DNA from: Pseudomonadota bacterium
Lineage (GTDB): Bacteria; Pseudomonadota; Gammaproteobacteria; Burkholderiales; Burkholderiaceae_C
DNA length: 64,000 nucleotides
Assembly: GCA_018241225.1 (NCBI GenBank)
Contig: JAFEEG010000027.1
Span: 23,690-87,689, forward strand
Reading direction: 5' to 3'
Positions 1 to 64,000 of this stretch are shown in pieces (position 1 is the stretch's first letter; every line of letters starts with the position of its first letter). Under the pieces are notes generated by a model, which did not search any database, had not been told where the DNA came from, and saw only the letters and a program-made list of their open reading frames with translations. The position numbers and the translations under genes were made by a program.

Positions 1-197
1 AGCATCTCTTCGAGCCAGCCATCCGGTATCGGTTTGTCCAGGAACCTGCGGGTCGACCGGCGCCCCTGTGCCAGTGCCTGCCAAACGGTTGTGGCGGCGG
101 GGGCGTTCCCGCCGCCTTCGATCCCCTGCGGCTGGTCCCAAGCCGCGGCATTTGCAGATTCCATGGGTGCGTGCGCTTCAGACAGACGTTGCGACAT
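1..197 (-). CDS. Nitroreductase family protein, 5' end only
   Basis: The reverse strand reads from ATG at 197 to the window edge without a stop (65 codons). The typical nitroreductase start, RRSTRRFLDKPIPDGW, is at about residues 43-58; the Arg-x-Ser-x-Arg part contacts the FMN phosphate in this family. The first 40 residues are a low-complexity leader. It begins 36 bp after the thiolase stop on the same strand, so it is probably the last visible gene of the bioMNY-ligase-thiolase operon. The substrate cannot be inferred. The remainder lies outside the window. Confidence 0.72.
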   Translation of the reverse strand, partial: MSQRLSEAHAPMESANAAAWDQPQGIEGGGNAPAATTVWQALAQGRRSTRRFLDKPIPDGWLEEM

Positions 198-232
198 GAT
201 TGCTTTCGAGAAATGCTTGGCGGTGACAGGCT

Positions 233-1408
233 CTAGAGCTTTCCGACCAAGGCCGCGGATCCGAGCCCCCCTGCCGCAGCGATGGCCGCCAGGCCGAGCG
301 CGCCGGAAGGCGCGTCGAGCTTCGCCATGTCGGCCAGCAGACGCACCAGGCTGACCGCACCCGACGCACCGATGGGATGTCCGCGCGCAATGCCTCCGCC
401 GCCGCGATTCAGCCGCTCTGGCTCGATGTCCAAGGCGCGGGCAAACTCGAGTGCCTGCACCGCGAATGCTTCGTGCAGTTCCACGCCCCAGAGCGTTGCC
501 GGACGGAGGTCGTGGCGAGCGAGCAGCGCTTCGGCCGCGCTTGCCGCGGCCAGCATTGGCATTTCCGGTTGGCCACCCATTGCGAGCGAACCCCGCCACT
601 GCAACCGAGGCGTGAGGCCAAGCTGGATGGCCGCCTGGCGGCTCGCGAGCAGAACGAACGCCGCCCCGTCGGCCTTGGGCGAGATGGACAATCGACTCAC
701 CGCACTTGAACTCGCCTCGATGCGTGAGTCCAATCGCTGGTCGGAATTGGCCGCCACCGGCATGCGAGCCGCCTGCGCCGCGCTGAGATGGCGGGGATAG
801 CTGTCGTGCCGAACCCCGCAAAGAGGAACAATCTCAGGTGCCATGCACTCACGGGCCGCCAGCGCCTTGGCATGACTGCGAATGGCATAGGCGTCTTGTT
901 CGACGCGCGAGACTTGGGCCTGCGCGGCATAGTCGGCCGCGGCTTGAATCAGGTCGGGGTCCCGCCTTGGGTCCGGCGCAAAGGCAGGGCGCTCATACGG
1001 CACCGGTGCCTCTTCTGGGGAGCGCGGCCGATGCTGGCGGATCGGGGCCCGGCTCCAGGCCTCTGCGCCACCCGCGATGACGAACTGCGCCTGGCCGGTG
1101 GTGATCAGGCTGGCGCCCATCGCCACAGCGTCCAGGCCCGAACAACACTGCGTGTCGATCGAGTACGCCGACGTTCGGTCCGGCAGACCTGCCGCCAGCG
1201 CGATCATGCGAGCCGGGTTGCCGCCGGCGCCCAGGGCATTGCCGCAAAGCAGACTATCAACCGCGCTCGCGGGTACGCCGCTGCGTGCGAGAAGCGCGCG
1301 AACCACGGGAGCGCCGATCTCGTGCACCGCCAGGTGCGCAAAGGCCCCGGAGAAGGGGACGACAGCGCTGCGAGCCCATCCGAGCACAACGGGGGGATCC
1401 AGGATCAT
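233..1408 (-). CDS. Thiolase-like protein lacking the second catalytic cysteine
   Basis: A 391-residue thiolase-superfamily protein, normal length. The nucleophile motif DTQCCSGLDA (Cys88), HEAFA near residue 295 and GHPIGASG near residue 350 are present. The C-terminal CxGGGxG motif, whose Cys is the acid/base in degradative and biosynthetic thiolases, reads AAAGGLG, so that Cys is Ala. Ordinary acetoacetyl-CoA thiolysis is therefore doubtful; a decarboxylating or modified condensation is possible. The start ATG at 1408 overlaps the ligase stop (ATGA), implying translational coupling. The order BioY-ligase-thiolase matches Bacillus subtilis yhfU-yhfT-yhfS of the BirA regulon, so a biotin or pimeloyl precursor role is inferred, not shown. 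Confidence 0.85.
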   Translation of the reverse strand: MILDPPVVLGWARSAVVPFSGAFAHLAVHEIGAPVVRALLARSGVPASAVDSLLCGNALGAGGNPARMIALAAGLPDRTSAYSIDTQCCSGLDAVAMGASLITTGQAQFVIAGGAEAWSRAPIRQHRPRSPEEAPVPYERPAFAPDPRRDPDLIQAAADYAAQAQVSRVEQDAYAIRSHAKALAARECMAPEIVPLCGVRHDSYPRHLSAAQAARMPVAANSDQRLDSRIEASSSAVSRLSISPKADGAAFVLLASRQAAIQLGLTPRLQWRGSLAMGGQPEMPMLAAASAAEALLARHDLRPATLWGVELHEAFAVQALEFARALDIEPERLNRGGGGIARGHPIGASGAVSLVRLLADMAKLDAPSGALGLAAIAAAGGLGSAALVGKL

Positions 1409-2931
1409 GACGCTTCCAATTGCCAGGACAGGGCCCGCCAATCCGGATCGCCCCGGGGTGAAGCGGTCAGGAGTTGCCCCAGGGCCGCGTGATCCGTCTT
1501 CCCGTTCGCATTCGTGGGCAGGCACTCGCAAGCAAAGAACTGCCGCGGCGCCTTGTAGCCATCCAGATGCAAGCGACACCAGGCAAGCAGCGTGGCGCGA
1601 TCCACGGGCCCTCGAAGCTGAAGTATCGCAATCGTGCGCGCCCCGCGCAGCGCATCGGGGACGGCTTGCACGGAGGCCGCGGCCACGCAGGGGTGCGACG
1701 CCAGCACCCATTCGATCTCTTCGGGAAACAGGTTCTTACCCTGGACCACGAACATGCGTTGGCGGCGGCCGATCAAGTGCAGCATTCCCTGCGCGTCCAG
1801 GTGCCCCATGTCGCCCACGGACAGCCATTCACCGTCCCTCAGCAGCGCGCCTGGACCGGTCGTCGGTTCTGGCGTGACATAGCCCGTGAAGACCATCGGG
1901 CTTCGCACATGGATCACGCCATCGATCTGGTCAGATCCGCAGGCATCGATGCGGACTTCGACCCCCGGAAAGGGCCTGCCGACGGCCGTCGGGGGAAGGT
2001 CTGGGCAGCTGTCGACCCAGGCAACGAAGCTCGTTTCTGAGGCGCCATAGAACTCGACGATGCGGGCATTGGGAAAGAGCGCCCGTAGATCGGGAGTCCG
2101 GCTGCGCGGCCAGGATGCGCCGCCGATCATCACCAGCCGCGTGGCCTCGACCACCCGCGGGCCCTGACGCTGCGCATGCTCGAGCATGAGAATGAGCTGG
2201 CTGGGTGTCGCGATGAGCGCCTGCGCGTCGCCATTCACCAGCGTTTGCAGCGAGGCGCCCGCGGAAAACTGCGGTTGCAGCCGCACCCCGCCCCCGGTCC
2301 ACAGGCCTAACAGCGCGCCGAACAATGCAAGGGAGTGCGCAAGGCGCCCGGGCGCCAGGATCGTGCTGGACGTGGCGGGTCCGAACGCCTGAATGCACGC
2401 CGAGAAGCTCTCTACCCAGGATCGGTGGCTGCGGACAAAGCCCTTGGGCAGGCCGGTACTTCCGGACGTAAAGCCCACATAGAAGGACCCGGCGGGCAAC
2501 GGTGCCGCGCCAGTTGAGGCTGGTGCCGCTTCAGTGGCCAGCAACGACCGCACCTTCTGCTTCTGCAGCGGCGACCAGTCGGGGTCCCCCATGACGGCCG
2601 CATCGCCCGCCATCAAGATCCCCACGAAGTCGACCAGTTGAGCGCCGGGAGACAGCGAGTCATCCACCCAAACAGGCCGGGGCGCCGCGTGTTGGCCTGG
2701 CGCCCGGCTTCGCGTGTTCGCAATAGCCGCCAATTCCTTGAAGGTCAGACGCACGGAACCGTCGTCGATCGCGATTGCCCTTGGGGTGATCGCCGCCCAA
2801 TGCGTCAGTAGTTCATGGACGGTGCCGGACTCAGGCTGTGGCAGCGTCGGCTGCACTGCATCGCCGGCGATCACTGGCACTTCCAAGCCTGGCGACCGAA
2901 CGGCCACCACCGCCGTCGTGTCGAACGGCAT
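1405..2931 (-). CDS. AMP-forming acyl-CoA synthetase-like ligase of the biotin locus
   Basis: 508 residues, ANL adenylating superfamily. Visible motifs are the P-loop FTSGSTGLPKG (about 154-164), FYGASE in the acyl-binding core, SVGDMGHLDAQG with IGRRQRM at the hinge, and the C-terminal LPTNANGKTDHAAL carrying the adenylation Lys. It would activate a carboxylate to the acyl-AMP and then to a thioester. The ATG at 2931 shares a base with the bioY stop (TGATG), and its own stop overlaps the thiolase start. A TTG codon directly upstream would add one residue. It corresponds in position to B. subtilis YhfT beside BioY; the acid it activates is unknown. Confidence 0.87.
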   Translation of the reverse strand: MPFDTTAVVAVRSPGLEVPVIAGDAVQPTLPQPESGTVHELLTHWAAITPRAIAIDDGSVRLTFKELAAIANTRSRAPGQHAAPRPVWVDDSLSPGAQLVDFVGILMAGDAAVMGDPDWSPLQKQKVRSLLATEAAPASTGAAPLPAGSFYVGFTSGSTGLPKGFVRSHRSWVESFSACIQAFGPATSSTILAPGRLAHSLALFGALLGLWTGGGVRLQPQFSAGASLQTLVNGDAQALIATPSQLILMLEHAQRQGPRVVEATRLVMIGGASWPRSRTPDLRALFPNARIVEFYGASETSFVAWVDSCPDLPPTAVGRPFPGVEVRIDACGSDQIDGVIHVRSPMVFTGYVTPEPTTGPGALLRDGEWLSVGDMGHLDAQGMLHLIGRRQRMFVVQGKNLFPEEIEWVLASHPCVAAASVQAVPDALRGARTIAILQLRGPVDRATLLAWCRLHLDGYKAPRQFFACECLPTNANGKTDHAALGQLLTASPRGDPDWRALSWQLEAS

Positions 2932-3509
2932 CAATCAGCCAGGCGCCAATGCGGCAAGCCGCGTGCAACGGTTTGCACCAGCGCCGCACAGATTGCGCAC
3001 TTGAGCAGGTCCCCGGGGAGGAAGACCGCGCTGGCCACGGCCGCCTGCGTCCAAGACAGGTGCGCGATCCAGGTCAAGCCGGTGACGCCGAACGCATACA
3101 CGACGCCGATGCCCCCGACGAAAGCGGCAAGGAACGCGCCCGGCCACAGCACCGTGCGACCTCGCGCGCGCGACACGCGCCGCATGATCAAACCGCAAAT
3201 GGCTGCACCAATAGGCCAACCCAGCAGGAAGCCTGCAGAAGGTGAGAAGAAGACGCCCAGGCCGCCGCGGCCACCCGCAAGCAGGGGCATTCCCAACGCC
3301 ACGATGAGCAGGAACAGGCCCACCGCGAGAAAGCCGCGCCGCGCCCCCAAGAGGCAACCGGCCAGCATCACTCCCAGCGTCTGGAGCGTGATCGGAACGC
3401 CGAACGGCAGATCGAGCTTGGGTATCAGGCCAAAGACTGCGATGAGCGCAGCAAACAGGGCGACCTGGGCCAGTGAGTGGAACGAGCGGTGGGGTGGGGC
3501 GTTATTCAT
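2931..3509 (-). CDS. bioY: BioY, biotin-binding S component of an ECF transporter
   Basis: 192 residues of almost continuous hydrophobic segments (about six). BioY family features are the early block PFGVPITLQTLGVMLAG and the later FFSPSAGFLLGWPIGA. It captures biotin at the cytoplasmic membrane and works with the ATPase and T component encoded directly upstream on the same strand. The start is ATG at 3509. Reading the frame further upstream gives arginine/alanine-rich sequence that is the shadow of bioN. A biotin transporter fits the two biotin-dependent features of the window: the carboxylase at 23864-25594 and the YhfT/YhfS-like partners downstream. Confidence 0.93.
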   Translation of the reverse strand: MNNAPPHRSFHSLAQVALFAALIAVFGLIPKLDLPFGVPITLQTLGVMLAGCLLGARRGFLAVGLFLLIVALGMPLLAGGRGGLGVFFSPSAGFLLGWPIGAAICGLIMRRVSRARGRTVLWPGAFLAAFVGGIGVVYAFGVTGLTWIAHLSWTQAAVASAVFLPGDLLKCAICAALVQTVARGLPHWRLAD

Positions 3510-3571
3510 GCGGTGAAGTCCTGGAATCAATTGTTGTGGTCGAGCAAGTGGTAGCGAAAGCGCGACGCGCC

Positions 3572-4165
3572 TCAGCGGCCCAGCCGGGCGGTCAAGGCGT
3601 CGGCGACGTGCTCTGCCGTCTGCAGTGTGCGAATGGTGAGTGGTGCCATCAGGCGCAGGCCCCCTGCGCGCCCGGTACGTGCACGGTGCGCGTCGTCCAG
3701 GCGCTGCCAGCGCTGGTGAAAGACGGCGATGAAGCGCAACACCAGGGCCAGCGCCAAGGCCACGCGCGCCGTGGGCACGCCAAACCTGCGCAAGGGCTGA
3801 AGCAACTTCTCCAGCACGTCCAGCAAATCGTCGAAGCGGGTGGTGAGCGTCAGCAGCGTCGCCAGGAGCACGCCTGTGAGCAGCCGCAGGGCGCTGGCGC
3901 CACCCACTGCGGGTGCGCCTTGCCACGCATGAAATGCTGCAATCGCCGCGGCCATGACCACCAGGGGGCGCAAGTGCCGGGCCTGCTGCCGGGCCACCGA
4001 TCCCAGGGATGCATACGCGAGGAGGGTGATCGTCAAGCCTGCCGCCAGCCATCGCCAGTCCTGCACCAGTGCGAGGGCACTGCCGCAGATGCCCAGGACG
4101 AGCAGCTTGAGCGAGGCCGGCACCCGGTGCAGCCAGGATTCGTTGGAAATCGGCCGATTCAGCAT
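3572..4165 (-). CDS. bioN: BioN, EcfT-type transmembrane component
   Basis: 197 residues, integral membrane, EcfT/CbiQ family. The long cytoplasmic helix region containing ARTGRAGG near the C-terminus resembles the Ala-Arg-Gly coupling motifs that dock on the ATPase. ATG at 4165 is preferred because AAGGTG lies a few bases upstream; an ATG at 4192 would overlap bioM by 20 bp. It lies 7 bp after bioM and 62 bp before bioY, giving the gene order bioM-bioN-bioY. It couples ATP hydrolysis by BioM to release of biotin from BioY. Confidence 0.9.
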   Translation of the reverse strand: MLNRPISNESWLHRVPASLKLLVLGICGSALALVQDWRWLAAGLTITLLAYASLGSVARQQARHLRPLVVMAAAIAAFHAWQGAPAVGGASALRLLTGVLLATLLTLTTRFDDLLDVLEKLLQPLRRFGVPTARVALALALVLRFIAVFHQRWQRLDDAHRARTGRAGGLRLMAPLTIRTLQTAEHVADALTARLGR

Positions 4166-4172
4166 GACACCT

Positions 4173-5036
4173 TCACGCCAGCTCGGCCGCATCAGCCGAT
4201 TCCAATGCGCGTTGCCTCACATCTTCCCTGTAAGCCTGGCAGACCTCCTGGCCCGGACCATCCGCACGCACTTTGCCGCGTTCGAGCCAGATCACGCGTT
4301 CGAAGTCGCACACCTGCTCAAGCACGTGCGTCGAGAAGATCAATTGTTGGTCGGCGCTGAGTAACTGTTGTCCGAGGCGAAGTTGGCTCGGCAGGTCCAG
4401 GCTGGCAAACGGCTCGTCCAGCAGCAGCGTCAGTGGCTTGCCGATCTGCAGCGCGAGAAGACAAACCTTCTGCCGCTGTCCCTGGCTCAACTGCGAGATG
4501 GCGCGTGGTGCCCAGTGCGACAGCCCCCAGACGCGCAGGAAGTCGCGCGCTTCCTCGCGAGCCCGCGCCTTGGCGACGCCTTGGGCGCTCAAGGTGAACG
4601 CCAGTTCTTCTTCGACGGTCGGGCAGATGATCTGGTCGTCAGGATTCTGGAACATCAAGCCTACCTGGCGTGCCACAGCGCGGTGATCGGCATCCGTTGA
4701 GTGCCCATGGACCCTGATCCGCCCACCAAGGGGTTGTTCGAGCCCGGCGATCAGCCGCAGCAGGCTGCTCTTGCCGGCCCCGTTGTCACCGATGATGCCA
4801 ATGCGCGGTTCGACCAGATCCAATGTGAGGCCATTGAATACTCGTTGATCACCCCGATCCAACACCACCGATTCGAGAAAGATTCCCTTCTTTGAATCGG
4901 CCGGGCGAGCTGTTTCTAGTGTCGGGGAAGTAGTCCCTTTCACCGGATATGCCGCGCTGTCGAATTGGTTGCGTCGTGCGCTGGTGCCAACAGTGCTCAG
5001 CAGCAATGCCGCGCGCTCGGACAATTTGCTGAGCAT
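4173..5036 (-). CDS. bioM: BioM, ATPase of the biotin ECF transporter
   Basis: 287-residue ABC ATPase. Walker A is GDNGAGKS (83-90), the Q loop QNPDDQ, signature LSQGQ, Walker B LTLLLDEP followed by a D-loop, and a switch His in FSTHVLE. The first 50 or so residues precede the usual ABC fold and have no clear match. Either this genuine ATG carries an extension, or translation starts at a downstream non-ATG codon such as the GTG pair in ESVVLD; no good ribosome site decides it. First gene of the biotin uptake operon. Confidence 0.87.
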   Translation of the reverse strand: MLSKLSERAALLLSTVGTSARRNQFDSAAYPVKGTTSPTLETARPADSKKGIFLESVVLDRGDQRVFNGLTLDLVEPRIGIIGDNGAGKSSLLRLIAGLEQPLGGRIRVHGHSTDADHRAVARQVGLMFQNPDDQIICPTVEEELAFTLSAQGVAKARAREEARDFLRVWGLSHWAPRAISQLSQGQRQKVCLLALQIGKPLTLLLDEPFASLDLPSQLRLGQQLLSADQQLIFSTHVLEQVCDFERVIWLERGKVRADGPGQEVCQAYREDVRQRALESADAAELA

Positions 5037-5415
5037 CGATGAGAGGAAATGTGTATCAAGGGACCGATCAGGAGATTCTAGAGCGGCCCATGCGCATAGG
5101 CGCCAGGGAAAAGTTGGCGGACTCTAATCGCTGAAAGCAAACAGAACAAAGACCGTTTTGTTATTTGCGTTATTTCTATGTTCTGAGAAACCGATTACTT
5201 TGAAAGGATCCGGACCTGTTGTCGAGAACCGATTGCCAACATCGGCCCTCAAGGTAGTGCAAGACACCGGGGTGCGGAACCTTTGTCAGGACTATGGCCC
5301 CCTCGGTGTGCGGGGGCACCCAAGATTCCAGTGACTTCCCTACGGCAGGGCGTTCGACTGGACGCTGGATTCAGATATCGCGGTATCAAGAATCAGCTTC
5401 CGACGACCAAATCCG
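5037..5415. other. Intergenic region before bioM; no gene seen
   Basis: About 380 bp separating the bioM start from the hutU remnant. The part at 5150-5190 is AT-rich compared with its surroundings (repeated TTAT and TTTG tracts) and is the likely promoter zone of the biotin operon. No clear BirA or BioR operator palindrome was found by eye. From 5280 on, reading frames are not maintained and look like decayed DNA belonging to the deleted part of hutU or its neighbours. Confidence 0.4.
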
Positions 5416-5622
5416 CAGCACGGCCGCGGCGTGGGCATGGGCTACTCGCAGCACTCGGGCATGGTTATCGTGTGCGACGGCACCGACGAAGCGCAGAAGC
5501 GCCTGGCGCGCGTGCTGGTCAACGACTGCGGCTCGGGCGTGATGCGCCATGCCGACGCGGGCTACGAGCTGGCCATTGCCACGGCCAAGAAGTTCGGGCT
5601 GAAGCTGCCGATGATCAAGTAG
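5416..5622 (+). pseudogene. hutU: 3' remnant of urocanate hydratase
   Basis: The frame from about 5416 to TAG at 5622 encodes [17 protein letters not shown] followed by the HutU C-terminal block with [19 protein letters not shown] and KKFGLKLP. In intact HutU (about 555 residues) this is the end of the protein, with the HHGGGVGMGFSQHAG region of the NAD-binding core. Everything upstream is missing and no start codon precedes it, so only some 65-70 residues remain. Histidine degradation is therefore not encoded here; the stump marks a deletion junction. Confidence 0.8.
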
Positions 5623-5910
5623 ATCCCAAACGCACAAATATTGCATCCCCTGCAGGTCGCAGAATCAAAGTTGCTGCACCGTTGGCGGCTGCAGTCAATT
5701 TGGTGACCTAGTCTGCGCTGAACTTCCGCAGGCCGAATCTCGGTTCCAACCGCAGGCGTGGGCGGCCTGCAAAGACCGCTCGTCGTAGCCTAAGCAGTCG
5801 TTTTGCGTCGACAGCTTCTAAGTCGGTTGCATGCCAAGGCCGGCGACAACAACTGGGCCAGGTTGCGCAAGGTCATGCTGATCCGTGCCTGACGAAGCGA
5901 TGCACGCGGC

Positions 5911-6285
5911 CTAGCGCGAGCGGGTCTCCAACTGTGCCTGGCAAGCCGCGCAGCGGATGGCGGTAGGCTGGGCGAGCAGCCGCGCGGCCGGAATCTCCAG
6001 CCCGCAGGTGGCGCAGGTGCCGTAGCGTCCCTCGCTCAGCCGCAGCTGAGCCCGTTCGATGTCTTCCAGCCTCCGCCGATCGATCTCGATCTCGGCCTGG
6101 CGCACGCCGTCTTCGCGCTCGGCCTCGGCCTCATCGGTGCGCTCGCGCACTTCCTGGCTCGCATTGAGGGCGGAGTGGGCGAACGTATCCGGCGCGCTGT
6201 TGCGCAGTTCGTCGAGCACCTGTTGCCGCATCGTGTCGAGCTGCTGCGCCAGTGCGTTGCGTTGTTCGTGCGTGAGATGCTTCAT
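5911..6285 (-). CDS. TraR/DksA-type zinc-finger protein
   Basis: 124 residues: an N-terminal coiled-coil (about 1-75, rich in Glu, Arg and Gln) and a C-terminal four-Cys finger with CATCGLEIPAARL and CAAC. DksA/TraR proteins enter the RNA polymerase secondary channel and modulate initiation in stress. The coiled-coil tip Asp pair typical of DksA is not obvious, so it could be a YbiI-like finger protein instead. ATG at 6285 is supported by GAGG just upstream; the longer frame above it is unlikely. An FNR-like box lies 77 bp upstream (6356-6369), placing it with the stress cluster. Confidence 0.8.
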   Translation of the reverse strand: MKHLTHEQRNALAQQLDTMRQQVLDELRNSAPDTFAHSALNASQEVRERTDEAEAEREDGVRQAEIEIDRRRLEDIERAQLRLSEGRYGTCATCGLEIPAARLLAQPTAIRCAACQAQLETRSR

Positions 6286-6355
6286 TGGTGCCTCTGTCGC
6301 TGGTGTGTGCGTGCGTGTGATGGGGGGATCGTCCCCCCAGCGCGGCAGGCCGGCC

Positions 6356-6369
6356 TTGCGTTGGATCAA
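6356..6369 (-). promoter_or_regulatory. FNR/ANR-like box upstream of the DksA-like gene
   Basis: TTGCG-TTGG-ATCAA, read on the minus strand as TTGATCCAACGCAA. One half-site is perfect; the other keeps the invariant CAA. Its centre is 77 bp before the start at 6285. Confidence 0.5.
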
Positions 6370-6407
6370 CTCCGGCGCAGGTCCCGCCGATCCGGCCGCG
6401 CGCCGAC

Positions 6408-6938
6408 TCATGCGGGGCCGGGCGAGAGGGCTGCAAAGGTCTCGGGATGCTTGAAATCTTCCAGTTCACGCAGCGCGTCGCCGAACTTTCTCGACGCGAT
6501 ACCGGCCTGGCCGCTCTCGACTTCCTGCATGGTGAAGGCGGCATGCCGCGCGCTCGGTCGGCCGATGAGCCGCTCGACCTCCCGCACGGCGTTGGACGCG
6601 CCGGCCCCGCCCATGACGGAGATCACGGCAACGTCGGGCAGATGGTCGCGCCAGGTGTGGACGAAGCTTCGCATGGGCCCGGCCAGGCTGAAGGCCCAGA
6701 TCGGAGACACGAGCACGACGGCATCGAAGTCGCGGGGAAACGGGCCTTCGTAGAGGAAGGCCGGCCGCAGCCGCAAGACCGAATCCAGCACGCAGCGCCA
6801 ATAACCGGACCGGCCCTTGCGCGTTTTCGCCAGGCGGATTTCGCCGAGCTGCCAGCCCGGCTGCTGGCTGCACATGAGCTTGGCCAGGCGCGTGCACGTG
6901 CCCGTCCATGAATAGCTGATCACGAGGATCCTGCTCAT
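6408..6938 (-). CDS. Flavodoxin-like protein
   Basis: 176 residues with a flavodoxin fold. The N-terminal beta strand and phosphate loop SRILVISYSWTGTCTRLAK matches the T/S-x-T-G-x-T FMN-binding loop. VVLVSPIWAFSLAGPM in the middle matches the second flavin loop of menaquinone-dependent or WrbA-like proteins. A near-ideal ribosome site GGAGGAAC lies just before ATG 6938. Probably an FMN-dependent reductase or electron carrier; the partner is unknown. A degenerate FNR-like palindrome is centred 62 bp upstream of the start. Confidence 0.8.
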   Translation of the reverse strand: MSRILVISYSWTGTCTRLAKLMCSQQPGWQLGEIRLAKTRKGRSGYWRCVLDSVLRLRPAFLYEGPFPRDFDAVVLVSPIWAFSLAGPMRSFVHTWRDHLPDVAVISVMGGAGASNAVREVERLIGRPSARHAAFTMQEVESGQAGIASRKFGDALRELEDFKHPETFAALSPGPA

Positions 6939-6993
6939 CTTGTTCCTCCTGCAGTAAACGAGCCCATGGTGCGCGCGGCCGGGCCCGGCGATA

Positions 6994-7007
6994 TTGCGCC
7001 AGCGCAA
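6994..7007 (-). promoter_or_regulatory. FNR/ANR-like palindrome upstream of the flavodoxin gene
   Basis: TTGCG-CCAG-CGCAA, a perfect 5+5 palindrome keeping the invariant TTG/CAA of FNR sites but with CG instead of AT inside. Centred 62 bp upstream of the start at 6938, the same position as the other boxes in this island. Confidence 0.4.
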
Positions 7008-7050
7008 AGACTGGCGCCGGGAGAACGGCCCTTTGGGCTGGCGGCCCCTT

Positions 7051-7245
7051 CTAGGGCTGCAGTACGGCGGCCCCGGAGATGCGGCCGCCGCGCAAGTCGG
7101 CCAGCGCTGCGTTGGCGGCTTCGAGCGGGTAGGTTTGCACGTGCACCTGTGGCGGGCGCGCCTGCACCTGCAGGAGGAATTCGCCGGCATCCGCCGGCGT
7201 CAGGTTGGCGACGGAACGTGCTGCGGGAGATCCTGGGGCGCTGAT
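7051..7245 (-). pseudogene. 3' remnant of a zinc-type alcohol dehydrogenase
   Basis: The last about 64 codons encode SVANLTPADAGEFL, VQTYPLEAANAALADL and GGRISGAAVLQ, the C-terminal end of medium-chain alcohol dehydrogenases, where a YPLE-AN-AL-DL-G-GAAVL pattern is typical. The catalytic and NAD-binding domains are absent; upstream the frame merges into the shadow of the metallo-hydrolase gene. Only the tail survives, as with several other stumps in this island. Confidence 0.7.
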
Positions 7246-7343
7246 CAGTCGCGGGTCACGATGGCAAGGATGACCTTGAAGGCCAGCCAGGTCAGGGCCG
7301 CGACGATGAGGATGATCGAGGCGAGGAGGAACGAGTGCTTCAT
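7245..7343 (-). CDS. 32-residue single-span membrane microprotein
   Basis: ATG at 7343 to TGA at 7245 encodes MKHSFLLASIILIVAALTW and then LAFKVILAIVTRD: one hydrophobic helix with a positively charged start. It begins 12 bp after the metallo-hydrolase stop on the same strand, so translation could be coupled. No strong ribosome site. Codon use fits the neighbours. Function unknown; reported because position and sequence look like a real small membrane protein. Confidence 0.45.
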   Translation of the reverse strand: MKHSFLLASIILIVAALTWLAFKVILAIVTRD

Positions 7344-7355
7344 GGTGCGGGGGCC

Positions 7356-8708
7356 TCATAGCTCGTACGTGTCCTGGTAGCCGGGCACGGTCACGGGTGT
7401 CCCGTGGCGTTCCTCGATGGCCAGGCGCAGCGCGTCGGATGCCACCGGCTCGCCGTGCGTCACGAAGATGCGCCGTGCACCTGCCAGAGGCGCCAACCAG
7501 GCCAGGAGCTGCTCGCGGTCGGCGTGCGCCGACAAGCTCTGCAACTGCACGACTTCGGCGCGCACAGGCACATAGCTGCCGTGGATCTTGACGGCCTTTG
7601 CGCCCGCCACCAGCGCCGCGCCGCGCGTTCCCGCCGCCTGGAAGCCCGTGAAGAGGATGGCGTTGCGCTCGTCCGGCGCATAGGCCTTGAGGTGGTGAAG
7701 CACCCGCCCGCCCGTGGCCATCCCGCTGGCCGAGACGATGATGGAGGGAAAGCGCAGTTCGTTCAGGCGCTTGGATTCCTCCACCGTGTTGACGATGGTG
7801 GCCGTCTTGCCCAGGGCCGCGCAGTCCTTGGCGGCAAGGCGGTGCTCGTCGAGGTGGCGGCAATACAGGCCGGTGGTGTCCGCGGCCATGGGACTGTTGA
7901 GGTAGACGCGCACATCGGGAATGCGGCCGCCTTCCTTGAGCAGGCGCAGGCAGTGCAGCAGGGTCTGCGCGCGCCCCACCGCGAACGAGGGAATGACCAC
8001 GCTGCCCCCGCGCGCGGCCGTGCGCCTGACGACCTGGCCGATCTCATCGAGGACGTCGCCCTGGGGATGGAACCGGTCACCGTAGGTCGATTCGACCACT
8101 ACATAGCTGGCCGGCTCGCAGGCTTGGGGCGCGCGCATCACCAGGTCGTCGCTTCGGCCCAGGTCGCCCGAGAACAGGATGCTGCCGTCCGCCCATTCGA
8201 TGCGAGCACTGGCCGCCCCGATGATGTGGCCGGCGCGGGTGAGCTGAATGCGCCAGCCCGGCCATGGGGAGAAGGGCTCATCGAAGGCGCGGGCCTCCAA
8301 GTGCGTCAAGGCGGTCCTGGCGTCCATCTCGGTGTACAGAGGCAGGGCCGGTCTGTGCTTGCTGAACCCATGCCGATTGGCAAAGTCCGCTTCTTCCTCG
8401 AGCAAGTGCCCCGAATCCGGCAGCAGAAGCGAGCACAGCTGACGCGTGCCTTCGGTGCAGAAGACCGGCCCCTTGAAGCCCAGCGACACCAGGCGGGGCA
8501 CGAAGCCGCTGTGGTCGAGGTGGGCATGGGTCAGCAGCACGGCGTCGATGTCCGCGGCATCGACCGGCAGCGGCTGCCAGTCGCGAAGGCGCAGTTCCTT
8601 CACGCCCTGGAAGAGTCCGCAGTCGACCAGCAGCCGCCGTCCGGCTTGGGACAGCAGGTAGCGCGATCCGGTGACGGTGCCTGATGCGCCGAGAAACTGT
8701 ATTTGCAT
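7356..8708 (-). CDS. MBL-fold hydrolase with beta-CASP and RNA-specificity domains
   Basis: 450 residues, the usual length for YsaH/CPSF73-like bacterial proteins. The metal-binding motif HAHLDH is at 61-66, followed by further ligands GHIIGAAS and SGDLGR. A beta-CASP domain occupies the middle. The C-terminal block VSASGMATGGRVLHHL and SLSAHADREQLL carries the extra His ligands of RNA-processing family members. Expected activity is zinc-dependent endo- or exonucleolytic RNA cleavage. It starts 10 bp after the universal stress gene upstream, in the operon BON-Usp-MBL-microprotein. Confidence 0.88.
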   Translation of the reverse strand: MQIQFLGASGTVTGSRYLLSQAGRRLLVDCGLFQGVKELRLRDWQPLPVDAADIDAVLLTHAHLDHSGFVPRLVSLGFKGPVFCTEGTRQLCSLLLPDSGHLLEEEADFANRHGFSKHRPALPLYTEMDARTALTHLEARAFDEPFSPWPGWRIQLTRAGHIIGAASARIEWADGSILFSGDLGRSDDLVMRAPQACEPASYVVVESTYGDRFHPQGDVLDEIGQVVRRTAARGGSVVIPSFAVGRAQTLLHCLRLLKEGGRIPDVRVYLNSPMAADTTGLYCRHLDEHRLAAKDCAALGKTATIVNTVEESKRLNELRFPSIIVSASGMATGGRVLHHLKAYAPDERNAILFTGFQAAGTRGAALVAGAKAVKIHGSYVPVRAEVVQLQSLSAHADREQLLAWLAPLAGARRIFVTHGEPVASDALRLAIEERHGTPVTVPGYQDTYEL

Positions 8709-8718
8709 GATCGCGCGC

Positions 8719-9240
8719 CTATTCCATGGAAAGCGCGGCCGAAGGAAGGCTCACATGTGCGTGCTCTTGGGCGGATGCGTCCGTGCCGGGCTGCGGCCTC
8801 GCCCGAACCAGCAGGACCGGCACGGGCGCCGTGCGAAGAATGCTCTCGGCACCGCTTCCCAGCGCCAGTCGCCGCATGCCGCGCCGTCCGTGCGTGCCCA
8901 GGACGATGAGGTCGGCGGGCCATTGGCGCGCCTGCGTCGCCACGACGTCGGCGACCTTGTCGTTGAAGCTGTCGTGCAGCACCGCGTCCGCCTCGACGCC
9001 AGCGGCACTGGCAGCGGCCTTGACGCCCGCCAGCATCGCGGTGGCGTTCTCATGAAGCGCGGCGGGCAGGTCGCCCAGGTAGCCGGCGTAGGCATCCATG
9101 GCGAGCGCCACGGACAGCTCGTCGATCGCATGCACCAATCGCAACCGGCCGCCGGTCTGGCGAGCCCGCCGGATGGCTTCGTCCACGCCGAGGAACGATG
9201 TTTCGCTTCCGTCGACCGGAACAAGAATTCGCTGGTACAT
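8719..9240 (-). CDS. Universal stress protein UspA family
   Basis: 173 residues, one Usp domain. The N-terminal ILVPVDGSE strand and the ATP-binding loop [18 protein letters not shown] (G-x2-G-x9-G-S type) are intact, suggesting a nucleotide-binding UspFG-like member. ATG at 9240 has AAGGGG upstream; a TTG two codons earlier is less likely. The C-terminal 20 residues are an unstructured tail. It is followed closely by the MBL gene and preceded by the BON gene, all on the minus strand. Confidence 0.9.
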
Positions 9241-9285
9241 GGTCAACCCCTTGGGACGCGTTGGATTCCTCGCGGATTCGAAAGC

Positions 9286-9939
9286 CTAGGCCACAACGAG
9301 CAGATCGTTGTTGACGGTGGCGATGCCGGGTGCAGACCAGGCTACGCCCTGCGCGGCCCGCCACTCCGCCCACGAATGGACCTGGCCGCGCAGCGTGACG
9401 GATGCGCCGTCCACGATGACTTGGATGTTGCGTGCCTCGCGATGAGCCTGACGGGCCAGCGCGTGATCGATCTTCGCGGCGATGTTGTCCGCGCTGATCT
9501 TGGGATTGACCACGATTTGGTTGGTGACTGCCGTCACGCCCATCAAGCTGCGGACCGCGGCTTCGGCGGCGCGCCGCTGGAACTGCCATTCGACTTCGCC
9601 TGAGAGGGTGACGTCGCCGTTTTCCACCATGACGCCGATCTTCTGGTCGGCCAGCAGGGCGTTCCATGCGAGGACGCGCGTGGCCGCAAGCGCGATGTCG
9701 CCATCTGGGCGCACGTCTCCTTGCGGCAGCCTGACTTGCAGTTCCACTGCAATGGCGCGTACGCCCGCCACGCGCCGGGTTGCGCGCTCGATGGCGTATT
9801 TCTCGGAGTGGCTCGCCGGATAGCCGGTGAGTGTCACGATGCCGTCCTTGACCAGCACGCCCACATGGGTGAGGGTCACCTCGGGATCCCAGGCCAGTTC
9901 GGCCTCGACGTCGTTCTGCAGTTGGGCATCAGTTTTCAT
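9286..9939 (-). CDS. Triple BON-domain protein
   Basis: 217 residues with three BON repeats at roughly 5-70, 78-145 and 150-215, each with the pattern V-x-V-x-G-x-V-T/V-L-x-G (VKDGIVTLTGY, VENGDVTLSGE, VDGASVTLRGQ). BON modules bind phospholipid or occur in OsmY-like stress proteins. No signal peptide is evident, so it may be cytoplasmic, as in similar stress-island proteins. ATG at 9939 is supported by GAGGAA. An FNR-like site is centred 69 bp upstream, making this the probable head of the operon. Confidence 0.88.
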   Translation of the reverse strand: MKTDAQLQNDVEAELAWDPEVTLTHVGVLVKDGIVTLTGYPASHSEKYAIERATRRVAGVRAIAVELQVRLPQGDVRPDGDIALAATRVLAWNALLADQKIGVMVENGDVTLSGEVEWQFQRRAAEAAVRSLMGVTAVTNQIVVNPKISADNIAAKIDHALARQAHREARNIQVIVDGASVTLRGQVHSWAEWRAAQGVAWSAPGIATVNNDLLVVA

Positions 9940-10001
9940 AGTGTGTTCCTCGCGTTCGTTGACGGGTGACTTCACTGTAGGAAGGGCGCGCGCACGATAC
10001 G

Positions 10002-10015
10002 TTGCGCTGGATCAA
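10002..10015 (-). promoter_or_regulatory. FNR/ANR-like box upstream of the BON gene
   Basis: TTGCG-CTGG-ATCAA; on the minus strand TTGATCCAGCGCAA. One half is perfect. Centred 69 bp before the start at 9939. Nearly the same sequence precedes the DksA-like gene. Confidence 0.55.
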
Positions 10016-10275
10016 AGGAGCCGCCGGTGGCGGCACCGGAAGGCCCGGGTAGTAGCTGCCTCGGCGCCGATGGCCAGCAGGCGTCCGCCGCTCCTCGGCG
10101 CGACGGGCATCTGAACCGTGGGCTCCACCGTACCGGTGGCGTAGACGGCGTCGATGGCAGGACCGCGCGCCGGCATCGCGGTTGACACGCGAATCGGCCA
10201 GTACCACCATGCGGTTGCTGCCAAGGCTGGCAGGCACACGGCCAGCAAGAGCGTGATGACGACCTTGCGACTCAA
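10012..10275 (-). pseudogene. Truncated membrane fusion (HlyD/RND adaptor) protein, N-terminal part
   Basis: 87 codons from TTG 10275, with AGGAAG about 8 bp upstream. It has an N-terminal membrane anchor (VVITLLLAVCLPALAATAWW) and the start of an adaptor domain (DAVYATGTVEPTVQMPVAP RSGGRL). Periplasmic adaptors of tripartite pumps are normally about 350-400 residues; here the barrel-sandwich, helical hairpin and beta-barrel are missing, and the last residues look out of frame. A dead stump of an efflux operon. Confidence 0.6.
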
Positions 10276-10361
10276 GTGTTCTTCCTGAGGGGCGGCGGCC
10301 CGGCTGCCATGCCTTGGCGATGCCGAACGCCTGCAGTCTCCACTGTGCGCGAGGTTCGGCC

Positions 10362-10375
10362 TTGATCTGCATCAA
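10362..10375 (+). promoter_or_regulatory. Perfect FNR/ANR box upstream of the usp gene
   Basis: TTGAT-CTGC-ATCAA, an exact match to the FNR/ANR consensus TTGAT-N4-ATCAA. Centred 66 bp upstream of the ATG at 10435, compatible with a class II activator site near -41.5 and a short leader. Confidence 0.75.
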
Positions 10376-10434
10376 GGCCGCCGCTGCACCGTCGCCTAAG
10401 CTGGCAACCAGTCAAGCCCACTGTACTTTCGCGC

Positions 10435-10878
10435 ATGTTCAAGAAGATCCTGGTCGCAACCGATGGCAGCACTCTGTCGAGGAAGGCAGTGAAATGCGCC
10501 ATTGGCCTGGCACGCACGCACCAGGCGCAACTGCTGGTCGTGAACGTAGTGCCGCGCTACCCCCTGAGCTACTTCGAAGGCGCGGCGAGCTTCTCCGCCG
10601 ACGAGATTGGCGCCATCGAACGCCGGTTGTCTCACGAGGCCCAGAGCCTGCTCGACGGCATTGCCGAGCGTGCCAACGCGGAAGGCGTGAAGACCAGTAC
10701 CGTCGCAATCAGCAGCGACCTGGTGGCCCAGGCGCTTCTCCTGGCGGCCAAGAAGCATAAGTGCGACCTCATGGTGATGGCTTCGCACGGCCGCAAGGGA
10801 ATCAAGCGCCTGCTGCTGGGAAGCGAAACGCAGCACGTACTGACCCATTCGACATTGCCGGTGCTCGTGCTGCGTTGA
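10435..10878 (+). CDS. Universal stress protein UspA family
   Basis: 147 residues, a single Usp domain of typical length. It starts MFKKILVATDGSTLS and has the ATP-binding loop ASHGRKGIKRLLLGSETQ followed by PVLVLR at the C-terminus. It sits 66 bp downstream of a perfect FNR box, so induction in low oxygen is predicted. It is followed after 43 bp by a second usp gene on the same strand. Confidence 0.92.
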   Translation: MFKKILVATDGSTLSRKAVKCAIGLARTHQAQLLVVNVVPRYPLSYFEGAASFSADEIGAIERRLSHEAQSLLDGIAERANAEGVKTSTVAISSDLVAQALLLAAKKHKCDLMVMASHGRKGIKRLLLGSETQHVLTHSTLPVLVLR

Positions 10879-10921
10879 GCGCGACCGGGCCCGGGTCAAC
10901 GGAAATGAAAGGAACCAAGAA

Positions 10922-11347
10922 GTGAAGATTCTTCTGGCCGTGGACGGAAGCGAATACACCCGGCGCATGCTGTCCTATCTCGCCACACACAAGGAGGCCC
11001 TCGGAGGAGGGCGCAGCACCTACACGGTCTTCCATGCGATGCTGCCGGTTCCGCCGCACGCCGCGTCCTTCGTCAATTCGGCGACGCTGCACGGCTACTA
11101 CGAAGACGAAGCCCGCAAGGTCCTTGAGCCCGTGCGTGCCCAGTTGGCCGAAAGTGGCATCGAGGCCTCGTTCGCCCATCGGGCGGGGCCGGCGGACAAG
11201 GAGATCTCCGAGCTGGCGAGCAAGGGCGGGTTCGACCTGGTGATCATGGGGTCGCACGGCCACGGCGCGCTGGGCAACCTCGTGCTGGGCTCGGTCGCGA
11301 CGAAAGTGCTGGCGAATTGCAACGTTCCCGTACTGCTCGTACGCTGA
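10922..11347 (+). CDS. Universal stress protein UspA family
   Basis: 141 residues from a GTG start with AAGGAA upstream. The sequence begins VKILLAVDGSEYTRRML and contains the nucleotide loop GSHGHGALGNLVLGSVATK ending in PVLLVR. Likely cotranscribed with the usp gene at 10435-10878 from the FNR-boxed promoter. The two differ clearly in sequence, so they are not a recent duplication. Confidence 0.92.
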   Translation: MKILLAVDGSEYTRRMLSYLATHKEALGGGRSTYTVFHAMLPVPPHAASFVNSATLHGYYEDEARKVLEPVRAQLAESGIEASFAHRAGPADKEISELASKGGFDLVIMGSHGHGALGNLVLGSVATKVLANCNVPVLLVR

Positions 11348-11535
11348 AAGGTCATGGCGGCGCAGCACGCCGGCCTTGCGCGGCGTCGCCGGGCGGGGCG
11401 CCGAGGCGGGCTGCGCTTGCCATTGGTGCCCACAGGGCGGGTCGATGAATGGAACACTGACCGGAAACCGACGCTGGCGCACAGATAGGCAAACCGGCTC
11501 TCCATCGGCGCCTGGCCACGGAAAGGGAGCAGAAC

Positions 11536-11805
11536 ACGCAGCACTACCGGCACGTGGAGGACTTCCTGCGTCCGGAGCACCTGCCGTTTGCAGGACGCCT
11601 GCTGCATCGCCTGCTGGCCGCCGTGGGCATGCGCGAGCGGGGGCGCCGCAACGCGCGGCGCGCCCAGGTGCTGCGCAGCACTGTGCAACTGGAACGCCTG
11701 CCTGCGGCCTTCGACGGCTGCACGTTGCTTCACTTGAGCGATCTGCACCTGGATGTGGGCAGGCCCTACCTGGACGCGCTGGTGGCAACGGTGCGACCGG
11801 CAAGC
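11536..11805 (+). pseudogene. N-terminal remnant of a metallophosphoesterase
   Basis: One frame encodes YRHVEDFLRPEH, then RRAQVLRSTVQLERLP and LLHLSDLHLDVG, the first metal-binding motif (D-x-H) of calcineurin-like phosphodiesterases of the YaeI/YkuE type. After about residue 90 the similarity stops at RPYLDALVATVRP and the following sequence belongs to another broken gene on the opposite strand. The second and third metal-binding blocks (GNHD, GHxH) are missing, so it cannot be active. Confidence 0.55.
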
Positions 11806-11832
11806 CGGGCAGGGGGCGGTCGGGTTGCCGGC

Positions 11833-12118
11833 CCACGACCGTCATCAGCAACTGCATCCGCTCGGGCCAGTCTCAGAGCGACGCGGTTGTGCCATGAGAC
11901 TGCAGCCAGCGCTGCAGGACCCAGGCGCCGGCGCTGTCGATGGCAGCGAGCGAGGCGCCGTCCAGGAACACGGGGCCCGGTCCGCAGGCGTGGGCGTCGA
12001 GCGTCTGCGGGATGTCGCCCAATCCACGAACCGTCCAGCTGCCGGCCAGCGACCAGCCGCCTCCCGCGATAGGCGACAGGGCGGCATTCGCAGGGGTGGC
12101 GGGCGTTTGCTGGTCGTG
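11833..12118 (-). pseudogene. Remnant of an MlaE-like permease: N-terminal STAS domain
   Basis: The reverse strand encodes GGGWSLAGSWTVRGLGD, PVFLDGASLAAIDSAGAW and VLQRWLQSHGTTASL, then a TGA, then in the same frame DWPERMQLLMTVV. This is the STAS-like domain that precedes the permease in MlaE-type lipid transporters: a beta strand, then the D-x-(S/T)-G-A loop. It has an in-frame stop, no start and no membrane part. It abuts the metallophosphoesterase stump, so two unrelated genes were fused by deletion here. Confidence 0.55.
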
Positions 12119-12204
12119 TGGAACGGGTGGACCGCCTGAAGAGCCTGGTGCCTCTGGTCATCGACCATCGATTGAGGATGTTGGAAACCGGGCCGGACAG
12201 CGAG

Positions 12205-12218
12205 TTGATGCAGATCAA
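12205..12218 (+). promoter_or_regulatory. Perfect FNR/ANR box upstream of the APH/AAA gene
   Basis: TTGAT-GCAG-ATCAA, exact consensus. Centred 65 bp before ATG 12277, the same distance as the box before the usp gene. Confidence 0.75.
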
Positions 12219-12276
12219 TCCCGGGCTGTGACGCATGCGGGCACCATGTGGGCACATTGGCGGCCAAGGCAGGACG

Positions 12277-13734
12277 ATGAAAGAGAAGAAGCAGGACGTT
12301 CCCGATTCGCTTGTGCGCGCTCTTGCTCGGCGCCTCGACGCGAGGGTTGTGGAGACCCACATTTCGTGGATCCTGCTGACGCCAGGCTTCGCCTACAAGG
12401 TGAAAAAGCCTGTGAGGCTGCCGTTCCTGGACTATTCCACGCTGGCACGGCGCAAGCGGTTGTGCGCCGAGGAAGTGCGGGTGAATCGGGCGATGGCGCC
12501 ATCGCTGTACCTGGGCGTCGTGCGCATTGCCGGGAGCGCGTTGGGCCCGCAGATCGACGGCAACGGGCGTGTGCTCGAATACGCCGTGCGGATGCGACGG
12601 TTTGCCGACGGCGCCCTGTTCAGCGAGCGGCTGGCGGCTGGCAAGCTGCAGCCGGCGGATGTGGACGGCCTTGCCGCACTGCTGGCCGAGGCCCATGAAA
12701 AGGCGCCGGTGCGCCGCAAGGCCGGTTCACGAGCCGCAAACCCGCATGGTCGAGCGCTCGCCGCGCTGGACGGAGCCGGACCGCTGTTCTCGCCGGCGCA
12801 GCAGAAGTATCTGAAACGCTGGTTCGACGAGGGCGTCGCGGCGCTGGGCGGGGTATGGCGCAGGCGCCTGCGCCGTGGCCGGGTTCGCGAATGCCACGGC
12901 GATCTGCATCTGGCCAACGCGGTGGACCTGGACGGCCGCGCAGTTGCTTTCGATGCCATCGATTTCGACCCGGCGCTGCGCTGGATAGACGTCGCCGAGG
13001 ATGCAGCCTTTCCGGCAATGGACTTTGCGGCGCAAGGCCGGGCGGACTACTGCTGGCGATTCCTGAATGCGTGGATGGATGCCATGGGCGAGCACGAGTC
13101 GGCGGGCGTGCTGCGCTACGCGCTCGCTTACCGGGCGCTGGTGCGAGCGCAGGCCGAATACATGCGCGGCGGCCGCACCGCCCAGGCCAGGTCATACGCC
13201 CGGGCAGCGCTCGCGTGGTCCCGCCCCGCGCCGCCGCGCCTGGTGATCACGCACGGCCTGCCAGGCACCGGCAAGACCTTCAAGTCGCAGTTGCTGCTGG
13301 AGCGGGAAGGCGCCATACGCGTTCGCTCCGACGTCGAGCGCAAGCGGCTGTTCGGCCTGGGCGCGCTCGAGAGTTCGCAGGCCCGGGGCCTGGACATCTA
13401 CGCGGGCGAAGTCACGGCGCGCACCTACGAGCGGCTACTGGAACTGGCGCGCGGCATCCTGTTGGCGGGCTTCACCGCGGTGATCGACGCGGCCTTCCTG
13501 ATGCGGCACGAGCGCGATGCCGCCCGGGAGCTTGCGCGCGAGTGCGGCGTGCCCTTCGAGATCCTGCTTTGCGAGGCGCCGGAGCCGGTGCTCCGCCGCA
13601 GACTGGCCGGCCGCGTGAACGATGCCTCGGAAGCCAACGCCGCGGTGCTGGCGCGATTGGCAGGCGCGATGCAAGCCTTGGCGCCCGACGAATGGGACGC
13701 GGTTCGCGCGCACAGGCCGCGCCGACGCGCCTGA
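12277..13734 (+). CDS. Fused aminoglycoside-phosphotransferase-like kinase and AAA ATPase
   Basis: 485 residues. The N-terminal half (1-320) has an APH-type kinase fold with the catalytic loop CHGDLHLANAV and the metal-binding DFD at about 236. The C-terminal half (about 325-480) is a P-loop kinase with Walker A HGLPGTGKT and a lid region rich in Arg. This two-domain arrangement recurs in stress clusters of Proteobacteria; its small-molecule substrate is not known. ATG 12277 has GGCAGGA upstream and a perfect FNR box 65 bp away. The usual name 'aminoglycoside phosphotransferase' should not be read as a resistance claim. Confidence 0.85.
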   Translation: MKEKKQDVPDSLVRALARRLDARVVETHISWILLTPGFAYKVKKPVRLPFLDYSTLARRKRLCAEEVRVNRAMAPSLYLGVVRIAGSALGPQIDGNGRVLEYAVRMRRFADGALFSERLAAGKLQPADVDGLAALLAEAHEKAPVRRKAGSRAANPHGRALAALDGAGPLFSPAQQKYLKRWFDEGVAALGGVWRRRLRRGRVRECHGDLHLANAVDLDGRAVAFDAIDFDPALRWIDVAEDAAFPAMDFAAQGRADYCWRFLNAWMDAMGEHESAGVLRYALAYRALVRAQAEYMRGGRTAQARSYARAALAWSRPAPPRLVITHGLPGTGKTFKSQLLLEREGAIRVRSDVERKRLFGLGALESSQARGLDIYAGEVTARTYERLLELARGILLAGFTAVIDAAFLMRHERDAARELARECGVPFEILLCEAPEPVLRRRLAGRVNDASEANAAVLARLAGAMQALAPDEWDAVRAHRPRRRA

Positions 13735-13815
13735 GCGAGTCTGTGCCGTCGGCGCTCCCGTCTTGAGTGGGTCACGGCCCAGGCTTTTCCGCGGCGTCGT
13801 GATTCCTTCAGCCCC

Positions 13816-14043
13816 TCAATCGCTCAGGACGCGCTCCCTCACGACTTGCGCACCGGACGGCAACTGCCAGCTCGAATGCGGGTGCAGCGTGGCCGTGTCG
13901 TAGGGGCAGGGTGTCGCATCCGGCCGCTTGCCCTTGGAGCTCTTGACCACGGAAGGGCTCGCTTCGTAGATCCGGTCATGGCGCGACAGCCTGTAGTCGA
14001 CGACCAGCCACTCCGTGTCGGTAACGAAAGTTGTCTTCGGCAT
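13816..14043 (-). CDS. Small hypothetical protein of the stress island
   Basis: 75 residues, soluble, beginning MPKTTFVTDTEWLVVDYR. A strong ribosome site (AAGGAG) precedes ATG 14043, and an FNR-like box with one mismatch lies 76 bp upstream, so it is likely expressed with the other stress genes. No recognisable motif. It faces the APH/AAA gene tail to tail with 81 bp between. Confidence 0.6.
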   Translation of the reverse strand: MPKTTFVTDTEWLVVDYRLSRHDRIYEASPSVVKSSKGKRPDATPCPYDTATLHPHSSWQLPSGAQVVRERVLSD

Positions 14044-14112
14044 GAGCCACTCCTTCAGACAAAGGGACGCGGGCCCCGCGTTTGAATATTAGGCAACTCG
14101 CCCCGGGGGTTC

Positions 14113-14126
14113 TTGATCTACCTCAA
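14113..14126. promoter_or_regulatory. FNR/ANR-like box between the small gene and sulP
   Basis: TTGAT-CTAC-CTCAA: one mismatch to the TTGAT-N4-ATCAA consensus. Centred 76 bp upstream of the minus-strand gene starting at 14043. Confidence 0.55.
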
Positions 14127-14191
14127 AGGCAAAACCGGTTGGCTCGTTCCGCTTGCGTGCGCCGCGCCGGATGCGGCGTATGCCAAGGCCA

Positions 14192-14205
14192 TTGATCTGG
14201 GTCGA
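14192..14205 (+). promoter_or_regulatory. Weak FNR/ANR-like half-site box upstream of the sulP stump
   Basis: TTGAT-CTGG-GTCGA: the left half is perfect and the right half matches 3 of 5. It is centred 66 bp upstream of the start at 14265, the spacing seen at the two perfect boxes; weak on sequence alone. Confidence 0.35.
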
Positions 14206-14264
14206 GCGGCTTGCGGCGGATGCGGCCAGACTCCATGCGAATCTCTTGCGGCTGGAGAATGAAA

Positions 14265-14531
14265 ATGCCAGATCTCGCCAAACCTGAGGGCCCCGGCACG
14301 GCCACGGTGGCGCAACAGCGTCGTGCCGGAAGGCTGAGGCAGACATCGGCGGATGTCGTTGCCGGGCTGACGGTGGCGGCCGTGGTCATTCCCAAGGCGC
14401 TGGCCTACGCAACCGTCGCGGGGTTGCCGATCCAGGTCGGCCTGTACACGGCCGTTGTGCCCATGGTCATCTACGCCATGCTCGGAGCGTCGCGGCCGCT
14501 CATTTCCGGCCTGTCGGCGGTCCCCTTCTAA
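14265..14531 (+). pseudogene. Truncated SulP-type anion transporter, N-terminal part
   Basis: 88 codons from ATG 14265 with GGAG upstream. The SulP N-terminus is clear: VVAGLTVAAVVIPKALAYA then AGLPIQVGLYTAVVPM and the first helices. SulP transporters are about 500-580 residues; here the frame ends after SGLSAVPF at TAA 14529-14531, and sequence beyond the break is unrelated. The break lies close to a 9-bp inverted repeat, probably where foreign DNA joined the stress island. Confidence 0.8.
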
Positions 14532-14585
14532 CGCCAACTCGCCGACCACCCAGTGGATGGGATGCCAGCCAAGCCTGGAAGAGCG

Positions 14586-14621
14586 TGTCCCACCCCGAGC
14601 TATGAGCCGAAAGGTGGGACA
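14586..14621. repeat. 9-bp inverted repeat at the end of the stress island
   Basis: TGTCCCACC at 14586-14594 and GGTGGGACA at 14613-14621, perfect arms with an 18-nt spacer. It lies between the sulP stump and the 3' end of the hydrolase gene. It may act as a transcription terminator for the convergent genes or be the end of a lost insertion element. Confidence 0.45.
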
Positions 14622-14633
14622 TCGCGTCGCAGC

Positions 14634-15389
14634 TTACTTGGTTGCGGCACTCACGTTCTTCGCCGCCTTCTCGATGAGAGTGGCTACCGCCTGGGGTTTG
14701 GAAACGTAGACTGCGTGGCTTCCCCCCGTTTCCTCGACGGTTGCGCCCGCTCGCTTGGACATGGCGCGCTGAGCGACCGGCGGAATCATTTTGTCGTCAG
14801 TTGCCACGAGGCACCAGCTGGGCTTGGACTTCCAGGCAGGGTCGCTCACCGCGCCGCCGAGCGCTCCTACGCCCCAGGGCACCTGGGAGTCGGCCATGAA
14901 CGCAGCAGTTTCGCTCTTCACGTCCGCTGCAAACGAAGCGGCAAGCTTGGCCTTGTCGAGGAACAGGAACCCGTCCTGCGGTGGCAGGATGGGGGGGACG
15001 GGGGCGCCCGGGACCGGGTCCTTGATGAGAGAGTTGACGGATTCGCCATTGTCCGGTGCAAATGCCGCGATATTGACCAGGCCGGCTACCTTTTCGTTGT
15101 TGCCCGCCTCGGTGATTACGACGCCGCCATAGGAGTGACCCACGAGGACCACCGCTCCGGGGCGAGCGGCGATGGCGCGCTTCGTGACCTCAACGTCGTC
15201 GACCAGGGAAATCGTTGGGTTCTGCACCACGGTCACTTCGTAGCCGTCCTTCCTCAGAATCTTGTGGACGCCTTCCCATCCAGAGCCATCGGCGAATCCG
15301 CCATGGACAAGAACGATGCGGGGCTTGATTGCGCTGGCGGCTGTCAAGACCCGCATGGATAAAGGGTTTCCCGGATGGTAGGCATGCAA
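14634..15389 (-). CDS. Alpha/beta hydrolase
   Basis: 251 residues. The oxyanion region VLVHGGFADGSGW near residue 26, the nucleophile elbow GHSYGG near residue 83 and a late His in GGSHAVYVSKP form a plausible Ser-Asp-His triad. Similar periplasmic hydrolases begin with a signal peptide and a longer N-terminus; here the sequence goes nearly straight from MHAYHPGNPLSMRVLTAAS to the first strand, so the export signal may have been lost. A start at the inner Met (15356) is also possible. Substrate unknown. Confidence 0.78.
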   Translation of the reverse strand: MHAYHPGNPLSMRVLTAASAIKPRIVLVHGGFADGSGWEGVHKILRKDGYEVTVVQNPTISLVDDVEVTKRAIAARPGAVVLVGHSYGGVVITEAGNNEKVAGLVNIAAFAPDNGESVNSLIKDPVPGAPVPPILPPQDGFLFLDKAKLAASFAADVKSETAAFMADSQVPWGVGALGGAVSDPAWKSKPSWCLVATDDKMIPPVAQRAMSKRAGATVEETGGSHAVYVSKPQAVATLIEKAAKNVSAATK

Positions 15390-16131
15390 CCCCCATTAGT
15401 TGCACCAGGACCCGACAGCACAATGGCTACCCGATGAGCACCGTCAAGGAGGCGCAAGACATGCACGAGCGGGCGCGTGTGCTCCCCGCTTGTGTTCAGC
15501 TTCCAAACACCCAAGCCGACCTGGCTCGGACCGAAGCGCGACCGATCGAACCGGGCCTGCCTGACCTCTGCAGCATTGTGTTCGCAAAATTTGGGCAACT
15601 TCAAGTTGTTCATCTCTTCTTTCCTTCGCGGAGGGAACGCGTTTCGACGCTAGCAAAGCTGTAGGCTTCGCGCTGGCCGGCGGCGCTTTGGGCCACGCTC
15701 ATGGCGAACTCGCCCGACGAGTCCATCGCCCGCGCCTGCGTGAAGGCGTCTCACGAGCAATCCAGCTTCCTGTAGGTCGTGGATCGCCGCATTCGCCATC
15801 AACGGACTTGCGTAGGAGCCGCACCAAGGACCGCTCAGGCTGGAAGCGGAAAAGGCCACACTGTCGTGGAGTTAAGTGAGTTGGTGATCTTCTTGAATTT
15901 CATCCCGGACTTCCGGCCCAGATCGAATTCACGGACGCGGCTCCATGCGCTCTGCCTGTTCACTACGGCATTCGGATCCACGCCCTCGGTGCGCAACTAG
16001 GGTCAGTGGTTTCCTCTGCACCGCAGCACATGTTTTGAAAAAAGCTTCAACCTACTGGCGAGCCCAGCGCTGGTTGGATTCGCAGAACTCCCCTGTCAGA
16101 CCCTCTCAATGGCCTGCCCTATCATCGGGAC
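15390..16131. other. 742-bp region without a supported gene
   Basis: Short frames occur on both strands but none has a ribosome site with coherent coding character. One minus-strand stretch (about 15700-15840) reads like protein (ASSLSGPWCGSYASPLMAN, AAIHDLQEAGLLVRRLHAG) without a recognised family and may be a degraded gene. The bases just before 16132 contain TATCAT, a possible -10 element for the next gene. Confidence 0.35.
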
Positions 16132-17160
16132 ATGATCCCCACGACCCAGCCTAACGACGGATCACACTCGGTCCGTGGCGACTACTGGCATAGCCGAGAC
16201 GGCGAAGAGTGGGCCTTGGTTGAGAGGTCGATAGAGGGTTCTCCGGAGAGGCGCTGGCATGTCTATTTCTTCAGTGTGCAGCACAGAGTATTCGAGGAGC
16301 TTGATTTTGAGGCCGCCGAGCTTGCGTACCTCGCGCTGGCTCATAGAGGATTCTCGCGACACAAACAGCGCTCGCATATCGTCAGGCTACCCAAGTCACG
16401 TCAGGCGCCCCCGTGGCTGGCTCAGCGGGATCGAAGCGCCCTCATCGGTCCTTTACTCAAGCGCCTTTTGAGCAGGCTGGAAGACGCGGCTTTCTCGGAA
16501 CCATCGCCGCTCCAACTGTCTACGCTCAAGGCGGCGGCCATCGACGAATGGCGCCGAGGAGCCTGGCGAATCTTCGACAAGCTGGTTCTCTTGATTCGGG
16601 CGTACAGCGGGCGCAATGAGGAGATCGTAAGAATGGCCGAGGAGCGCATCTCCAAGATCTCGATCATCTCAAGATCGTTGGAGTCGATGTCCATCAATCC
16701 GTCTTGGCTACGTCCCCAAGTCGCGCAACTAACTTGCAATTGGCCAATCGAGAATCGCGTTCGAGTTGCCGGCGGTGGCTATAGGGCTCTGGGTGGCGGA
16801 ACGGTCGATCTCTCAGTCGAGTTCAAACCGGTTTCCAAACTGCATCTTGAGCCAGTCCTTCAAATGCCGGTCCTACATGACGCGAACTTGCCCAATGAAG
16901 AAAGGTGGCTTGCACGCCTTCAGGCGCTTGAGCCGCGCAGGCCCGACTTGGAGCCATCCAAATCCTATGGCCGCCATATCGGCTGGTTCCAGATTCGGAT
17001 GCCACCTTTGGATGCCGAACACTTGGTGCGGGAGATGACGTTTTACGCAAACTGCTTCCCGGCAGCACGGCACTATCTCGTCACGATTGCGCCATGCCCA
17101 TTGGCCCTCCGGGAAGAACTTGAGGGCGGCGGAATTCGCGTCATCGAGTTGCCTGATTAG
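16132..17160 (+). CDS. Hypothetical protein, 342 residues
   Basis: No family recognised. A soluble protein with an acidic N-terminal third, a charged middle segment that could form helices (about 115-185) and a beta-rich C-terminal third ending IRVIELPD. No signal peptide or membrane span. Base composition is less GC-rich than the neighbouring core genes, consistent with acquired DNA. ATG 16132 has only a weak ribosome site (GGGA). It stands alone, 150 bp before the transglycosylase-like gene. Confidence 0.6.
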   Translation: MIPTTQPNDGSHSVRGDYWHSRDGEEWALVERSIEGSPERRWHVYFFSVQHRVFEELDFEAAELAYLALAHRGFSRHKQRSHIVRLPKSRQAPPWLAQRDRSALIGPLLKRLLSRLEDAAFSEPSPLQLSTLKAAAIDEWRRGAWRIFDKLVLLIRAYSGRNEEIVRMAEERISKISIISRSLESMSINPSWLRPQVAQLTCNWPIENRVRVAGGGYRALGGGTVDLSVEFKPVSKLHLEPVLQMPVLHDANLPNEERWLARLQALEPRRPDLEPSKSYGRHIGWFQIRMPPLDAEHLVREMTFYANCFPAARHYLVTIAPCPLALREELEGGGIRVIELPD

Positions 17161-17310
17161 GAAGTGAGTCGCCAATCATTCACTCGCCTCACCCTCGCTT
17201 CAGGTAGACGCGATGTCAGGACATGCCGGAACGAAATATTCAAAGCGTGGACAAATACATCCTAATTCCAAACCTTGCCCGAAATTCGACTGAGCTCTGA
17301 GGAGGTAATC

Positions 17311-18018
17311 ATGAACGCAACGAGCGTGTTTCTGCTTGTGGCGATTGTGGTGGTTGCTGTGGCACCAGCCAACGGAGAGACGCCGGCCATTGAGGCGAAG
17401 CAGAGCCACGCGATTGCCGGCAGCGATTCGATCCCGCCCGCGAAGCCGATCACTGATCTGTCCCTATTGCATGACAGAGTTGCTTCGGCGATTTCAGCCG
17501 CCAAAACCTATGACGACCCACCAGTTCCTGAGTTCAAGGATGCAGCGAATGCGCGCGGCTTCATGAGGTGGCGCTCGGAGATGAGCAAACGCCTGAAACC
17601 AGCCATTCCCGACGAGCGGCAGCGCCTGAGTTTCCTTGATGCAGTTTGGTACGAAAGCCGACGCGCAGGGCTCGACGTTTCGCTCGTCCTAGCCCTGATC
17701 GAGCGACTCTCAGCATTCAATCGGAAGTTCTATGGGCCCAAGGGAGCGATAGGCTACCTCGGCGTCCACGCCGCCTGGACGCGGCGCATTGGGGATGGTG
17801 ACGACTATAAGTTGTACCACGTGGAGACGAATCTGCGTTACGGAACTAGCATCATTCGACACCTGTTGGATGACAACAAGGGCGATCTTTACTACACGAT
17901 CGGGCAGTACTTGGCTGACAGCTGGCAAGTTCCAGCGAACGACCTGAGTGTCTTCCGGGGCATCGAAGAGGTGTTCGCGATTCAGAGAAAGTGGGTGTAT
18001 CTCGACGCTTCAAAATAG
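17311..18018 (+). CDS. Exported lytic-transglycosylase-like protein lacking the catalytic Glu
   Basis: 235 residues with a signal peptide (first 22, ending ANGE). ATG 17311 is preceded by a strong GAGGAGG site. The SLT domain is at about 110-225: LDVSLVLALIERLSAFNRK aligns with the usual IEVES-F start, PKGAIGYLGVH with SxxGAxGLMQ, and NLRYGTSIIRHLL with the conserved end block. In active enzymes the first block reads E-S; here it is L-S, so the catalytic Glu appears to be replaced, and the M-Q-V motif is also changed. It may bind rather than cut peptidoglycan. Confidence 0.72.
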   Translation: MNATSVFLLVAIVVVAVAPANGETPAIEAKQSHAIAGSDSIPPAKPITDLSLLHDRVASAISAAKTYDDPPVPEFKDAANARGFMRWRSEMSKRLKPAIPDERQRLSFLDAVWYESRRAGLDVSLVLALIERLSAFNRKFYGPKGAIGYLGVHAAWTRRIGDGDDYKLYHVETNLRYGTSIIRHLLDDNKGDLYYTIGQYLADSWQVPANDLSVFRGIEEVFAIQRKWVYLDASK

Positions 18019-18393
18019 CTGGTCAGCCCGGGAGACCGAGAGTCGACCCTTTCGAGGCGGCTTCGTTGCGCTGTCTTCGCGCCAGCGACATCCATGCGGC
18101 TTCGCGCGCGGGATTCCGGGATGCATGCGCTTCACAAGCGTTTGCCCGCTCGCTCATAGGTATTGGAGGAAGAATGTTTGCCCCGTTGGAGAGCTTGCTT
18201 TGCCGCTGTTGGCTCTCCAGCGTGACGTTTCACGGCCTGCCTACGCCGCCGCAGGAGTTGTATCCACTGTGGATCAGGCCGCGGCCAACGATCATCTCCA
18301 TTTCAAGGCGCACGATGTCCTCAAGATCGCCTTGGGCCGCGCTTGGCGGTGCACGGTGGCTCTCTTAAAGCTGCTGCTTGTGATGGCCAATGT
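18019..18393. other. Gap with one weak small frame
   Basis: 375 bp between convergent genes. A frame at 18174-18368 (64 codons, starting MFAPLESLLCRCWLSS) has a good ribosome site TTGGAGGAAG but unconvincing composition, and a different frame over the same bases looks more protein-like without a start. No gene is called. Confidence 0.3.
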
Positions 18394-18819
18394 TCAGTTG
18401 GCCATTTCCGCGACGGGCTGGCCGTCCATGCACTGGTCATACTCCATCGTGTGGATCGTCCGGACTTCGCCGTGAGGTCCACGAGTCTTAATGTTGTAGC
18501 GGACACACTCGCTCCGACGCTGGTAAAGCTCATCCGGCTTGAAGTCTTTGAATGTGAATGCCTGAATGTCCGTCAGGTCGCCCTTATCCCAAACGACACC
18601 GTATGCGAGTTGGCCCTTGACCTCCTTCTGGATCGCGCAGCCGCGCTTGTCGTCGCGAGTGACGATCCAGCCCATGCCCACGCCTGGGACGTTGCAGGCG
18701 GCGGTCCACATCTGGATGCCGCCTGGGAATTCCACTTGGAGGGAGCGGTAGTTGGGTGCCGCGTTTGCTGCCACGCCAGCAACAGTAAGGATGGCGGCGA
18801 TGATGAGTGTTGAAGCCAT
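18394..18819 (-). CDS. Small exported hypothetical protein
   Basis: 141 residues from ATG 18819; signal peptide MASTLIIAAILTVAGVAANA. The mature part contains four Cys (ACNV, GCAI, ECVR, QCMD), suggesting two disulfides in the periplasm. It shares size, export and Cys content with the genes at 19594-21681 but shows no obvious sequence repeat with them. Family not recognised. Confidence 0.6.
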   Translation of the reverse strand: MASTLIIAAILTVAGVAANAAPNYRSLQVEFPGGIQMWTAACNVPGVGMGWIVTRDDKRGCAIQKEVKGQLAYGVVWDKGDLTDIQAFTFKDFKPDELYQRRSECVRYNIKTRGPHGEVRTIHTMEYDQCMDGQPVAEMAN

Positions 18820-19092
18820 GTGTTCGGTAGCGGAGTACGAGGGACAGGATGGCAAGGCGTGTGGCGGCTCCTTGGCTTGGCGATCTGTCGGCAATCAGGC
18901 GGAGTCTCCTTCTCCATGCGGGTCGTGAGGTATGTCACAGAGGGCGGGTCGAAGCACCTTGTCGTGCGACCCAAAAGGTCGGATAATACTTTCGTGGTGC
19001 AGTCAAATGAGCAGCGCCGAAACCCCTAGAGGATGATCCGATGAATCAAGCAACTCCTGATGCCGACTCGCGATAGGGACCATCGTGCGCAG

Positions 19093-19422
19093 ATGCGCAT
19101 GACCCCTCCCATTAACGAGTACCGCGCACCGACTCCCGCGGATCTGCAGCAGCTCAAAGAGCAATTCGGGCTCACCAGCTATGAGATGGCGCGTCTGTTT
19201 GCCGTGCAGCCAGAGCAGTGGCGCAAGCACACCGGCGGCCTGTCTCCGCGAGAGATCAGCGTGACCCGCGCATTCTTCATGGCGGCCTTCCAGGTTCTCA
19301 GCAATGAAGAGATTGAGCGCATCGTTGCCTACATGGCCAGCTTCGGAGCCAGCTGGAACATGGATGCTGAACCGGCGCCGAGGCCCGAGCCTCGCTACCG
19401 GCAGCGCAACGAAGCCTCCTGA
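19093..19422 (+). CDS. Small helix-turn-helix-like protein
   Basis: 109 residues. The middle, ADLQQLKEQFGLTSYEMAR, then LFAVQPEQWRKHTGG, resembles a lambda-repressor-like helix-turn-helix of the kind found in plasmid and integrative-element genes. The C-terminus is Pro/Arg/Glu-rich. Several Met codons compete for the start (19060, 19093, 19099); 19093 is chosen because the protein-like sequence begins there. A short leader frame of 11 codons precedes it near 19041. May be a local regulator of the small-protein cluster. Confidence 0.5.
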   Translation: MRMTPPINEYRAPTPADLQQLKEQFGLTSYEMARLFAVQPEQWRKHTGGLSPREISVTRAFFMAAFQVLSNEEIERIVAYMASFGASWNMDAEPAPRPEPRYRQRNEAS

Positions 19423-19593
19423 GGTTTTGGGCTTCCGAATCGGAAGCGCCTTGCAACTACATCTACGTATGCACCGCAGCTGAGTGCATGCGTGGGCGAT
19501 GTTGCCCCCACCAACACGAAGCTCAAGTCGACCACCAGCGGTGGGCTTTTAGCCCCTCTTTCGGCGACCTCTTCGTGACCATCAACGGGAACC

Positions 19594-20181
19594 ATGACGA
19601 TGAAACTTAGAGCCACCCTGGTCGCGGCCTGCGCCGCGCTCTTGGCCAGCCACGCAATTGCCGAAATATTTACTGCTGGAGTCGCATCATTTCAGATGGG
19701 CGCCGACTCGAAGACCGGCCAAGTCAACCGTTGCGGATTGGAGTTCAGCGTCTTCCGCGTCGTCGGCACGAACAAGAGTGACGCTGTCGTAGCTGGCGTC
19801 AACGGAAGCGTTTTCGTCAATCGTTCGGGAGTCGACAAGTTCTTCGGATCGACAAAGCTGGCCCTGCTTCGCAAGGAACCGAAAGACCAGGCATTCAAGA
19901 CCTCCGCTGCTCGCACTTGGTGGCTGAAGGCACCGAGCAAGCCTGCGTTGGTTCCCTACGGTGGATCGCCGGTGCCTGCGGAAAACCATCCTTACAAACT
20001 CGCCGGTGCGGAGTATGTGGGGACTATGGAAGTCCTCGGTTCGATCATTGGGGGAGAAGAACTGAAGATCTATTACGAGCCTGCTGACGGCGGCGCACAA
20101 ACTCTTTCAGCTGTCCTCGAAGTGGAAGGGGACGGAGCCAAGCAATTGGTTGCTTGCCTCCAAGAGCTGATGGCGGAGTAG
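19594..20181 (+). CDS. Exported hypothetical protein
   Basis: 195 residues with an N-terminal signal peptide (KLRATLVAACAALLASHAIA). The mature part is beta-rich (GLEFSVFRVVG, GVNGSVFVNRSG, YKLAGAEYVGTMEVLG) with two Cys. ATG 19594 or the second Met at 19600 could start; GGGAA lies just upstream. No family recognised; possibly periplasmic. First of a run of small exported proteins on the plus strand. Confidence 0.6.
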   Translation: MTMKLRATLVAACAALLASHAIAEIFTAGVASFQMGADSKTGQVNRCGLEFSVFRVVGTNKSDAVVAGVNGSVFVNRSGVDKFFGSTKLALLRKEPKDQAFKTSAARTWWLKAPSKPALVPYGGSPVPAENHPYKLAGAEYVGTMEVLGSIIGGEELKIYYEPADGGAQTLSAVLEVEGDGAKQLVACLQELMAE

Positions 20182-20312
20182 TGAGCTTGCCGTACTCGTC
20201 CGATTCCTTGGCGCGGCGAGCAGGTCGAGCTTTCCTATGCGAGATGCGGCGCATGCCTGTGCACATGGCATGCGGGGCGATCTTGCCCTGAGTTCTTGAA
20301 GGAGTGTCCGTC

Positions 20313-20861
20313 ATGAAGAAGAACGTGGCTTGCCTCGCGCTGGCCTGCGCCGCCGCGATCCTGACAACCGCCGGTTGTGCCGCCACGAAAAGCGCGTCTA
20401 GGGCAGTTCCTCTCGCAAGCATGGAGGCGGGCGAATTCACGATCGTCCTGACCAACGACCTGTCCGATGCAACGTGCACTCGAGCCGGCAGTCTTCGAGC
20501 ATGGGCGATGCAAGCAAGCCGGGTTGCGAGCACGGGGTGCTGGAAGTACCTGGGGGAGATGAAGCAGGTGGAGGTTTCCTTCAATGGCGAGGTTTTCCAC
20601 TACACGCTGACGGACTTTGGCGTAGCCGATCCTCGTGCAGTGAGACGCGCGACGATAGAGGCGGAGATGGAAGCGGAGAACCTTGCAGGGCGCGGCTGGC
20701 AATCAGCCCTTCGCGATGTTGGCGCCGGAATGAAGACTTACGCGGATTCGCAGCAAGAGAAGGCGCGCATCTATCAACAGCAGTCGCAGCGGCCCTGGAA
20801 TCAACAGTTCTGCTCCGCCGTCACCAACAACTGCGCGGTCAACGTGCGAATCGTTCCTTGA
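20313..20861 (+). CDS. Small lipoprotein
   Basis: 182 residues. The signal peptide ends in a lipobox (LTTAGC at about 18-23), so the mature N-terminus should be a lipidated Cys. GAAGGAG lies about 9 bp upstream of ATG 20313. The mature part has a beta region (VEVSFNGEVFHYTLTDFGV) and a helical Gln/Glu-rich C-terminus. Its stop overlaps the next small start by one base (TGATG), suggesting a compact operon of secreted proteins. Confidence 0.62.
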   Translation: MKKNVACLALACAAAILTTAGCAATKSASRAVPLASMEAGEFTIVLTNDLSDATCTRAGSLRAWAMQASRVASTGCWKYLGEMKQVEVSFNGEVFHYTLTDFGVADPRAVRRATIEAEMEAENLAGRGWQSALRDVGAGMKTYADSQQEKARIYQQQSQRPWNQQFCSAVTNNCAVNVRIVP

Positions 20862-20992
20862 TGGAAGTCAACGTCCTGCCCCGCACTTCAGTCCGCAAGG
20901 AGCGCCGCCGCGGGAAGAAGCTGATCGCCATCCTCAATAGCCACGACATGGTCGCCCATGTCGCCCCGCGTCGACACAGAAAGACCGACTGA
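20861..20992 (+). CDS. 43-residue basic peptide
   Basis: ATG 20861 overlaps the lipoprotein stop (TGATG); the stop at 20990-20992 directly abuts the next ATG. The peptide starts MEVNVLPRTSVRKERRRGKK and is strongly basic. The tight coupling is the main support; it may be only a translational bridge. Confidence 0.35.
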   Translation: MEVNVLPRTSVRKERRRGKKLIAILNSHDMVAHVAPRRHRKTD

Positions 20993-21334
20993 ATGAATAC
21001 GAAAACTCTGGCCTGCATGGCCTTCGCCCTGACCTGTATGGCTGCACAAGCCGACACGGTATTCATCGCGGCCAACAAGGCCGGTGGCACCATGAACCTG
21101 ACGGACAACACGTCCAGCGACTGCCCCAAGGGCTACATGGTGTACTTCGGCACGGGCAAGGACGTGAACGACGACATCACCCGTGGCTGCTGGCGCATCA
21201 TCAACGACTCGGCGCACCTTATGTTCCAGGGCGGTGGCGAGCGCATGATCCCGATGAATAACTTCGACCTGACGGCCTATGGCGACGCCAACTACGGCTC
21301 GGGTGGCAAGAAGACGCGGGGGTCGAGCCTTTGA
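20993..21334 (+). CDS. Small exported hypothetical protein
   Basis: 113 residues; signal peptide MNTKTLACMAFALTCMAAQA. The mature part contains two Cys (SSDCPKGY, TRGCWRII), Gly and Asn rich, and ends GSGGKKTRGSSL. Its stop overlaps the following TTG start (TTGA), so translation may be coupled. Together with 20313-20992 and 21331-21681 it forms a four-gene unit with abutting ends. Function unknown. Confidence 0.55.
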   Translation: MNTKTLACMAFALTCMAAQADTVFIAANKAGGTMNLTDNTSSDCPKGYMVYFGTGKDVNDDITRGCWRIINDSAHLMFQGGGERMIPMNNFDLTAYGDANYGSGGKKTRGSSL

Positions 21335-21681
21335 AACGCCTCATTCTGATCGCGGCTCTCGCAGCCGCAGGCATGGCGCACGCATCGAGCGTGACACTGT
21401 ACAGCACGCGGTTTCCGGTGGCGCTCACGCTCACATCGAACAAGGGCGACTGCCAGGGCAGCACCAAGGCTGGCGTGGCGACGTTCTACGGCACCCAGTC
21501 GGATGACATGTGCTGGGCCAAGGACCTACCGGGCGTTACCCTCGGCCGAACGGCAGCAATTCGACGAATTGATGCAACTCCTCTCGCGGATGTGCCCGGG
21601 GAAGTGACGCATGACCCCCGAAATGCGTCTGGAGGCCCTGCATGGCACTCAGCGGACGCCTTGATCTGGCGGGCTTGCTGA
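21331..21681 (+). CDS. Small exported protein, C-terminus possibly frameshifted
   Basis: 116 residues from TTG 21331; signal peptide KRLILIAALAAAGMAHA. The part to about residue 70 (SDDMCWAKDLPGV) looks genuine and has two Cys. After that the reading frame turns Arg/Ala-rich, while a different plus frame encodes LPSAERQQFDELMQLLSRM to a stop near 21606, so a single-base frameshift around 21538 is likely. If so, the native protein would be about 90 residues with a helical tail. Confidence 0.45.
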   Translation: MKRLILIAALAAAGMAHASSVTLYSTRFPVALTLTSNKGDCQGSTKAGVATFYGTQSDDMCWAKDLPGVTLGRTAAIRRIDATPLADVPGEVTHDPRNASGGPAWHSADALIWRAC

Positions 21682-21925
21682 AGCAGTGAGACTGCCTTCG
21701 CGTCGCATGCATCGGGCGCCTGCGTCGTGGCCGTGGGCGTCGTGCTCAACTCACCCGAGTCGAACGCCTTCATGACGCCATCCTTGTACTTGACCAGGAT
21801 TCGCTCGGTCACGGGGTGACGGCCACGCGTCGTCCTCGGAGAGCAGTCATGCCCGCCGGGAACCGCGAATCAAATCAGCACTAAACGCAATGCGGCGTGA
21901 AGAGCAGCGTTCACGGAGCAACGAA

Positions 21926-22741
21926 ATGCCAGCCAACTATTTCGCCAATCAAGGCTCGTCGATCGAGATTCTTCGCGAGCAGAGTTATCTGTTCACAACT
22001 TCGAGGTATCGCGACGGGAAGTTTTCACCCAACTTTCAAGTGCTGGGTGACATGCCAGTCGGCGCCAAGATCGTGATTAACGACGGCGGACTGGTGGGAA
22101 TCGCGACCGTGCGCCGGCACACGGACAACGCGCCCATGGCAGAGGACTTCGCCAAGTTGACCAACGCTTGGGATGCCAAGCATGGCGTTCGCGACAACTT
22201 CTGGAAGGCGGGCACGCTCGGCCTTCGTGTGGACGTTGACTACGAAGAGTTCGGCACGAAGATTCGGTACCAGGAACACTTGGACAGGCTCGTCGCGGCG
22301 CAGAACAAGTCCCACACTAAGCGCCAGCCCTTCAACGACTCGAGCGCAAACCACGGCACGTTCTACAGCCTGACGCCTGAAGTGGCACAGGTCATAGCTG
22401 ACATCCTCTATGAGCGAACTGGCAACCGCCATCTGCCGGACTCGGTTCTTGGAGGCTGGAGCGCGAGCGGGCGCCCAGAGGTCAGCGTGCCCTCCAACGC
22501 GCACGACGGCCCCTATGTACCCAAGTTCGCCCCGCGGGAGCAGCGCCTACAACAAAGCGCCTTCCGGGACCTGATGATGCAGGTGTGGAATGGCACGTGC
22601 CCGGTGACTAGAACAACGATGTCCGAGCTCCTTGAGGCGGCGCACTTCGAGGACTGGCGAGAGCACAACGACGCGGCCGCCGGTATGCTGCTCGACACGC
22701 GCATCCACGCCGCGGTGGATGCCGGCATCATCAAGATATAG
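21926..22741 (+). CDS. HNH endonuclease with an N-terminal EVE/PUA-like domain (tentative)
   Basis: 271 residues. The C-terminal 65 residues form an HNH domain: FRDLMMQVWNGTCPVT, LLEAAHFEDWREHND and GMLLDTRIHAAVDAGIIKI match the family pattern with the first His (AAH), Asn and last His in place. The N-terminal 130 residues (SYLFTTSRY, MPVGAKIVINDGGLVGIATV, then LGLRVDVDYEEFG) resemble EVE/PUA-like modified-base readers in strand order, but this is judged only by eye. A reader fused to an HNH cutter would suggest restriction of modified DNA. ATG 21926 is the best start. The protein stops right after the HNH core. Confidence 0.55.
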   Translation: MPANYFANQGSSIEILREQSYLFTTSRYRDGKFSPNFQVLGDMPVGAKIVINDGGLVGIATVRRHTDNAPMAEDFAKLTNAWDAKHGVRDNFWKAGTLGLRVDVDYEEFGTKIRYQEHLDRLVAAQNKSHTKRQPFNDSSANHGTFYSLTPEVAQVIADILYERTGNRHLPDSVLGGWSASGRPEVSVPSNAHDGPYVPKFAPREQRLQQSAFRDLMMQVWNGTCPVTRTTMSELLEAAHFEDWREHNDAAAGMLLDTRIHAAVDAGIIKI

Positions 22742-22768
22742 CCCAACGCGCAATTCACTCGGTGGACG

Positions 22769-22891
22769 GTGACGGTAGTGAAGAAAGGCGACAAACAGTT
22801 TGAGCAGCAGGGCCTGCACGGCCTGTCCTTTGCCAATCCACCGGCAGCGCGCGAGGCTGCGCAGCACCGCGTGAACAAGGACGCGCAATGA
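22769..22891 (+). CDS. Possible 40-residue protein downstream of the HNH gene
   Basis: From GTG 22769 the frame encodes VTVVKKGDKQFEQQGLHGLS and then FANPPAAREAAQHRV to TGA 22889. It is in the same frame as the HNH gene, directly after that gene's stop codon, so it could also be readthrough or a truncated former extension. The stop overlaps the next ATG (ATGA). Confidence 0.35.
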   Translation: MTVVKKGDKQFEQQGLHGLSFANPPAAREAAQHRVNKDAQ

Positions 22892-23049
22892 ACAACGAGC
22901 GATTGCTCACTGAGCCCATCTTCGAGGACACGACGCAGGTCGAGGGGCCGGTGAAGGTGCCAATCTACGAGGAGATTGGCACGTGCCTCGAGCGCGGGAT
23001 TGAGGACACGCAGGCCCTCAAGGGTCGCTACGCGGCCTGTAGGTGGTAG
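22888..23049 (+). CDS. 53-residue acidic hypothetical protein
   Basis: ATG 22888 to TAG 23049: MNNERLLTEPIFEDTTQVEG then VKVPIYEEIGTCLERGIEDT and RYAACRW. Its ATGA overlap with the preceding small frame suggests coupled translation, and it touches the thermonuclease start region. Acidic and soluble, with two Cys. No family recognised; its position between two nuclease genes makes an accessory role conceivable but unproven. Confidence 0.4.
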   Translation: MNNERLLTEPIFEDTTQVEGPVKVPIYEEIGTCLERGIEDTQALKGRYAACRW

Positions 23050-23054
23050 CGACG

Positions 23055-23546
23055 GTGAGAGGAATCGTCGCAATCATCAGCCTAGTGCTGACCTTTGTAG
23101 CTCACGCAGGGAACTTCGCCGGCCGCGTCGTGAAGGTAACGGATGGCGACACCATCGTCGTTCTCGATGCTCAACTGCAGCAGCACAAGATCCGCCTGGC
23201 CGGCATCGATGCTCCGGAGAATGCCCAGGACTTCGGCACCCGATCGCGCATAAACCTCGCGGGCATGGTGGCCGGCCGCACGGTGACGGTAGAAACGAGC
23301 AAGGTCGACCGCTACGGCCGTTTGGTGGGCGTTGTGGTTGTAAACGGTAAGGACGCCAACCTGGCCCAGGTTCAGCAAGGCATGGCTTGGTGGTACCGCG
23401 CTTATGCGCGAGAGCAGAGCCCAGCAGACCGGGCCGCGTACTCGCATGCCGAAGAGATCGCACGGACCGAGCGCCGGGGATTGTGGGCTATGCCTGCGCC
23501 TGTGGCGCCGTGGGATTGGCGGCGCAGCGTGCGGAAGGCACAGTGA
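23055..23546 (+). CDS. Exported thermonuclease (SNase family)
   Basis: 163 residues from GTG 23055 (a GTG at 23043 is also in frame). Signal peptide GIVAIISLVLTFVAHA. The SNase core is complete: VVKVTDGDTIVV, the catalytic Arg in IRLAGIDAPE, later RYGRLVGVV with the second Arg, and a conserved ERRGLWAMP end. A Ca2+-dependent secreted or periplasmic nuclease degrading DNA and RNA; common on plasmids and integrative elements. Last gene of the compact run that starts with the HNH gene. Confidence 0.85.
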   Translation: MRGIVAIISLVLTFVAHAGNFAGRVVKVTDGDTIVVLDAQLQQHKIRLAGIDAPENAQDFGTRSRINLAGMVAGRTVTVETSKVDRYGRLVGVVVVNGKDANLAQVQQGMAWWYRAYAREQSPADRAAYSHAEEIARTERRGLWAMPAPVAPWDWRRSVRKAQ

Positions 23547-23656
23547 CAAGAATGGTTGCAAGGCCGCGACGCGGCTTCTAAATTCTCTCAATCTGCGACA
23601 CCCTGCGACTGTCTCCGCCAGCTTCGCGTCAGCCATCGCCACCCAGCATAGCTGCC

Positions 23657-23788
23657 ATGGGGGAAAGCCCGCCCGACATCCACCGGCTCGAGCCGGACTA
23701 CATGGCACCCTGTGAGACATGCGATGCGGCCCCCTGCGTGACGAGTGTCGCGGGCTGCGGCCCATGGTTGGCGCCTCCTGCTGCTTGA
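23657..23788 (+). CDS. Possible 43-residue Cys-rich peptide
   Basis: ATG 23657 to TGA 23788 encodes MGESPPDIHRLEPDYMAPCE followed by TCDAAPCVTSVAGCG. Four Cys in 17 residues could bind a metal. No ribosome site is evident. The rest of the 317-bp interval 23547-23863 shows nothing else, and no tRNA or terminator was seen. Confidence 0.25.
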   Translation: MGESPPDIHRLEPDYMAPCETCDAAPCVTSVAGCGPWLAPPAA

Positions 23789-23863
23789 GGTCTCGTCAAC
23801 TCCAAGTTAGCAGAGCCAGACCTTGGCCGCTTTCACGTCCACGCAAATCGGCGATGCCGGATT

Positions 23864-25594
23864 TCAGGCGATGCGGGCGATTTCGCTCGCGGCGGCCACG
23901 TAGCTGCCGGCCGCGGCGCTCACGCTGATTCGGCCTGCGCAATGGGCCAGCACCTGCATTTCCATCTTCATCGCTTCCATCACGGCGACGAGGTCGCCCG
24001 CCGCGACCTGCGCGCCGTCTTCAACCTTCCAGGCTTGCACGGTGCCGGCGATGGGGGCCAGGACGGCGGCCGAGTCGGCCCCGGCGGCGTCCTGTGCGGA
24101 CGGCGCGCCGACCTGCCCGGGCGCGGCGGCTAGGCCACGCAGAAGCGCCGCGGGCAAGCCCAGGCGCATGCGCTTGCCATCGACCTCGATAGCGGTGCGC
24201 TGCAGCGGTTCACCCTCGCTCGGCTCGGCGCGCACCGCCGCGGCCAGGGGCTGCGCAAAGTCCGTTTCGATCCAGCGCGTGTGCACCTTGAAACCCTTGG
24301 CGCCGATGAAGTCCGGCTGCTGCAGCACCGCACGGTGAAAAGGCAGCACGCTCGCCACGCCCTCGATGCGGAACTCGGCCAGCGCGCGGCGCGCCCGCGC
24401 CAGGGCCTGTTCGCGCGTCGAGCCGGTGACGATCAGCTTGGCCATCAGCGAATCGAAACTGCTCGGCACCACTGCGCCGGAGAACACGCCGCTGTCCACG
24501 CGAACGCCCGGACCCGCGGGCGGCTCGAAGCGATGCACCGGCCCCGGCGTGGGCAGGAAGCCGCGGCCGGCGTCCTCCGCGTTGATGCGGAACTCGATGG
24601 CGTGGCAGCGCGGGGCCGGTGTTGCGTGGATCGACAGCGGCAGGCCGTCGGCCACGCGCAACTGCTCCACCACCAGGTCCAGCCCGCAGGTCTCCTCGGT
24701 CACGGTGTGCTCCACCTGCAGCCGGGTGTTGACCTCCAGGAAGGAGATGGCGCCGGTTGCGCTGAGCAGGAACTCCACCGTGCCCGCGCCGGTGTAGCCG
24801 GCCTCGGCGCAGATGTCGCGGGCGGCGGCATGGATGCGCTCGCGCTGCGCCTCGTCAAGGAAAGGTGCGGGCGCCTCTTCCACCAGCTTCTGGTTGCGCC
24901 GCTGCAGCGAGCAGTCGCGCGTGCCCAGCACCACCACCTTGCCGTGCGTGTCGGCGATCACCTGCGCCTCGATGTGGCGCGGCTTGTCCAGGAACTGCTC
25001 GACGAAGCACTCGCCCCGGCCGAAGGCCGCCACCGCCTCGCGCACGGCCGACTCGTACAGCTCGGCCACCTCGTCCATCCGCCACGCGATCTTCATGCCG
25101 CGCCCGCCGCCGCCAAATGCGGCCTTGATGATGATGGGCAGGCCGTGCTCGCGCGCAAAAGCTTGCACCTCGGCCGCATCCTTGACCGGGTCGGCCGTGC
25201 CCTTGACCAGCGGCGCGCCCACCTTGAGCGCGATCTTGCGCGCCTCGACCTTGTCGCCCAGCCGCGCAATGGCCGCAGAGGAGGGGCCGATCCACGTCAG
25301 CCCGGCATCGATCACCGCTTGAGCGAAGGACGCGTTTTCCGACAGGAAGCCGTAGCCCGGATGCACCGCATCGGCGCCGCTGCGGCGTGCCACGTCGAGC
25401 AGCTTGTCGGTGCGCAGATAGGTGTCGCCCGGGCGGTGGCCGTCCAGGCCCCAGGCCTCGTCGGCGACGCGCGTGTGCAGTGCGTCGAGGTCTGGGTCGG
25501 CATACACGGCCACCGATTGCACGCCGTAGTCGGCGCAGGCGCGCGCAATGCGCACGGCGATCTCGCCGCGGTTGGCGATGAGGACTTTCTTCAT
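23864..25594 (-). CDS. Biotin carboxylase fused to a biotin carrier domain, 5-oxoprolinase cluster
   Basis: 576 residues. Biotin carboxylase domain 1-445: start [32 protein letters not shown], the ATP-grasp Gly-rich loop [12 protein letters not shown], and [14 protein letters not shown] near residue 290. The C-terminal carrier domain has the biotinylation motif VMEAMKMEM with the target Lys at about 541. Such fusions beside pxp genes probably supply carboxylation chemistry for lactam or urea-like substrates. The ATG at 25594 overlaps the stop of the PxpBC gene (ATGA). The protein needs biotin, which links it to the uptake operon at 2931-5036. Confidence 0.9.
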
Positions 25595-27207
25595 GATGGG
25601 GTAGGTGCGGTTCGGTGTGCAGGAGCGGCGACCGGCGCAAAGCCGGCCACGACATGGAAGCGGATGCGCGCGCCCACGGGAATCTGCCCCGCGAGGTCGA
25701 GGTGCCAGGGTGCGATGCATCCGATGACGGGATAGCCACCGGTCAGCGGATGGTCGGCCATGAAGATCACCGGCTGGCCGCTGGCGGGCACCTGGATGGC
25801 GCCGAGCGCCGTGCCTTCGCTGGGCAGCTCGGCCGCCACGGCGCGCGTCAGGGCGGTTTCGCCCTGGACGCGCACGCCCACGCGGTCGGACTGCGGCGTG
25901 ACCGTCCACGCCTGCGTGCCCAGCAGCGCGAGCGCTTCGGGCGTGAACCAGTCGGTGCGCGGGCCCAGCTGAATGTCGAGCGTGACGGTGTCGCCGGCCT
26001 TGGGCCAGGGGGCGCGCGGCGCTTCAGGTGCGCCAACGGGCAGGGTGCCGACCACAGGGCGCACGGGCAGCAACGCACCGGCGGCGAGCGGCGGCGGCCC
26101 CACCTGTGCCAGCGTGTCGAAGGACTGGCTGCCCAGCACCGGCACGCAGTCGATGCCGCCGCGAACCGCGAGGTAGCTGCGCACGCCGGACTCGGGCTCG
26201 CCGAAGAGCAGCCGGTCGCCATCGCCGAGCGCGAAGGGCGCATGCCTGTCCACGGGCCAACGCCGGCCATCGGGCGCGACCAGCGTCAGCGGGCCTTCGG
26301 CACCAGTCACGGCCACCACATGTTCGCCTTGGCTTTGCACTTCGAAGCCGCCCAGCGCGATCTCGATGCATGCCTCATCGACGGTATTGCCTACCAGGCG
26401 ATTGGCGGCGCGCAGCGATGCGCGGTCCATCGCGCCGGAAGCCGAAACACCTTGCGAGGCGCGGCCGGGCCGGCCCAAGTCCTGCAGCAAGGCTTGCAGG
26501 CCGGGGCTTCGGATTTCGAGCGCATGTTGGCCGGCTTCGGCATTTGCAGACGGCGACTGCGCAGGCTGCGCGTCGGGCGCGCGAGCCGGCCGCGGCCCGG
26601 CGTCGACGAAGCGCACACGCTGGCCGGGCTGCAGCAGCGCGGGTGGATCACGCGACAAGTCCCACATGGGCGTGAAGGTCTGGCCCAGGATCTGCCAGCC
26701 GCCCGGGCTGGCCTTGGGATACACGCCGCTGAAGCCGCCGGCCACCGCCACCGCGCCGGGCGGAATGCGGGTGCGCGGCGTGGTGCGGCGCGGCACGCGG
26801 TGCAACAACGGGTCGCCGCCGCTCAGATAGGCGAAGCCTGGGGCAAAGCCGGTGAAGGCGACGAACCAGTCGGTGCCGGTGTGGCGGTGCACCACCTCTT
26901 GCGTGCCGATGCCCAGGAGCTGCGCCACCTCGCCCAGGTCTTCGCCGTCGTAGTGCACCGGGATCTCGACGCAGGCGCCGGCCTCGGTGCTGCGCAGGTC
27001 CAGCGGCCTGGTCGCAAGCTCGGCCGCCAGCGCCTCGCGGCCGATGCGCTGCGAGTCGAACTCGATCAGCAGCGTACGGGCGCCGGGAACGATTTCGCCC
27101 ACACCCTCGATGGGCATGGCCTGCAGCGAGGCCAGCAGGCCCAGGGTCTGCGGCAGGTCATCGAGCTCGACAAGAACTGCATCGGCCTGCGCCGGCAAGA
27201 CACGCAT
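25591..27207 (-). CDS. Fused 5-oxoprolinase subunits PxpB-PxpC
   Basis: 538 residues from ATG 27207. The PxpB half (1-215) has [13 protein letters not shown] and [10 protein letters not shown]; the PxpC half (about 230-535) has [21 protein letters not shown] and [17 protein letters not shown]-like ends ([18 protein letters not shown]). These allophanate-hydrolase-like subunits, with PxpA, open 5-oxoproline to glutamate using ATP. In many Proteobacteria B and C are separate genes; fusion as here is a known variant. The stop overlaps the carboxylase start. Between it and the upstream DUF1445 gene are 11 bp. Confidence 0.88.
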
Positions 27208-27218
27208 GCTGGATGCCC

Positions 27219-28034
27219 TCAGAGCTGGTACGCGCTGTCGGGCACGTCGGTGATGAACATGTAGCCCGGCGCATGCGTGATGGCAAAGGGCACGCCCGAG
27301 GCCATGACGGCCGCCTGCGGCGTGACGCCGCAAGCCCAGAACACCGGCACCTCGCCAGGCTCGATGCGCACCGGGTCGCCGAAATCCGGCTTGCCCAGAT
27401 CGGCAATGCCCAGCGCCTGCGGATCGCCTACGTGCACCGGCGCGCCATGCACCGCCGGAAAGCGCCCCGAGATGGAGACCGCATCGGCTACGCGGGCGGC
27501 GGGAATGGGGCGCATTGACACCACCAACTCGCCATGCAGGCGCCCGGCCGGGCGGCACTGGCGGCTGGTGCGGTACATGGGCACGTTGCAGCCCTGCGCG
27601 ATGTGACGCACTTCGATGCCGGCCTGCTGCAGCGGCGTCTCAAAAGTGAAGCTGCAGCCGATCAGGAAGCACACCAGGTCGGGGTGCTCGTCCCACAGCG
27701 CACGGGCATCGTGCACTTCTTCGGCCAGCTGGCCGTTGCGCCAGACGCGGTAGAGCGGAATGTCGGTGCGCACGTCGGCGCCCTCGGCCAGCACCGTTGT
27801 GTGCTGGCCGGCCTCGATCACGTCGAGCACCGGGCAGGGCTTGGGGTTGCGCTGCGCGTACAGCAGGAAATCCCAGGCCCAATCGCGCGGCAGCGCGATC
27901 ATGTTCGCCTGCGTCATGCCGGGCGCGACGCCGGCGGTGGGCGCGGCCTGGCCGGCTCGGTAGCTCGCGCGCGCGGCGCGTGCGGCTTCGATGGCGGCGG
28001 CATGCGCGGGGTAGGGCGCTGCGGGGGAAATCAT
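27219..28034 (-). CDS. Putative hydro-lyase, DUF1445/YcsI family
   Basis: 271 residues, normal length. Family blocks are [17 protein letters not shown] near residue 123, [15 protein letters not shown], and the C-terminal [14 protein letters not shown] with [12 protein letters not shown]. Related to D-glutamate cyclase and often encoded with pxpABC, so it may interconvert glutamate and 5-oxoproline forms. ATG 28034 has AGGAGA upstream. It lies between pxpA and pxpBC on the same strand with short gaps (11 and 25 bp). Confidence 0.85.
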
Positions 28035-28059
28035 TGGGGGTCTCCTGGATCAGGAAAAT

Positions 28060-28815
28060 CTAGGCAAATGGCGCAAGCCGCACGCCGGCTTGCTGCAGCG
28101 TGCGGCGTACCTGCGCGGCCATGGCCACGGCGCCGGGGCTGTCACCGTGCACGCAGATGGAGTCCGCGGCAACTGGGGCAAGGCTTCCGTCGATGGCTTC
28201 GACCACGCCTTCGCGCACCAGCCGCAGCATGCGCGTCGCGACCTGCTCTGCGTCGTGCAGCACCGCACCCGGATCGCGCCGCGACACCAGCGTGCCCTGC
28301 GGCGTGTAGGCGCGGTCGGCAAAGGCTTCAGCCACCACGCGCAAGCCGGATTCGCGCGCCCATTGCACCAGCGAAGAACCTGCCAGGGCGACCAGCGCCA
28401 GGCCGGGGTCGGCCGCGCGCACCGCGGCGATCACGTCGCGCGCCTGCCGCTCGTCGTGGGCGATGGTGTTGTAGAGCGCGCCGTGCGGCTTGACGTAGGC
28501 CACCCGTGCACCGGCCACGGCCGCCAGCCGCTGCAGCGCGCCGATCTGGTAGATCACGCCGGCCACCAGGTCGCCGCTGGCGATGTCCATCGCGCGCCGG
28601 CCAAAGCCGGCCAGGTCGGGATACGCCACATGCGCGCCCACCGATACGCCGCGCGCGGCGGCACCCTTGAGCGTGGCAAGGATGGTGGCCGGGTCGCCCG
28701 CATGAAAACCGCAGGCCACGTTGGCACTGGTCACGATGTCCAGCATCGCCTCGTCGTCGCCCATGCGCCAGGCGCCCAGGCTCTCGCCCAGGTCGCTGTT
28801 CAGGTCCACTTGCAT
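28060..28815 (-). CDS. pxpA: 5-oxoprolinase subunit PxpA (LamB/YcsF family)
   Basis: 251 residues, standard length. The start [16 protein letters not shown] with the metal-binding DxNxDx[29 protein letters not shown] and [10 protein letters not shown] are all conserved. PxpA works with PxpB and PxpC in ATP-dependent cleavage of 5-oxo-L-proline. ATG 28815 follows the MFS gene by 14 bp, so the transporter, PxpA, DUF1445, PxpBC and carboxylase genes form one operon of about 6.2 kb. Confidence 0.92.
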
Positions 28816-28829
28816 GATGGCGCCAGGTT

Positions 28830-30077
28830 TCACGCTGCTTCGGGCACGGCGGCGGTGAGTTCGCGACCTTGCGTCTCGGGCAGCAGCAGGCAGGCCACCA
28901 CCACGATGAGGTAGGCACCGGCGGCCATGTAGCCGATGGCCGTGCCCAGCGGCATGGAGGTGCTCATGGTGCCCACCAGCGCGGGGAAGATGGAGCCGAT
29001 GGCGCGTCCGAAGTTGTAGCAAAAGCCCTGGCCCGAGCCGCGGATGTGGCTGGGAAACAGCTCCGTGAGATAGGCCCCCATGCCCGAGAAGATGCCCGAC
29101 AGGAAGAAGCCCAGCGGAAAGCCCAGCACCATCATCGCGCCGTCGGTGATCGGCAGCTGCGTGTAGCAGGTCACCAGCACGCCGGCGCAGATGGCGAACA
29201 GCATGAAGCAGCGGCGCCGGCCCAGGCGGTCGGACAGCCAGGCGCTGGTCAGGTAGCCGGCGAAGGAGCCGGCAATGAGCACCAGCAGGTAGCCGCTGGT
29301 GTTGAGCACCGAGAGATGGCGCTCCAGCTTCAGGTAGGTGGGCAGCCAGGTGGTCACGGCGTAGTAGGCGCCCTGCATGCCCATGGCCAGCAGGCTGGCC
29401 AGCACCGTCACGCGCAGCACGCCGGGCTTGAAAATCAGCAGGAAGTTGCTGCTCTGGCCGCTGCGCGCGAGTTGGGCGCGGGTTTCGCGGTAGACCGTGG
29501 GCTCGTTGATGTTGCGGCGGATGTAGAGGATGACCAGCGCCGGCAGCGCGCCCAGCCAGAAGAGTACGCGCCAGGCCTGCTGCGCATCGACCAGCGCATA
29601 CACCGCCCAGAACGCCATGGCGGAGACGCCCCAGCCCACCGCCCAGCTGCTTTGCACCAGGCCCACCGCCTTGCCGCGGTGGCGTGCGCTGATCATCTCG
29701 GCAATCAGCACCGAGCCCACCGACCATTCGCCGCCGAAGCCGAAGCCCTGCAGCGCGCGGGTGATGAGCAGTTGCGTGGGCGACTGCGTGAAGCCGCTGA
29801 GCACGGTGAAGAAGCTGAACCACAGCACCGTCCACTGCAGCACTCGCACCCGGCCGTACTTGTCGGCAAGGATGCCCGCAAGCCAGCCGCCCAGCGCGGA
29901 GGTGATGAGCGCACCGGTGGCGATGTAGCCAGCCTCCGCCTTGGTCATGGCCCAGATCGTGATGAACGTCGGGATCATGAACGTGTAGATCATGTAGTCG
30001 AAGGCATCGATGCCATAGCCGGCGAAGGCGGCGACCAGCGTCTTGCGCTCTGCGGGGGTGGTTTCTCGTAGCCACAT
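28830..30077 (-). CDS. MFS transporter of the 5-oxoproline operon
   Basis: 415 residues, about twelve membrane segments. MFS signatures are [18 protein letters not shown] between helices 2 and 3, [14 protein letters not shown] in helix 4 and [10 protein letters not shown] in the second half. The GGEW block is typical of the aromatic-acid/sialic-acid symporter branch. ATG 30077 has AAGGAA upstream. As first gene of the pxp operon it probably imports the 5-oxoproline-like or lactam substrate; the actual solute is inferred. Confidence 0.87.
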
Positions 30078-30145
30078 GGTGCTGTTTCCTTGTCGTGGTG
30101 GACGCGAACTGGAGGCGGGTTGCAGATCAGCAATCGTCGATCTAA

Positions 30146-30200
30146 AGTTCAACACAAGAACATGCATTGATCAACGACTGATGACATATTGTTGAACAAT
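30146..30200. promoter_or_regulatory. Candidate GntR operator between the MFS and gntR genes
   Basis: ATTGTT-G-AACAAT at 30188-30200 is a perfect odd palindrome, and GTTCAAC at 30147-30153 is an inverted copy of its GTTGAAC core, about 40 bp away. An AT-rich region in a GC-rich setting, lying in the 281-bp divergent intergenic space. This is the kind of site used by FadR-type GntR regulators. Confidence 0.5.
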
Positions 30201-30358
30201 CTGTTTGATGCCAAAACCGGGGTTTGCCCTAGTCCGGGTCTCGCAGGACATGCGCTCGCGCCCCTGGCCGGCGGCGTCCGCCCAGCCCTTCGCGCCTAAA
30301 CTCGGCCCCACTTGCGCACGCCGCACGGCGTGTTCCGATCAGCCATCCGATCACACGA

Positions 30359-31036
30359 ATGAACCCCACACAAGGCCAGCGCAGCCTGGCCGAACGCGTC
30401 ACCGACCAGATCCGGCTCAAGTTGATCGACGGCGAATTCGCGCCCGGGCAGCGCCTCTCGGAAGCCACCCTGAGCGAAAGCCTGCAGATCTCGCGCAACA
30501 CCCTGCGCGAGGCGTTCCGGCTGCTGAGCAAGGAGGGGCTGGTCACGCACGCGCCCAACCGCGGCGTGTCGGTGGCCACGCCCAGCGTGGCGTCGATCAT
30601 CGACATTTACCGGGTGCGCAGGCTCATCGAATGCCAGGCGCTGGCGCAGGCCTACCCGCAGCATCCGGCCAAGCGCCACATGCGCACCGCCGTGGAGGCC
30701 GCGCTCAAGGGGCGCGCCGAGCGCAACTGGCGCGCCGTGGGCTCGGCCAACATGGACTTCCACGTGGCCGTGGTGGAGCTGGCCGACAGCGAACGGCTCA
30801 ACCAGATGTTCACCCACCTGGTGGCCGAGTTGCGCCTGGCCTTCGGCCTCCTGCAGGACCCCGAGTTCCTGCATGCGCCCTATGTGGACATGAACCAGGG
30901 CATCCTCGAACTGGCGGAAGCCAACCGCTTCAGCGACGCAGCTGCGGCGCTGAACGACTACCTGGTGCACTCCGAGCGCATCGTGTTGGCCGTGTACGCG
31001 CGGCGCCTGGGCGACATCGCCGTGGGCGCGGGCTGA
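30359..31036 (+). CDS. GntR-family regulator, FCD type
   Basis: 225 residues. The N-terminal winged helix (about 8-75) includes LIDGEFAPGQRLSEATLSE and LQISRNTLREAFRLLSKEG, the classical GntR helix-turn-helix. The all-helical C-terminal ligand domain has the FCD pattern with MDFHVAVVELAD and the later His in YLVHSERIV. Divergent from the MFS-pxp operon, so it most likely represses or activates that operon in response to 5-oxoproline or a related acid. Confidence 0.9.
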   Translation: MNPTQGQRSLAERVTDQIRLKLIDGEFAPGQRLSEATLSESLQISRNTLREAFRLLSKEGLVTHAPNRGVSVATPSVASIIDIYRVRRLIECQALAQAYPQHPAKRHMRTAVEAALKGRAERNWRAVGSANMDFHVAVVELADSERLNQMFTHLVAELRLAFGLLQDPEFLHAPYVDMNQGILELAEANRFSDAAAALNDYLVHSERIVLAVYARRLGDIAVGAG

Positions 31037-31228
31037 GTGGCTGTATCTGAACGACGCCTTCCGATGCCGCATCGGCCTGAACCGCGATTTCGAAACAGCC
31101 GCCGACGCAGCCACCTTTCTGAAGCGAAGCAGCCAGCCTTCATTGAGGACTGGAAGCAACGGGAGCATGCGACCAAACCGGATTTCGCAGAGCTCTGAGC
31201 CCCGCCCCTGGCCTGGACGGCTGTCGGG

Positions 31229-31639
31229 CTACGACGGCGACTGAGATCGGAGATGGCGGCGCTCCAGCGTTGGCTGTACCTGGGGCAGGCACCCCTGCCC
31301 GCGCAGCGTAGCCTCCACCGCTTCGTCCAGCGGCGTGTGCGGCTCATGGCCCAGCACCGACAGCAGCCGGTCGTTGGCCAGGCGAACCTCCGTGTCCCAC
31401 AGGTAGCGCATCTCCAGCAGTTCGCGAGGCAGGGCGGAGAACCATGACGCGACGCGGATGAGACCCCATTGAAACGGCACCAGTCTGGGACGGCGAAGTC
31501 CATGCCGCTGCACCACGCGCTGGATGGCTTCGCCCATGGCCCGGCCGTCGTTGTCCACGTGCCCGGCCATGTGAAAGCTCGCGAAGGCCGGAAGGCTTTC
31601 TCTGCGAGCGAGCAGTTCCACCATCGTGCGGGCCACGTC
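31229..31639 (-). pseudogene. 3' half of an SDR/epimerase gene split by the Tn3-family transposon
   Basis: Encodes PDVARTMVELLARRESLPA, then HMAGHVDNDGRAMGEAIQ and LRRPRLVPFQWGLIRVASW to TAG at 31229: the C-terminal half of an extended NAD(P)-dependent epimerase-like protein. Its 5' half is at 43930-44543. Removing the transposon and one copy of the ACGTC duplication restores YLPDVARTM in frame. It has no start of its own here; the frame runs into the transposon end. Confidence 0.88.
31635..31639. repeat. Left target-site duplication of the transposon
   Basis: ACGTC, identical to 43930-43934. Five-base duplications are characteristic of Tn3-family transposition. Confidence 0.9.
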
Positions 31640-31680
31640 AGGGTAGTTGTACTTTTCGTGCAGATTGGTGCGCTTTGCCC
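31640..31680 (+). repeat. Left terminal inverted repeat of the transposon
   Basis: Begins AGGGTAGTTGTACTTTTCGT and continues GCAGATTGGTGCG. The inverse of the right end begins GGGGTAGTCGTACTTTTCTT then GCAGATTGGTGCG; about 30 of the first 33 bases match. Tn3-family ends typically start GGGG. Confidence 0.9.
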
Positions 31681-31723
31681 TAAAAAAACATGGCACGACA
31701 AGCACTTACGAAATCGCCTGCGC

Positions 31724-31764
31724 GGGCTATGGCATCCTTTTCGTGCAGTTTGGTACGCTTTGAC
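31724..31764 (+). repeat. Internal relic of a transposon end
   Basis: CCTTTTCGTGCAGTTTGGTA then CGCTTTGACC closely resembles the internal part of the left terminal repeat (CTTTTCGTGCAGATTGG, CGCTTTGCCC), in the same orientation, 85 bp inside. It suggests that an older left end was overtaken by a later one. Confidence 0.65.
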
Positions 31765-31776
31765 CGGGCGGCTCCT

Positions 31777-31853
31777 CATCCTCTGCGTACTGCGAACGCT
31801 GCATCCTTCTGTCGGGCTCGCTTGACCTCATCGCCGTGCAAGTAGATCGATGT
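31777..31853 (-). pseudogene. Tail of a tyrosine recombinase, copy 1
   Basis: The reverse strand encodes TSIYLHGDEVKRARQKDAA followed by FAVRRG and a stop. This is the C-terminus of the full recombinase at 32527-34239 (TSIYLHSDEVKRARQMDAA FAM), including the nucleophilic Tyr. The rest of the gene is absent. It belongs to a diverged paralogue, not to a recent copy. Confidence 0.8.
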
Positions 31854-31875
31854 GCGCATGAACGGGCGCAATGCT

Positions 31876-32295
31876 TTATTGGCCCTTCAACTGCTTGATC
31901 CGAGCGAGATTCATCTCGATGGTCACTCGGTACGAGGCAAGGCCGCCGCCATTTCCGGAACCATAGGAGGCCAACACACGATTGCTCTCGGCGGTCCGGA
32001 ACGCCCGGTATGTGCGCTCGGCCTTGTCGAAGGCCTTAACGGGATGCATCGACAGGCTGCCTTCGCTTTCGTTCTCTAGGTCGACCATGGCAGCTCGCTG
32101 CTTCTTCTCAGCCGCGACAAGTTCGACCTCCGATTGCTTTGCCACTACCGGATAGCATTCGCGCTGCTCGGCAGTCGATTGTTTGGTTTCGCACTGCTTG
32201 TAAAGTGCCTCAGTGGACTCAGCAGCCATCGACGTCCGTGTACCCATTGCAGCAAACACGAACCCCGCCGCAACATGGATTGCGTTGATCTTCAT
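31876..32295 (-). CDS. Exported LprI/DUF1311-like protein
   Basis: 139 residues from ATG 32295, with AGGAAAGGG just upstream. A signal peptide ends near SMAAES. The mature part has CETKQSTAEQRECYPVVA and the two-Cys helical layout of DUF1311/LprI-like proteins, some of which inhibit lysozyme. A periplasmic envelope-protection role fits stress cargo but is inferred. It sits between a recombinase tail and the full recombinase, on the same strand. Confidence 0.65.
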   Translation of the reverse strand: MKINAIHVAAGFVFAAMGTRTSMAAESTEALYKQCETKQSTAEQRECYPVVAKQSEVELVAAEKKQRAAMVDLENESEGSLSMHPVKAFDKAERTYRAFRTAESNRVLASYGSGNGGGLASYRVTIEMNLARIKQLKGQ

Positions 32296-32526
32296 TTTTC
32301 CCTTTCCTGGTTGTTGACGAAACCTGCATACGTCATGATTCGCGCCCGCCGTTGATTGGCCGCAGCTGGCCGCGCGCGACGCCTCCGGCACTGAGAACGA
32401 ATAGCGCCCGAGCACGTTGATGCCCGTGGCTTGCAGTAAGTCGGTTGGTTGTTCCACTGCTCCCCGGGCCCGGTTTTCAGACGAGTACCCGCCTTCCTCC
32501 GATTGCGCGCGAGGGAGTCTTCCCTG

Positions 32527-34239
32527 CTATCGCGCAATCGGCATGGCGAACGCTGCATCCATCTGCCGAGCCCGCTTGACCTCATCGCTGTGCAGGTAGA
32601 TCGAGGTCGTCGACACCGAGGCATGCCGCAGGTTGTCCCGCACGGTGGTGAGCTCGGCGCCGCGCGCGAGCGCATGGGTAGCATGGGTGTGTCTCATCCA
32701 GTGCGGGCTGGCACGCCTGAGCTTTTCCGCCGTGGCCGGAGCGTCCTTCTCAATGACCTCGGCCACCTTGATGAAGAAGCGCCGCATGACGGCCCACAGT
32801 CGCGTGGCCGTGATGCCCGCGGTGCTGTCTTGTTCGAGACTCCCGACGAGCGGCGTTTTCGGATCCCATCGTGCCGGCGTGAGCGGCAGCTGGCGCTGCA
32901 TCAGATACTGGTCAAGCGCCGCGCGCGCCAACGGCGGCAGCGCCACCTTGCCCGCCTTGCTGCCCTTGCCCACCAGGTGCAGCCAGTGATCGCCGTGCGC
33001 ATCCACCTCGATCTGACCCAGCGTGGCGCCGACCAATTCGCCGATGCGCAGGCCGGTGGCATAGGCGAAGTCGAGCACAAAGCGCAGTCGCTGCGCCGCC
33101 GACGCCTGCCAGCCATGGCCCCACTCGAGTCCTTGGCCCACTGCCTGGATCACCGCCCACTCGCCCTCGCCGAAGACCCGGGTGGCTGCCAGCGGCTCCG
33201 TGCGCGAAGCGCCGCGCACCTTGATGCCTGCGAACGGGTTGGCCAGCAGATAGCGCTGCTGGATGAGCCAACGGTACATCGCGCCCAGTACCGAGAGCGC
33301 ATAGGCGATGGATCGTGCCGAAAGCCCTCCCGCGAAGGGCCGCCATTCCGGGGAGGAGCGAGGGCAAGGTGGTCCGATCCATCGTGAACTCGGCGTCGGG
33401 CGGCGCAGGAACGCCCGATAGGCCACAGCATCCTCCGTCGTGAGCGACGACAGTGCCCGACCGCGCTCGACCACGGCCCAGAGGATCAATCGCTCGGCCT
33501 CCTTGCGGTACGCGCGCTGGGTGGCGGCGGACTCGTGCAGCGAAAGCCAGGCCTGAATCGCCTCGTAGTCGTTGTTTGCGTCCAGCGTGGAGGTCGCGGC
33601 GGGTGCGCGGAACGTTCCACGCGAACCGTCCACCTCGTGCGGCACATAGAGCCGTTCCCAAGGCACGACGTCGCGCTGGGCGCCGGTGGGCACCAGCGCG
33701 CGGGCGCTGGCGGTGAGTTGCGGGTGCGCCGCGAAGAAGGCCTCGACCTGCCTGGCGCCGGTGGCGCCCAGGCCCGCAATGCCGGTCCACCAGCGGCGCC
33801 GGCGCGGGATGCGCACGGTGAGTTCCGCCAGGGTCTTGAGGCCATGGGCCTTGATGGCCCCGGCGATACGCGCGGGCAGCCAGCGCTCGACGTCGTCCGT
33901 CACCTGGGGCACGGGCACCGCCAGATGCCGCAGGGTTTCGATCGCCTCCAGGACCGAGCGCGAACGCTCTGTGCGCTCGCGCGCGGGATGCCCGATCAGC
34001 GTGGTCAGATCCTCTCGGTGCCGGGCCTGCGCGTAGCGGGCAAGTTGTCGGCGGATCTCGCCGAGCATGGCGCGCGAGGACTGCCCCGTTGCCTTGTCCT
34101 GCCCGAGGTACTGCGCGACGGCCGCGCGTGCGTCCAGGCCCGCATACCAGGCACGCAGCGCCGCAAGCGCGTCGGCGCGGGGGAATTCCCCCTCCGACCT
34201 TCTTGTCCTGGCCGTGCTGGGGTTCGGGCTACTTTTCAT
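32527..34239 (-). CDS. Tyrosine recombinase with an N-terminal DUF3701-like domain
   Basis: 570 residues. The N-terminal about 200 residues match the helix-hairpin type domain (DUF3701) found on some phage-type integrases (LKTLAELTVRI, GIAGLGATGARQVEAFF). A SAM-like core-binding domain follows (about 230-330) and then the catalytic domain: Arg in YATGLRIGELVG, Lys in GKGSKAGKV, H-x2-R in HWMRHTHATHAL, and HASVSTTSIYLH with the Tyr nucleophile. All catalytic residues are present. Probably the cointegrate resolution recombinase of the transposon, comparable to TnpI of Tn4430, as a dif-like core site lies 27 bp from its start. Confidence 0.88.
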   Translation of the reverse strand: MKSSPNPSTARTRRSEGEFPRADALAALRAWYAGLDARAAVAQYLGQDKATGQSSRAMLGEIRRQLARYAQARHREDLTTLIGHPARERTERSRSVLEAIETLRHLAVPVPQVTDDVERWLPARIAGAIKAHGLKTLAELTVRIPRRRRWWTGIAGLGATGARQVEAFFAAHPQLTASARALVPTGAQRDVVPWERLYVPHEVDGSRGTFRAPAATSTLDANNDYEAIQAWLSLHESAATQRAYRKEAERLILWAVVERGRALSSLTTEDAVAYRAFLRRPTPSSRWIGPPCPRSSPEWRPFAGGLSARSIAYALSVLGAMYRWLIQQRYLLANPFAGIKVRGASRTEPLAATRVFGEGEWAVIQAVGQGLEWGHGWQASAAQRLRFVLDFAYATGLRIGELVGATLGQIEVDAHGDHWLHLVGKGSKAGKVALPPLARAALDQYLMQRQLPLTPARWDPKTPLVGSLEQDSTAGITATRLWAVMRRFFIKVAEVIEKDAPATAEKLRRASPHWMRHTHATHALARGAELTTVRDNLRHASVSTTSIYLHSDEVKRARQMDAAFAMPIAR

Positions 34240-34265
34240 GCTGCCAGTTTAGATGATTGATTCGT

Positions 34266-34295
34266 CTATTGCGATAAGAAGGATTATCTGAATAG
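34266..34295. other. Candidate recombination core site (12-6-12) next to the recombinase
   Basis: CTATTGCGATAA at 34266-34277, spacer GAAGGA, TTATCTGAATAG at 34284-34295. The arms are inverted with 10 of 12 positions matching, the classical layout of tyrosine recombinase core sites. It lies 27 bp before the recombinase start and within about 20 bp of the cargo boundary. Confidence 0.6.
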
Positions 34296-34309
34296 CTCGC
34301 CTCATCACT

Positions 34310-34670
34310 GTGGCTTCGGCGGGCATGGGCGCTATGTTGGACTTCGCCAGGAACGGGCAGGCGGAGCAGAAGCAATCGGACCTGCGTGATACCGAGCATC
34401 AGGTCGGGACGGAGGTTGTAAAGGCGCACGCCGATGCCGCGTCGGCGCTGGACAACATGGAGGCCTCGCAAAGGCTTCTGGGCGCCGCCCAAGCCGCGCT
34501 GGCGTCGGTCCAACGCAAATACGACCAGGGCGTGCTGGAGATGCTGAGCACGCAGAAGCGCACTGGCGGATGCAAAGCAGGAGCGCATCCGGTGCCTGGC
34601 GGACTGGCGCTCCGCCAAGTTGCGGCCGCTCGCGGCGGCAGGAGCCCTGGGTCGGCAGGAGGCGCAATAG
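34310..34670 (+). pseudogene. 3' remnant of a TolC/NodT-type outer-membrane efflux protein
   Basis: The first frame encodes RDTEHQVGTEVVKAHADAAS and AAQAALASVQRKYDQGVLEM with LSTQ; the next frame continues ALADAKQERIRCLADWRSA KLRPLAAAGALG to TAG 34670. Together this is the end of an outer-membrane factor (periplasmic coiled-coil hairpin and the last strand). A frameshift near 34555 and the missing 5' end make it non-functional. It begins right beside the recombinase core site. Confidence 0.7.
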
Positions 34671-34718
34671 CGCTCATGGCGCGCGTACCGTTCGCATGGG
34701 AAATGGGGGTGTCCCTGA

Positions 34719-35302
<584 letters not shown>

Positions 35303-35490
35303 AGAGGGCATTGCGGCCAACCTTGGCTGGTCACAGATAGCCGCAAAGACGCATCGCAGTAAATCGGCTTCGGCGCCGTGATCCTGCCGGGCCTCGGTAT
35401 CTTCAGTGGGTGCTGCGCACCGCAGATCCGTTACTGCGGGCGCGGTCCATGTGCGGCAACCCGGCCATCAAGAGATCACGGTTCGGGCCT

Positions 35491-35519
35491 CTTGAATCCG
35501 CGCGAGCCGCTCCTAAATC
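35491..35519 (+). promoter_or_regulatory. Possible heat-shock promoter before hsp20
   Basis: CTTGAA at 35491-35496 matches the sigma-32 -35 core; after a 13-bp spacer, GCTCCTAAAT is a poor match to CCCCATnT. It is 66-94 bp before the first hsp20 start. Suggestive only. The rest of 35303-35584 shows no gene. Confidence 0.25.
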
Positions 35520-35584
35520 CTCACCGGAAGCGCCTTGTCCGTCTGCGGCGCTTCCACCTGGTTCAACCATATGGAGGTTTCGCC

Positions 35585-36022
35585 ATGTATCGATCCTTGT
35601 TTCCGCGCGATCTGTTCGCCGAGGTGGATCGCCTGCAACGCGAAATGCAGCAGGCCTTCGATCTGTCTCCAAGCATCCGAGGGCTCGGCCGGGGCGGTTT
35701 CCCGGCCCTGAACGTCGGCGGCACACCGCAAACCGTGGAGATCTACGCCTTCGCGCCGGGCCTGGACCCGGCCACGCTGGATCTCCAACTCGACCGCGGC
35801 CTGCTGACCATTTCTGGCGAGCGGCCCTCGGCGCTGCCCGAGGAGGATGCGTCTTCGACCGTCCACATCAACGAGCGCTTCTCCGGCAGCTTCCGCCGCA
35901 TGCTGACGTTGCCCGAAGACGCGGATCCGGACGCGATCAAGGCTGACTACCGCGACGGCATCGTCCACATCACCGTCCAGCGGCGCGCCTCGGCGCAGCC
36001 GCGCCGCATCACCATCCAATGA
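35585..36022 (+). CDS. Small heat-shock protein Hsp20
   Basis: 145 residues. The start MYRSLFPRDLFAEVDRLQRE is an amphipathic N-arm. The alpha-crystallin domain (about 45-140) shows VEIYAFAPGLDPATLDL, LLTISGERP and the A-x-x-x-(D/N)-G-V/I-L end block as ADYRDGIVHITV. The C-terminus PRRITIQ contains the I-x-I type docking motif. An ATP-independent holdase. ATG 35585 has GGAGG upstream. Operon with the next hsp20 gene, 15 bp apart. Confidence 0.92.
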   Translation: MYRSLFPRDLFAEVDRLQREMQQAFDLSPSIRGLGRGGFPALNVGGTPQTVEIYAFAPGLDPATLDLQLDRGLLTISGERPSALPEEDASSTVHINERFSGSFRRMLTLPEDADPDAIKADYRDGIVHITVQRRASAQPRRITIQ

Positions 36023-36037
36023 GGAAAGGAGAGCGAA

Positions 36038-36442
36038 ATGAACGAAGTCGACACCGCCCGTGCACGCGCACCCTCCGAGAGCGACCGCAAGAGCCCGGCG
36101 AGCTATGTTGAAGCCGCACTGACCCCTCCGGTCGACGTCGTCGAGGACGGCACCGGCATCACGCTGTACGCCGACTTGCCCGGCGTGTCAAAGGACAACC
36201 TGCACCTGCACGTCGAGTCCGACACGTTGAGCATCGAGGCCGAGTCCGGCCTGAGCGTGCCCGAAGGGCTGCAGTCCAGCCATACGGAGGTCGCCCTGGC
36301 GCGTTTCCGCCGCGTCTTCACGCTGAGCAAGGAACTGGACACCGAGAAGGTGTCGGCCGAGATCAAGCACGGCGTGCTGAAGCTGCATATCCCGAAGGTG
36401 GAACAGGCCAAGCCGCGACGCATCGAGGTCAAGGCCGGCTAG
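36038..36442 (+). CDS. Small heat-shock protein Hsp20
   Basis: 134 residues from ATG 36038 with AAGGAGAG upstream. The alpha-crystallin domain covers about 27-134: PVDVVEDGTGITLYADLPG, LSIEAESGL and AEIKHGVLKLHIPKVEQ. It differs in the N-arm from its neighbour (residue-rich in Ser, Arg and Glu), so the pair probably form different oligomers. Such hsp20 pairs are common in transmissible heat-tolerance loci. Followed by a GC-rich hairpin. Confidence 0.92.
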   Translation: MNEVDTARARAPSESDRKSPASYVEAALTPPVDVVEDGTGITLYADLPGVSKDNLHLHVESDTLSIEAESGLSVPEGLQSSHTEVALARFRRVFTLSKELDTEKVSAEIKHGVLKLHIPKVEQAKPRRIEVKAG

Positions 36443-36464
36443 GGATGGTCTTATATGGGCGCCT

Positions 36465-36486
36465 CCCCGGCCAGAATGGGCCGGGG
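36465..36486 (+). terminator. Hairpin after the hsp20 pair
   Basis: CCCCGGCC - AGAATG - GGCCGGGG: an 8-bp perfect stem, 23 bp after the second hsp20 stop. There is no T tract, so it may be a weak terminator or an RNA-stabilising hairpin. Confidence 0.5.
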
Positions 36487-36536
36487 AAGGGTGCAGCGAG
36501 TGAGCTGGCATAAATAAACCGAGCGAGGAACACGAG

Positions 36537-36740
36537 ATGAAAGAAGCGGGCGAGATCAGTCGCCTCGTTTACCTTGGCTCGGAGATCTGCATATGCCTTG
36601 ATGAACTCACGAGTGAAGGCCAGACCACCGGCCACGCAGATCTCTGGCACGAGGGCGAACACAGATGCCGCATCGCCCTGACCGGCCGTGCTGTCGCGGG
36701 GCGCCCTCCTGAATTTCGGTGCCGCATGAAGGCGGGGTGA
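36537..36740 (+). CDS. Small hypothetical gene running into an internal transposon end
   Basis: 67 residues from ATG 36537 with GAGGAACACGAG upstream: MKEAGEISRLVYLGSEICIC, then GHADLWHEGEHRCRIALTG. The last codons and the stop (GCG GGG TGA) lie inside the internal inverted repeat that starts at 36734, so the native C-terminus was probably lost when that end arrived. Family not recognised; two His and three Cys in the middle. Confidence 0.5.
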   Translation: MKEAGEISRLVYLGSEICICLDELTSEGQTTGHADLWHEGEHRCRIALTGRAVAGRPPEFRCRMKAG

Positions 36741-36771
36741 TCGTCCGTTTCGTCCAGTTTGGTGCTTTGCC
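36734..36771 (+). repeat. Internal Tn3-type inverted repeat before secA
   Basis: GGGGTGATCGTCCGTTTCGT then CCAGTTTGGTGCTTTGCC, alignable with the terminal repeats (GGGGTAGTCGTACTTTTCTT, GCAGATTGGTGCG) with about 70 percent identity and the same orientation as the left end. With the right end at 43929 it would delimit a 7.2-kb element holding secA and tnpA. Its flank AAGGC does not match the right flank. Confidence 0.7.
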
Positions 36772-37109
36772 TTCCCGGTGCGGGGCCCCGGGGTGACTTC
36801 GGTTCGGCGTGATTCGGCCTGGTGAAGCCTGGCCGTTCCCGAACCGGCGTCGTACCTGACGATGGCGGCCGAGCAGGCCATGTTCGGCGCCGTCGCCCGC
36901 GGCGGCGTCGCACCCGCTGACCTCGGGCCGCGGCAGCGCGGGAGCGCTTGCCGCAGTGCGGCGTCAGCCTCAAGCCCGCAGCCCGGCGCAGGCGCGCCCG
37001 TAGGCTAAACCCGCGGCCCTTGTGCCGGCCTGCCGAGCCACCGTTGAAACGCAGCTCTCCGCCCTTACGTAGCGCTGGCACCTCAAGACCCGCCACCCGC
37101 GGACGCTGC
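36772..37109. other. Leader region of secA; no gene seen
   Basis: 338 bp, very GC-rich, between the internal repeat and secA. Frames here are open but have no ribosome sites or protein-like sequence. The promoter of secA must lie here or in the repeat; no clear -35/-10 pair was found. Confidence 0.4.
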
Positions 37110-39866
<2,757 letters not shown>

Positions 39867-39892
39867 AGGCCCTCAAGAAGCGGAATTTTTGC

Positions 39893-39945
39893 AGGTAGAT
39901 CGAGCTCGTCGACAGCGATGCATGGCCCACCGGTCGAATGACAAA
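39893..39945 (-). pseudogene. Tail of a tyrosine recombinase, copy 2
   Basis: The reverse strand encodes RPVGHASLSTSSIYLQ, matching the Tyr-containing end (LRHASVSTTSIYLH) of the recombinase at 32527-34239. It starts only 27 bp after the secA stop, so secA is flanked on this side by a recombinase end. The sequence is diverged from both other copies. Confidence 0.65.
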
Positions 39946-39946
39946 C

Positions 39947-39997
39947 GAGCTCCGCCATGAGCCGCTCGCACTGACCCGTCACGCGGCGGCGGAGCTC
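39947..39997. repeat. 10-bp inverted repeat near the recombinase tail
   Basis: GAGCTCCGCC at 39947-39956 and GGCGGAGCTC at 39988-39997, perfect, spacer 31 nt. Position beside the recombinase tail suggests a former recombination or regulatory site; function unknown. Confidence 0.4.
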
Positions 39998-40022
39998 ATT
40001 GCAACGAGTGCTCGTCACTGCT

Positions 40023-40262
40023 TCAATGAATCGCGGCCGACCCAACCGTCGCCCAGACATCCACCTTGGCTTTGGCCAAGATGCGCAATCGATCGCGCAC
40101 CTCCTTGGAGCGCCTTCGGGCACTCCCGAGAGAAATCCGGCCCTTGAACTCGTTCTTCTCGAAGAGATCGGCGTGACCGAAGACGCGGGCGCCAGCCCTT
40201 TGGACTTTGATCGCGATGGCGACGTCGCGGTAGACGATCGGATCCGAGGAGGCTTGTCGCAT
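40023..40262 (-). CDS. Small hypothetical protein of the transposon
   Basis: 79 residues, basic. It has an excellent ribosome site (GGAGGTGAAAC) before ATG 40262. The sequence IVYRDVAIAIKVQRAGARVF and KVDVWATVGSAAIH is not recognised as a family. Second gene of a two-gene unit with 40266-40586 (3-bp gap), on the same strand and downstream of tnpA. Confidence 0.55.
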   Translation of the reverse strand: MRQASSDPIVYRDVAIAIKVQRAGARVFGHADLFEKNEFKGRISLGSARRRSKEVRDRLRILAKAKVDVWATVGSAAIH

Positions 40263-40265
40263 GTT

Positions 40266-40586
40266 TCACCTCCATCCCGTCTCACGACGCGTATTGACTT
40301 TCGCATTCAGCTTGGCTTTCCACCAGGACGCGCGTGCGGGCTGCACTGGAGGCGCGTCTCCGGGCAGCGAAAACTTTGCCAGTTCTTCACGGCCCTTTTC
40401 CGTGATCGCCAGCACCTGGGCCGCATCAGTCGTGCCCGAAAGCGTCAACGCATTTGACGGTGTGGGCGTGAGCGCGATCACCAGACCCGCAGCGCGCAGA
40501 AGCTTGATCTTGTCGATCTCCTCTGAAGTGCGGAAGGTGGCTGGCAATGACGAGCCAGCAAGCTGTCTGAGCATGTCCATGGCCAT
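40266..40586 (-). CDS. Small hypothetical, possibly winged-helix, protein of the transposon
   Basis: 106 residues from ATG 40586, with AAGGAGG upstream. IDKIKLLRAAGLVIALTPTP followed by AQVLAITEKGREELAKF looks like the wing and recognition-helix pattern of a MarR/PadR-like winged helix, though this is only an impression. It may regulate itself and its 79-residue partner or the transposase. Located between tnpA and the secA cargo. Confidence 0.55.
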   Translation of the reverse strand: MAMDMLRQLAGSSLPATFRTSEEIDKIKLLRAAGLVIALTPTPSNALTLSGTTDAAQVLAITEKGREELAKFSLPGDAPPVQPARASWWKAKLNAKVNTRRETGWR

Positions 40587-40813
40587 TTTGGGGTCCTCCT
40601 TTCACGATGACCAAAGAGAGCGAAAGAGAAATAGCAGCGACAAGCCCGCACATCAAGAGGCCGGAAACCGACCGATAAGAACGTAGCGTTTTGTTGCCGA
40701 AACTTCATCTGACAAAGCCAATCCGCTGTCTGACGGAGTGGCATTTGGCGAGGCTGCGATTGATGGCCGACGCTGGGTTTTTCGGGCGAAGGGATGCGGC
40801 GATGTGAACATCC

Positions 40814-43771
40814 TCAAGTCTTTGACTGCGCGGCGAGTTGCTTAGTGACCGCGGGGCCGGGGCGAAGCAGAGCCTGGGCGTACTTGTCAATCCCAAACCT
40901 GAAGGTGCCCCGAAAGTTGATGTGCGAGAAGTGCGCCGGCCCAATGCGCCGCAGCCACTCATCTTCAATCCTCAAGCCTTCGCGCCTGAGCCGTTCGACG
41001 ACATCGTTCATGCGGTTTGTGTTCCAGGCCAACACGATATTCGTCAGCAGGGCGTGCGATCCCGAGATGGCACGCATCTCGTCGCGCCGCCGGCCGCGCT
41101 CGGCCGCCACCTTGCCGGAGTAGATCGCGCGCTGTAGCTGGTGGACCGACTCTCCGCGGTTCAGAAGCGTGTGGATCTCGCGCCGGAAGTCTTCGATCGC
41201 AATGTAGTCGCACAGGAAGACGGTGCGCAGCAGTTGGCCCAGGTGCTCGGCGGCGCGGTGGAGCCGATCGCCCTGAGCGGCTGAACCGAATCGTTGCAGA
41301 GCCAGCGACGCCGACACGCGTCCGGACCGGATCGATGCGGCGAGTCGCAACAATTCATCCCAGCCGCGTTCGATGGTTGTCAGTGACACGCATCGCACGG
41401 AAACGGCCTCCAGCCCTTCAGGCTCCGTAAACACCCGCGGCAGGTAGAGCTTGCGCTCGGCCAAATCTCGCAACCGCGGGCACAGATCGAAGCCCAGCAA
41501 CTTGGCGACGGCCATTGCCACGTTGGTATACCCGTGGGTATCGACCGCCAGCAGCGACAAGCGGATGCGTTCCTCGGTTCTTTCTTGGTTGTGCTGTTCG
41601 ACACCTTCGATCGCCGCGCCGGCCTGCCGTTCGTTGAGCACGATGGGCTGGTCGTACACGATGCCCCAGCGGTCGCGCACATGGGTGTAGATCCCGGCCG
41701 CGTAAGTTCGCCGGCGGGGATCTACGCGGGCGTTCCAAAGGTGCCTGGAAGCATCGAGCGACATCATGTCCGCCGACGCCTTGTCGCCGTCGCCCCAAAG
41801 CGCCGCTATCGGGATTCGACTTTGAAACTCGGCAACGCTCTGGTTGGCCCTGCGCAGCCGCCCGCTGGCCTCAAGCGCCCGCATCGCTACCGAAATCTGA
41901 GCGTGCTCGAGTCCGGGGATCATCGAAGCTACCCCCTTGGCGTCAAGGTCGGTGCCGTGGGCGAGCAGCGCGCCGTACAGTGCCATGAGCTCGTTGGTCG
42001 TTTGCGCTCGGTGGCCAAGTAAAGCTTCGCTGTAGTTGGTGGCGGCGTCCAGTTCGAGCATCAGGTCGGGGAGCTGAACAGGCCCGATGAGCTTGTAGAT
42101 GGTCTCGCGTGTGCGAATCGGTTCGGTCTGATCGCCCAGCGCCGCAATGGCCGGCAGGTGCAGCATTCCATCGGCGCCAATCTCGGCCTTACCCAAGCGC
42201 ACCGCCTCGGCTACGGCCGACATGCCAGCAACCAGGTTGGCCAGCAGCGGCTCCAGGAACTTGCGCGCTGTCTTGGGCATCCCGAGCAGGTCAACATGTT
42301 GATCGCGCTGTGTTGCCCAATCGGCAGGCGGAATCAGCATCTGATCGCGTTCCCGGTAGCTGAGCGAGTGGTCGATCCAGACACTTCCACGGCGCAGGCT
42401 CTTGCGCAGCGACATCATCGTGGAGGCTTCGAATGCCCGAAAGCCGGAGCGCGGGTCCAGGTCATGGACGAGGCCGTGCCAAGCGGCACCGACGTCCGGG
42501 AGTTGTGTGTCTTCTTCGAGCTCAACCGCACCTCGACGCTGCAGTTCCTGCCAGGCCTTCCACTGCTCGAAACCGGCGTCGCCGTCGCAGCCGTTGAAGT
42601 CCAGGTCCTTCAGAGCCGCAAGGCTGGCGTGAACCCGTTGGGCATCTTCGGCCAGCGCCTTTCGCACTTGCGAGACGAAACTGCCCGTGGCGGACTCGCC
42701 CAGTCCGGCGAGGATCTGGCGGGCTTCGAGCACACGGGTCTGCCAGGACGTGGTCTCGTCGTGCAGGATCGCCTTGGCCTTGATCGCCTGCTGCAACAGC
42801 GCCGCAGAGTTGCGCGTGCGTCCGACCTGTGCTCGGTCGGCGGCTTCGCGGAACAACTGCTGGCTTCTGCGGCTGGATTGCTGCAGCGCGACGTCGGTAA
42901 GTTCAAGCAGAGTTGCCCGAAGGAAGCACACCAGTTCGATTGTTTGCCGAGTGGCCTTGATTTCACGCGTCTTGATCGGGCGGCGCATCTGTACTTGCCG
43001 GGCGTAGGCCTGTTGCTTGGCGAGCGCCACGTCGGCCAGGTCCCACTCGTGCGCACCGAGTGATTTGAGAAAGCGGACTTTTTCGAGGGTATCGGCGAGC
43101 GTGCCTGGGCCGTGTCGCTTGGGCGGCGTCTTGAGCCAGTCGAGGTAAGTGGCTTCAGTGCCTGGGCGGTTGCTGTAGGCCGATTCGATGAGGTGTTGCG
43201 CCCTGGCGGGTGGCACTGCCGCATTGATCGCATCGAGGATCCGCGCCTCGACAGCGGCGAACGAATCGCGCGCCCAATCCTGCAGGCGCCGCCCGCCGGG
43301 GATGAGAATTCGACGCGCGAAAAGCCACTGGCGCGCGGACTGGGCCAAATCGTCCGGGTGCGAAGACTCTTCGGCCTGCACCCGAAGGGTGTCTATCAGC
43401 TCAGCCTCATCCGCAGGCTGCAAATCACGTAGGCCCAGATACGTCTTTGCCCATAACTGATGCTTGTAGAGGGTCTGGCTGCGCTTGTAGATCGAACGCA
43501 GACTGGCAATCGATGGCGGCGAGGTGCCAAGCGCCTGCGCGGTGTACCTCAGCAGGTTGCGCGGCAGCACGTTGAAGCCGTCCAACGGCCGGCCGGCGAC
43601 ACGCATGAACATCACCATCAGCGCGGCGGGCAGGCGGTGGTCGCTGCGGAACTGCTCCCGGATCGCAGCAAGGTCAGCGGACGACAGCTCGAAGAACTGC
43701 TCGCGATCGAACTCGCTCAGGCGAGCGGGAAGGCTCTCCTGGCCAACGAAGCGCAGGGCGAATGCAGGCAT
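40814..43771 (-). CDS. tnpA: Tn3-family transposase
   Basis: 985 residues, full length for TnpA. Features are the N-terminal DUF4158-type DNA-binding part (RFVGQESLPARLSEFDRE, RLPAALMVMFMRVAGRP), and the DDE catalytic domain in the second half with ALWGDGDKASADMMSLDA, LLAVDTHGYTNVAMAVAK, and the conserved end block LNRGESVHQLQRAIYSGKVA plus VLAWNTNRMNDVV. No frameshift. It starts 158 bp from the right transposon end and reads inward. The transposase binds the terminal repeats and makes cointegrates. Confidence 0.95.
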   Translation of the reverse strand: MPAFALRFVGQESLPARLSEFDREQFFELSSADLAAIREQFRSDHRLPAALMVMFMRVAGRPLDGFNVLPRNLLRYTAQALGTSPPSIASLRSIYKRSQTLYKHQLWAKTYLGLRDLQPADEAELIDTLRVQAEESSHPDDLAQSARQWLFARRILIPGGRRLQDWARDSFAAVEARILDAINAAVPPARAQHLIESAYSNRPGTEATYLDWLKTPPKRHGPGTLADTLEKVRFLKSLGAHEWDLADVALAKQQAYARQVQMRRPIKTREIKATRQTIELVCFLRATLLELTDVALQQSSRRSQQLFREAADRAQVGRTRNSAALLQQAIKAKAILHDETTSWQTRVLEARQILAGLGESATGSFVSQVRKALAEDAQRVHASLAALKDLDFNGCDGDAGFEQWKAWQELQRRGAVELEEDTQLPDVGAAWHGLVHDLDPRSGFRAFEASTMMSLRKSLRRGSVWIDHSLSYRERDQMLIPPADWATQRDQHVDLLGMPKTARKFLEPLLANLVAGMSAVAEAVRLGKAEIGADGMLHLPAIAALGDQTEPIRTRETIYKLIGPVQLPDLMLELDAATNYSEALLGHRAQTTNELMALYGALLAHGTDLDAKGVASMIPGLEHAQISVAMRALEASGRLRRANQSVAEFQSRIPIAALWGDGDKASADMMSLDASRHLWNARVDPRRRTYAAGIYTHVRDRWGIVYDQPIVLNERQAGAAIEGVEQHNQERTEERIRLSLLAVDTHGYTNVAMAVAKLLGFDLCPRLRDLAERKLYLPRVFTEPEGLEAVSVRCVSLTTIERGWDELLRLAASIRSGRVSASLALQRFGSAAQGDRLHRAAEHLGQLLRTVFLCDYIAIEDFRREIHTLLNRGESVHQLQRAIYSGKVAAERGRRRDEMRAISGSHALLTNIVLAWNTNRMNDVVERLRREGLRIEDEWLRRIGPAHFSHINFRGTFRFGIDKYAQALLRPGPAVTKQLAAQSKT

Positions 43772-43820
43772 GGCCGGCGGGTATGTCGTGGAGGTGCGAA
43801 TGTACCTTCCAGACCATCGT

Positions 43821-43838
43821 CGTGACCATTAGGTCACG
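43821..43838. promoter_or_regulatory. Inverted repeat upstream of tnpA
   Basis: CGTGACC - ATTA - GGTCACG: perfect 7-bp arms, 50 bp upstream of the tnpA start and 51 bp from the terminal repeat. A plausible operator for tnpA. Confidence 0.5.
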
Positions 43839-43888
43839 TCTTTCAGGTGCTTGTTTGCCTGCGTAACCCGCATGGATTCTGGGTCTCA

Positions 43889-43929
43889 GGCGAAAACGCA
43901 CCAATCTGCAAGAAAAGTACGACTACCCC
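43889..43929 (-). repeat. Right terminal inverted repeat of the transposon
   Basis: Reading inward from 43929 on the minus strand it begins GGGGTAGTCGTACTTTTCTT and continues GCAGATTGGTGCG, matching the left end at 31640. Confidence 0.92.
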
Positions 43930-43934
43930 ACGTC
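43930..43934. repeat. Right target-site duplication of the transposon
   Basis: ACGTC, identical to 31635-31639. Confidence 0.9.
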
Positions 43935-44543
43935 GGGCAGGTATCCCCACTGATGCGGCACGCCCGGACGGCCCGGCAGGTAGACCTTGTCGACGGGCTT
44001 CCCGGGCTTCACCAGCGCCTGCGAGAACCAGTTGTTGCCGGCGCGCGGACCGAAGAAGTCGCCGCAGCTGACAACGATGGCACGGCAGCCGGCTTGCGTT
44101 GCTTCTTTGAGGGTCTTCTCCATCTCCACGCGGATGCGCCCCTTGCGGGTTTGGGCGTTCTGCGGTGAATCCTCGCGCGCCACCGGAAATGCATCCGGCC
44201 CGTAGTTGTAGACGTTGCCCGGAAGGACGACGGTGGCCCCGTGCGCCTGCGCGGCCGCCAACGTGCTGCGCAGCATGGGCAGCACAAGCTGGGCCCATTG
44301 CTGGTAGCCGGGTGGGTTGACCGCATGCACGATGACTGAACAACCCCGCGCGGCGGCCGCCACATCCCCTGGGTTCATCGCGTCGCCTCGCACCCAGCTC
44401 GTCCCCTGGCGGTATTCGCCCGCCGGGTTGGCGTCACGATGCAGGGCCCGCACCTCCCAGCCGGCCCCGGCCAGTTGACGCGTCACTTCTCCCCCGATTC
44501 CGCCGGTAGCCCCCAGCACCAGAACCGTCTTGTTGTTGCTCAT
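43930..44543 (-). pseudogene. 5' half of the SDR/epimerase gene split by the transposon
   Basis: Starts at ATG 44543 (CAAAAGGAGCTGAGC upstream). The Rossmann start KTVLVLGATGGIGGEVTRQL, VNPPGYQQWAQLVLPML and NVYNYGP with a Tyr-based active site are those of extended SDR/NmrA-epimerase proteins. The coding frame ends at PDVG followed by a stop inside the transposon end. The continuation is at 31229-31639. It is divergent from the LysR gene at 44637, which probably controlled it. Confidence 0.88.
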
Positions 44544-44636
44544 GCTCAGCTCCTTTTGAAGTTCGTGGGCCGATTCTGGGGAGCGGATGACAAAAACAAA
44601 ATTGCCTGAAATGGTGGTGAAGCTATACATTTATGC

Positions 44637-45524
44637 ATGACTTCGACCGTCGGCTGGGAACTCTATCGCTCCTTCCTAGGGGTGCTCGACGAGGGCTCGC
44701 TGTCTGGCGCATCGCGGGCGCTCGACATTACCCAGCCCACGGTGGGGCGGCATGTCGGCGCGCTGGAGACGGCGCTCGAGGTGGTGCTGTTCACCCGATC
44801 GCAAACGGGCTTTCTGCCCACCGAGGCCGCGCGCAGCCTGGAACCGCATGCGCGCGCCATGGCCGTGGCCGCGGCCGCCCTGGAACGTGCCGCGCAAGGG
44901 CAGGGGGCCGGAATCGTCGGTACGGTGCGCGTCACGGCCAGCGAGATGCTGGGCGTCGAAGTCCTGCCTCCCATCCTGGCACGCCTGCAGGACGAGCACC
45001 CTGGCCTTCGCATCGAGCTGTCTTTGTCGGATCGCGTCCAGAACCTGTTGGCGCGAGAGTCCGACATTGCGGTGCGCGGGTTCCGCCCGGACCAGGAACA
45101 GCTTGTCGTCCAGCGGGTCGGCGAGGTGCAACTGGGCCTGCATGCATCGAAGGAGTACCTCGCGCGCCATGGGACGCCCAAGACCGTCGCGGACCTGCGC
45201 CCGCACCGGCTCGTCGGATTCGACGCCGACACACCCTACCTTCGCCAGGCCCGCAAGGACTTCCCCATGTGGCGGCGCGAAGCCTTCGCGGTGCGCTGCG
45301 ACAGCGACTGCGCACAGCTGTCGATGCTGCGCGCCGGCGGCGGCATCGGCATCTGCCAGGTGCCGCTGGCACGCAGTCATGGCCTTCGAAGGGTGCTGCC
45401 CGAAGTGAATGTTCCGCTGCCTATGTGGCTGGCCATGCACGAGGACCTTCGGTCGAGCCCCCGATGCCGGGCCACGTACGAGGCACTGGCTGTTGGACTG
45501 CGGAAGTACTGCGGCCGAGATTAG
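44637..45524 (+). CDS. LysR-family regulator
   Basis: 295 residues. The winged helix is at 5-65 (GSLSGASRALDITQPTVGRH VGALE); the effector domain follows from about 90 with the two-lobed periplasmic-binding fold (VLPPILARLQDEHPGLRIEL). Divergent from the split SDR gene, with 93 bp between, containing ATACAT-TT-ATGCAT-like dyad sequence close to the start. It is likely an orphan regulator now that its target is interrupted. Confidence 0.9.
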   Translation: MTSTVGWELYRSFLGVLDEGSLSGASRALDITQPTVGRHVGALETALEVVLFTRSQTGFLPTEAARSLEPHARAMAVAAAALERAAQGQGAGIVGTVRVTASEMLGVEVLPPILARLQDEHPGLRIELSLSDRVQNLLARESDIAVRGFRPDQEQLVVQRVGEVQLGLHASKEYLARHGTPKTVADLRPHRLVGFDADTPYLRQARKDFPMWRREAFAVRCDSDCAQLSMLRAGGGIGICQVPLARSHGLRRVLPEVNVPLPMWLAMHEDLRSSPRCRATYEALAVGLRKYCGRD

Positions 45525-45817
45525 TTGATGCTGAAAATGGTCGAGTCCAACTCGATTTTCGGCCGATTCCCGCCGGGTGGCAGACGCACACATTCATCGA
45601 GTTCGATGCCCGCTATGCGTTGCAGAGTTGGAAGTTCAGGCCAAGAATCGGAGGGCAGCAACGGCCCGGAATTGCCATCGAAAGACCGACCGGGAAATTC
45701 CGTTGTGCAGCAGCGAAAGTGGCCGAAGGGGAGGGCAGGCGAGATCTGCGGCTTCGTTGCCCATTGCAGACCTCCTGCTGCCCGCCGGCGCATGACCCAG
45801 AACCGCCGTCTTTGGTT

Positions 45818-46723
45818 CTATTCAAAGTCGTCGACTAGCGTCACCTCCTGGTGCAACCAGCTGACGAAAGCCGCAACGCATTCATCGGACGCCCGGTGCT
45901 CCGGCAGGAAGACGGCATATGTATGCGTGCGCCTCTGAATATGGCGATGGGCGCGCACCAGCTCCCCGCTTCGCAGTTCCCGATCTGCAACGAACGTCGG
46001 AACCAGGCCCGCGCCAAGTCCGGCGCGCACCGCTTCGAGCAATGTGGAGAACAGGTCAAAACGATGTCCCGCCAGGGCGTTGGCCGGCGAGCGCGCCAGC
46101 CCAGCATCAGCAATCCACCCCTGCCACGCCTCGGGCCTGTTGGATAGATGAAGCAGCGGTACGCGCCGGAAGTCGCCGACCGCTGCGGCACGGGCGAACG
46201 GCGCATCCGGGCTGCAAACCGCGACACAGGCCTCATCGAAGAGCGGCTGGTACTGCGTGCCAGGCCATATGGCATCGCGGTAGTGGAGTGCGACATCGAA
46301 CTGCGGCTCGCCGACAAAGAGCTTGTTGGGAAACTCCCTGATCGTGACGCTCACACGGGGCTGTTGCTGCAGAAACCGTGCAAGACGCGGAAGCAGCCAG
46401 CGGTCCGCCAGCACAGGTACAACCCCCACGACCAGCGAGATCTCGCCCTCGCGCAGCGACATGAGCTCCCTCACGTGCGTCTGAATCTGCAACAGGTCGC
46501 TGTCCGCATGGACGCGAAACCGCTGCCCCGCCTCCGTCAGCGATATGCCACGCGTGGTGCGCTGGAGTAGCTTGACCCCGAGCTGTTGTTCCAGCTTGTG
46601 CATCTGCTGGCTGAGTGCGCTATGAGTCAAGCACAACTCTTCCGCAGCCTGGCTGAGGCTCTGGTGTCGCGCGACGGCACTGAAGATCTGGAGCGCTCGC
46701 GTGGATGGGAGGTTGCGGGCCAT
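45818..46723 (-). CDS. LysR-family regulator, GcvA type
   Basis: 301 residues. It starts RNLPSTRALQIFSAVARHQS with LSQAAEELCLTHSALSQQMH in the helix-turn-helix, a pattern typical of GcvA-like members. The effector domain includes VVGVVPVLADRWLLPRLARF. It diverges from the M20 peptidase gene (95 bp between starts), so that peptidase and the following solute receptor are its probable targets. The 293-bp gap on its other side (45525-45817) has no gene. Confidence 0.9.
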   Translation of the reverse strand: MARNLPSTRALQIFSAVARHQSLSQAAEELCLTHSALSQQMHKLEQQLGVKLLQRTTRGISLTEAGQRFRVHADSDLLQIQTHVRELMSLREGEISLVVGVVPVLADRWLLPRLARFLQQQPRVSVTIREFPNKLFVGEPQFDVALHYRDAIWPGTQYQPLFDEACVAVCSPDAPFARAAAVGDFRRVPLLHLSNRPEAWQGWIADAGLARSPANALAGHRFDLFSTLLEAVRAGLGAGLVPTFVADRELRSGELVRAHRHIQRRTHTYAVFLPEHRASDECVAAFVSWLHQEVTLVDDFE

Positions 46724-46817
46724 CGGCTGTCAGTAAAACTTTCAGCTCGCAAGAATAAACCGAAGCAGACCGATGCACGGGATCCCAGAATTTGCATTCG
46801 TGCCTGGAGACACCCCA

Positions 46818-48161
46818 ATGCCCTTCTTTCGCGTTCCCCACCTTTTTGCCGCCTTCGCCTGCTTCTCGCTTGCCGCACTGCATTGCACCGCGGCCGAACC
46901 GCCGTCGTCGCCGGCGCCGCCAATCGACCCTGCTGTCGACCAGACCGTCTCGCGCCTGCTGGACGCCCCGACGATGCAACGCCTCATGCAAGCCGTGAAA
47001 GCCGATCACGAGCGCACGCTCGCAGACCTGAGGCTTCTGACCGAGATTCCTGCCCCCCCCTTCAAGGAGAAGGCGCGCGCCGAGGCTTTCCTTGCAAGTG
47101 CCAAGGCGCTGGGCCTGGACGCGCACGTCGACGCCGAAGGCAATGTGATCGGGGTGCGCAAGGGCACTGGCAAGGGCCCGAAGCTCCTGGTCTCGGCACA
47201 CCTTGACACCGTCTTTCCCGAAGGAACCGATGTCACGGTGAAGATCCGCGACGGGAAGTGGTTTGCACCCGGCGTGTCCGACGACACACGCGGCCTCGCC
47301 GTGCTGCTGTCGTGGCTCAAGGTGCTCAACGATCTGAAGGTGCAGACGGTTGGCGACCTCGTGTTTGCAGCCAATGTGGGAGAGGAGGAACTGGGTGACC
47401 TGCGCGGCATGAAGGCGATCTTTCGCGAGCACAAGGACATCGACGGCATGGTGGGCCTGGAGCCCGACCCAAGCGGATCCATTACGACGGGCGGCGTGGG
47501 AAGCCATCGCTACGAGGTCACGTTCAAGGGGCCTGGCGGCCACAGCTACGTCACCTTCGGGCTGCCGAGCGCGGTTCACGGAATGGGGCGCGCCATGGCG
47601 AAGATCAGCGACATTCGCCCGCCGGCCAACCCGAAGACCACCTTCACCGTGGGCACGGCCAGCGGCGGTACGGCGGTCAATGCGATCGCGGCTGAAGCGC
47701 GCATGGCGATCGACATCCGTTCGGCGGATATGACTTCGCTGCAGGCAACTGACCGCGAAGTCATGGCCGCCATTGCCGCCGGCGTGGCCGACGAGAACGC
47801 ACGCTGGGATTCCAATGCCCTGGGCTTCTCGACCCGGTTGATCGGCGACCGACCTGCCGGAAGCACGCCGCCGGGTGCGCCCATCGTTCAGACGGCGGTG
47901 CGGGCAAACACCGCCTTTGGCCGATCAGCTCCCAAGCTGATGCCAAACAGCAGCGATGCAAACGTTCCCATGTCAATGGGCATTCCAGCCGTGATCCTCT
48001 CCAGCGGAGGCGAATCCGGCGGATGGCACAGCAAGGCCGAATGGTGGAATCCGGCCAACGCGTGGGAGGACGCGCAAGTCGGCTTGACCACGATCCTGGC
48101 GCTCGTGGGTGTCCACGATGTCACACAGCCGCTGCTGGCTGTTCGCAAGCAGGAACGTTGA
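46818..48161 (+). CDS. Exported M20 family metallopeptidase
   Basis: 447 residues from ATG 46818 (a Met at 46773 would lengthen the leader). Signal peptide FRVPHLFAAFACFSLAALHC. M20 features are VSAHLDTVFPEG with the first His/Asp metal ligands, PGVSDDTRGLAVL with the bridging Asp, GEEELGD with the catalytic Glu pair, and the dimerisation-domain block HRYEVTFKGPGGHSYVTFG. It cleaves peptides or N-acyl amino acids in the periplasm. Followed by the Bug receptor gene after 37 bp, suggesting uptake of the product. Confidence 0.88.
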   Translation: MPFFRVPHLFAAFACFSLAALHCTAAEPPSSPAPPIDPAVDQTVSRLLDAPTMQRLMQAVKADHERTLADLRLLTEIPAPPFKEKARAEAFLASAKALGLDAHVDAEGNVIGVRKGTGKGPKLLVSAHLDTVFPEGTDVTVKIRDGKWFAPGVSDDTRGLAVLLSWLKVLNDLKVQTVGDLVFAANVGEEELGDLRGMKAIFREHKDIDGMVGLEPDPSGSITTGGVGSHRYEVTFKGPGGHSYVTFGLPSAVHGMGRAMAKISDIRPPANPKTTFTVGTASGGTAVNAIAAEARMAIDIRSADMTSLQATDREVMAAIAAGVADENARWDSNALGFSTRLIGDRPAGSTPPGAPIVQTAVRANTAFGRSAPKLMPNSSDANVPMSMGIPAVILSSGGESGGWHSKAEWWNPANAWEDAQVGLTTILALVGVHDVTQPLLAVRKQER

Positions 48162-48198
48162 AGCAGTTGACGAAACGAAAGCCGACAGGAGCGCAACG

Positions 48199-49166
48199 AT
48201 GAAGGTGATTGACAGGTTCTTGCCGTGCCTCGCCGCTCTCATGATGGCGGGCACGGCTGCGGCCGCCGACAACTACCCCAGTCGAGCCATCCGGGTCATC
48301 GTGCCGTTCCCGCCTGGTGGCGGCACGGACACGGTTGCCCGCGTTGTCGCCGCCAAGCTATCGGAACGATGGAGCGTGCCCGTGACAGTGGACAACCGGC
48401 CCGGCGGCAATACGGTCATCGGGGCGGACATGGCCTCGAGGGCAGCGCCCGACGGGTACACCTTGTTCCTGCCTATCGACTCGACCCTGGCGATGAATCA
48501 AAGCCTCTATGCCAGGCTTCCCTACGATCCCATCCGCAGCTTCACGCCGATCTCTCTCGCAGTCACGATGCCGATGGTGCTGGCAGTCAATCCGTTTTAG
48601 TCGGTGCGCGTAACGTCAAGGAGCTCATTGCCCTGGCCAACGCCAGCCCCGGCAAGTTCGCCTATGCACATGGCGCGCTGCCTGCACAGGTCGCCGGCGA
48701 GGCCTTCAAGGCCGCTGCCAAGGCGGATCTGGTGGCCGTGCCATACAAGGGCAGCGGCCCGGCGATGACTGATGTGGTCGGTGGCCAGGTGCCAGTGATC
48801 TTCGATGCGCTCGGCCCGGCCATGGCGTTCGTGAAATCCGGCAAAGTCCGGGCGCTGGCCGTCACCAGCGCACACCGTTCGCCACAGCTACCGGACGTTC
48901 CGACCCTGGACGAATCCGGCTTAGCCGGCATGGACCTTGTGACCTGGATCGGGTTCGTGGCCCCGGCGGGGACGGATATGGCGATCGTGACCAAACTCAA
49001 CACGGAGATCACTCGCATCCTGAAGCAGCCGGAGACCATCGAGACGCTGGGCAAGATGGGGATGGAGGTGGTCGCCAGCACCCCCGAACAATTCGGCCAG
49101 ACGATCAAGGACGACGCAGTGAAACTTCGAGGCGTCATTCGCGCTGCCGGTATCAAGCTCGATTGA
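48199..49166 (+). pseudogene. Bug/TctC-type solute receptor with a frameshift
   Basis: ATG 48199 (AGGAG upstream) begins a signal peptide (PCLAALMMAGTAAAA) and the Bug N-terminus NYPSRAIRVIVPFPPGGGTD. At 48593-48600 a T run leads to a stop after AVNPF; the remainder (GARNVKELIALANASPGKFA to the C-terminus GVIRAAGIKLD) continues in another frame to 49166. One missing base in the T tract explains it. Without it the protein would be about 320 residues, normal length. Either a recent mutation, a sequencing error or programmed slippage. Confidence 0.85.
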
Positions 49167-49371
49167 ACACGTGCGCTCCAAGGCAGCGTTAGTGGAGAAG
49201 GAACTGCACTGACCGGGAATGGCACCGGCGATGGCTATTTCGGGGTAAACCTGCTGACCAGTGATCCTTCGGTCGCATTCACCTTGGTAGACAGCGGTTG
49301 CACTGCGAAGGGCAACGTGGCGCCGCGCGGCAATCGGGGCAGGTGCGGGTGGGTGCGTATTTCGGCCTATC

Positions 49372-49512
49372 GTGACCGCTGATTTCGGCATCGTGACCGG
49401 TCATTCCGGCCCATCGTGACCGATCGTCGTTTCGGGCCTTCGTGACCGACCGTTTCGGTGACGTGACCGGCCATTTCGGCATCGTGACCGCCCGTTTCGG
49501 CGATCGTGACCG
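49372..49512 (+). repeat. Left-end multiple transposase-binding repeats of the IS21 element
   Basis: Seven copies of GTGACCG (49372, 49393, 49416, 49442, 49463, 49484, 49506), alternating with TTTCGG-like motifs at a period of about 21-26 bp. IS21 elements have such end repeats, though seven is many. Confidence 0.85.
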
Positions 49513-49585
49513 CCGGCGGTGATGCGTGGAGAACTCAACCCCTGGGCCCTCGTAGCCTCGGCGGCTTTGCCGTCGAAGGAGCGGG

Positions 49586-51109
49586 ATGCCCAAGCAACGA
49601 ATTTCTCTATCCATGATCAAGGATGTCATCCGCCTGAAGTGGCACGCCAATCTCTCCCACGAGCAGATCGCCACCACCCTGAAGCTCTCCAAGGGCGTCG
49701 TCGCCAAGTACGTCAGCTTGGCCACCGTTGCCGGCCTGGACTGGGAGACCGTCCAGCACTGGAGCGAATTGCAACTGTCGAACGTGCTGCTTCCCCGCTC
49801 CGCCACCTCGCAGCCTTTCGTCGAACCCGACTGGGGTCGCATCCATCAGGAGCTCGACCGCAAGGGCATGACGCTCATGCTCCTGTGGCAGGAGTACGTG
49901 GCCGCCCACCCCGAGGGGCGCACCTGGCGCTACACGCAGTTCTGCGAACACTACAAGGCGTTCGCCCGCACGCTCAAGCGCTCGATGCGGCAGCACCGGC
50001 GCGCCGGCGAGAAGCTGTTCATCGACTTCGCCGGCCCCACTGTGCCTCTCACCGACGGCGCTCGCGCCCAGGTGTTCGTCTCGGCCATGGCCGCCTCCAG
50101 CCATGTCTTCGCCTGCGCCACCCCGGCGCAGCGCCTGGACGACTGGATCGACTGCATGGTGCGTGCGCTGCACTTCTACGGCGGTGTGCCGCAGTTGATC
50201 GTGCCGGACAACGCACGTGCGGTCATTGCATCGCCCGACCGCTATGAGCCCCGCGCCAACGACACGGTACTCGACTTCGCCCGCTACTACGGTTGCTCGG
50301 TACTTGCTGCCCGCCCACGAACGCCCAAGGACAAGGCCGCCGCAGAATCTTCGGTTCAAGTAGTCACTCGCTGGGTGCTGGCGCGCCTTCGCCATCGGCG
50401 CTTCGACAGCGTCTCCCAGGTCGACGCCGCCATCACAGAATTGCTGCCCAACGTGAACGACCGGCCGTTCCAGAAGCTGCCCGGCAGCCGGGCCAGTGTC
50501 TTCGCCGAGCTGGATGCACCGGCACTGATGACGTTGCCGCGGCAACCCTACGAACTCGCCCGGTTCAAGACGGTGAAGGTCCACATCGACTACCACGTCG
50601 AATTGGAAGCTCACCGCTACAGCGTGCCCCACGCGCTCGTCGGCCAGACCCTGCAGGCGCGGCTCACCCGACACGGCGTGGAGTTGCTGCTGCGTGGTCA
50701 GCGCGTGGCAGCCCACGCCCGTAACGAGCGCCGCGGCGGCTACACCACGGTGGAGGCTCACATGCCCGCGGCCCACCGCGCCCACCTGGAGTGGACGCCA
50801 CAGCGGTTGATCGAGTGGGGGCAACGCATTGGCGTGGCCTGCGGCGAACTCATCACCCGGCTGCTGCAGACGTACAAGCACCCCGAGCACGGCTACCGGT
50901 CCTGCCTGGGGCTGCTGAACCTGTCGCGCCGATATGGCGAGGCACGGCTGGAGTCGGCCTGCGAACGGGCCCTCGCGCTGGGCGCCTTCCGCTACCGCCA
51001 TGTGCGCGATCTGCTGGCCAACAACCGCGACCAGCTCCCGCTGGACGCCGACACCGAATGGACCAGTCCGACGCACGCCAATCTGCGCGGACCGGGCTAC
51101 TACCAATGA
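49586..51109 (+). CDS. istA: IS21 transposase IstA
   Basis: 507 residues. N-terminal helix-turn-helix (ISLSMIKDVIRLKWHANLS, HEQIATTLKLSKG), then a DDE integrase core: FIDFAGPTVPLTDG with the first Asp, PDNARAVIAS with the second, and a Glu in KDKAAAESSVQVV. A C-terminal beta domain binds DNA. The stop overlaps the istB start (ATGA), the typical coupling in IS21. The start ATG 49586 lies 74 bp after the last end repeat. Confidence 0.94.
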   Translation: MPKQRISLSMIKDVIRLKWHANLSHEQIATTLKLSKGVVAKYVSLATVAGLDWETVQHWSELQLSNVLLPRSATSQPFVEPDWGRIHQELDRKGMTLMLLWQEYVAAHPEGRTWRYTQFCEHYKAFARTLKRSMRQHRRAGEKLFIDFAGPTVPLTDGARAQVFVSAMAASSHVFACATPAQRLDDWIDCMVRALHFYGGVPQLIVPDNARAVIASPDRYEPRANDTVLDFARYYGCSVLAARPRTPKDKAAAESSVQVVTRWVLARLRHRRFDSVSQVDAAITELLPNVNDRPFQKLPGSRASVFAELDAPALMTLPRQPYELARFKTVKVHIDYHVELEAHRYSVPHALVGQTLQARLTRHGVELLLRGQRVAAHARNERRGGYTTVEAHMPAAHRAHLEWTPQRLIEWGQRIGVACGELITRLLQTYKHPEHGYRSCLGLLNLSRRYGEARLESACERALALGAFRYRHVRDLLANNRDQLPLDADTEWTSPTHANLRGPGYYQ

Positions 51110-51963
51110 GCAAGACCGACCTCAGCAGCCCAGAGCCAATCATGAACCCATCGAATTCACTGCACTCACACGCCATGCTCAACAACGCCACCCTCGCTCA
51201 ACTGCGCGCGCTCAAGTTGCAAGGCTTCGCCGACGCCTTGCAACAGCAACACGAACAGGCCGACTGCCTGAGCCTGTCGTTCGACGAGCGGCTGGCCCTG
51301 CTGGTGGAACGCGAGGTCTATGCCCGAGGCGACCGCAAGCGTGCTCGGCTGCTGCAGCGTGCCCAGTTGAAGTACGCCACTGCCACGCTGGAGGACGCCA
51401 GCTTCCAGGGCGTGCGTGGCATCGATAGATCTGCCCTGATGGGCGTCGCTCTGTCGACCTGGATCGAGCGCGGCGAGACGCTCACCTTCTCCGGTGCCAC
51501 GGGGCTGGGCAAGACGTGGCTGGCCTGCGCGTTGGCCCAGTACGCATGTCGCCAGGGGCACTCGGCGCTGTACTTGCGGGTGCCGCGTCTGGCCGAGGAG
51601 CTTCGCATCCTGCACGGCGCTGGCACCTTCCGACGTTGGCTCGAGCAGCTTGCCAAGGTCGACGTGTTGATCCTGGACGATTGGGGAACGGGTCCGATGG
51701 ACAGCGTCACCCGGAGTGACCTGCTGGAGGTCGTTGATGACCGGGTGGGCCACCGCGCGACGATCATTACGCACCAACTTCCAATCGAGCACTGGCACGC
51801 CTGGCTGGGCGACGCCACGATCGCCGACGCCATCCTTGACCGGTTGATGCAAAGCTGCCGGCGCTTCAACTTGGAGGGTGAATCTCGTCGCACGGGCAAG
51901 ACCGCACGGCCCGCCGCCAAGCCAACAAAGACAGTTCAGGAGGAGGGGCAACCGATGACCTGA
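51106..51963 (+). CDS. istB: IS21 ATP-binding helper protein IstB
   Basis: 285 residues. Walker A SGATGLGKTWLACAL at about 123-137, Walker B DVLILDDWGTG near 186, and the arginine-finger region in the C-terminal half, as in the DnaC-like AAA+ family. IstB regulates target choice and forms a complex with IstA. ATG 51106 overlaps the istA stop. The C-terminal tail (RTGKTARPAAKPTKTV) is basic. Confidence 0.94.
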   Translation: MSKTDLSSPEPIMNPSNSLHSHAMLNNATLAQLRALKLQGFADALQQQHEQADCLSLSFDERLALLVEREVYARGDRKRARLLQRAQLKYATATLEDASFQGVRGIDRSALMGVALSTWIERGETLTFSGATGLGKTWLACALAQYACRQGHSALYLRVPRLAEELRILHGAGTFRRWLEQLAKVDVLILDDWGTGPMDSVTRSDLLEVVDDRVGHRATIITHQLPIEHWHAWLGDATIADAILDRLMQSCRRFNLEGESRRTGKTARPAAKPTKTVQEEGQPMT

Positions 51964-52020
51964 TCAACCACCTCGATACCCCTAAACTCTGACCTCTGCG
52001 CAGCACCGCCATCAGCATGG

Positions 52021-52133
52021 CGGTCACGATCAACGAAACGCGTGGTCACGTTGCCGAAATGACGCCGACTTCAGCCCTCGGCACGTCGGTCACGATGGAC
52101 CGAAATGGGCGGTCACGCTGGCCGAAATACGCA
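52021..52133 (-). repeat. Right-end transposase-binding repeats of the IS21 element
   Basis: Four GGTCAC copies (near 52022, 52044, 52088, 52111), the inverse of the left-end GTGACC motif, interspersed with CCGAAA. Confidence 0.8.
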
Positions 52134-52254
52134 GGTGGGTGCCGAGGCGGCGCTCGCCTACGGCATCACCGACCTGGACGGCTCGCAGCCGCCCTCGTAC
52201 CGCGAGATGCTGGGCGGCCGGTGCCGGGGCATCCGGCCATCGCGGGCTGAGCGC

Positions 52255-52374
52255 CTATTGTTCCGCCTTGACGGAACAATAGGTTGCGCCTGGGTTTGAA
52301 TGACAATAATTCCGTCTTGGCGGAATAATCACCGCGCACGCGCAAATCCGCACCATAATTCCGCTTACCCGGAA
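52255..52374 (+). promoter_or_regulatory. Three evenly spaced hipBA operators
   Basis: TTCCG-N6-CGGAA occurs at 52261-52276 (with longer arms CTATTGTTCCG / CGGAACAATAG from 52255 to 52282), 52310-52325 and 52359-52374. The centres are exactly 49 bp apart. The third ends 14 bp before the hipB start. Binding sites for HipB-type antitoxin are expected here. Confidence 0.8.
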
Positions 52375-52388
52375 CTAAAGGAGCGGTG

Positions 52389-52691
52389 ATGGCAAGAAGG
52401 CTTCCAGCAGCGACAGCCCAAGTGGACCCGGAGATCCACACCCTGGCCGGCCTTGGCGCCGTCGTGCGCAACAAGCGCGCGCAAGCGCAGTTGCGCGTCG
52501 ACGATGCGGCGCTAGCAAGCGGCGCCTCGGCGGACACGCTGTCACGCCTGGAGAATGGCCGCCCGGTCACGAGCGACAAGCTGATGGCGCTGCTGTCCGG
52601 GCTGGGGCTGAGCATGCTGGTCGTCGACAGCGTCCAGGCCTCCCGAATCAAGGCCGCGCTCGTCGACTTGCCGAAGGCCGATCATGGCTGA
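52389..52691 (+). CDS. hipB: HipB-like antitoxin, XRE family
   Basis: 100 residues. A helix-turn-helix at about 25-80 (LGAVVRNKRAQAQLRVDDAA, SGASADTLSRLENGRPVTSD) of the Cro/C1 type. ATG 52389 follows AAAGGAG; a GTG at 52386 is one codon earlier. It overlaps hipA by 8 bp, so translation is coupled. It should repress the operon through the three upstream operators and bind HipA. Confidence 0.85.
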   Translation: MARRLPAATAQVDPEIHTLAGLGAVVRNKRAQAQLRVDDAALASGASADTLSRLENGRPVTSDKLMALLSGLGLSMLVVDSVQASRIKAALVDLPKADHG

Positions 52692-54036
52692 GTTCAATCC
52701 CGACGACTACACCCTGCAGGCCTTCCACGGGCAGGTGCTTGTGGGCCTGCTGCGCGTCAACCCGACGTCCGACGAGTTCGGCTTCGACTACGACCCCGCA
52801 TGGATCAGGAACCCGGGTGCCTTTCAGCTGTCGCCCCACATCCGCTTCGACGCGCCGGCGCCGCCGGTCACCGTGCGGCGCTTCATCGAGAACCTCCTGC
52901 CCGAGGGCCAGGCGCTCGACGTCGCCGCGACCTATGCCAACGTGTCCAAGGGCAACGTCTTCGGCCTCATCCACGCCCTTGGCAAGGAGTCGGCCGGCGC
53001 GCTGCGCTTTCTGCCCGTCGGCGCCAAGCCGTCGACCGAGGCCGTGCGGCGTTTGGTGACCCACGAGGAGCTTCAACAGCGCATCCAGGAGCGCGACAGC
53101 CAGCCCTTCGTCGTCTGGGACGGCAGGGTACGGATCTCGATTGCCGGCTACCAGGACAAGCTCCAGGTCGTGCGCCAGGAGGATCGGCTGTACCTGGTCG
53201 ACGGCGCCCTGTCCTCGACGCACATCCTCAAGCCGGAGCCGCGCAATCCAAGGCTGCCTTTCATGGTCGCGAACGAGCACTTCTGCATGCGGCTGGTCAA
53301 TCGCATCGCACAGCGCAGGCTCAGGCAGGACTGGGCCGCCCGGGTGGACATCCTTCGCGTGCCGGACGCGGTGCTCTGCGTGGAGCGCTTCGACCGCGAA
53401 CTACAGGGAGACCAGACCCGAAGCTTTCACATCCTGGACGCGTGCCAGGCCCTGGATCGTCCGGTCGCCCACAAGTACGAGCGCAACATCGGCCATGGCG
53501 CCGACGTGCGCCACATTCACGACGGCGTCAGCTTCCAGGCCTTGGCAAGCCTGCGAGCCGACAGGCATCTTGTCGACCCGACCGTGCAGATCCGGCAGAT
53601 CGCGATGTGGGCGTTGACGACGCTGCTGCTCGGCAACAGCGACGCCCACGGCAAAAATCTGTCCTTCTTTGCACGGCACCGCTTGCTCGAGGTGGCCCCG
53701 TTCTACGACTTGGTGTGCACCGCGGTCTACAAGGATGCAGTCGAGCAGGAGCTCGCGATGGCCTTTGGCGACGAGTTCGATCTCGACGCCGTGAAGTCAT
53801 TCGCCTTGGCGGACTTCGCGCAGCGGCTGGGCTGGCCGCGCCGAACTTTCGCCCGCGAGCTGGTCGATATCTCCCGTCTCGCCAGGGAAGAGGCGGCGGC
53901 GCAGGTCGACGATGAAGCCTACTCGGCCGACGAGCGCGCCCTGGTTCGGCAGATCGCGGCGCACGTCGACGAAAGCGCGCAATCGCTCATGGCATTCGCG
54001 CCCGATATCCCCAAGCTATCGAGCGACCTGTTCTAG
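52684..54036 (+). CDS. hipA: HipA-type serine/threonine kinase toxin
   Basis: 450 residues. The N-subdomain (about 10-105), then the kinase core with ISIAGYQDKLQV as the phosphate-binding part and the catalytic WALTTLLLGNSDAHGKN (about 310-326) with the Asp of the HRD-like motif, followed by YDLVCTAV (DFG-like Asp). HipA toxins phosphorylate aminoacyl-tRNA synthetases (GltX in E. coli), causing growth arrest. Overlap with hipB gives a standard type II module. All catalytic residues seem present, so it is likely active. Confidence 0.88.
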   Translation: MAEFNPDDYTLQAFHGQVLVGLLRVNPTSDEFGFDYDPAWIRNPGAFQLSPHIRFDAPAPPVTVRRFIENLLPEGQALDVAATYANVSKGNVFGLIHALGKESAGALRFLPVGAKPSTEAVRRLVTHEELQQRIQERDSQPFVVWDGRVRISIAGYQDKLQVVRQEDRLYLVDGALSSTHILKPEPRNPRLPFMVANEHFCMRLVNRIAQRRLRQDWAARVDILRVPDAVLCVERFDRELQGDQTRSFHILDACQALDRPVAHKYERNIGHGADVRHIHDGVSFQALASLRADRHLVDPTVQIRQIAMWALTTLLLGNSDAHGKNLSFFARHRLLEVAPFYDLVCTAVYKDAVEQELAMAFGDEFDLDAVKSFALADFAQRLGWPRRTFARELVDISRLAREEAAAQVDDEAYSADERALVRQIAAHVDESAQSLMAFAPDIPKLSSDLF

Positions 54037-54365
54037 ACAGGCCGGCCGGCGCAGAGGTGGGGCGGCAGGCTTCGCCGCCACACCATCACCGCAGCTCGAT
54101 GGTCACATCCCCGATCGCCCGCCGCCAAAAGCAAACGTGTGATGGATTGAAGGTCAAGCCGGGTCGGGGGCAATCCGATGAATCGCATGTACCGTGAGTA
54201 CAACCCGGAGATGGGAACCCTGACCGCGCGTACAGCCCGTGATGGCCTGCCTCCAGGCTGCCTTGTAGCCCGCAAGCACCTGAGCTGTGAAGCAATTGGC
54301 GTTTGAGGCGAGGAAGCGGAGATGGGCGGGCAGTGGCGGGCCTGATCATCCGCACAATCAGCTCC
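54037..54365. other. Gap after hipA without a supported gene
   Basis: 329 bp. No frame with a start and plausible composition; nothing recognised. It separates the hip module from an IS remnant. Confidence 0.35.
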
Positions 54366-54572
54366 ATGATGACTCTGCCCGCCGATCTCACTGATGTTGA
54401 CCTGCTGGAGCGTGCCCAGCAGCTGCGCCGGCTGGCGCTGCGAGGTCAGGCCTTGGCGCGCGGACCTGCGCATGAACACGAGCGTGAGGTCCGGCGCCGC
54501 TTTCCGCCGGCTATCCGTCAGGACGCGAACACGGAACAACCAAAGTCGTCATGGCGGTTCTGGAAGTCCTGA
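54366..54572 (+). CDS. Possible small hypothetical protein
   Basis: 68 residues from ATG 54366: MMTLPADLTDVDLLERAQQL, then LALRGQALARGPAHEHEREV. The N-terminal 40 residues look like a helical protein; the rest is Arg/Pro rich. No ribosome site. Weak. Confidence 0.3.
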   Translation: MMTLPADLTDVDLLERAQQLRRLALRGQALARGPAHEHEREVRRRFPPAIRQDANTEQPKSSWRFWKS

Positions 54573-54642
54573 GGCACTCGCGTCCGTATCCGCAGCACGA
54601 CTCGAGCCCCAAACTCGTGGCGGTTTATGCCTAACAGTTGTT

Positions 54643-55374
54643 GAAAAAGTCGTTAAGAATCAACGACTTTGTCGATTCCAAGTTCAGAAGTCGTTCTTCC
54701 AGCCAAGTAGAAATGTCGTGTTTTCACTTGGTTTGATCTGAACCTGGTGGTCTTCAGGCCTTTGAATTCGCACCGGCCAGCCCTGCTGAAGACCCTGGCG
54801 GGCGTTGAACTTCATTCCTGAATTTCAAGCGCGCCAACGCTGTTTTTCTTCCGGTTGGCACACCGCCATCACCGCAGCATTCAAGTCTGCCTCGCTCAGG
54901 ATCTTGGCCGCGCGTTGTTTGCGGGGGATCCACAGGCCCGCGGCCGTCATGAGCCGGCGCACGGTCTCCTTGGCCAAGGGCAATCCGTGGCACCCACGCA
55001 GCTTCTCGCAGGCCAGCGTCGGTCCGAAGTCTGCGTACCGATCACGAATGAGCGTCATCACACGCTCCTGCACGCCAGGCTCCAACTGGTAGTTGCTGGG
55101 CCGACCACGTTTGCGAGAGACAAGCCCCGAGGCTCCGTCAGCCTTGTGGCGATCGACCAAGCGCTCCATCTGTCGTCGACTCAGCCCAAGCCGCTGCGCT
55201 GCCTGGCCCATGCGCAGCATCCGGTCCACAACCGCCTGAACCGTCTTGAGCCGATCAACCTCGCGCATGCTCATCATGATGGTCGCGTTCAACATCGCCA
55301 TGGTCTGCACCTCACTTGGGGGGACAGACTTAGCGACATTTCTACTTAACCAAAACGCGACATTACTAATTTGC
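54643..55374 (-). mobile_element. Internally deleted insertion-sequence remnant
   Basis: Contains the N-terminal part of a transposase (54825-55310). Inverted copies of AAGTAGAAATGTCG lie at 54705-54718 and 55334-55347. Near the right end, GCGACAT occurs twice, 24 bp apart (55333, 55357), followed by TTAC and TTTGC-like sequence; the same pair with the same spacing is found at 63750-63780. The left end also has AAAGTCGTT/AACGACTTT (54646-54670). Boundaries are approximate. Confidence 0.55.
54825..55310 (-). pseudogene. Transposase, N-terminal fragment (ISNCY/IS1202-like)
   Basis: 161 codons. REVDRLKTVQAVVDRMLRMG, then AAQRLGLSRRQMERLVDRHK and GLVSRKRGRPSNYQLEPGVQ form a helix-turn-helix of the ISNCY group; YADFGPTLACEKL and MTAAGLWIPRKQR follow. 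The DDE catalytic domain, about 250 more residues, is missing. Related fragments are at 59044-59405 and 63447-63722. Confidence 0.75.
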
Positions 55375-55732
55375 CGCCACTCTTCATCTCTTCATCTGTT
55401 GCCAACGGGGACTATGTTTTTTGACGCTTTTCCGCCCTAAGAAGGCAGTTTTGCAGAGGAAGAGCAGGGCAGGGCACTTCGGCCCGTGACAAAGTGTCAC
55501 TTGCTTGGCATGGTCGGCGTCCTTGCTGGCTTGCCGGAGGTCTGTCATGCCGTTCCTTGCCCCATCGCCCGCGCTGCGAGCGGCCCTCCAGATCGACGAA
55601 GTGGAGGAGTGCCCGGCAGGTTGAAGGGAACGACCGCCGCCAAAGTCGCGAGGATGGGCGATGTGGCTCCTTCCATTTGCCGCCGCCCGCTCCCGGTGCA
55701 TCCAGCGCTGCCACCGCGGGGCGCCAACGTTT
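55375..55732. other. Gap before the first AbiE pair; no gene seen
   Basis: 358 bp with short frames on both strands that lack starts or plausible composition. Nothing recognised. Confidence 0.35.
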
Positions 55733-55802
55733 GTCCGAAAATTGCCATCATTTTTCGGACTCACTTGCTTTCTGTCCGAAAAACAACTACAAATATCGGA
55801 CA
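55733..55802. promoter_or_regulatory. Two dyads before AbiEi, probable autoregulatory operators
   Basis: GTCCGAAAA at 55733-55741 and TTTTTCGGAC at 55751-55760 form the first dyad; TGTCCGA at 55773-55779 and TCGGACA at 55796-55802 form the second, ending right at the start codon. AbiEi antitoxins are known to repress their own promoters through inverted repeats. Confidence 0.65.
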
Positions 55803-56516
55803 ATGCCCGATCTCAAGACACAGATCGCCGACCTCATTGACGCGCAAGGAAGTGGTCGCGTCTGGGTTCCCACCGATTTTGCGCACCTAGCGACGCGCGA
55901 CGCCGTCGACAAGGCTCTGCAGCGCCTGGTCGCGGCGGGAGATCTGCGCCGAATCGACCGTGGCCTGTATGACAAACCCGTTCAGAACAAGCTGACGCGA
56001 CGCCCGAATCCACCCGACTACCGCGCCGTGGTGGACGCGATTGCTCGCCGCGACCAGTTGCGCCTACTGGTGGATGGCATCACTGCCGCCAACGATCTGG
56101 GACTGACTGACGCGGTGCCGGCGCACGTGGTCATCCACACCGATGCGCGTCGCAAGTCAGTCAAGCTCGACAACCTAACGATTGAATTCAAGCAAACCGC
56201 ACCCAGTCGCCTGTACTGGGCGGGCCGTCCAGCAATGCGGGTTGTGCAGGCGCTGCATTGGCTGAAGGACGCCATGGTCGCCGACCAGGAGCAGATCATC
56301 GGCAAACTGAGCCGGATCGTTTCCGATCCTGTAAGAGGACCCGCTATCCAACAGGACTTGGTGGAAGGATTCAGCGTGCTGCCGATCTGGATGCAAGCCA
56401 TCGTGCGCGAACTGCCCGGCTGTGCCCACCAGGCAACGACTCGTTCGTCTCTCGGAGAGGCAGGGCGCGCCGTTCGCGACCCGGACTTCGCACGCACGAC
56501 GGCGACTTCCCGGTGA
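55803..56516 (+). CDS. AbiEi-like antitoxin, pair 1
   Basis: 237 residues from ATG 55803. The N-terminal winged-helix part (IADLIDAQGSGRVWVPTDFA, AVDKALQRLVAAGDLRRIDR GLY) matches AbiEi-like/DUF6088 antitoxin proteins; the middle has RDQLRLLVDGITAANDLGLT. The dyads at its promoter suggest autorepression. The stop TGA overlaps a GTG start of the nucleotidyltransferase (GTGA). It neutralises the AbiEii toxin; in phage infection the pair can act in abortive infection. Confidence 0.82.
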   Translation: MPDLKTQIADLIDAQGSGRVWVPTDFAHLATRDAVDKALQRLVAAGDLRRIDRGLYDKPVQNKLTRRPNPPDYRAVVDAIARRDQLRLLVDGITAANDLGLTDAVPAHVVIHTDARRKSVKLDNLTIEFKQTAPSRLYWAGRPAMRVVQALHWLKDAMVADQEQIIGKLSRIVSDPVRGPAIQQDLVEGFSVLPIWMQAIVRELPGCAHQATTRSSLGEAGRAVRDPDFARTTATSR

Positions 56517-57586
56517 ATCGCAGCTTCAACATCGTCATCGAGGCGACAGACGACGAACGCCGCGGCTTGTTCCTCACGACTGCCGCGCGGCTGGGCACGG
56601 CGGTACAGAACGTCGAGAAGGACTTCTGGGTGTGTTGGACGCTGGACGCGCTCTTCAATGGCTTGAAGTCAGGCGGTCCCCGGTTGCTATTCAAAGGCGG
56701 AACCTCGCTGTCGAAAGCCTTCGGCTTGATCTCACGGTTCTCCGAGGACATCGACATCACGGTGGCGCGAGAAGACCTTGGACAGCACATCGAAGCGGCC
56801 GACTTGGACGGCCTCAGTGGGAAACAGCGTAGGCTGCGGCTCGACGCCATACGGGAATCGTGCCGTGACTACATCATGGGCAGCTTGCAAAGCGAGTTCA
56901 TCGCTATCGCACAGGCCGTCATCCCCGCAGGCAGATTCAAGATGGAAGCCGATCCAGAAGATGCCGATGGTCAGACATTGCTCTTCTGGTACCCAGCCGT
57001 CACACGCGCCGAAGGCGATTACGTCCGCGCTGCCGTGAAAATCGAGGCCGGCGCGAAATCTGCCATTGACCCGCACATCAATACCGCGGTGACACCCTTT
57101 GTGGCCTTCGATGTGCCGGACGCCGACTTGACAGTCGCCAACGTCACCACCGTCAAGCCGGAGCGCACGTTCTGGGACAAAGTCGTGATCCTGCACGGGC
57201 TGCGCCAGTGGTATGAGCGCCGCGGAGTTCTGCGCCAGCAAGGTCAGCGCGTATCGCGTCACTACTATGACCTGCACCGCCTTTTGCACGACGAGGCCGC
57301 GAAAGAGTGGTCGACCGACCATGCGCTGGCATTGGACTGTGCGCGGCACGCGCGCCTGTTTTTTGGATCACCGGATCTGGGCCTCGAAAGCGCGGTACCC
57401 GGGGAATTCACGCTGATGCCTCCGACGCAGATGCACGAGGCCCTCTCCAGGGACTACACCGCAATGGCGGGAATGGTCTTTGGGGAAGCTCCTTCATTTG
57501 AGGAAGTGCTGGCAACAATCCAAACGCTGGAGCAGTTCCTCAACGCTGCGCCCGCCCAGCAGCCCACACAACCTACGGCCCGTTGA
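56513..57586 (+). CDS. AbiEii-like nucleotidyltransferase toxin, pair 1
   Basis: 357 residues from GTG 56513. AbiEii/AbiGii features: VEKDFWVCWTLDALF, FKGGTSLSKAFGLISRFSED with the GGTS motif and the D-x-D catalytic pair (EDIDITV) near residue 82, and the C-terminal RTFWDKVVILHGLRQW and SRHYYDLHRLL. Such toxins transfer nucleotides to tRNA acceptor ends (shown for relatives). A GTG start overlapping the antitoxin stop limits the relative level of toxin. Pair 2 is at 61812-63450. Confidence 0.85.
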   Translation: MNRSFNIVIEATDDERRGLFLTTAARLGTAVQNVEKDFWVCWTLDALFNGLKSGGPRLLFKGGTSLSKAFGLISRFSEDIDITVAREDLGQHIEAADLDGLSGKQRRLRLDAIRESCRDYIMGSLQSEFIAIAQAVIPAGRFKMEADPEDADGQTLLFWYPAVTRAEGDYVRAAVKIEAGAKSAIDPHINTAVTPFVAFDVPDADLTVANVTTVKPERTFWDKVVILHGLRQWYERRGVLRQQGQRVSRHYYDLHRLLHDEAAKEWSTDHALALDCARHARLFFGSPDLGLESAVPGEFTLMPPTQMHEALSRDYTAMAGMVFGEAPSFEEVLATIQTLEQFLNAAPAQQPTQPTAR

Positions 57587-57622
57587 GGCAAGGCGACAAA
57601 GAACCGCCCCATAACTCTAGAT

Positions 57623-59032
57623 ATGAACGAAATCATCTGTCCGCACTGCGCCAAGGCATTCAAGATCGACGAAGCTGGATACGCAGATATCCTGAAGCAG
57701 GTTCGCGACGGCGAATTCGAGCAGCAGCTTCACGATCGCTTGGAACTGGCTGAACAAGACAAGCGCAATGCCGTCGAGCTCGCACGGACCCAAGTGGCCA
57801 GCGACCTGGGGAGGGCGGCCGCTGCCAAGGACGGTGAAATCCAGGAGCTCAAAGCACGACTCGAGGCTGGCGAGGTGCAGCGCAAGCTCGCCGTCAGCGA
57901 GGCCTTGAGCGACCTCGTTAGGGAGCGTGACGTCCTCGCCGGTGAACTCGAACAGGCCAAGCGCGCAAAGGATGCTGCGGCCGAAATGGCCGAGGCGAGG
58001 CTTGTCAGCGAGTTGCAGAAGACTTCCGCGGCGAAGGATGCAACGATTCAAGGATTGACGGCACAACTTGGGGCTTTCGAGTTGGGGCAGCAGCTCGCGA
58101 TCAGCCAGGCAGTCACAGCAGTCGAGAAGGAACGCGATGGCCTGAAAGGCGGACTTGAGCGATTGGCACTGGAGAAGCAACTCGCCGAGAAGTCGCTCAA
58201 GGACAAGTACGAGACGCAGATCAGGGACCGCGACGATGCGATCGAGCGGCTTCGGGACATGAAGGCCCGCCTGTCCACCAAGATGGTTGGCGAGACGCTC
58301 GAGCAGCACTGCGAGATCGAGTTCAACCGCGTTCGATCGATGGCGTTCCCTCGGGCCTATTTCGAGAAAGACAACGACGCACGCACCGGCAGCAAGGGCG
58401 ACTACATCTTTCGCGACTTGGACGAGGCCGGCACGGAGATCGTCTCGATCATGTTCGAGATGAAGAACGAGAGCGACCGCACGGCGACGAAGAACCGGAA
58501 CGAAGACTTCCTGAAGGAACTCGACAAGGACCGTGTAGAGAAGGAGTGCGAGTACGCGGTGCTAGTGTCCCTCTTGGAGCCCGACAGCGAGCTTTACAAC
58601 GCGGGCATCGTGGACGTCTTCCACCGCTACCCGAAGATGTACGTGATTCGGCCGCAGTTCTTCCTCCCGATCATCACCCTGCTGCGGAATGCGGCGATGA
58701 ACTCGCTCAAATACAAGTCCGAGCTGGCGCTCGTCAAGGCGCAGCACGTCGACATCACAAACTTCGAAACCCAGCTCGAGGGTTTCAAGACCGCCTTCGC
58801 CAGGAACTTCGAGCTCGCTTCCAAGCGTTTCCAGACGGCCATAGATGAGATCGACAAGTCGATCGATCACCTGCAGAAGACGAAGGAAGCGCTGCTCGGC
58901 GCCGACCGAAACCTCCGCCTTGCGAACGACAAGGCGCAGGACGTGACCATCAAGAAGCTCACGCGCGGCAACCCCACAATGGCGTCCAAGTTCGCCGAAC
59001 TAAAGAATCAAAACGTCGCCGATTTGGCATAG
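57623..59032 (+). CDS. DUF2130 coiled-coil protein, putative nuclease
   Basis: 469 residues. A short CPHC near the N-terminus (residues 6-9) is a half zinc ribbon. Residues about 30-225 are strongly coiled coil (Glu/Lys/Ala heptads). The DUF2130 domain is at about 225-420: [33 protein letters not shown], then [12 protein letters not shown]. The E...GD...ExK order resembles a PD-(D/E)xK nuclease core. ATG 57623 is 36 bp after AbiEii on the same strand, so it may belong to the same unit. Proteins of this family appear in defence islands, but their role is not established. Confidence 0.72.
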
Positions 59033-59043
59033 ACAACGTCTGC

Positions 59044-59405
59044 AGGGTCCTAATCAGGCGGCTGGTGGCGTCATCGATAAACACCAGCAGCGTGCACGCG
59101 GGCGCCCGATCCTCAAACCACGCATGGTCGCTGCCATCGATCTGAACGAGCTCGCCCAGGCACGCGCGGCGGTTGCGCGGCTGGTGGATCTTGGCCGCGC
59201 GCTGCTTGCGCGGGACCCACAGGCCCGCGGCCGTCATCAACCCACGCAATGTCTCCACGCCAATCTTGAGCCCGTGCAGTTCATCCAGCTTCTCAGCTGC
59301 CAGCGTCGGACCAAAGTCAGCGTAGCGCTTGTGCACGATCGCCAAAGCCCGATCTGCCACACCAACAGCCAGTTGGTGGTTGCTGGGCCGGCCGCGTTTG
59401 CGTAA
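59044..59405 (-). pseudogene. Transposase, middle fragment of the ISNCY/IS1202-like family
   Basis: The reverse strand encodes KRGRPSNHQLAVGVADRAL, HKRYADFGPTLAAEKLDEL, MTAAGLWVPRKQRAAKI and QIDGSDHAWFEDRAPACTLL with VFIDDATSRL, the start of a DDE core (IDGSxHxWF, FIDDAT). The N-terminal helix-turn-helix and the end are missing. Similar to the fragments at 54825 and 63447 but diverged, so different insertions. It marks the end of the AbiE/DUF2130 module. Confidence 0.75.
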
Positions 59406-59526
59406 GACCAGTGGCGTTGGCCGAGGATGTTGAGGATCCGCTCAGCGCTGTGGATCGCACCACCGTTGTCCGTAAAGCCGGCTTCCAGCATGCGCCTTGG
59501 GCGGAAACGGGCGTCAGCGCGCAGAA

Positions 59527-59546
59527 TACTGTATTTACATCCAGCA
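59527..59546 (+). promoter_or_regulatory. SOS (LexA) box before a dnaE2 stump
   Basis: TACTGTATTTACATCCAGCA: the core CTGTATTTACATCCAG matches CTGT-N8-ACAG-type LexA boxes with one difference (CCAG). It ends at the start codon of the dnaE2 remnant, as expected for SOS-controlled imuA-imuB-dnaE2 genes. Confidence 0.6.
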
Positions 59547-59745
59547 TGCTCGAACCTCCCGCCTTTGCCGAGCTGCACGCCCGCTCCGAGCCCGGTCATG
59601 CACACCCGCATGCGCGAGCCCGTGCAGGATGTGCTCACGGCGGTGCGCATCGGCAAGACCGTGGCCACGGCCGGCTTTGCGCTGCAGGCCAACGCCCAGG
59701 CGTACCTGCGCGGGCGCGCATCCCTGTTCGAGAAGAACAGGGCAG
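59546..59745 (+). pseudogene. Remnant of error-prone DNA polymerase DnaE2
   Basis: ATG 59546 begins MLEPPAFAELHARSEP, like the DnaE2 start (PPAYAELHCLSNFSFL). It is joined out of frame to MHTRMREPVQDVLTAVRIGK and TVATAGFALQANAQAYLRGR, which matches the later PHP-domain block (MHVRSRKPLQDVLTAIRLG, FALQPNAEQHLR). About 150-180 residues of the N-terminal part are deleted, and the polymerase domain is missing. Confidence 0.6.
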
Positions 59746-59951
59746 GGCAGGGCGCCACCTCATGGCGACAGATTGACACTGCCTTGCAGGAGGCTCAATG
59801 GCCGGCGAGTCGGGATTGCCTCGCCATCAACGGTGGCGCCATCGGGGCAACGGAATGTCCATGGAGTGCGCGAAGCGCCCGCCGTGAGAGCGGTTTCGTT
59901 CTACAGAGCCGCACTGAATGCTCATCCTCAGGCAGGGCGACCCGAACACCT

Positions 59952-61031
59952 TTATTCCTCGTCCCCTACTGGAGGCTGCTCGCCCGCCAGGATTAGGAAC
60001 AGCGGCGCATTGATGTAGAAGTTGGAGCGACCGATTCGGCGCTTGGTGAGAAAACCAGTATCAACTAGGGCGTCGAGGTAGTTCGTGGCCGTCAGACGTG
60101 ACACACGCAGATCCTGCATGACGAAGTCGATCTTCGTGTACGGGTGCGAGAAGATGTTGTTGACCAAGTACTGACTATAGAAGCGATGCTGCTCGCGCAT
60201 GCGGTGCTTCACTTCGAGCAGAAGGTCCTTGATGCGACGCACCTTGTCGATGCCATCCAGCGCGCTTTGCTGCACCGCCTCCATCATGTACAGCACCCAG
60301 CCCTCCCAGGCCTGGTCCTCGCGCACAGCCTGCAGCAGTCGGTAGTACTCGTCCTTGGTGCTCACGATGTGGCGGCTCATGTAGAGCACTGGCACCCGCA
60401 GCAGCCGCTGCTTTACCAGGTACAGGACATTCAGGATGCGGCCCGTGCGCCCGTTGCCGTCATAGAACGGGTGGATGCTTTCGAATTGGTGGTGCATCAA
60501 CGCCATCTTCACCAACGGATCCGCATCGAACAGCGCATCGTCGTTGATGAACCGCTCCAGGCTGGCCATCAGTTGCACGATCTCGGCTGGGTCCTGCGGC
60601 GGTATGTAGACCGTGCGCCCGTCCGAGGCCATTAGCTTTGTGCCTGCCTGCGTTCTGAAGCCCGCGTCATTGCCCTCCAGGGTTCGTTGAATTGTGAGGA
60701 TCTGGTTGACAGTGAGCAGCTGTGAGCGCATGACATCTTCGAAGCCCACGCGCAGCGCCGCCCGGTAGTTCTCCACCTCCTTGGCTGCCGGCCCCGCGGC
60801 GTCCGACTGGGCGCCCTGGAACACCTCGTCGTGCGTGGTGATGATGTTTTCGATGGCCGAACTGTCCTTGGCTTCCTGGATGCTCAGTGTGTTGAGCAGA
60901 ATCCCCTCATTGGGAATCGTCTCCGCCACCCCTTTGAGCTCGGCCAGGCTACGCGCGGCCTTGGCAACGGCCTTGAGGATGTCGGCCCGGTCGAACCGTG
61001 CGGGATCCAGATCGAGGAGAGATTGGAGCAT
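59952..61031 (-). CDS. Fic-family AMP transferase with C-terminal winged helix
   Basis: 359 residues. The inhibitory helix motif SSAIEN (57-62, (S/T)xxxE(G/N)) precedes the Fic core (class II); the catalytic loop HPFYDGNGRTGR is at 187-198. The C-terminal part (YTKIDFVMQDLRVSRLTATN, YLDALVDTGFLTKR) is a winged helix. Fic enzymes transfer AMP to hydroxyl side chains; the helix autoinhibits it. A flanking operator array (61046-61095) fits self-repression by the winged helix. ATG 61031; no good ribosome site is seen. Confidence 0.88.
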   Translation of the reverse strand: MLQSLLDLDPARFDRADILKAVAKAARSLAELKGVAETIPNEGILLNTLSIQEAKDSSAIENIITTHDEVFQGAQSDAAGPAAKEVENYRAALRVGFEDVMRSQLLTVNQILTIQRTLEGNDAGFRTQAGTKLMASDGRTVYIPPQDPAEIVQLMASLERFINDDALFDADPLVKMALMHHQFESIHPFYDGNGRTGRILNVLYLVKQRLLRVPVLYMSRHIVSTKDEYYRLLQAVREDQAWEGWVLYMMEAVQQSALDGIDKVRRIKDLLLEVKHRMREQHRFYSQYLVNNIFSHPYTKIDFVMQDLRVSRLTATNYLDALVDTGFLTKRRIGRSNFYINAPLFLILAGEQPPVGDEE

Positions 61032-61045
61032 GGGAGGGACAAACG

Positions 61046-61095
61046 TGTATAGAAAAACGTCATTATCTATACATGTCCAGTGCCACGTGTATAGA
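61046..61095. promoter_or_regulatory. Operator-like repeats before fic
   Basis: TGTATAGA at 61046-61053 and the inverse TCTATACA at 61066-61073 (12-bp spacer), plus a third TGTATAGA at 61088-61095, exactly 42 bp (four helical turns) from the first. They lie 15-64 bp upstream of the fic start. Confidence 0.65.
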
Positions 61096-61425
61096 AAAGC
61101 CCATCTTTGCGGTTACCCCGTGGGTGCTGAGGGAGCCAATCCTGCGCTTAGGCGCAGGGATCTTTCTTTTTGGCACGTCTCGAGTCAGCTGAGCCGTCAG
61201 GCAGACGCTGCAGGCTCGTAGCGCTGCGTCTCGCGCTCGCGCATTGCGTTGATGATGAAGCGCCGAAGCCGTTCATAGCGGCCCAGGCGAATCATGTCCC
61301 GCGGGGACTGCTCGGGACATCACCATGGCCTGATTGGGCGCGTTTTGGTCTGAGCGCTCAACAAACATTGACGTCATCGCCTCATAGCCAAGAAGCCAAT
61401 AGGGCGGGAATATGACGCCGTCGCT
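61096..61425. other. Gap with a short fragment of unknown origin
   Basis: 330 bp. The reverse strand at 61197-61295 encodes MIRLGRYERLRRFIINAMRE, then REREGQR-like residues ending EPAASA, with no ribosome site and no family recognised. It could be the end of a lost gene. Nothing else seen. Confidence 0.3.
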
Positions 61426-61815
61426 CTACTTTGAGCTTCCATCCAGATCGCCAGGCCCGGCGATCCTGAAGTGGCGACATCCTTTTGATGCCAGTGGAGC
61501 GTACTCGCCGTGTATGTCGAACACGATCGCATTCGCGTTGCTCAGGCTCGCAACTTGCTCAAGGATACGAGCTGTCGTCCAGGACTTCCCGGAACCAGTA
61601 CTCCCGACGACAACAGCGTGCCGCTGAAAGAACTTGTTGCCGTTCAAGTATGCCTCCGCGCTTTCATCCAAGGTGTAGAGCAGGCCGTACATCAATTGTC
61701 CCGGCAAGAGCGAGAGATGCTGCATGCCGTACTTACTGAACAGCACGATCGAGACGACAGGCTCCTGGAGTTCGAGGAACTGTGCGAGCGAGTGGCGCGC
61801 TCTTGATCCGATCAT
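61426..61815 (-). pseudogene. Truncated HerA-like ATPase
   Basis: 129 codons from ATG 61815, which overlaps the AbiEii stop (ATGA). It contains Walker A RHAVVVGSTGSGKSWTTAR and Walker B ANAIVFDIHGEYAPL of HerA/FtsK-like DNA-pumping ATPases. Full HerA proteins are 500-650 residues; here the sequence ends after GDLDGSSK, so the arginine finger, sensor and C-terminal parts are gone. It lies as the third gene of an AbiEi-AbiEii operon. Confidence 0.75.
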
Positions 61816-62861
61816 GTGGCTTGGTCCTCCGGCGGCTTGGCAGCGCCGTTGGCTTGCTGCGCAACCTCGGCGCAGATCTTCATGAGTTCATCGAACGGCA
61901 GGGCGTCGCCGACCATGACCTGATCTTCGAGCATCTTGGCGTAGTCTGCAGCGAGTGCCTCTCGCGCCGCACCATCGGGCACGATCTGCAAGCCGCCTTC
62001 CACCGCAGCGAAGTAGTCGATGACCTTGCCCTCGACATCTTTCTCGCTGAAGAAGTGGGACTTGTGGTTGGCAACAGCTCGGGCAACGGCGCGGTCTTCA
62101 ACCACCGCCCGAAAGTGGGAGCTGCGCATGATCGCCGCCAGGTCGTGCCAGTGCCGCGCGTAGCGCTCGCCACGAATCTTTCCCTGCGCGCAGTAGACGT
62201 GGGTAGCGGTGGCCTTCTCCCAGAAGGTCCGCGCAACGCTCATCACCAAGGGCGACGCGGTCGGAAACGTCACGCCGTCGACCTGTCCGTCCATGTCGCA
62301 CGTCACGGCCACGACCGCGTGTGGCTCCCCGGTCGCCCGGCCGCCGAATTCCAGCGTGACGACAGGCGCGACGTAGCCAGTCCCTTGCCTGACTGCTCGG
62401 TAGTGAAGCAGGAGTTTGTCGTGGTCGGCGCCGGCGATCTCCAGCTTGGCATCCAGCTTCGCAAGATCCAGGGCCTTCTGCAGAATCGGCTGCACTTCGG
62501 CGGCGATCCACTCGGGCAGCCGGTCGCGAACAGCCTTGGTCCACTTGCCGGCTTGGCTGCGGCTTGCCGGCAGGAATTCTTCGCCGCCAGTGAGATCCGC
62601 GATGAGCTTGCGGATGTCGTAGGTGAGATCGAGGTCTTCGGAGAAGCGGTCGATGATCTTGTAGGCCTTCGATAGCGAGGTTCCACCCTTGAAGGTGAGG
62701 TCGGCCGCGAGCGCCGATTCGAACAGCGCGCCAAGCGTCCAGACGACCCACACATCCTTCTCAAGCAGATGTGTGGGTCTGCCGGTCTTCTCGCGAGCGT
62801 GTTCGAGGACTTCGCCCTGGTCTTCATTGCTGAGGGCGAAGTAGTGCTCAGGCTCAGCCAC
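61812..62861 (-). CDS. AbiEii-like nucleotidyltransferase toxin, pair 2
   Basis: 349 residues. Features: LLEKDVWVVWTLGALFESAL, FKGGTSLSKAYKIIDRFSED with GGTS and D-x-D (EDLDLTYD), and the C-terminal RTFWEKATATHVYC and RHWHDLAAI. It shares only the core motifs with the pair 1 toxin, so these are separate lineages. Start ATG 62861 overlaps the antitoxin stop (8 bp). The order AbiEi-AbiEii-HerA on the minus strand is uncommon. Confidence 0.87.
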   Translation of the reverse strand: MAEPEHYFALSNEDQGEVLEHAREKTGRPTHLLEKDVWVVWTLGALFESALAADLTFKGGTSLSKAYKIIDRFSEDLDLTYDIRKLIADLTGGEEFLPASRSQAGKWTKAVRDRLPEWIAAEVQPILQKALDLAKLDAKLEIAGADHDKLLLHYRAVRQGTGYVAPVVTLEFGGRATGEPHAVVAVTCDMDGQVDGVTFPTASPLVMSVARTFWEKATATHVYCAQGKIRGERYARHWHDLAAIMRSSHFRAVVEDRAVARAVANHKSHFFSEKDVEGKVIDYFAAVEGGLQIVPDGAAREALAADYAKMLEDQVMVGDALPFDELMKICAEVAQQANGAAKPPEDQAT

Positions 62862-63450
62862 GAAGCGCTTCTTCGCCGATGGCGCGCGCCATCCAGGAGG
62901 GCAGGGCCGCGCGTGCAGAGGTCAACGTCCGCCACTCGGAAGGAGGAAGCGTGCGCCGCAACGCAGCCAGGGACTCGTGCACATGGCTGGGCCCCATCCA
63001 CGCCAACGCCCGGACCGCAGCGCCGGCTTGGCCAGAACCCAGGGCAAGCATCCAGCGCGGAGCATGCTTGACCGTGACTTCGGAGCGTCCCAGCTTGAGC
63101 TTTCGGGTGCGCCCCGAGGTCAGGTAGACCTCGCGGATGGGTACTTGCTGGGTCAGGCCCAGCGCATTGGCAGCGTTGGCGCCGTGGGGCGTTACCACTT
63201 CGCCGTTCTGCGCGGCCAGTGCGTGCACCACCTTTTCGGGGGCGGGCGCCCTGGTTCCGAAGCGGCTCGAGACGGGCGTGACATAGATGCCCCGCGCCAC
63301 GCGCAGCAGCTTGCCTTCTCGGGTAAGCCGAGAAAGCGCCTGATCGATGGCGGCGCGGCTACCAAGGTGCAGGAATTCCTTGGGCGAGAGCACGCCTCCC
63401 TCGGGGAGGGACTGGGCGTGTGACAGGATGGATGCGGGGAGGGTGCTCAT
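62854..63450 (-). CDS. AbiEi-like antitoxin, pair 2
   Basis: 198 residues from ATG 63450. The N-terminal wHTH: GGVLSPKEFLHLGSRAAIDQ, ALSRLTREGKLLRVARGIYV, then the AbiEi domain with GEVVTPHGANAANALGLTQQ VP. The first gene of the AbiE-HerA operon. Its start codon overlaps the stop of a transposase remnant (63447-63722) in an ATGA arrangement, so translation may be coupled to the remnant. The antitoxin presumably represses its own promoter; no strong dyad was seen. Confidence 0.85.
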   Translation of the reverse strand: MSTLPASILSHAQSLPEGGVLSPKEFLHLGSRAAIDQALSRLTREGKLLRVARGIYVTPVSSRFGTRAPAPEKVVHALAAQNGEVVTPHGANAANALGLTQQVPIREVYLTSGRTRKLKLGRSEVTVKHAPRWMLALGSGQAGAAVRALAWMGPSHVHESLAALRRTLPPSEWRTLTSARAALPSWMARAIGEEALRG

Positions 63451-63722
63451 GCCTGGCCTCGGATCAGAATCCTATCAGAGTTTCTGACATTTCGCTTTCG
63501 AGTGCGACCGCTGGGCCGGCCGCGTCGGCGCGAGACCATCGCGGTCGGACCGCCATCCATGTAGCGAATCACCAGCCGCTCCACCTGGCGCAGGCTGATT
63601 CCCAGGCGCTGGGCCGCCAAGCCCGGTCTGAGCATCCGGTCGACCACAGCCTGAATGGTCTTGAGTCGGTCCAGCTCGCGCATGGTCAAAGTAATCGTCG
63701 CCGCCGGTGTCGCCATGGCCAT
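63447..63722 (-). pseudogene. Transposase, N-terminal fragment, upstream of AbiE pair 2
   Basis: 91 codons. TMRELDRLKTIQAVVDRMLR, AAQRLGISLRQVERLVIRYM and GGPTAMVSRRRGRPSGRT are the N-terminal helix-turn-helix of the ISNCY/IS1202-like family. The rest is lost; the frame ends by overlapping the AbiEi start. The two subterminal GCGACAT repeats (63750, 63774; 24 bp apart) mark the outer end of this former element. Confidence 0.72.
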
Positions 63723-64000
63723 GCCTCCGAGCTAGAGGCGATGGAATATGCGACATCTGAACTTTGCTGGAATGCGACATTACAACTTTGCGCCAACACT
63801 CTCGATAAACACAATCTATGTTATGTTAAATTCTGTCGTGAGAGACCTCGAGCCAACTGATGTCTAGCAGGTGTCTCGCGCCGACACGAGTGAGCTGACA
63901 GAAACCTCACAAGAAATCGTTGTTTCGGGCGAACCAACTTGAGAATTGGCTCTGTGGCGAGCCGAACTTGAACGTTCGTAAGCCGTCAATTAACCGCGCC
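63723..64000. other. IS end and window edge; no gene seen
   Basis: The IS end with GCGACAT repeats at 63750-63780, followed by AT-rich DNA (63800-63840, TTATGTTAAATT) and unassigned sequence to the window end. No start or motif recognised. Confidence 0.4.

Follow-up and report, generated by a model that had tools for sequence, protein, structure and literature searches.

A complete 12.3-kb Tn3-family transposon with a Tn4401-type resolvase and a repeated inner IR half at one end splits an SDR/epimerase gene

Introduction

In transposons of the Tn3 family the tip of the inverted repeat (IR) is the place of cleavage, and a duplication of 5 bp of target is a criterion for membership of the family. 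Elements of the IS1071 type have IRs of 110 bp and lack a resolvase. In Tn4430 and Tn5401 a Tn3 transposase is combined with a tyrosine resolvase, and the core site lies before the resolvase gene (PMC7157771, accessible part of the text); their irs sites hold two extra direct repeats, and in Tn5401 a further TnpI site is located close to either end. The DUF3701 domain has been assigned to a 'TnpR' subgroup of tyrosine recombinases, together with Tn4401 (PMC8138268, as far as the text is accessible). In the accessible portions of the open literature searched, no resolution site is named for a Tn4401-type resolvase, and nothing is evident there on an inner copy of the IR in Tn3 ends. Mobile small heat-shock genes have been described for tLST, with the core genes dna-hsp20-clpG (PMC8290217, part of the text).

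Here, we analyse an element in a stretch of 64,000 nucleotides (the window, to which all positions refer). The element is very probably a complete Tn3-family transposon that inserted, presumably in replicative mode, in a gene for an SDR/epimerase, with a TnpA transposase, a DUF3701 recombinase for resolution and cargo between the two.

Results

The transposon occupies positions 31640-43929 (12,290 bp), or 31635-43934 with both target-site duplications. An earlier reading of the sequence alone had placed a 12.3-kb Tn3-family transposon at 31635-43934, and direct rereading and recomputation left these coordinates exact to the base. Both duplications read ACGTC (left, 31635-31639; right, 43930-43934). 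The left junction reads ...GGGCC ACGTC, followed by the transposon end AGGGTAGTTGTACTTTTCGTGCAGATTGGTGCG...; at the right junction the transposon end, read inward, is GGGGTAGTCGTACTTTTCTTGCAGATTGGTGCG..., with ACGTC outside. The terminal IRs, at 31640-31680 (forward strand, the end away from the tnpA start) and 43889-43929 (reverse strand, the tnpA side), pair over 41 nt at 88%, and BLAST aligned 36 nt at 92% (E 1e-6). The first base of the left IR is A instead of G, which may weaken this repeat. GTACGACTACCCCACGTC occurs once in the window, and in 100 shuffles no match with up to 3 mismatches turned up. Among the elements for which both ends were found, matching flanking 5 bases were seen (by eye) only in the window.

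The tnpA gene (40814-43771, reverse strand) codes for a Tn3-family DDE transposase of 985 aa, which matches the Tn3 models of Pfam and NCBIfam (E 1e-239 and 9e-116) and is alignable over residues 16-971 with the Tn4430 transposase. The family assignment of the earlier reading is thus borne out by a DDE transposase of about 1000 aa, IRs of at least 38-40 bp (here 41 nt) and 5-bp duplications. We consider it very improbable that a repeat-borne misjoin during assembly placed the transposon in the SDR gene. The window does come from a draft of 55 contigs, and transposons are frequent misjoin points; however, tnpA is single-copy in its own assembly, and the same 5-bp duplication is present at the exact IR ends on both joints, which no misjoin would yield. 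The insertion event itself is ordinary, of textbook kind.

Relatives of TnpA were found at 40 loci in one scan of genome contigs, mostly from Burkholderiales, with 39-84% identity in the best segment. At E 1e-100, matches were present in 12 of 61 genomes of the host genus, some of which are just 38-39% identical. The layout of IR, tnpA, cargo, recombinase and far IR is common to the window, L036, L039 and L107/L249; in L206, tnpA and the recombinase gene are divergent neighbours instead. The cargo of L036 includes a ParD/ParE pair beside tnpA, a TctC-type receptor, a LysR gene and a methyltransferase, and that of L107 a TPR protein. One whole contig of Piscinibacter sakaiensis 201-F6 (L039, 1-10991) consists of exactly one related transposon, IR to IR, which holds tnpA, other cargo, the recombinase and an inner IR copy. 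Six relatives (L038, L047, L048, L055, L060, L061) resemble IS1071-type elements, apparently with IRs and tnpA only in 3.2-3.4 kb. The window element differs from this type in having a resolvase and IRs of about 41 nt, and its TnpA is 38% identical to that of a copy annotated IS1071 in L127; membership of the IS1071 type was rejected on these three grounds.

The interrupted gene lies on the reverse strand on both sides of the transposon. Its N-terminal part is at 43930-44543 (ATG at 44543, right ACGTC included) and its C-terminal part at 31229-31639 (stop at 31229, left ACGTC included). The N-terminal part of 609 nt, or 203 codons, ends in codon phase 0 and runs on into the C-terminal part. 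The sequence-only reading had claimed that deletion of 31640-43929 plus one ACGTC restores the frame; upon recomputation, this deletion yielded a frame of 339 codons that begins with the ATG at 44543, ends at the stop at 31229 and has a phase 0 joint after codon 203. As it stands, the N-terminal part encodes 206 aa and then a stop, and the C-terminal part is without its own start, its frame extending upstream into the transposon end as far as a GTG at 31705. From this truncation we infer that the SDR function is lost. No second match to the N-terminal part was found in the own genome at E 1e-20. The SDR gene is patchy in the host genus, and its loss is therefore probably tolerated. Elsewhere in the window, at about 49354-52133, lies an IS21-type element with an IstB frame and an rve/Mu-type transposase frame, flanked by inverted arrays of repeated GTGACCG/TTTCGG motifs.

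The uninterrupted gene was sought in relatives by searching the N-terminal part alone in 61 genomes (threshold E 1e-20). Matches were obtained in 23. Apart from the own genome, these comprise 20 of the 36 other members of the genus and 2 of the 24 genomes from outside it. The N- and C-terminal parts are adjacent in all 22 loci of other genomes, and none of these carries the two halves as separate intact genes, the arrangement that would have spoken against a split gene. The alignment passes through the junction as one piece in 21 of the 22 loci, at 35-65% identity, and in L006 it is split 29 codons past the junction. In the multiple alignment, the 22 rows are all ungapped within 15 columns of the junction, so the reconstructed protein aligns over the joint, failure of which the earlier reading would have taken as refutation. 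The sequence around the junction is well conserved and reads mostly W(S/A)YLP|DVA. A LysR gene neighbours the SDR gene in 22 of 22 other loci (partial in L023), as it does in the window (44637-45524). In L022 the matched part has one internal stop. In L023 the first ~100 SDR codons are missing together with the start of the LysR gene (to about residue 187); the absence of both 5' ends points to a deletion or an assembly fault there. The empty site is seen between species, with one genome per species compared.

That the transposon merely happens to lie between two genes without relation to each other, or between the pieces of a gene disrupted in another way, can be given practically no credence. 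L006 does indicate that the SDR gene can also break by a small frame change, although nothing in the window favours such an origin; the phase 0 joint and the matching 5-bp duplication argue against unrelated flanking genes, as do the alignment through the joint and the LysR neighbour in all 22 loci.

A tyrosine recombinase of 570 aa with a DUF3701 domain, a Tn4401-TnpR-like resolvase, is encoded at 32527-34239 (reverse strand). Its domains are PF12482 (DUF3701, N-terminal, E 9e-25) and PF00589 (E 2e-17), and the protein shares 65.7% identity with entries annotated as Tn4401-family TnpR. Its Arg, Lys, His-x-x-Arg, His and Tyr residues align with XerD; we take this R-K-H-R-H-Y series to be the catalytic set of tyrosine recombinases. 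DUF3701 together with a catalytic domain carrying these residues places the protein in the DUF3701/Tn4401 TnpR subgroup. The likeness to Tn4401 consists of this identity and of a similar dyad (see below), and the comparison was made at these two features. In the window element, the recombinase gene is at the end away from the tnpA start, with the cargo in between, and the far end carries an inner IR copy. In Tn4430 and Tn5401, too, a Tn3 transposase goes together with a tyrosine resolvase whose gene is preceded by a core site, and the window was compared with their irs sites at the core dyad.

Alignment of the 5' sides of the recombinase loci revealed a 30-nt dyad of 12-6-12 form. In the window it lies at 34266-34295 (reverse strand), 26 nt before the recombinase start codon, and reads CTATTCAGATAA-TCCTTC-TTATCGCAATAG, with arms complementary at 10 of 12 positions. 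A matrix of 19 sites, made symmetric and used with a threshold of 9, gave 47 hits above 9 in 1.45 Mb of locus DNA (some being the same place in overlapping loci) versus 1 in a mononucleotide-shuffled copy. Seven of the 47 are situated elsewhere or next to a distant recombinase; L051 accounts for two of them and L101, L118, L119, L130 and L131 for one each, those of L101 and L131 being not far upstream of distant recombinases. A dyad above 9 was found at 28 of 33 recombinase genes, window included, and the first in-frame start follows it by 26-27 nt in 26 of these 28, the others being at 21 (L121) and 76 nt (L119). For the Tn4401-type tnpR that was compared (L202), the dyad scored 18.5 and the first in-frame start was 27 nt after it. 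L039 and L203 have a dyad below threshold in the same place, and none was seen at L120, L123 and the second gene of L117 among the 33 genes scanned. The scan is partly circular, as 19 of the 28 sites trained the matrix; when the training sites and the duplicate plasmid copy L127 are left out, 8 of 13 genes pass, 2 have a sub-threshold dyad in place and 3 have none. An integron-like array with several dyads was considered and rejected: no second strong site was present in the 29 sequences scanned, second-best scores being 13.0 (L118), 9.8 (L119), 9.5 (L130) and below 9 in the rest, versus 15-39 for most recombinase-side sites.

Comparison of closely related loci showed where their homology ends. 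From the dyad on, L110 and L111 share 98% identity over 5.4 kb; their left arms differ, and the ~9 kb upstream show no match. Their homology also stops after those 5.4 kb downstream. Breaks at the dyad were likewise found in L114/L115/L116 (92-93%) and L107/L126 (87%). On the tnpA side, L036 and L039 match over 3.9 kb at 83%; after different cargo, homology resumes (89%) from the dyad to the far end. L039 and L040 have about 130-180 nt more common sequence upstream of the dyad, which makes the break inexact for these two. In many pairs homology ends 50-80 nt after the Tyr codon, just past the recombinase gene, which means that the downstream side is variable too. That the homology of close pairs stops at the dyad or only a few bases from it suggests a crossover site of this recombinase family. 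The dyad would then form the crossover core for cointegrate resolution, and recombination there would swap transposon arms.

The nearly fixed spacing of 26-27 nt to the start codon would also fit an operator for autoregulation, and the characterised res/irs sites contain promoters as well (PMC7157771, accessible part of the text). An operator instead of a crossover site appears rather doubtful to us: an operator alone leaves the homology breaks at the dyad in related loci unexplained, and the 12-6-12 form fits the core of a tyrosine recombinase site. The dyad could also serve as both, as reported for TnpI. We therefore retain the dyad as the candidate crossover site.

At the end away from the tnpA start, the inner 26 nt of the IR, a presumed transposase box, occur a second time, at 31737-31762 (forward strand), 85 bp inside. 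The ends of related elements were collected as IR hits with at most 10 mismatches; the copies that duplicate one element (L127, L242, L243, L247, far end of L244), the inner copies themselves and the site at 36734 (see below) were left out. An inner copy was present at 14 of 14 far ends (window, L036, L038, L039, L047, L048, L055, L058, L060, L061, L107, L109, L126 and L129), with 16-25 of 26 matches and at 85 (11 ends), 86 (2) or 87 bp (1). The 26-nt consensus was drawn from such elements, so that the far ends are not independent of it, and the tnpA-side ends served as control. At the 25 tnpA-side ends, scanned from 70 to 100 bp inside, no inner copy was found at 85-87 bp; the best match in this range was 9-12 of 26 in 22 of them. 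In three Cupriavidus elements (L047, L060, L129) the tnpA side gave 15-16 of 26 at 99-100 bp, and these ends may also have an inner copy at another spacing.

Inner and outer copies of eight elements are 86% alike in the 26-nt part and 48% in the outer 12 nt. Compared from one element to the next, the outer 12 nt show 77% likeness in the outer copies versus 50% in the inner copies. Given cleavage at the IR tip, the lower conservation of the outer 12 nt makes the inner copy look like a transposase binding site that is bound without being cut. Tn5401 has its additional TnpI sites near both ends, whereas the additional motif of the window element is a copy of the IR, present at one end only, and thus presumably a site for the transposase. 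The presence of the inner copy at all 14 far ends suggests non-equivalent ends in these transposons.

The cargo between tnpA and the recombinase gene includes, on the forward strand, a complete second SecA of 920 aa (37104-39866) and two Hsp20 small heat-shock proteins (35378-36022 and 36038-36442). SecA is the ATPase that drives protein export and is essential. The true start of the first Hsp20 is probably further inside, since most relatives match from about residue 66. The frame at 34310-35227 (forward strand) matches OEP weakly (PF02321, E 0.0029, below the curated cut-off) and is perhaps a gene remnant. On the far-end side of the recombinase gene, an LprI-domain protein is encoded at 31876-32457 (reverse strand; PF07007, E 1.6e-7).

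The own genome holds another SecA elsewhere, 74% identical to the transposon SecA. More than one SecA match (E 1e-100) was found in 4 of 60 genomes of the genus with a match: the own genome, G008, G015 and G435, where one copy is split. Among 300 genomes of the order, the SecA nearest to it is that of G300, from another genus of the same family (84%, the single match there), and the best full-length match in other genomes of the host genus is 76%. DNA homology with the G300 locus is limited to the secA gene, the flanks being without any. The proximity to the G300 protein suggests that the transposon SecA, of housekeeping type, probably stems from a related genus. An accessory SecA2 was ruled out: the housekeeping SecA models of NCBIfam score best and above cut-offs, and the best match in the order is the sole SecA match of G300. 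The split second secA of G435 lies at about 9184-12029 of L196; in this 19.9-kb stretch, none of the window's Hsp20, recombinase and transposase genes had a match.

The Hsp20 cargo resembles that of tLST, which is also mobile. A tLST heat-resistance island was rejected, as no Clp-type match occurs in the frames of the element that were scanned and SecA is present instead. Side-by-side Hsp20 pairs are found in one Variovorax and one Comamonadaceae plasmid record, with no secA listed nearby in gene tables that are incomplete. A search of the open literature for this combination found no transposon with a complete extra SecA beside two small heat-shock genes. A DnaK-type gene and several Hsp20-like frames lie beside a DUF3701 recombinase gene and dyad in another family (L119, 4731-8934). 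Chaperone cargo beside such a recombinase is thus seen again in the sequence of L119. From the gene content, one might guess at a benefit of the cargo in protein-folding stress.

The cargo is flanked by two incomplete repeats of the recombinase gene's 3' end, both on the reverse strand. The first, at 39890-39929, reaches as far as the catalytic-Tyr codon (40 nt at 88%, 35 nt at 91%), and the second, at 31792-31853, runs from that codon on (89% over 62 nt); they meet within 14 nt at the catalytic-Tyr codon. The second is continuous with the transposon end, as is the intact recombinase gene in L107. Upstream of secA lies a degenerate third Tn3-type end (36734-36771, forward strand, 10 of 38 mismatches), presumed to be a remnant of a related element. 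In a control over 984,028 positions in 93 loci, with the two own-genome loci that contain the site excluded, no hit with 13 or fewer mismatches was obtained. Together, the half copies and the third IR indicate that the element was probably assembled from at least two related elements.

The half copies could be the left and right joints of a cargo captured by site-specific recombination at the recombinase 3' end. Their meeting within a 14-nt stretch at the catalytic-Tyr codon is in keeping with such a capture, as is the way in which the right half runs straight into the transposon end, like the recombinase gene that borders this end in L107. We nevertheless regard capture as unlikely. The supposed first recombinase gene lacks its body, and among the window and 25 loci tested, a repeat of the gene's own end at E <0.001 was found only in the window, L117 and L119 (hits of E 0.001 to 1 were taken as chance, and not all 25 loci hold a close recombinase); L117 has two recombinase genes, and the partial copy in L119 is not broken at that point.

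Discussion

The features described above can be combined in a scheme in which the transposon would insert replicatively between SDR codons 203 and 204 and thereby duplicate 5 bp of target. TnpA (40814-43771) would act on the two terminal repeats, and the DUF3701 tyrosine recombinase of Tn4401 TnpR type (32527-34239) would resolve the cointegrate; its most probable site of action is the 12-6-12 dyad that precedes its start codon by 26 nt. Activity of the element and its replicative mode are inferred from the sequence, as are the role of the dyad in crossover, that of the inner copy in transposase binding and any benefit of the cargo.

A wider proposal, which we put forward tentatively and hold to be nearly balanced with a lean towards doubt, is that in transposons with the DUF3701/Tn4401-type resolvase a common core CTATTNNGATAA-N6-TTATCNNAATAG serves as a docking port for the exchange of arms, and that the present branch of Tn3 transposases needs an asymmetric end with two boxes as well. 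With the core 26-27 nt before the resolvase start, the docking port would join arms holding tnpA and cargo to arms holding the resolvase and the end.

The split gene itself changes little; what could matter is the branch to which the element belongs. This is a little-described one, of Tn3 transposons with a Tn4401-type resolvase, unusual ends and a common motif that resembles a recombination site. For resolvases of this type, the dyad offers a resolution site that can be tested. If the inner copy is indeed a transposase box, the two boxes, 85 bp or about eight helical turns apart, would distinguish the ends of the transposon during replicative transposition.
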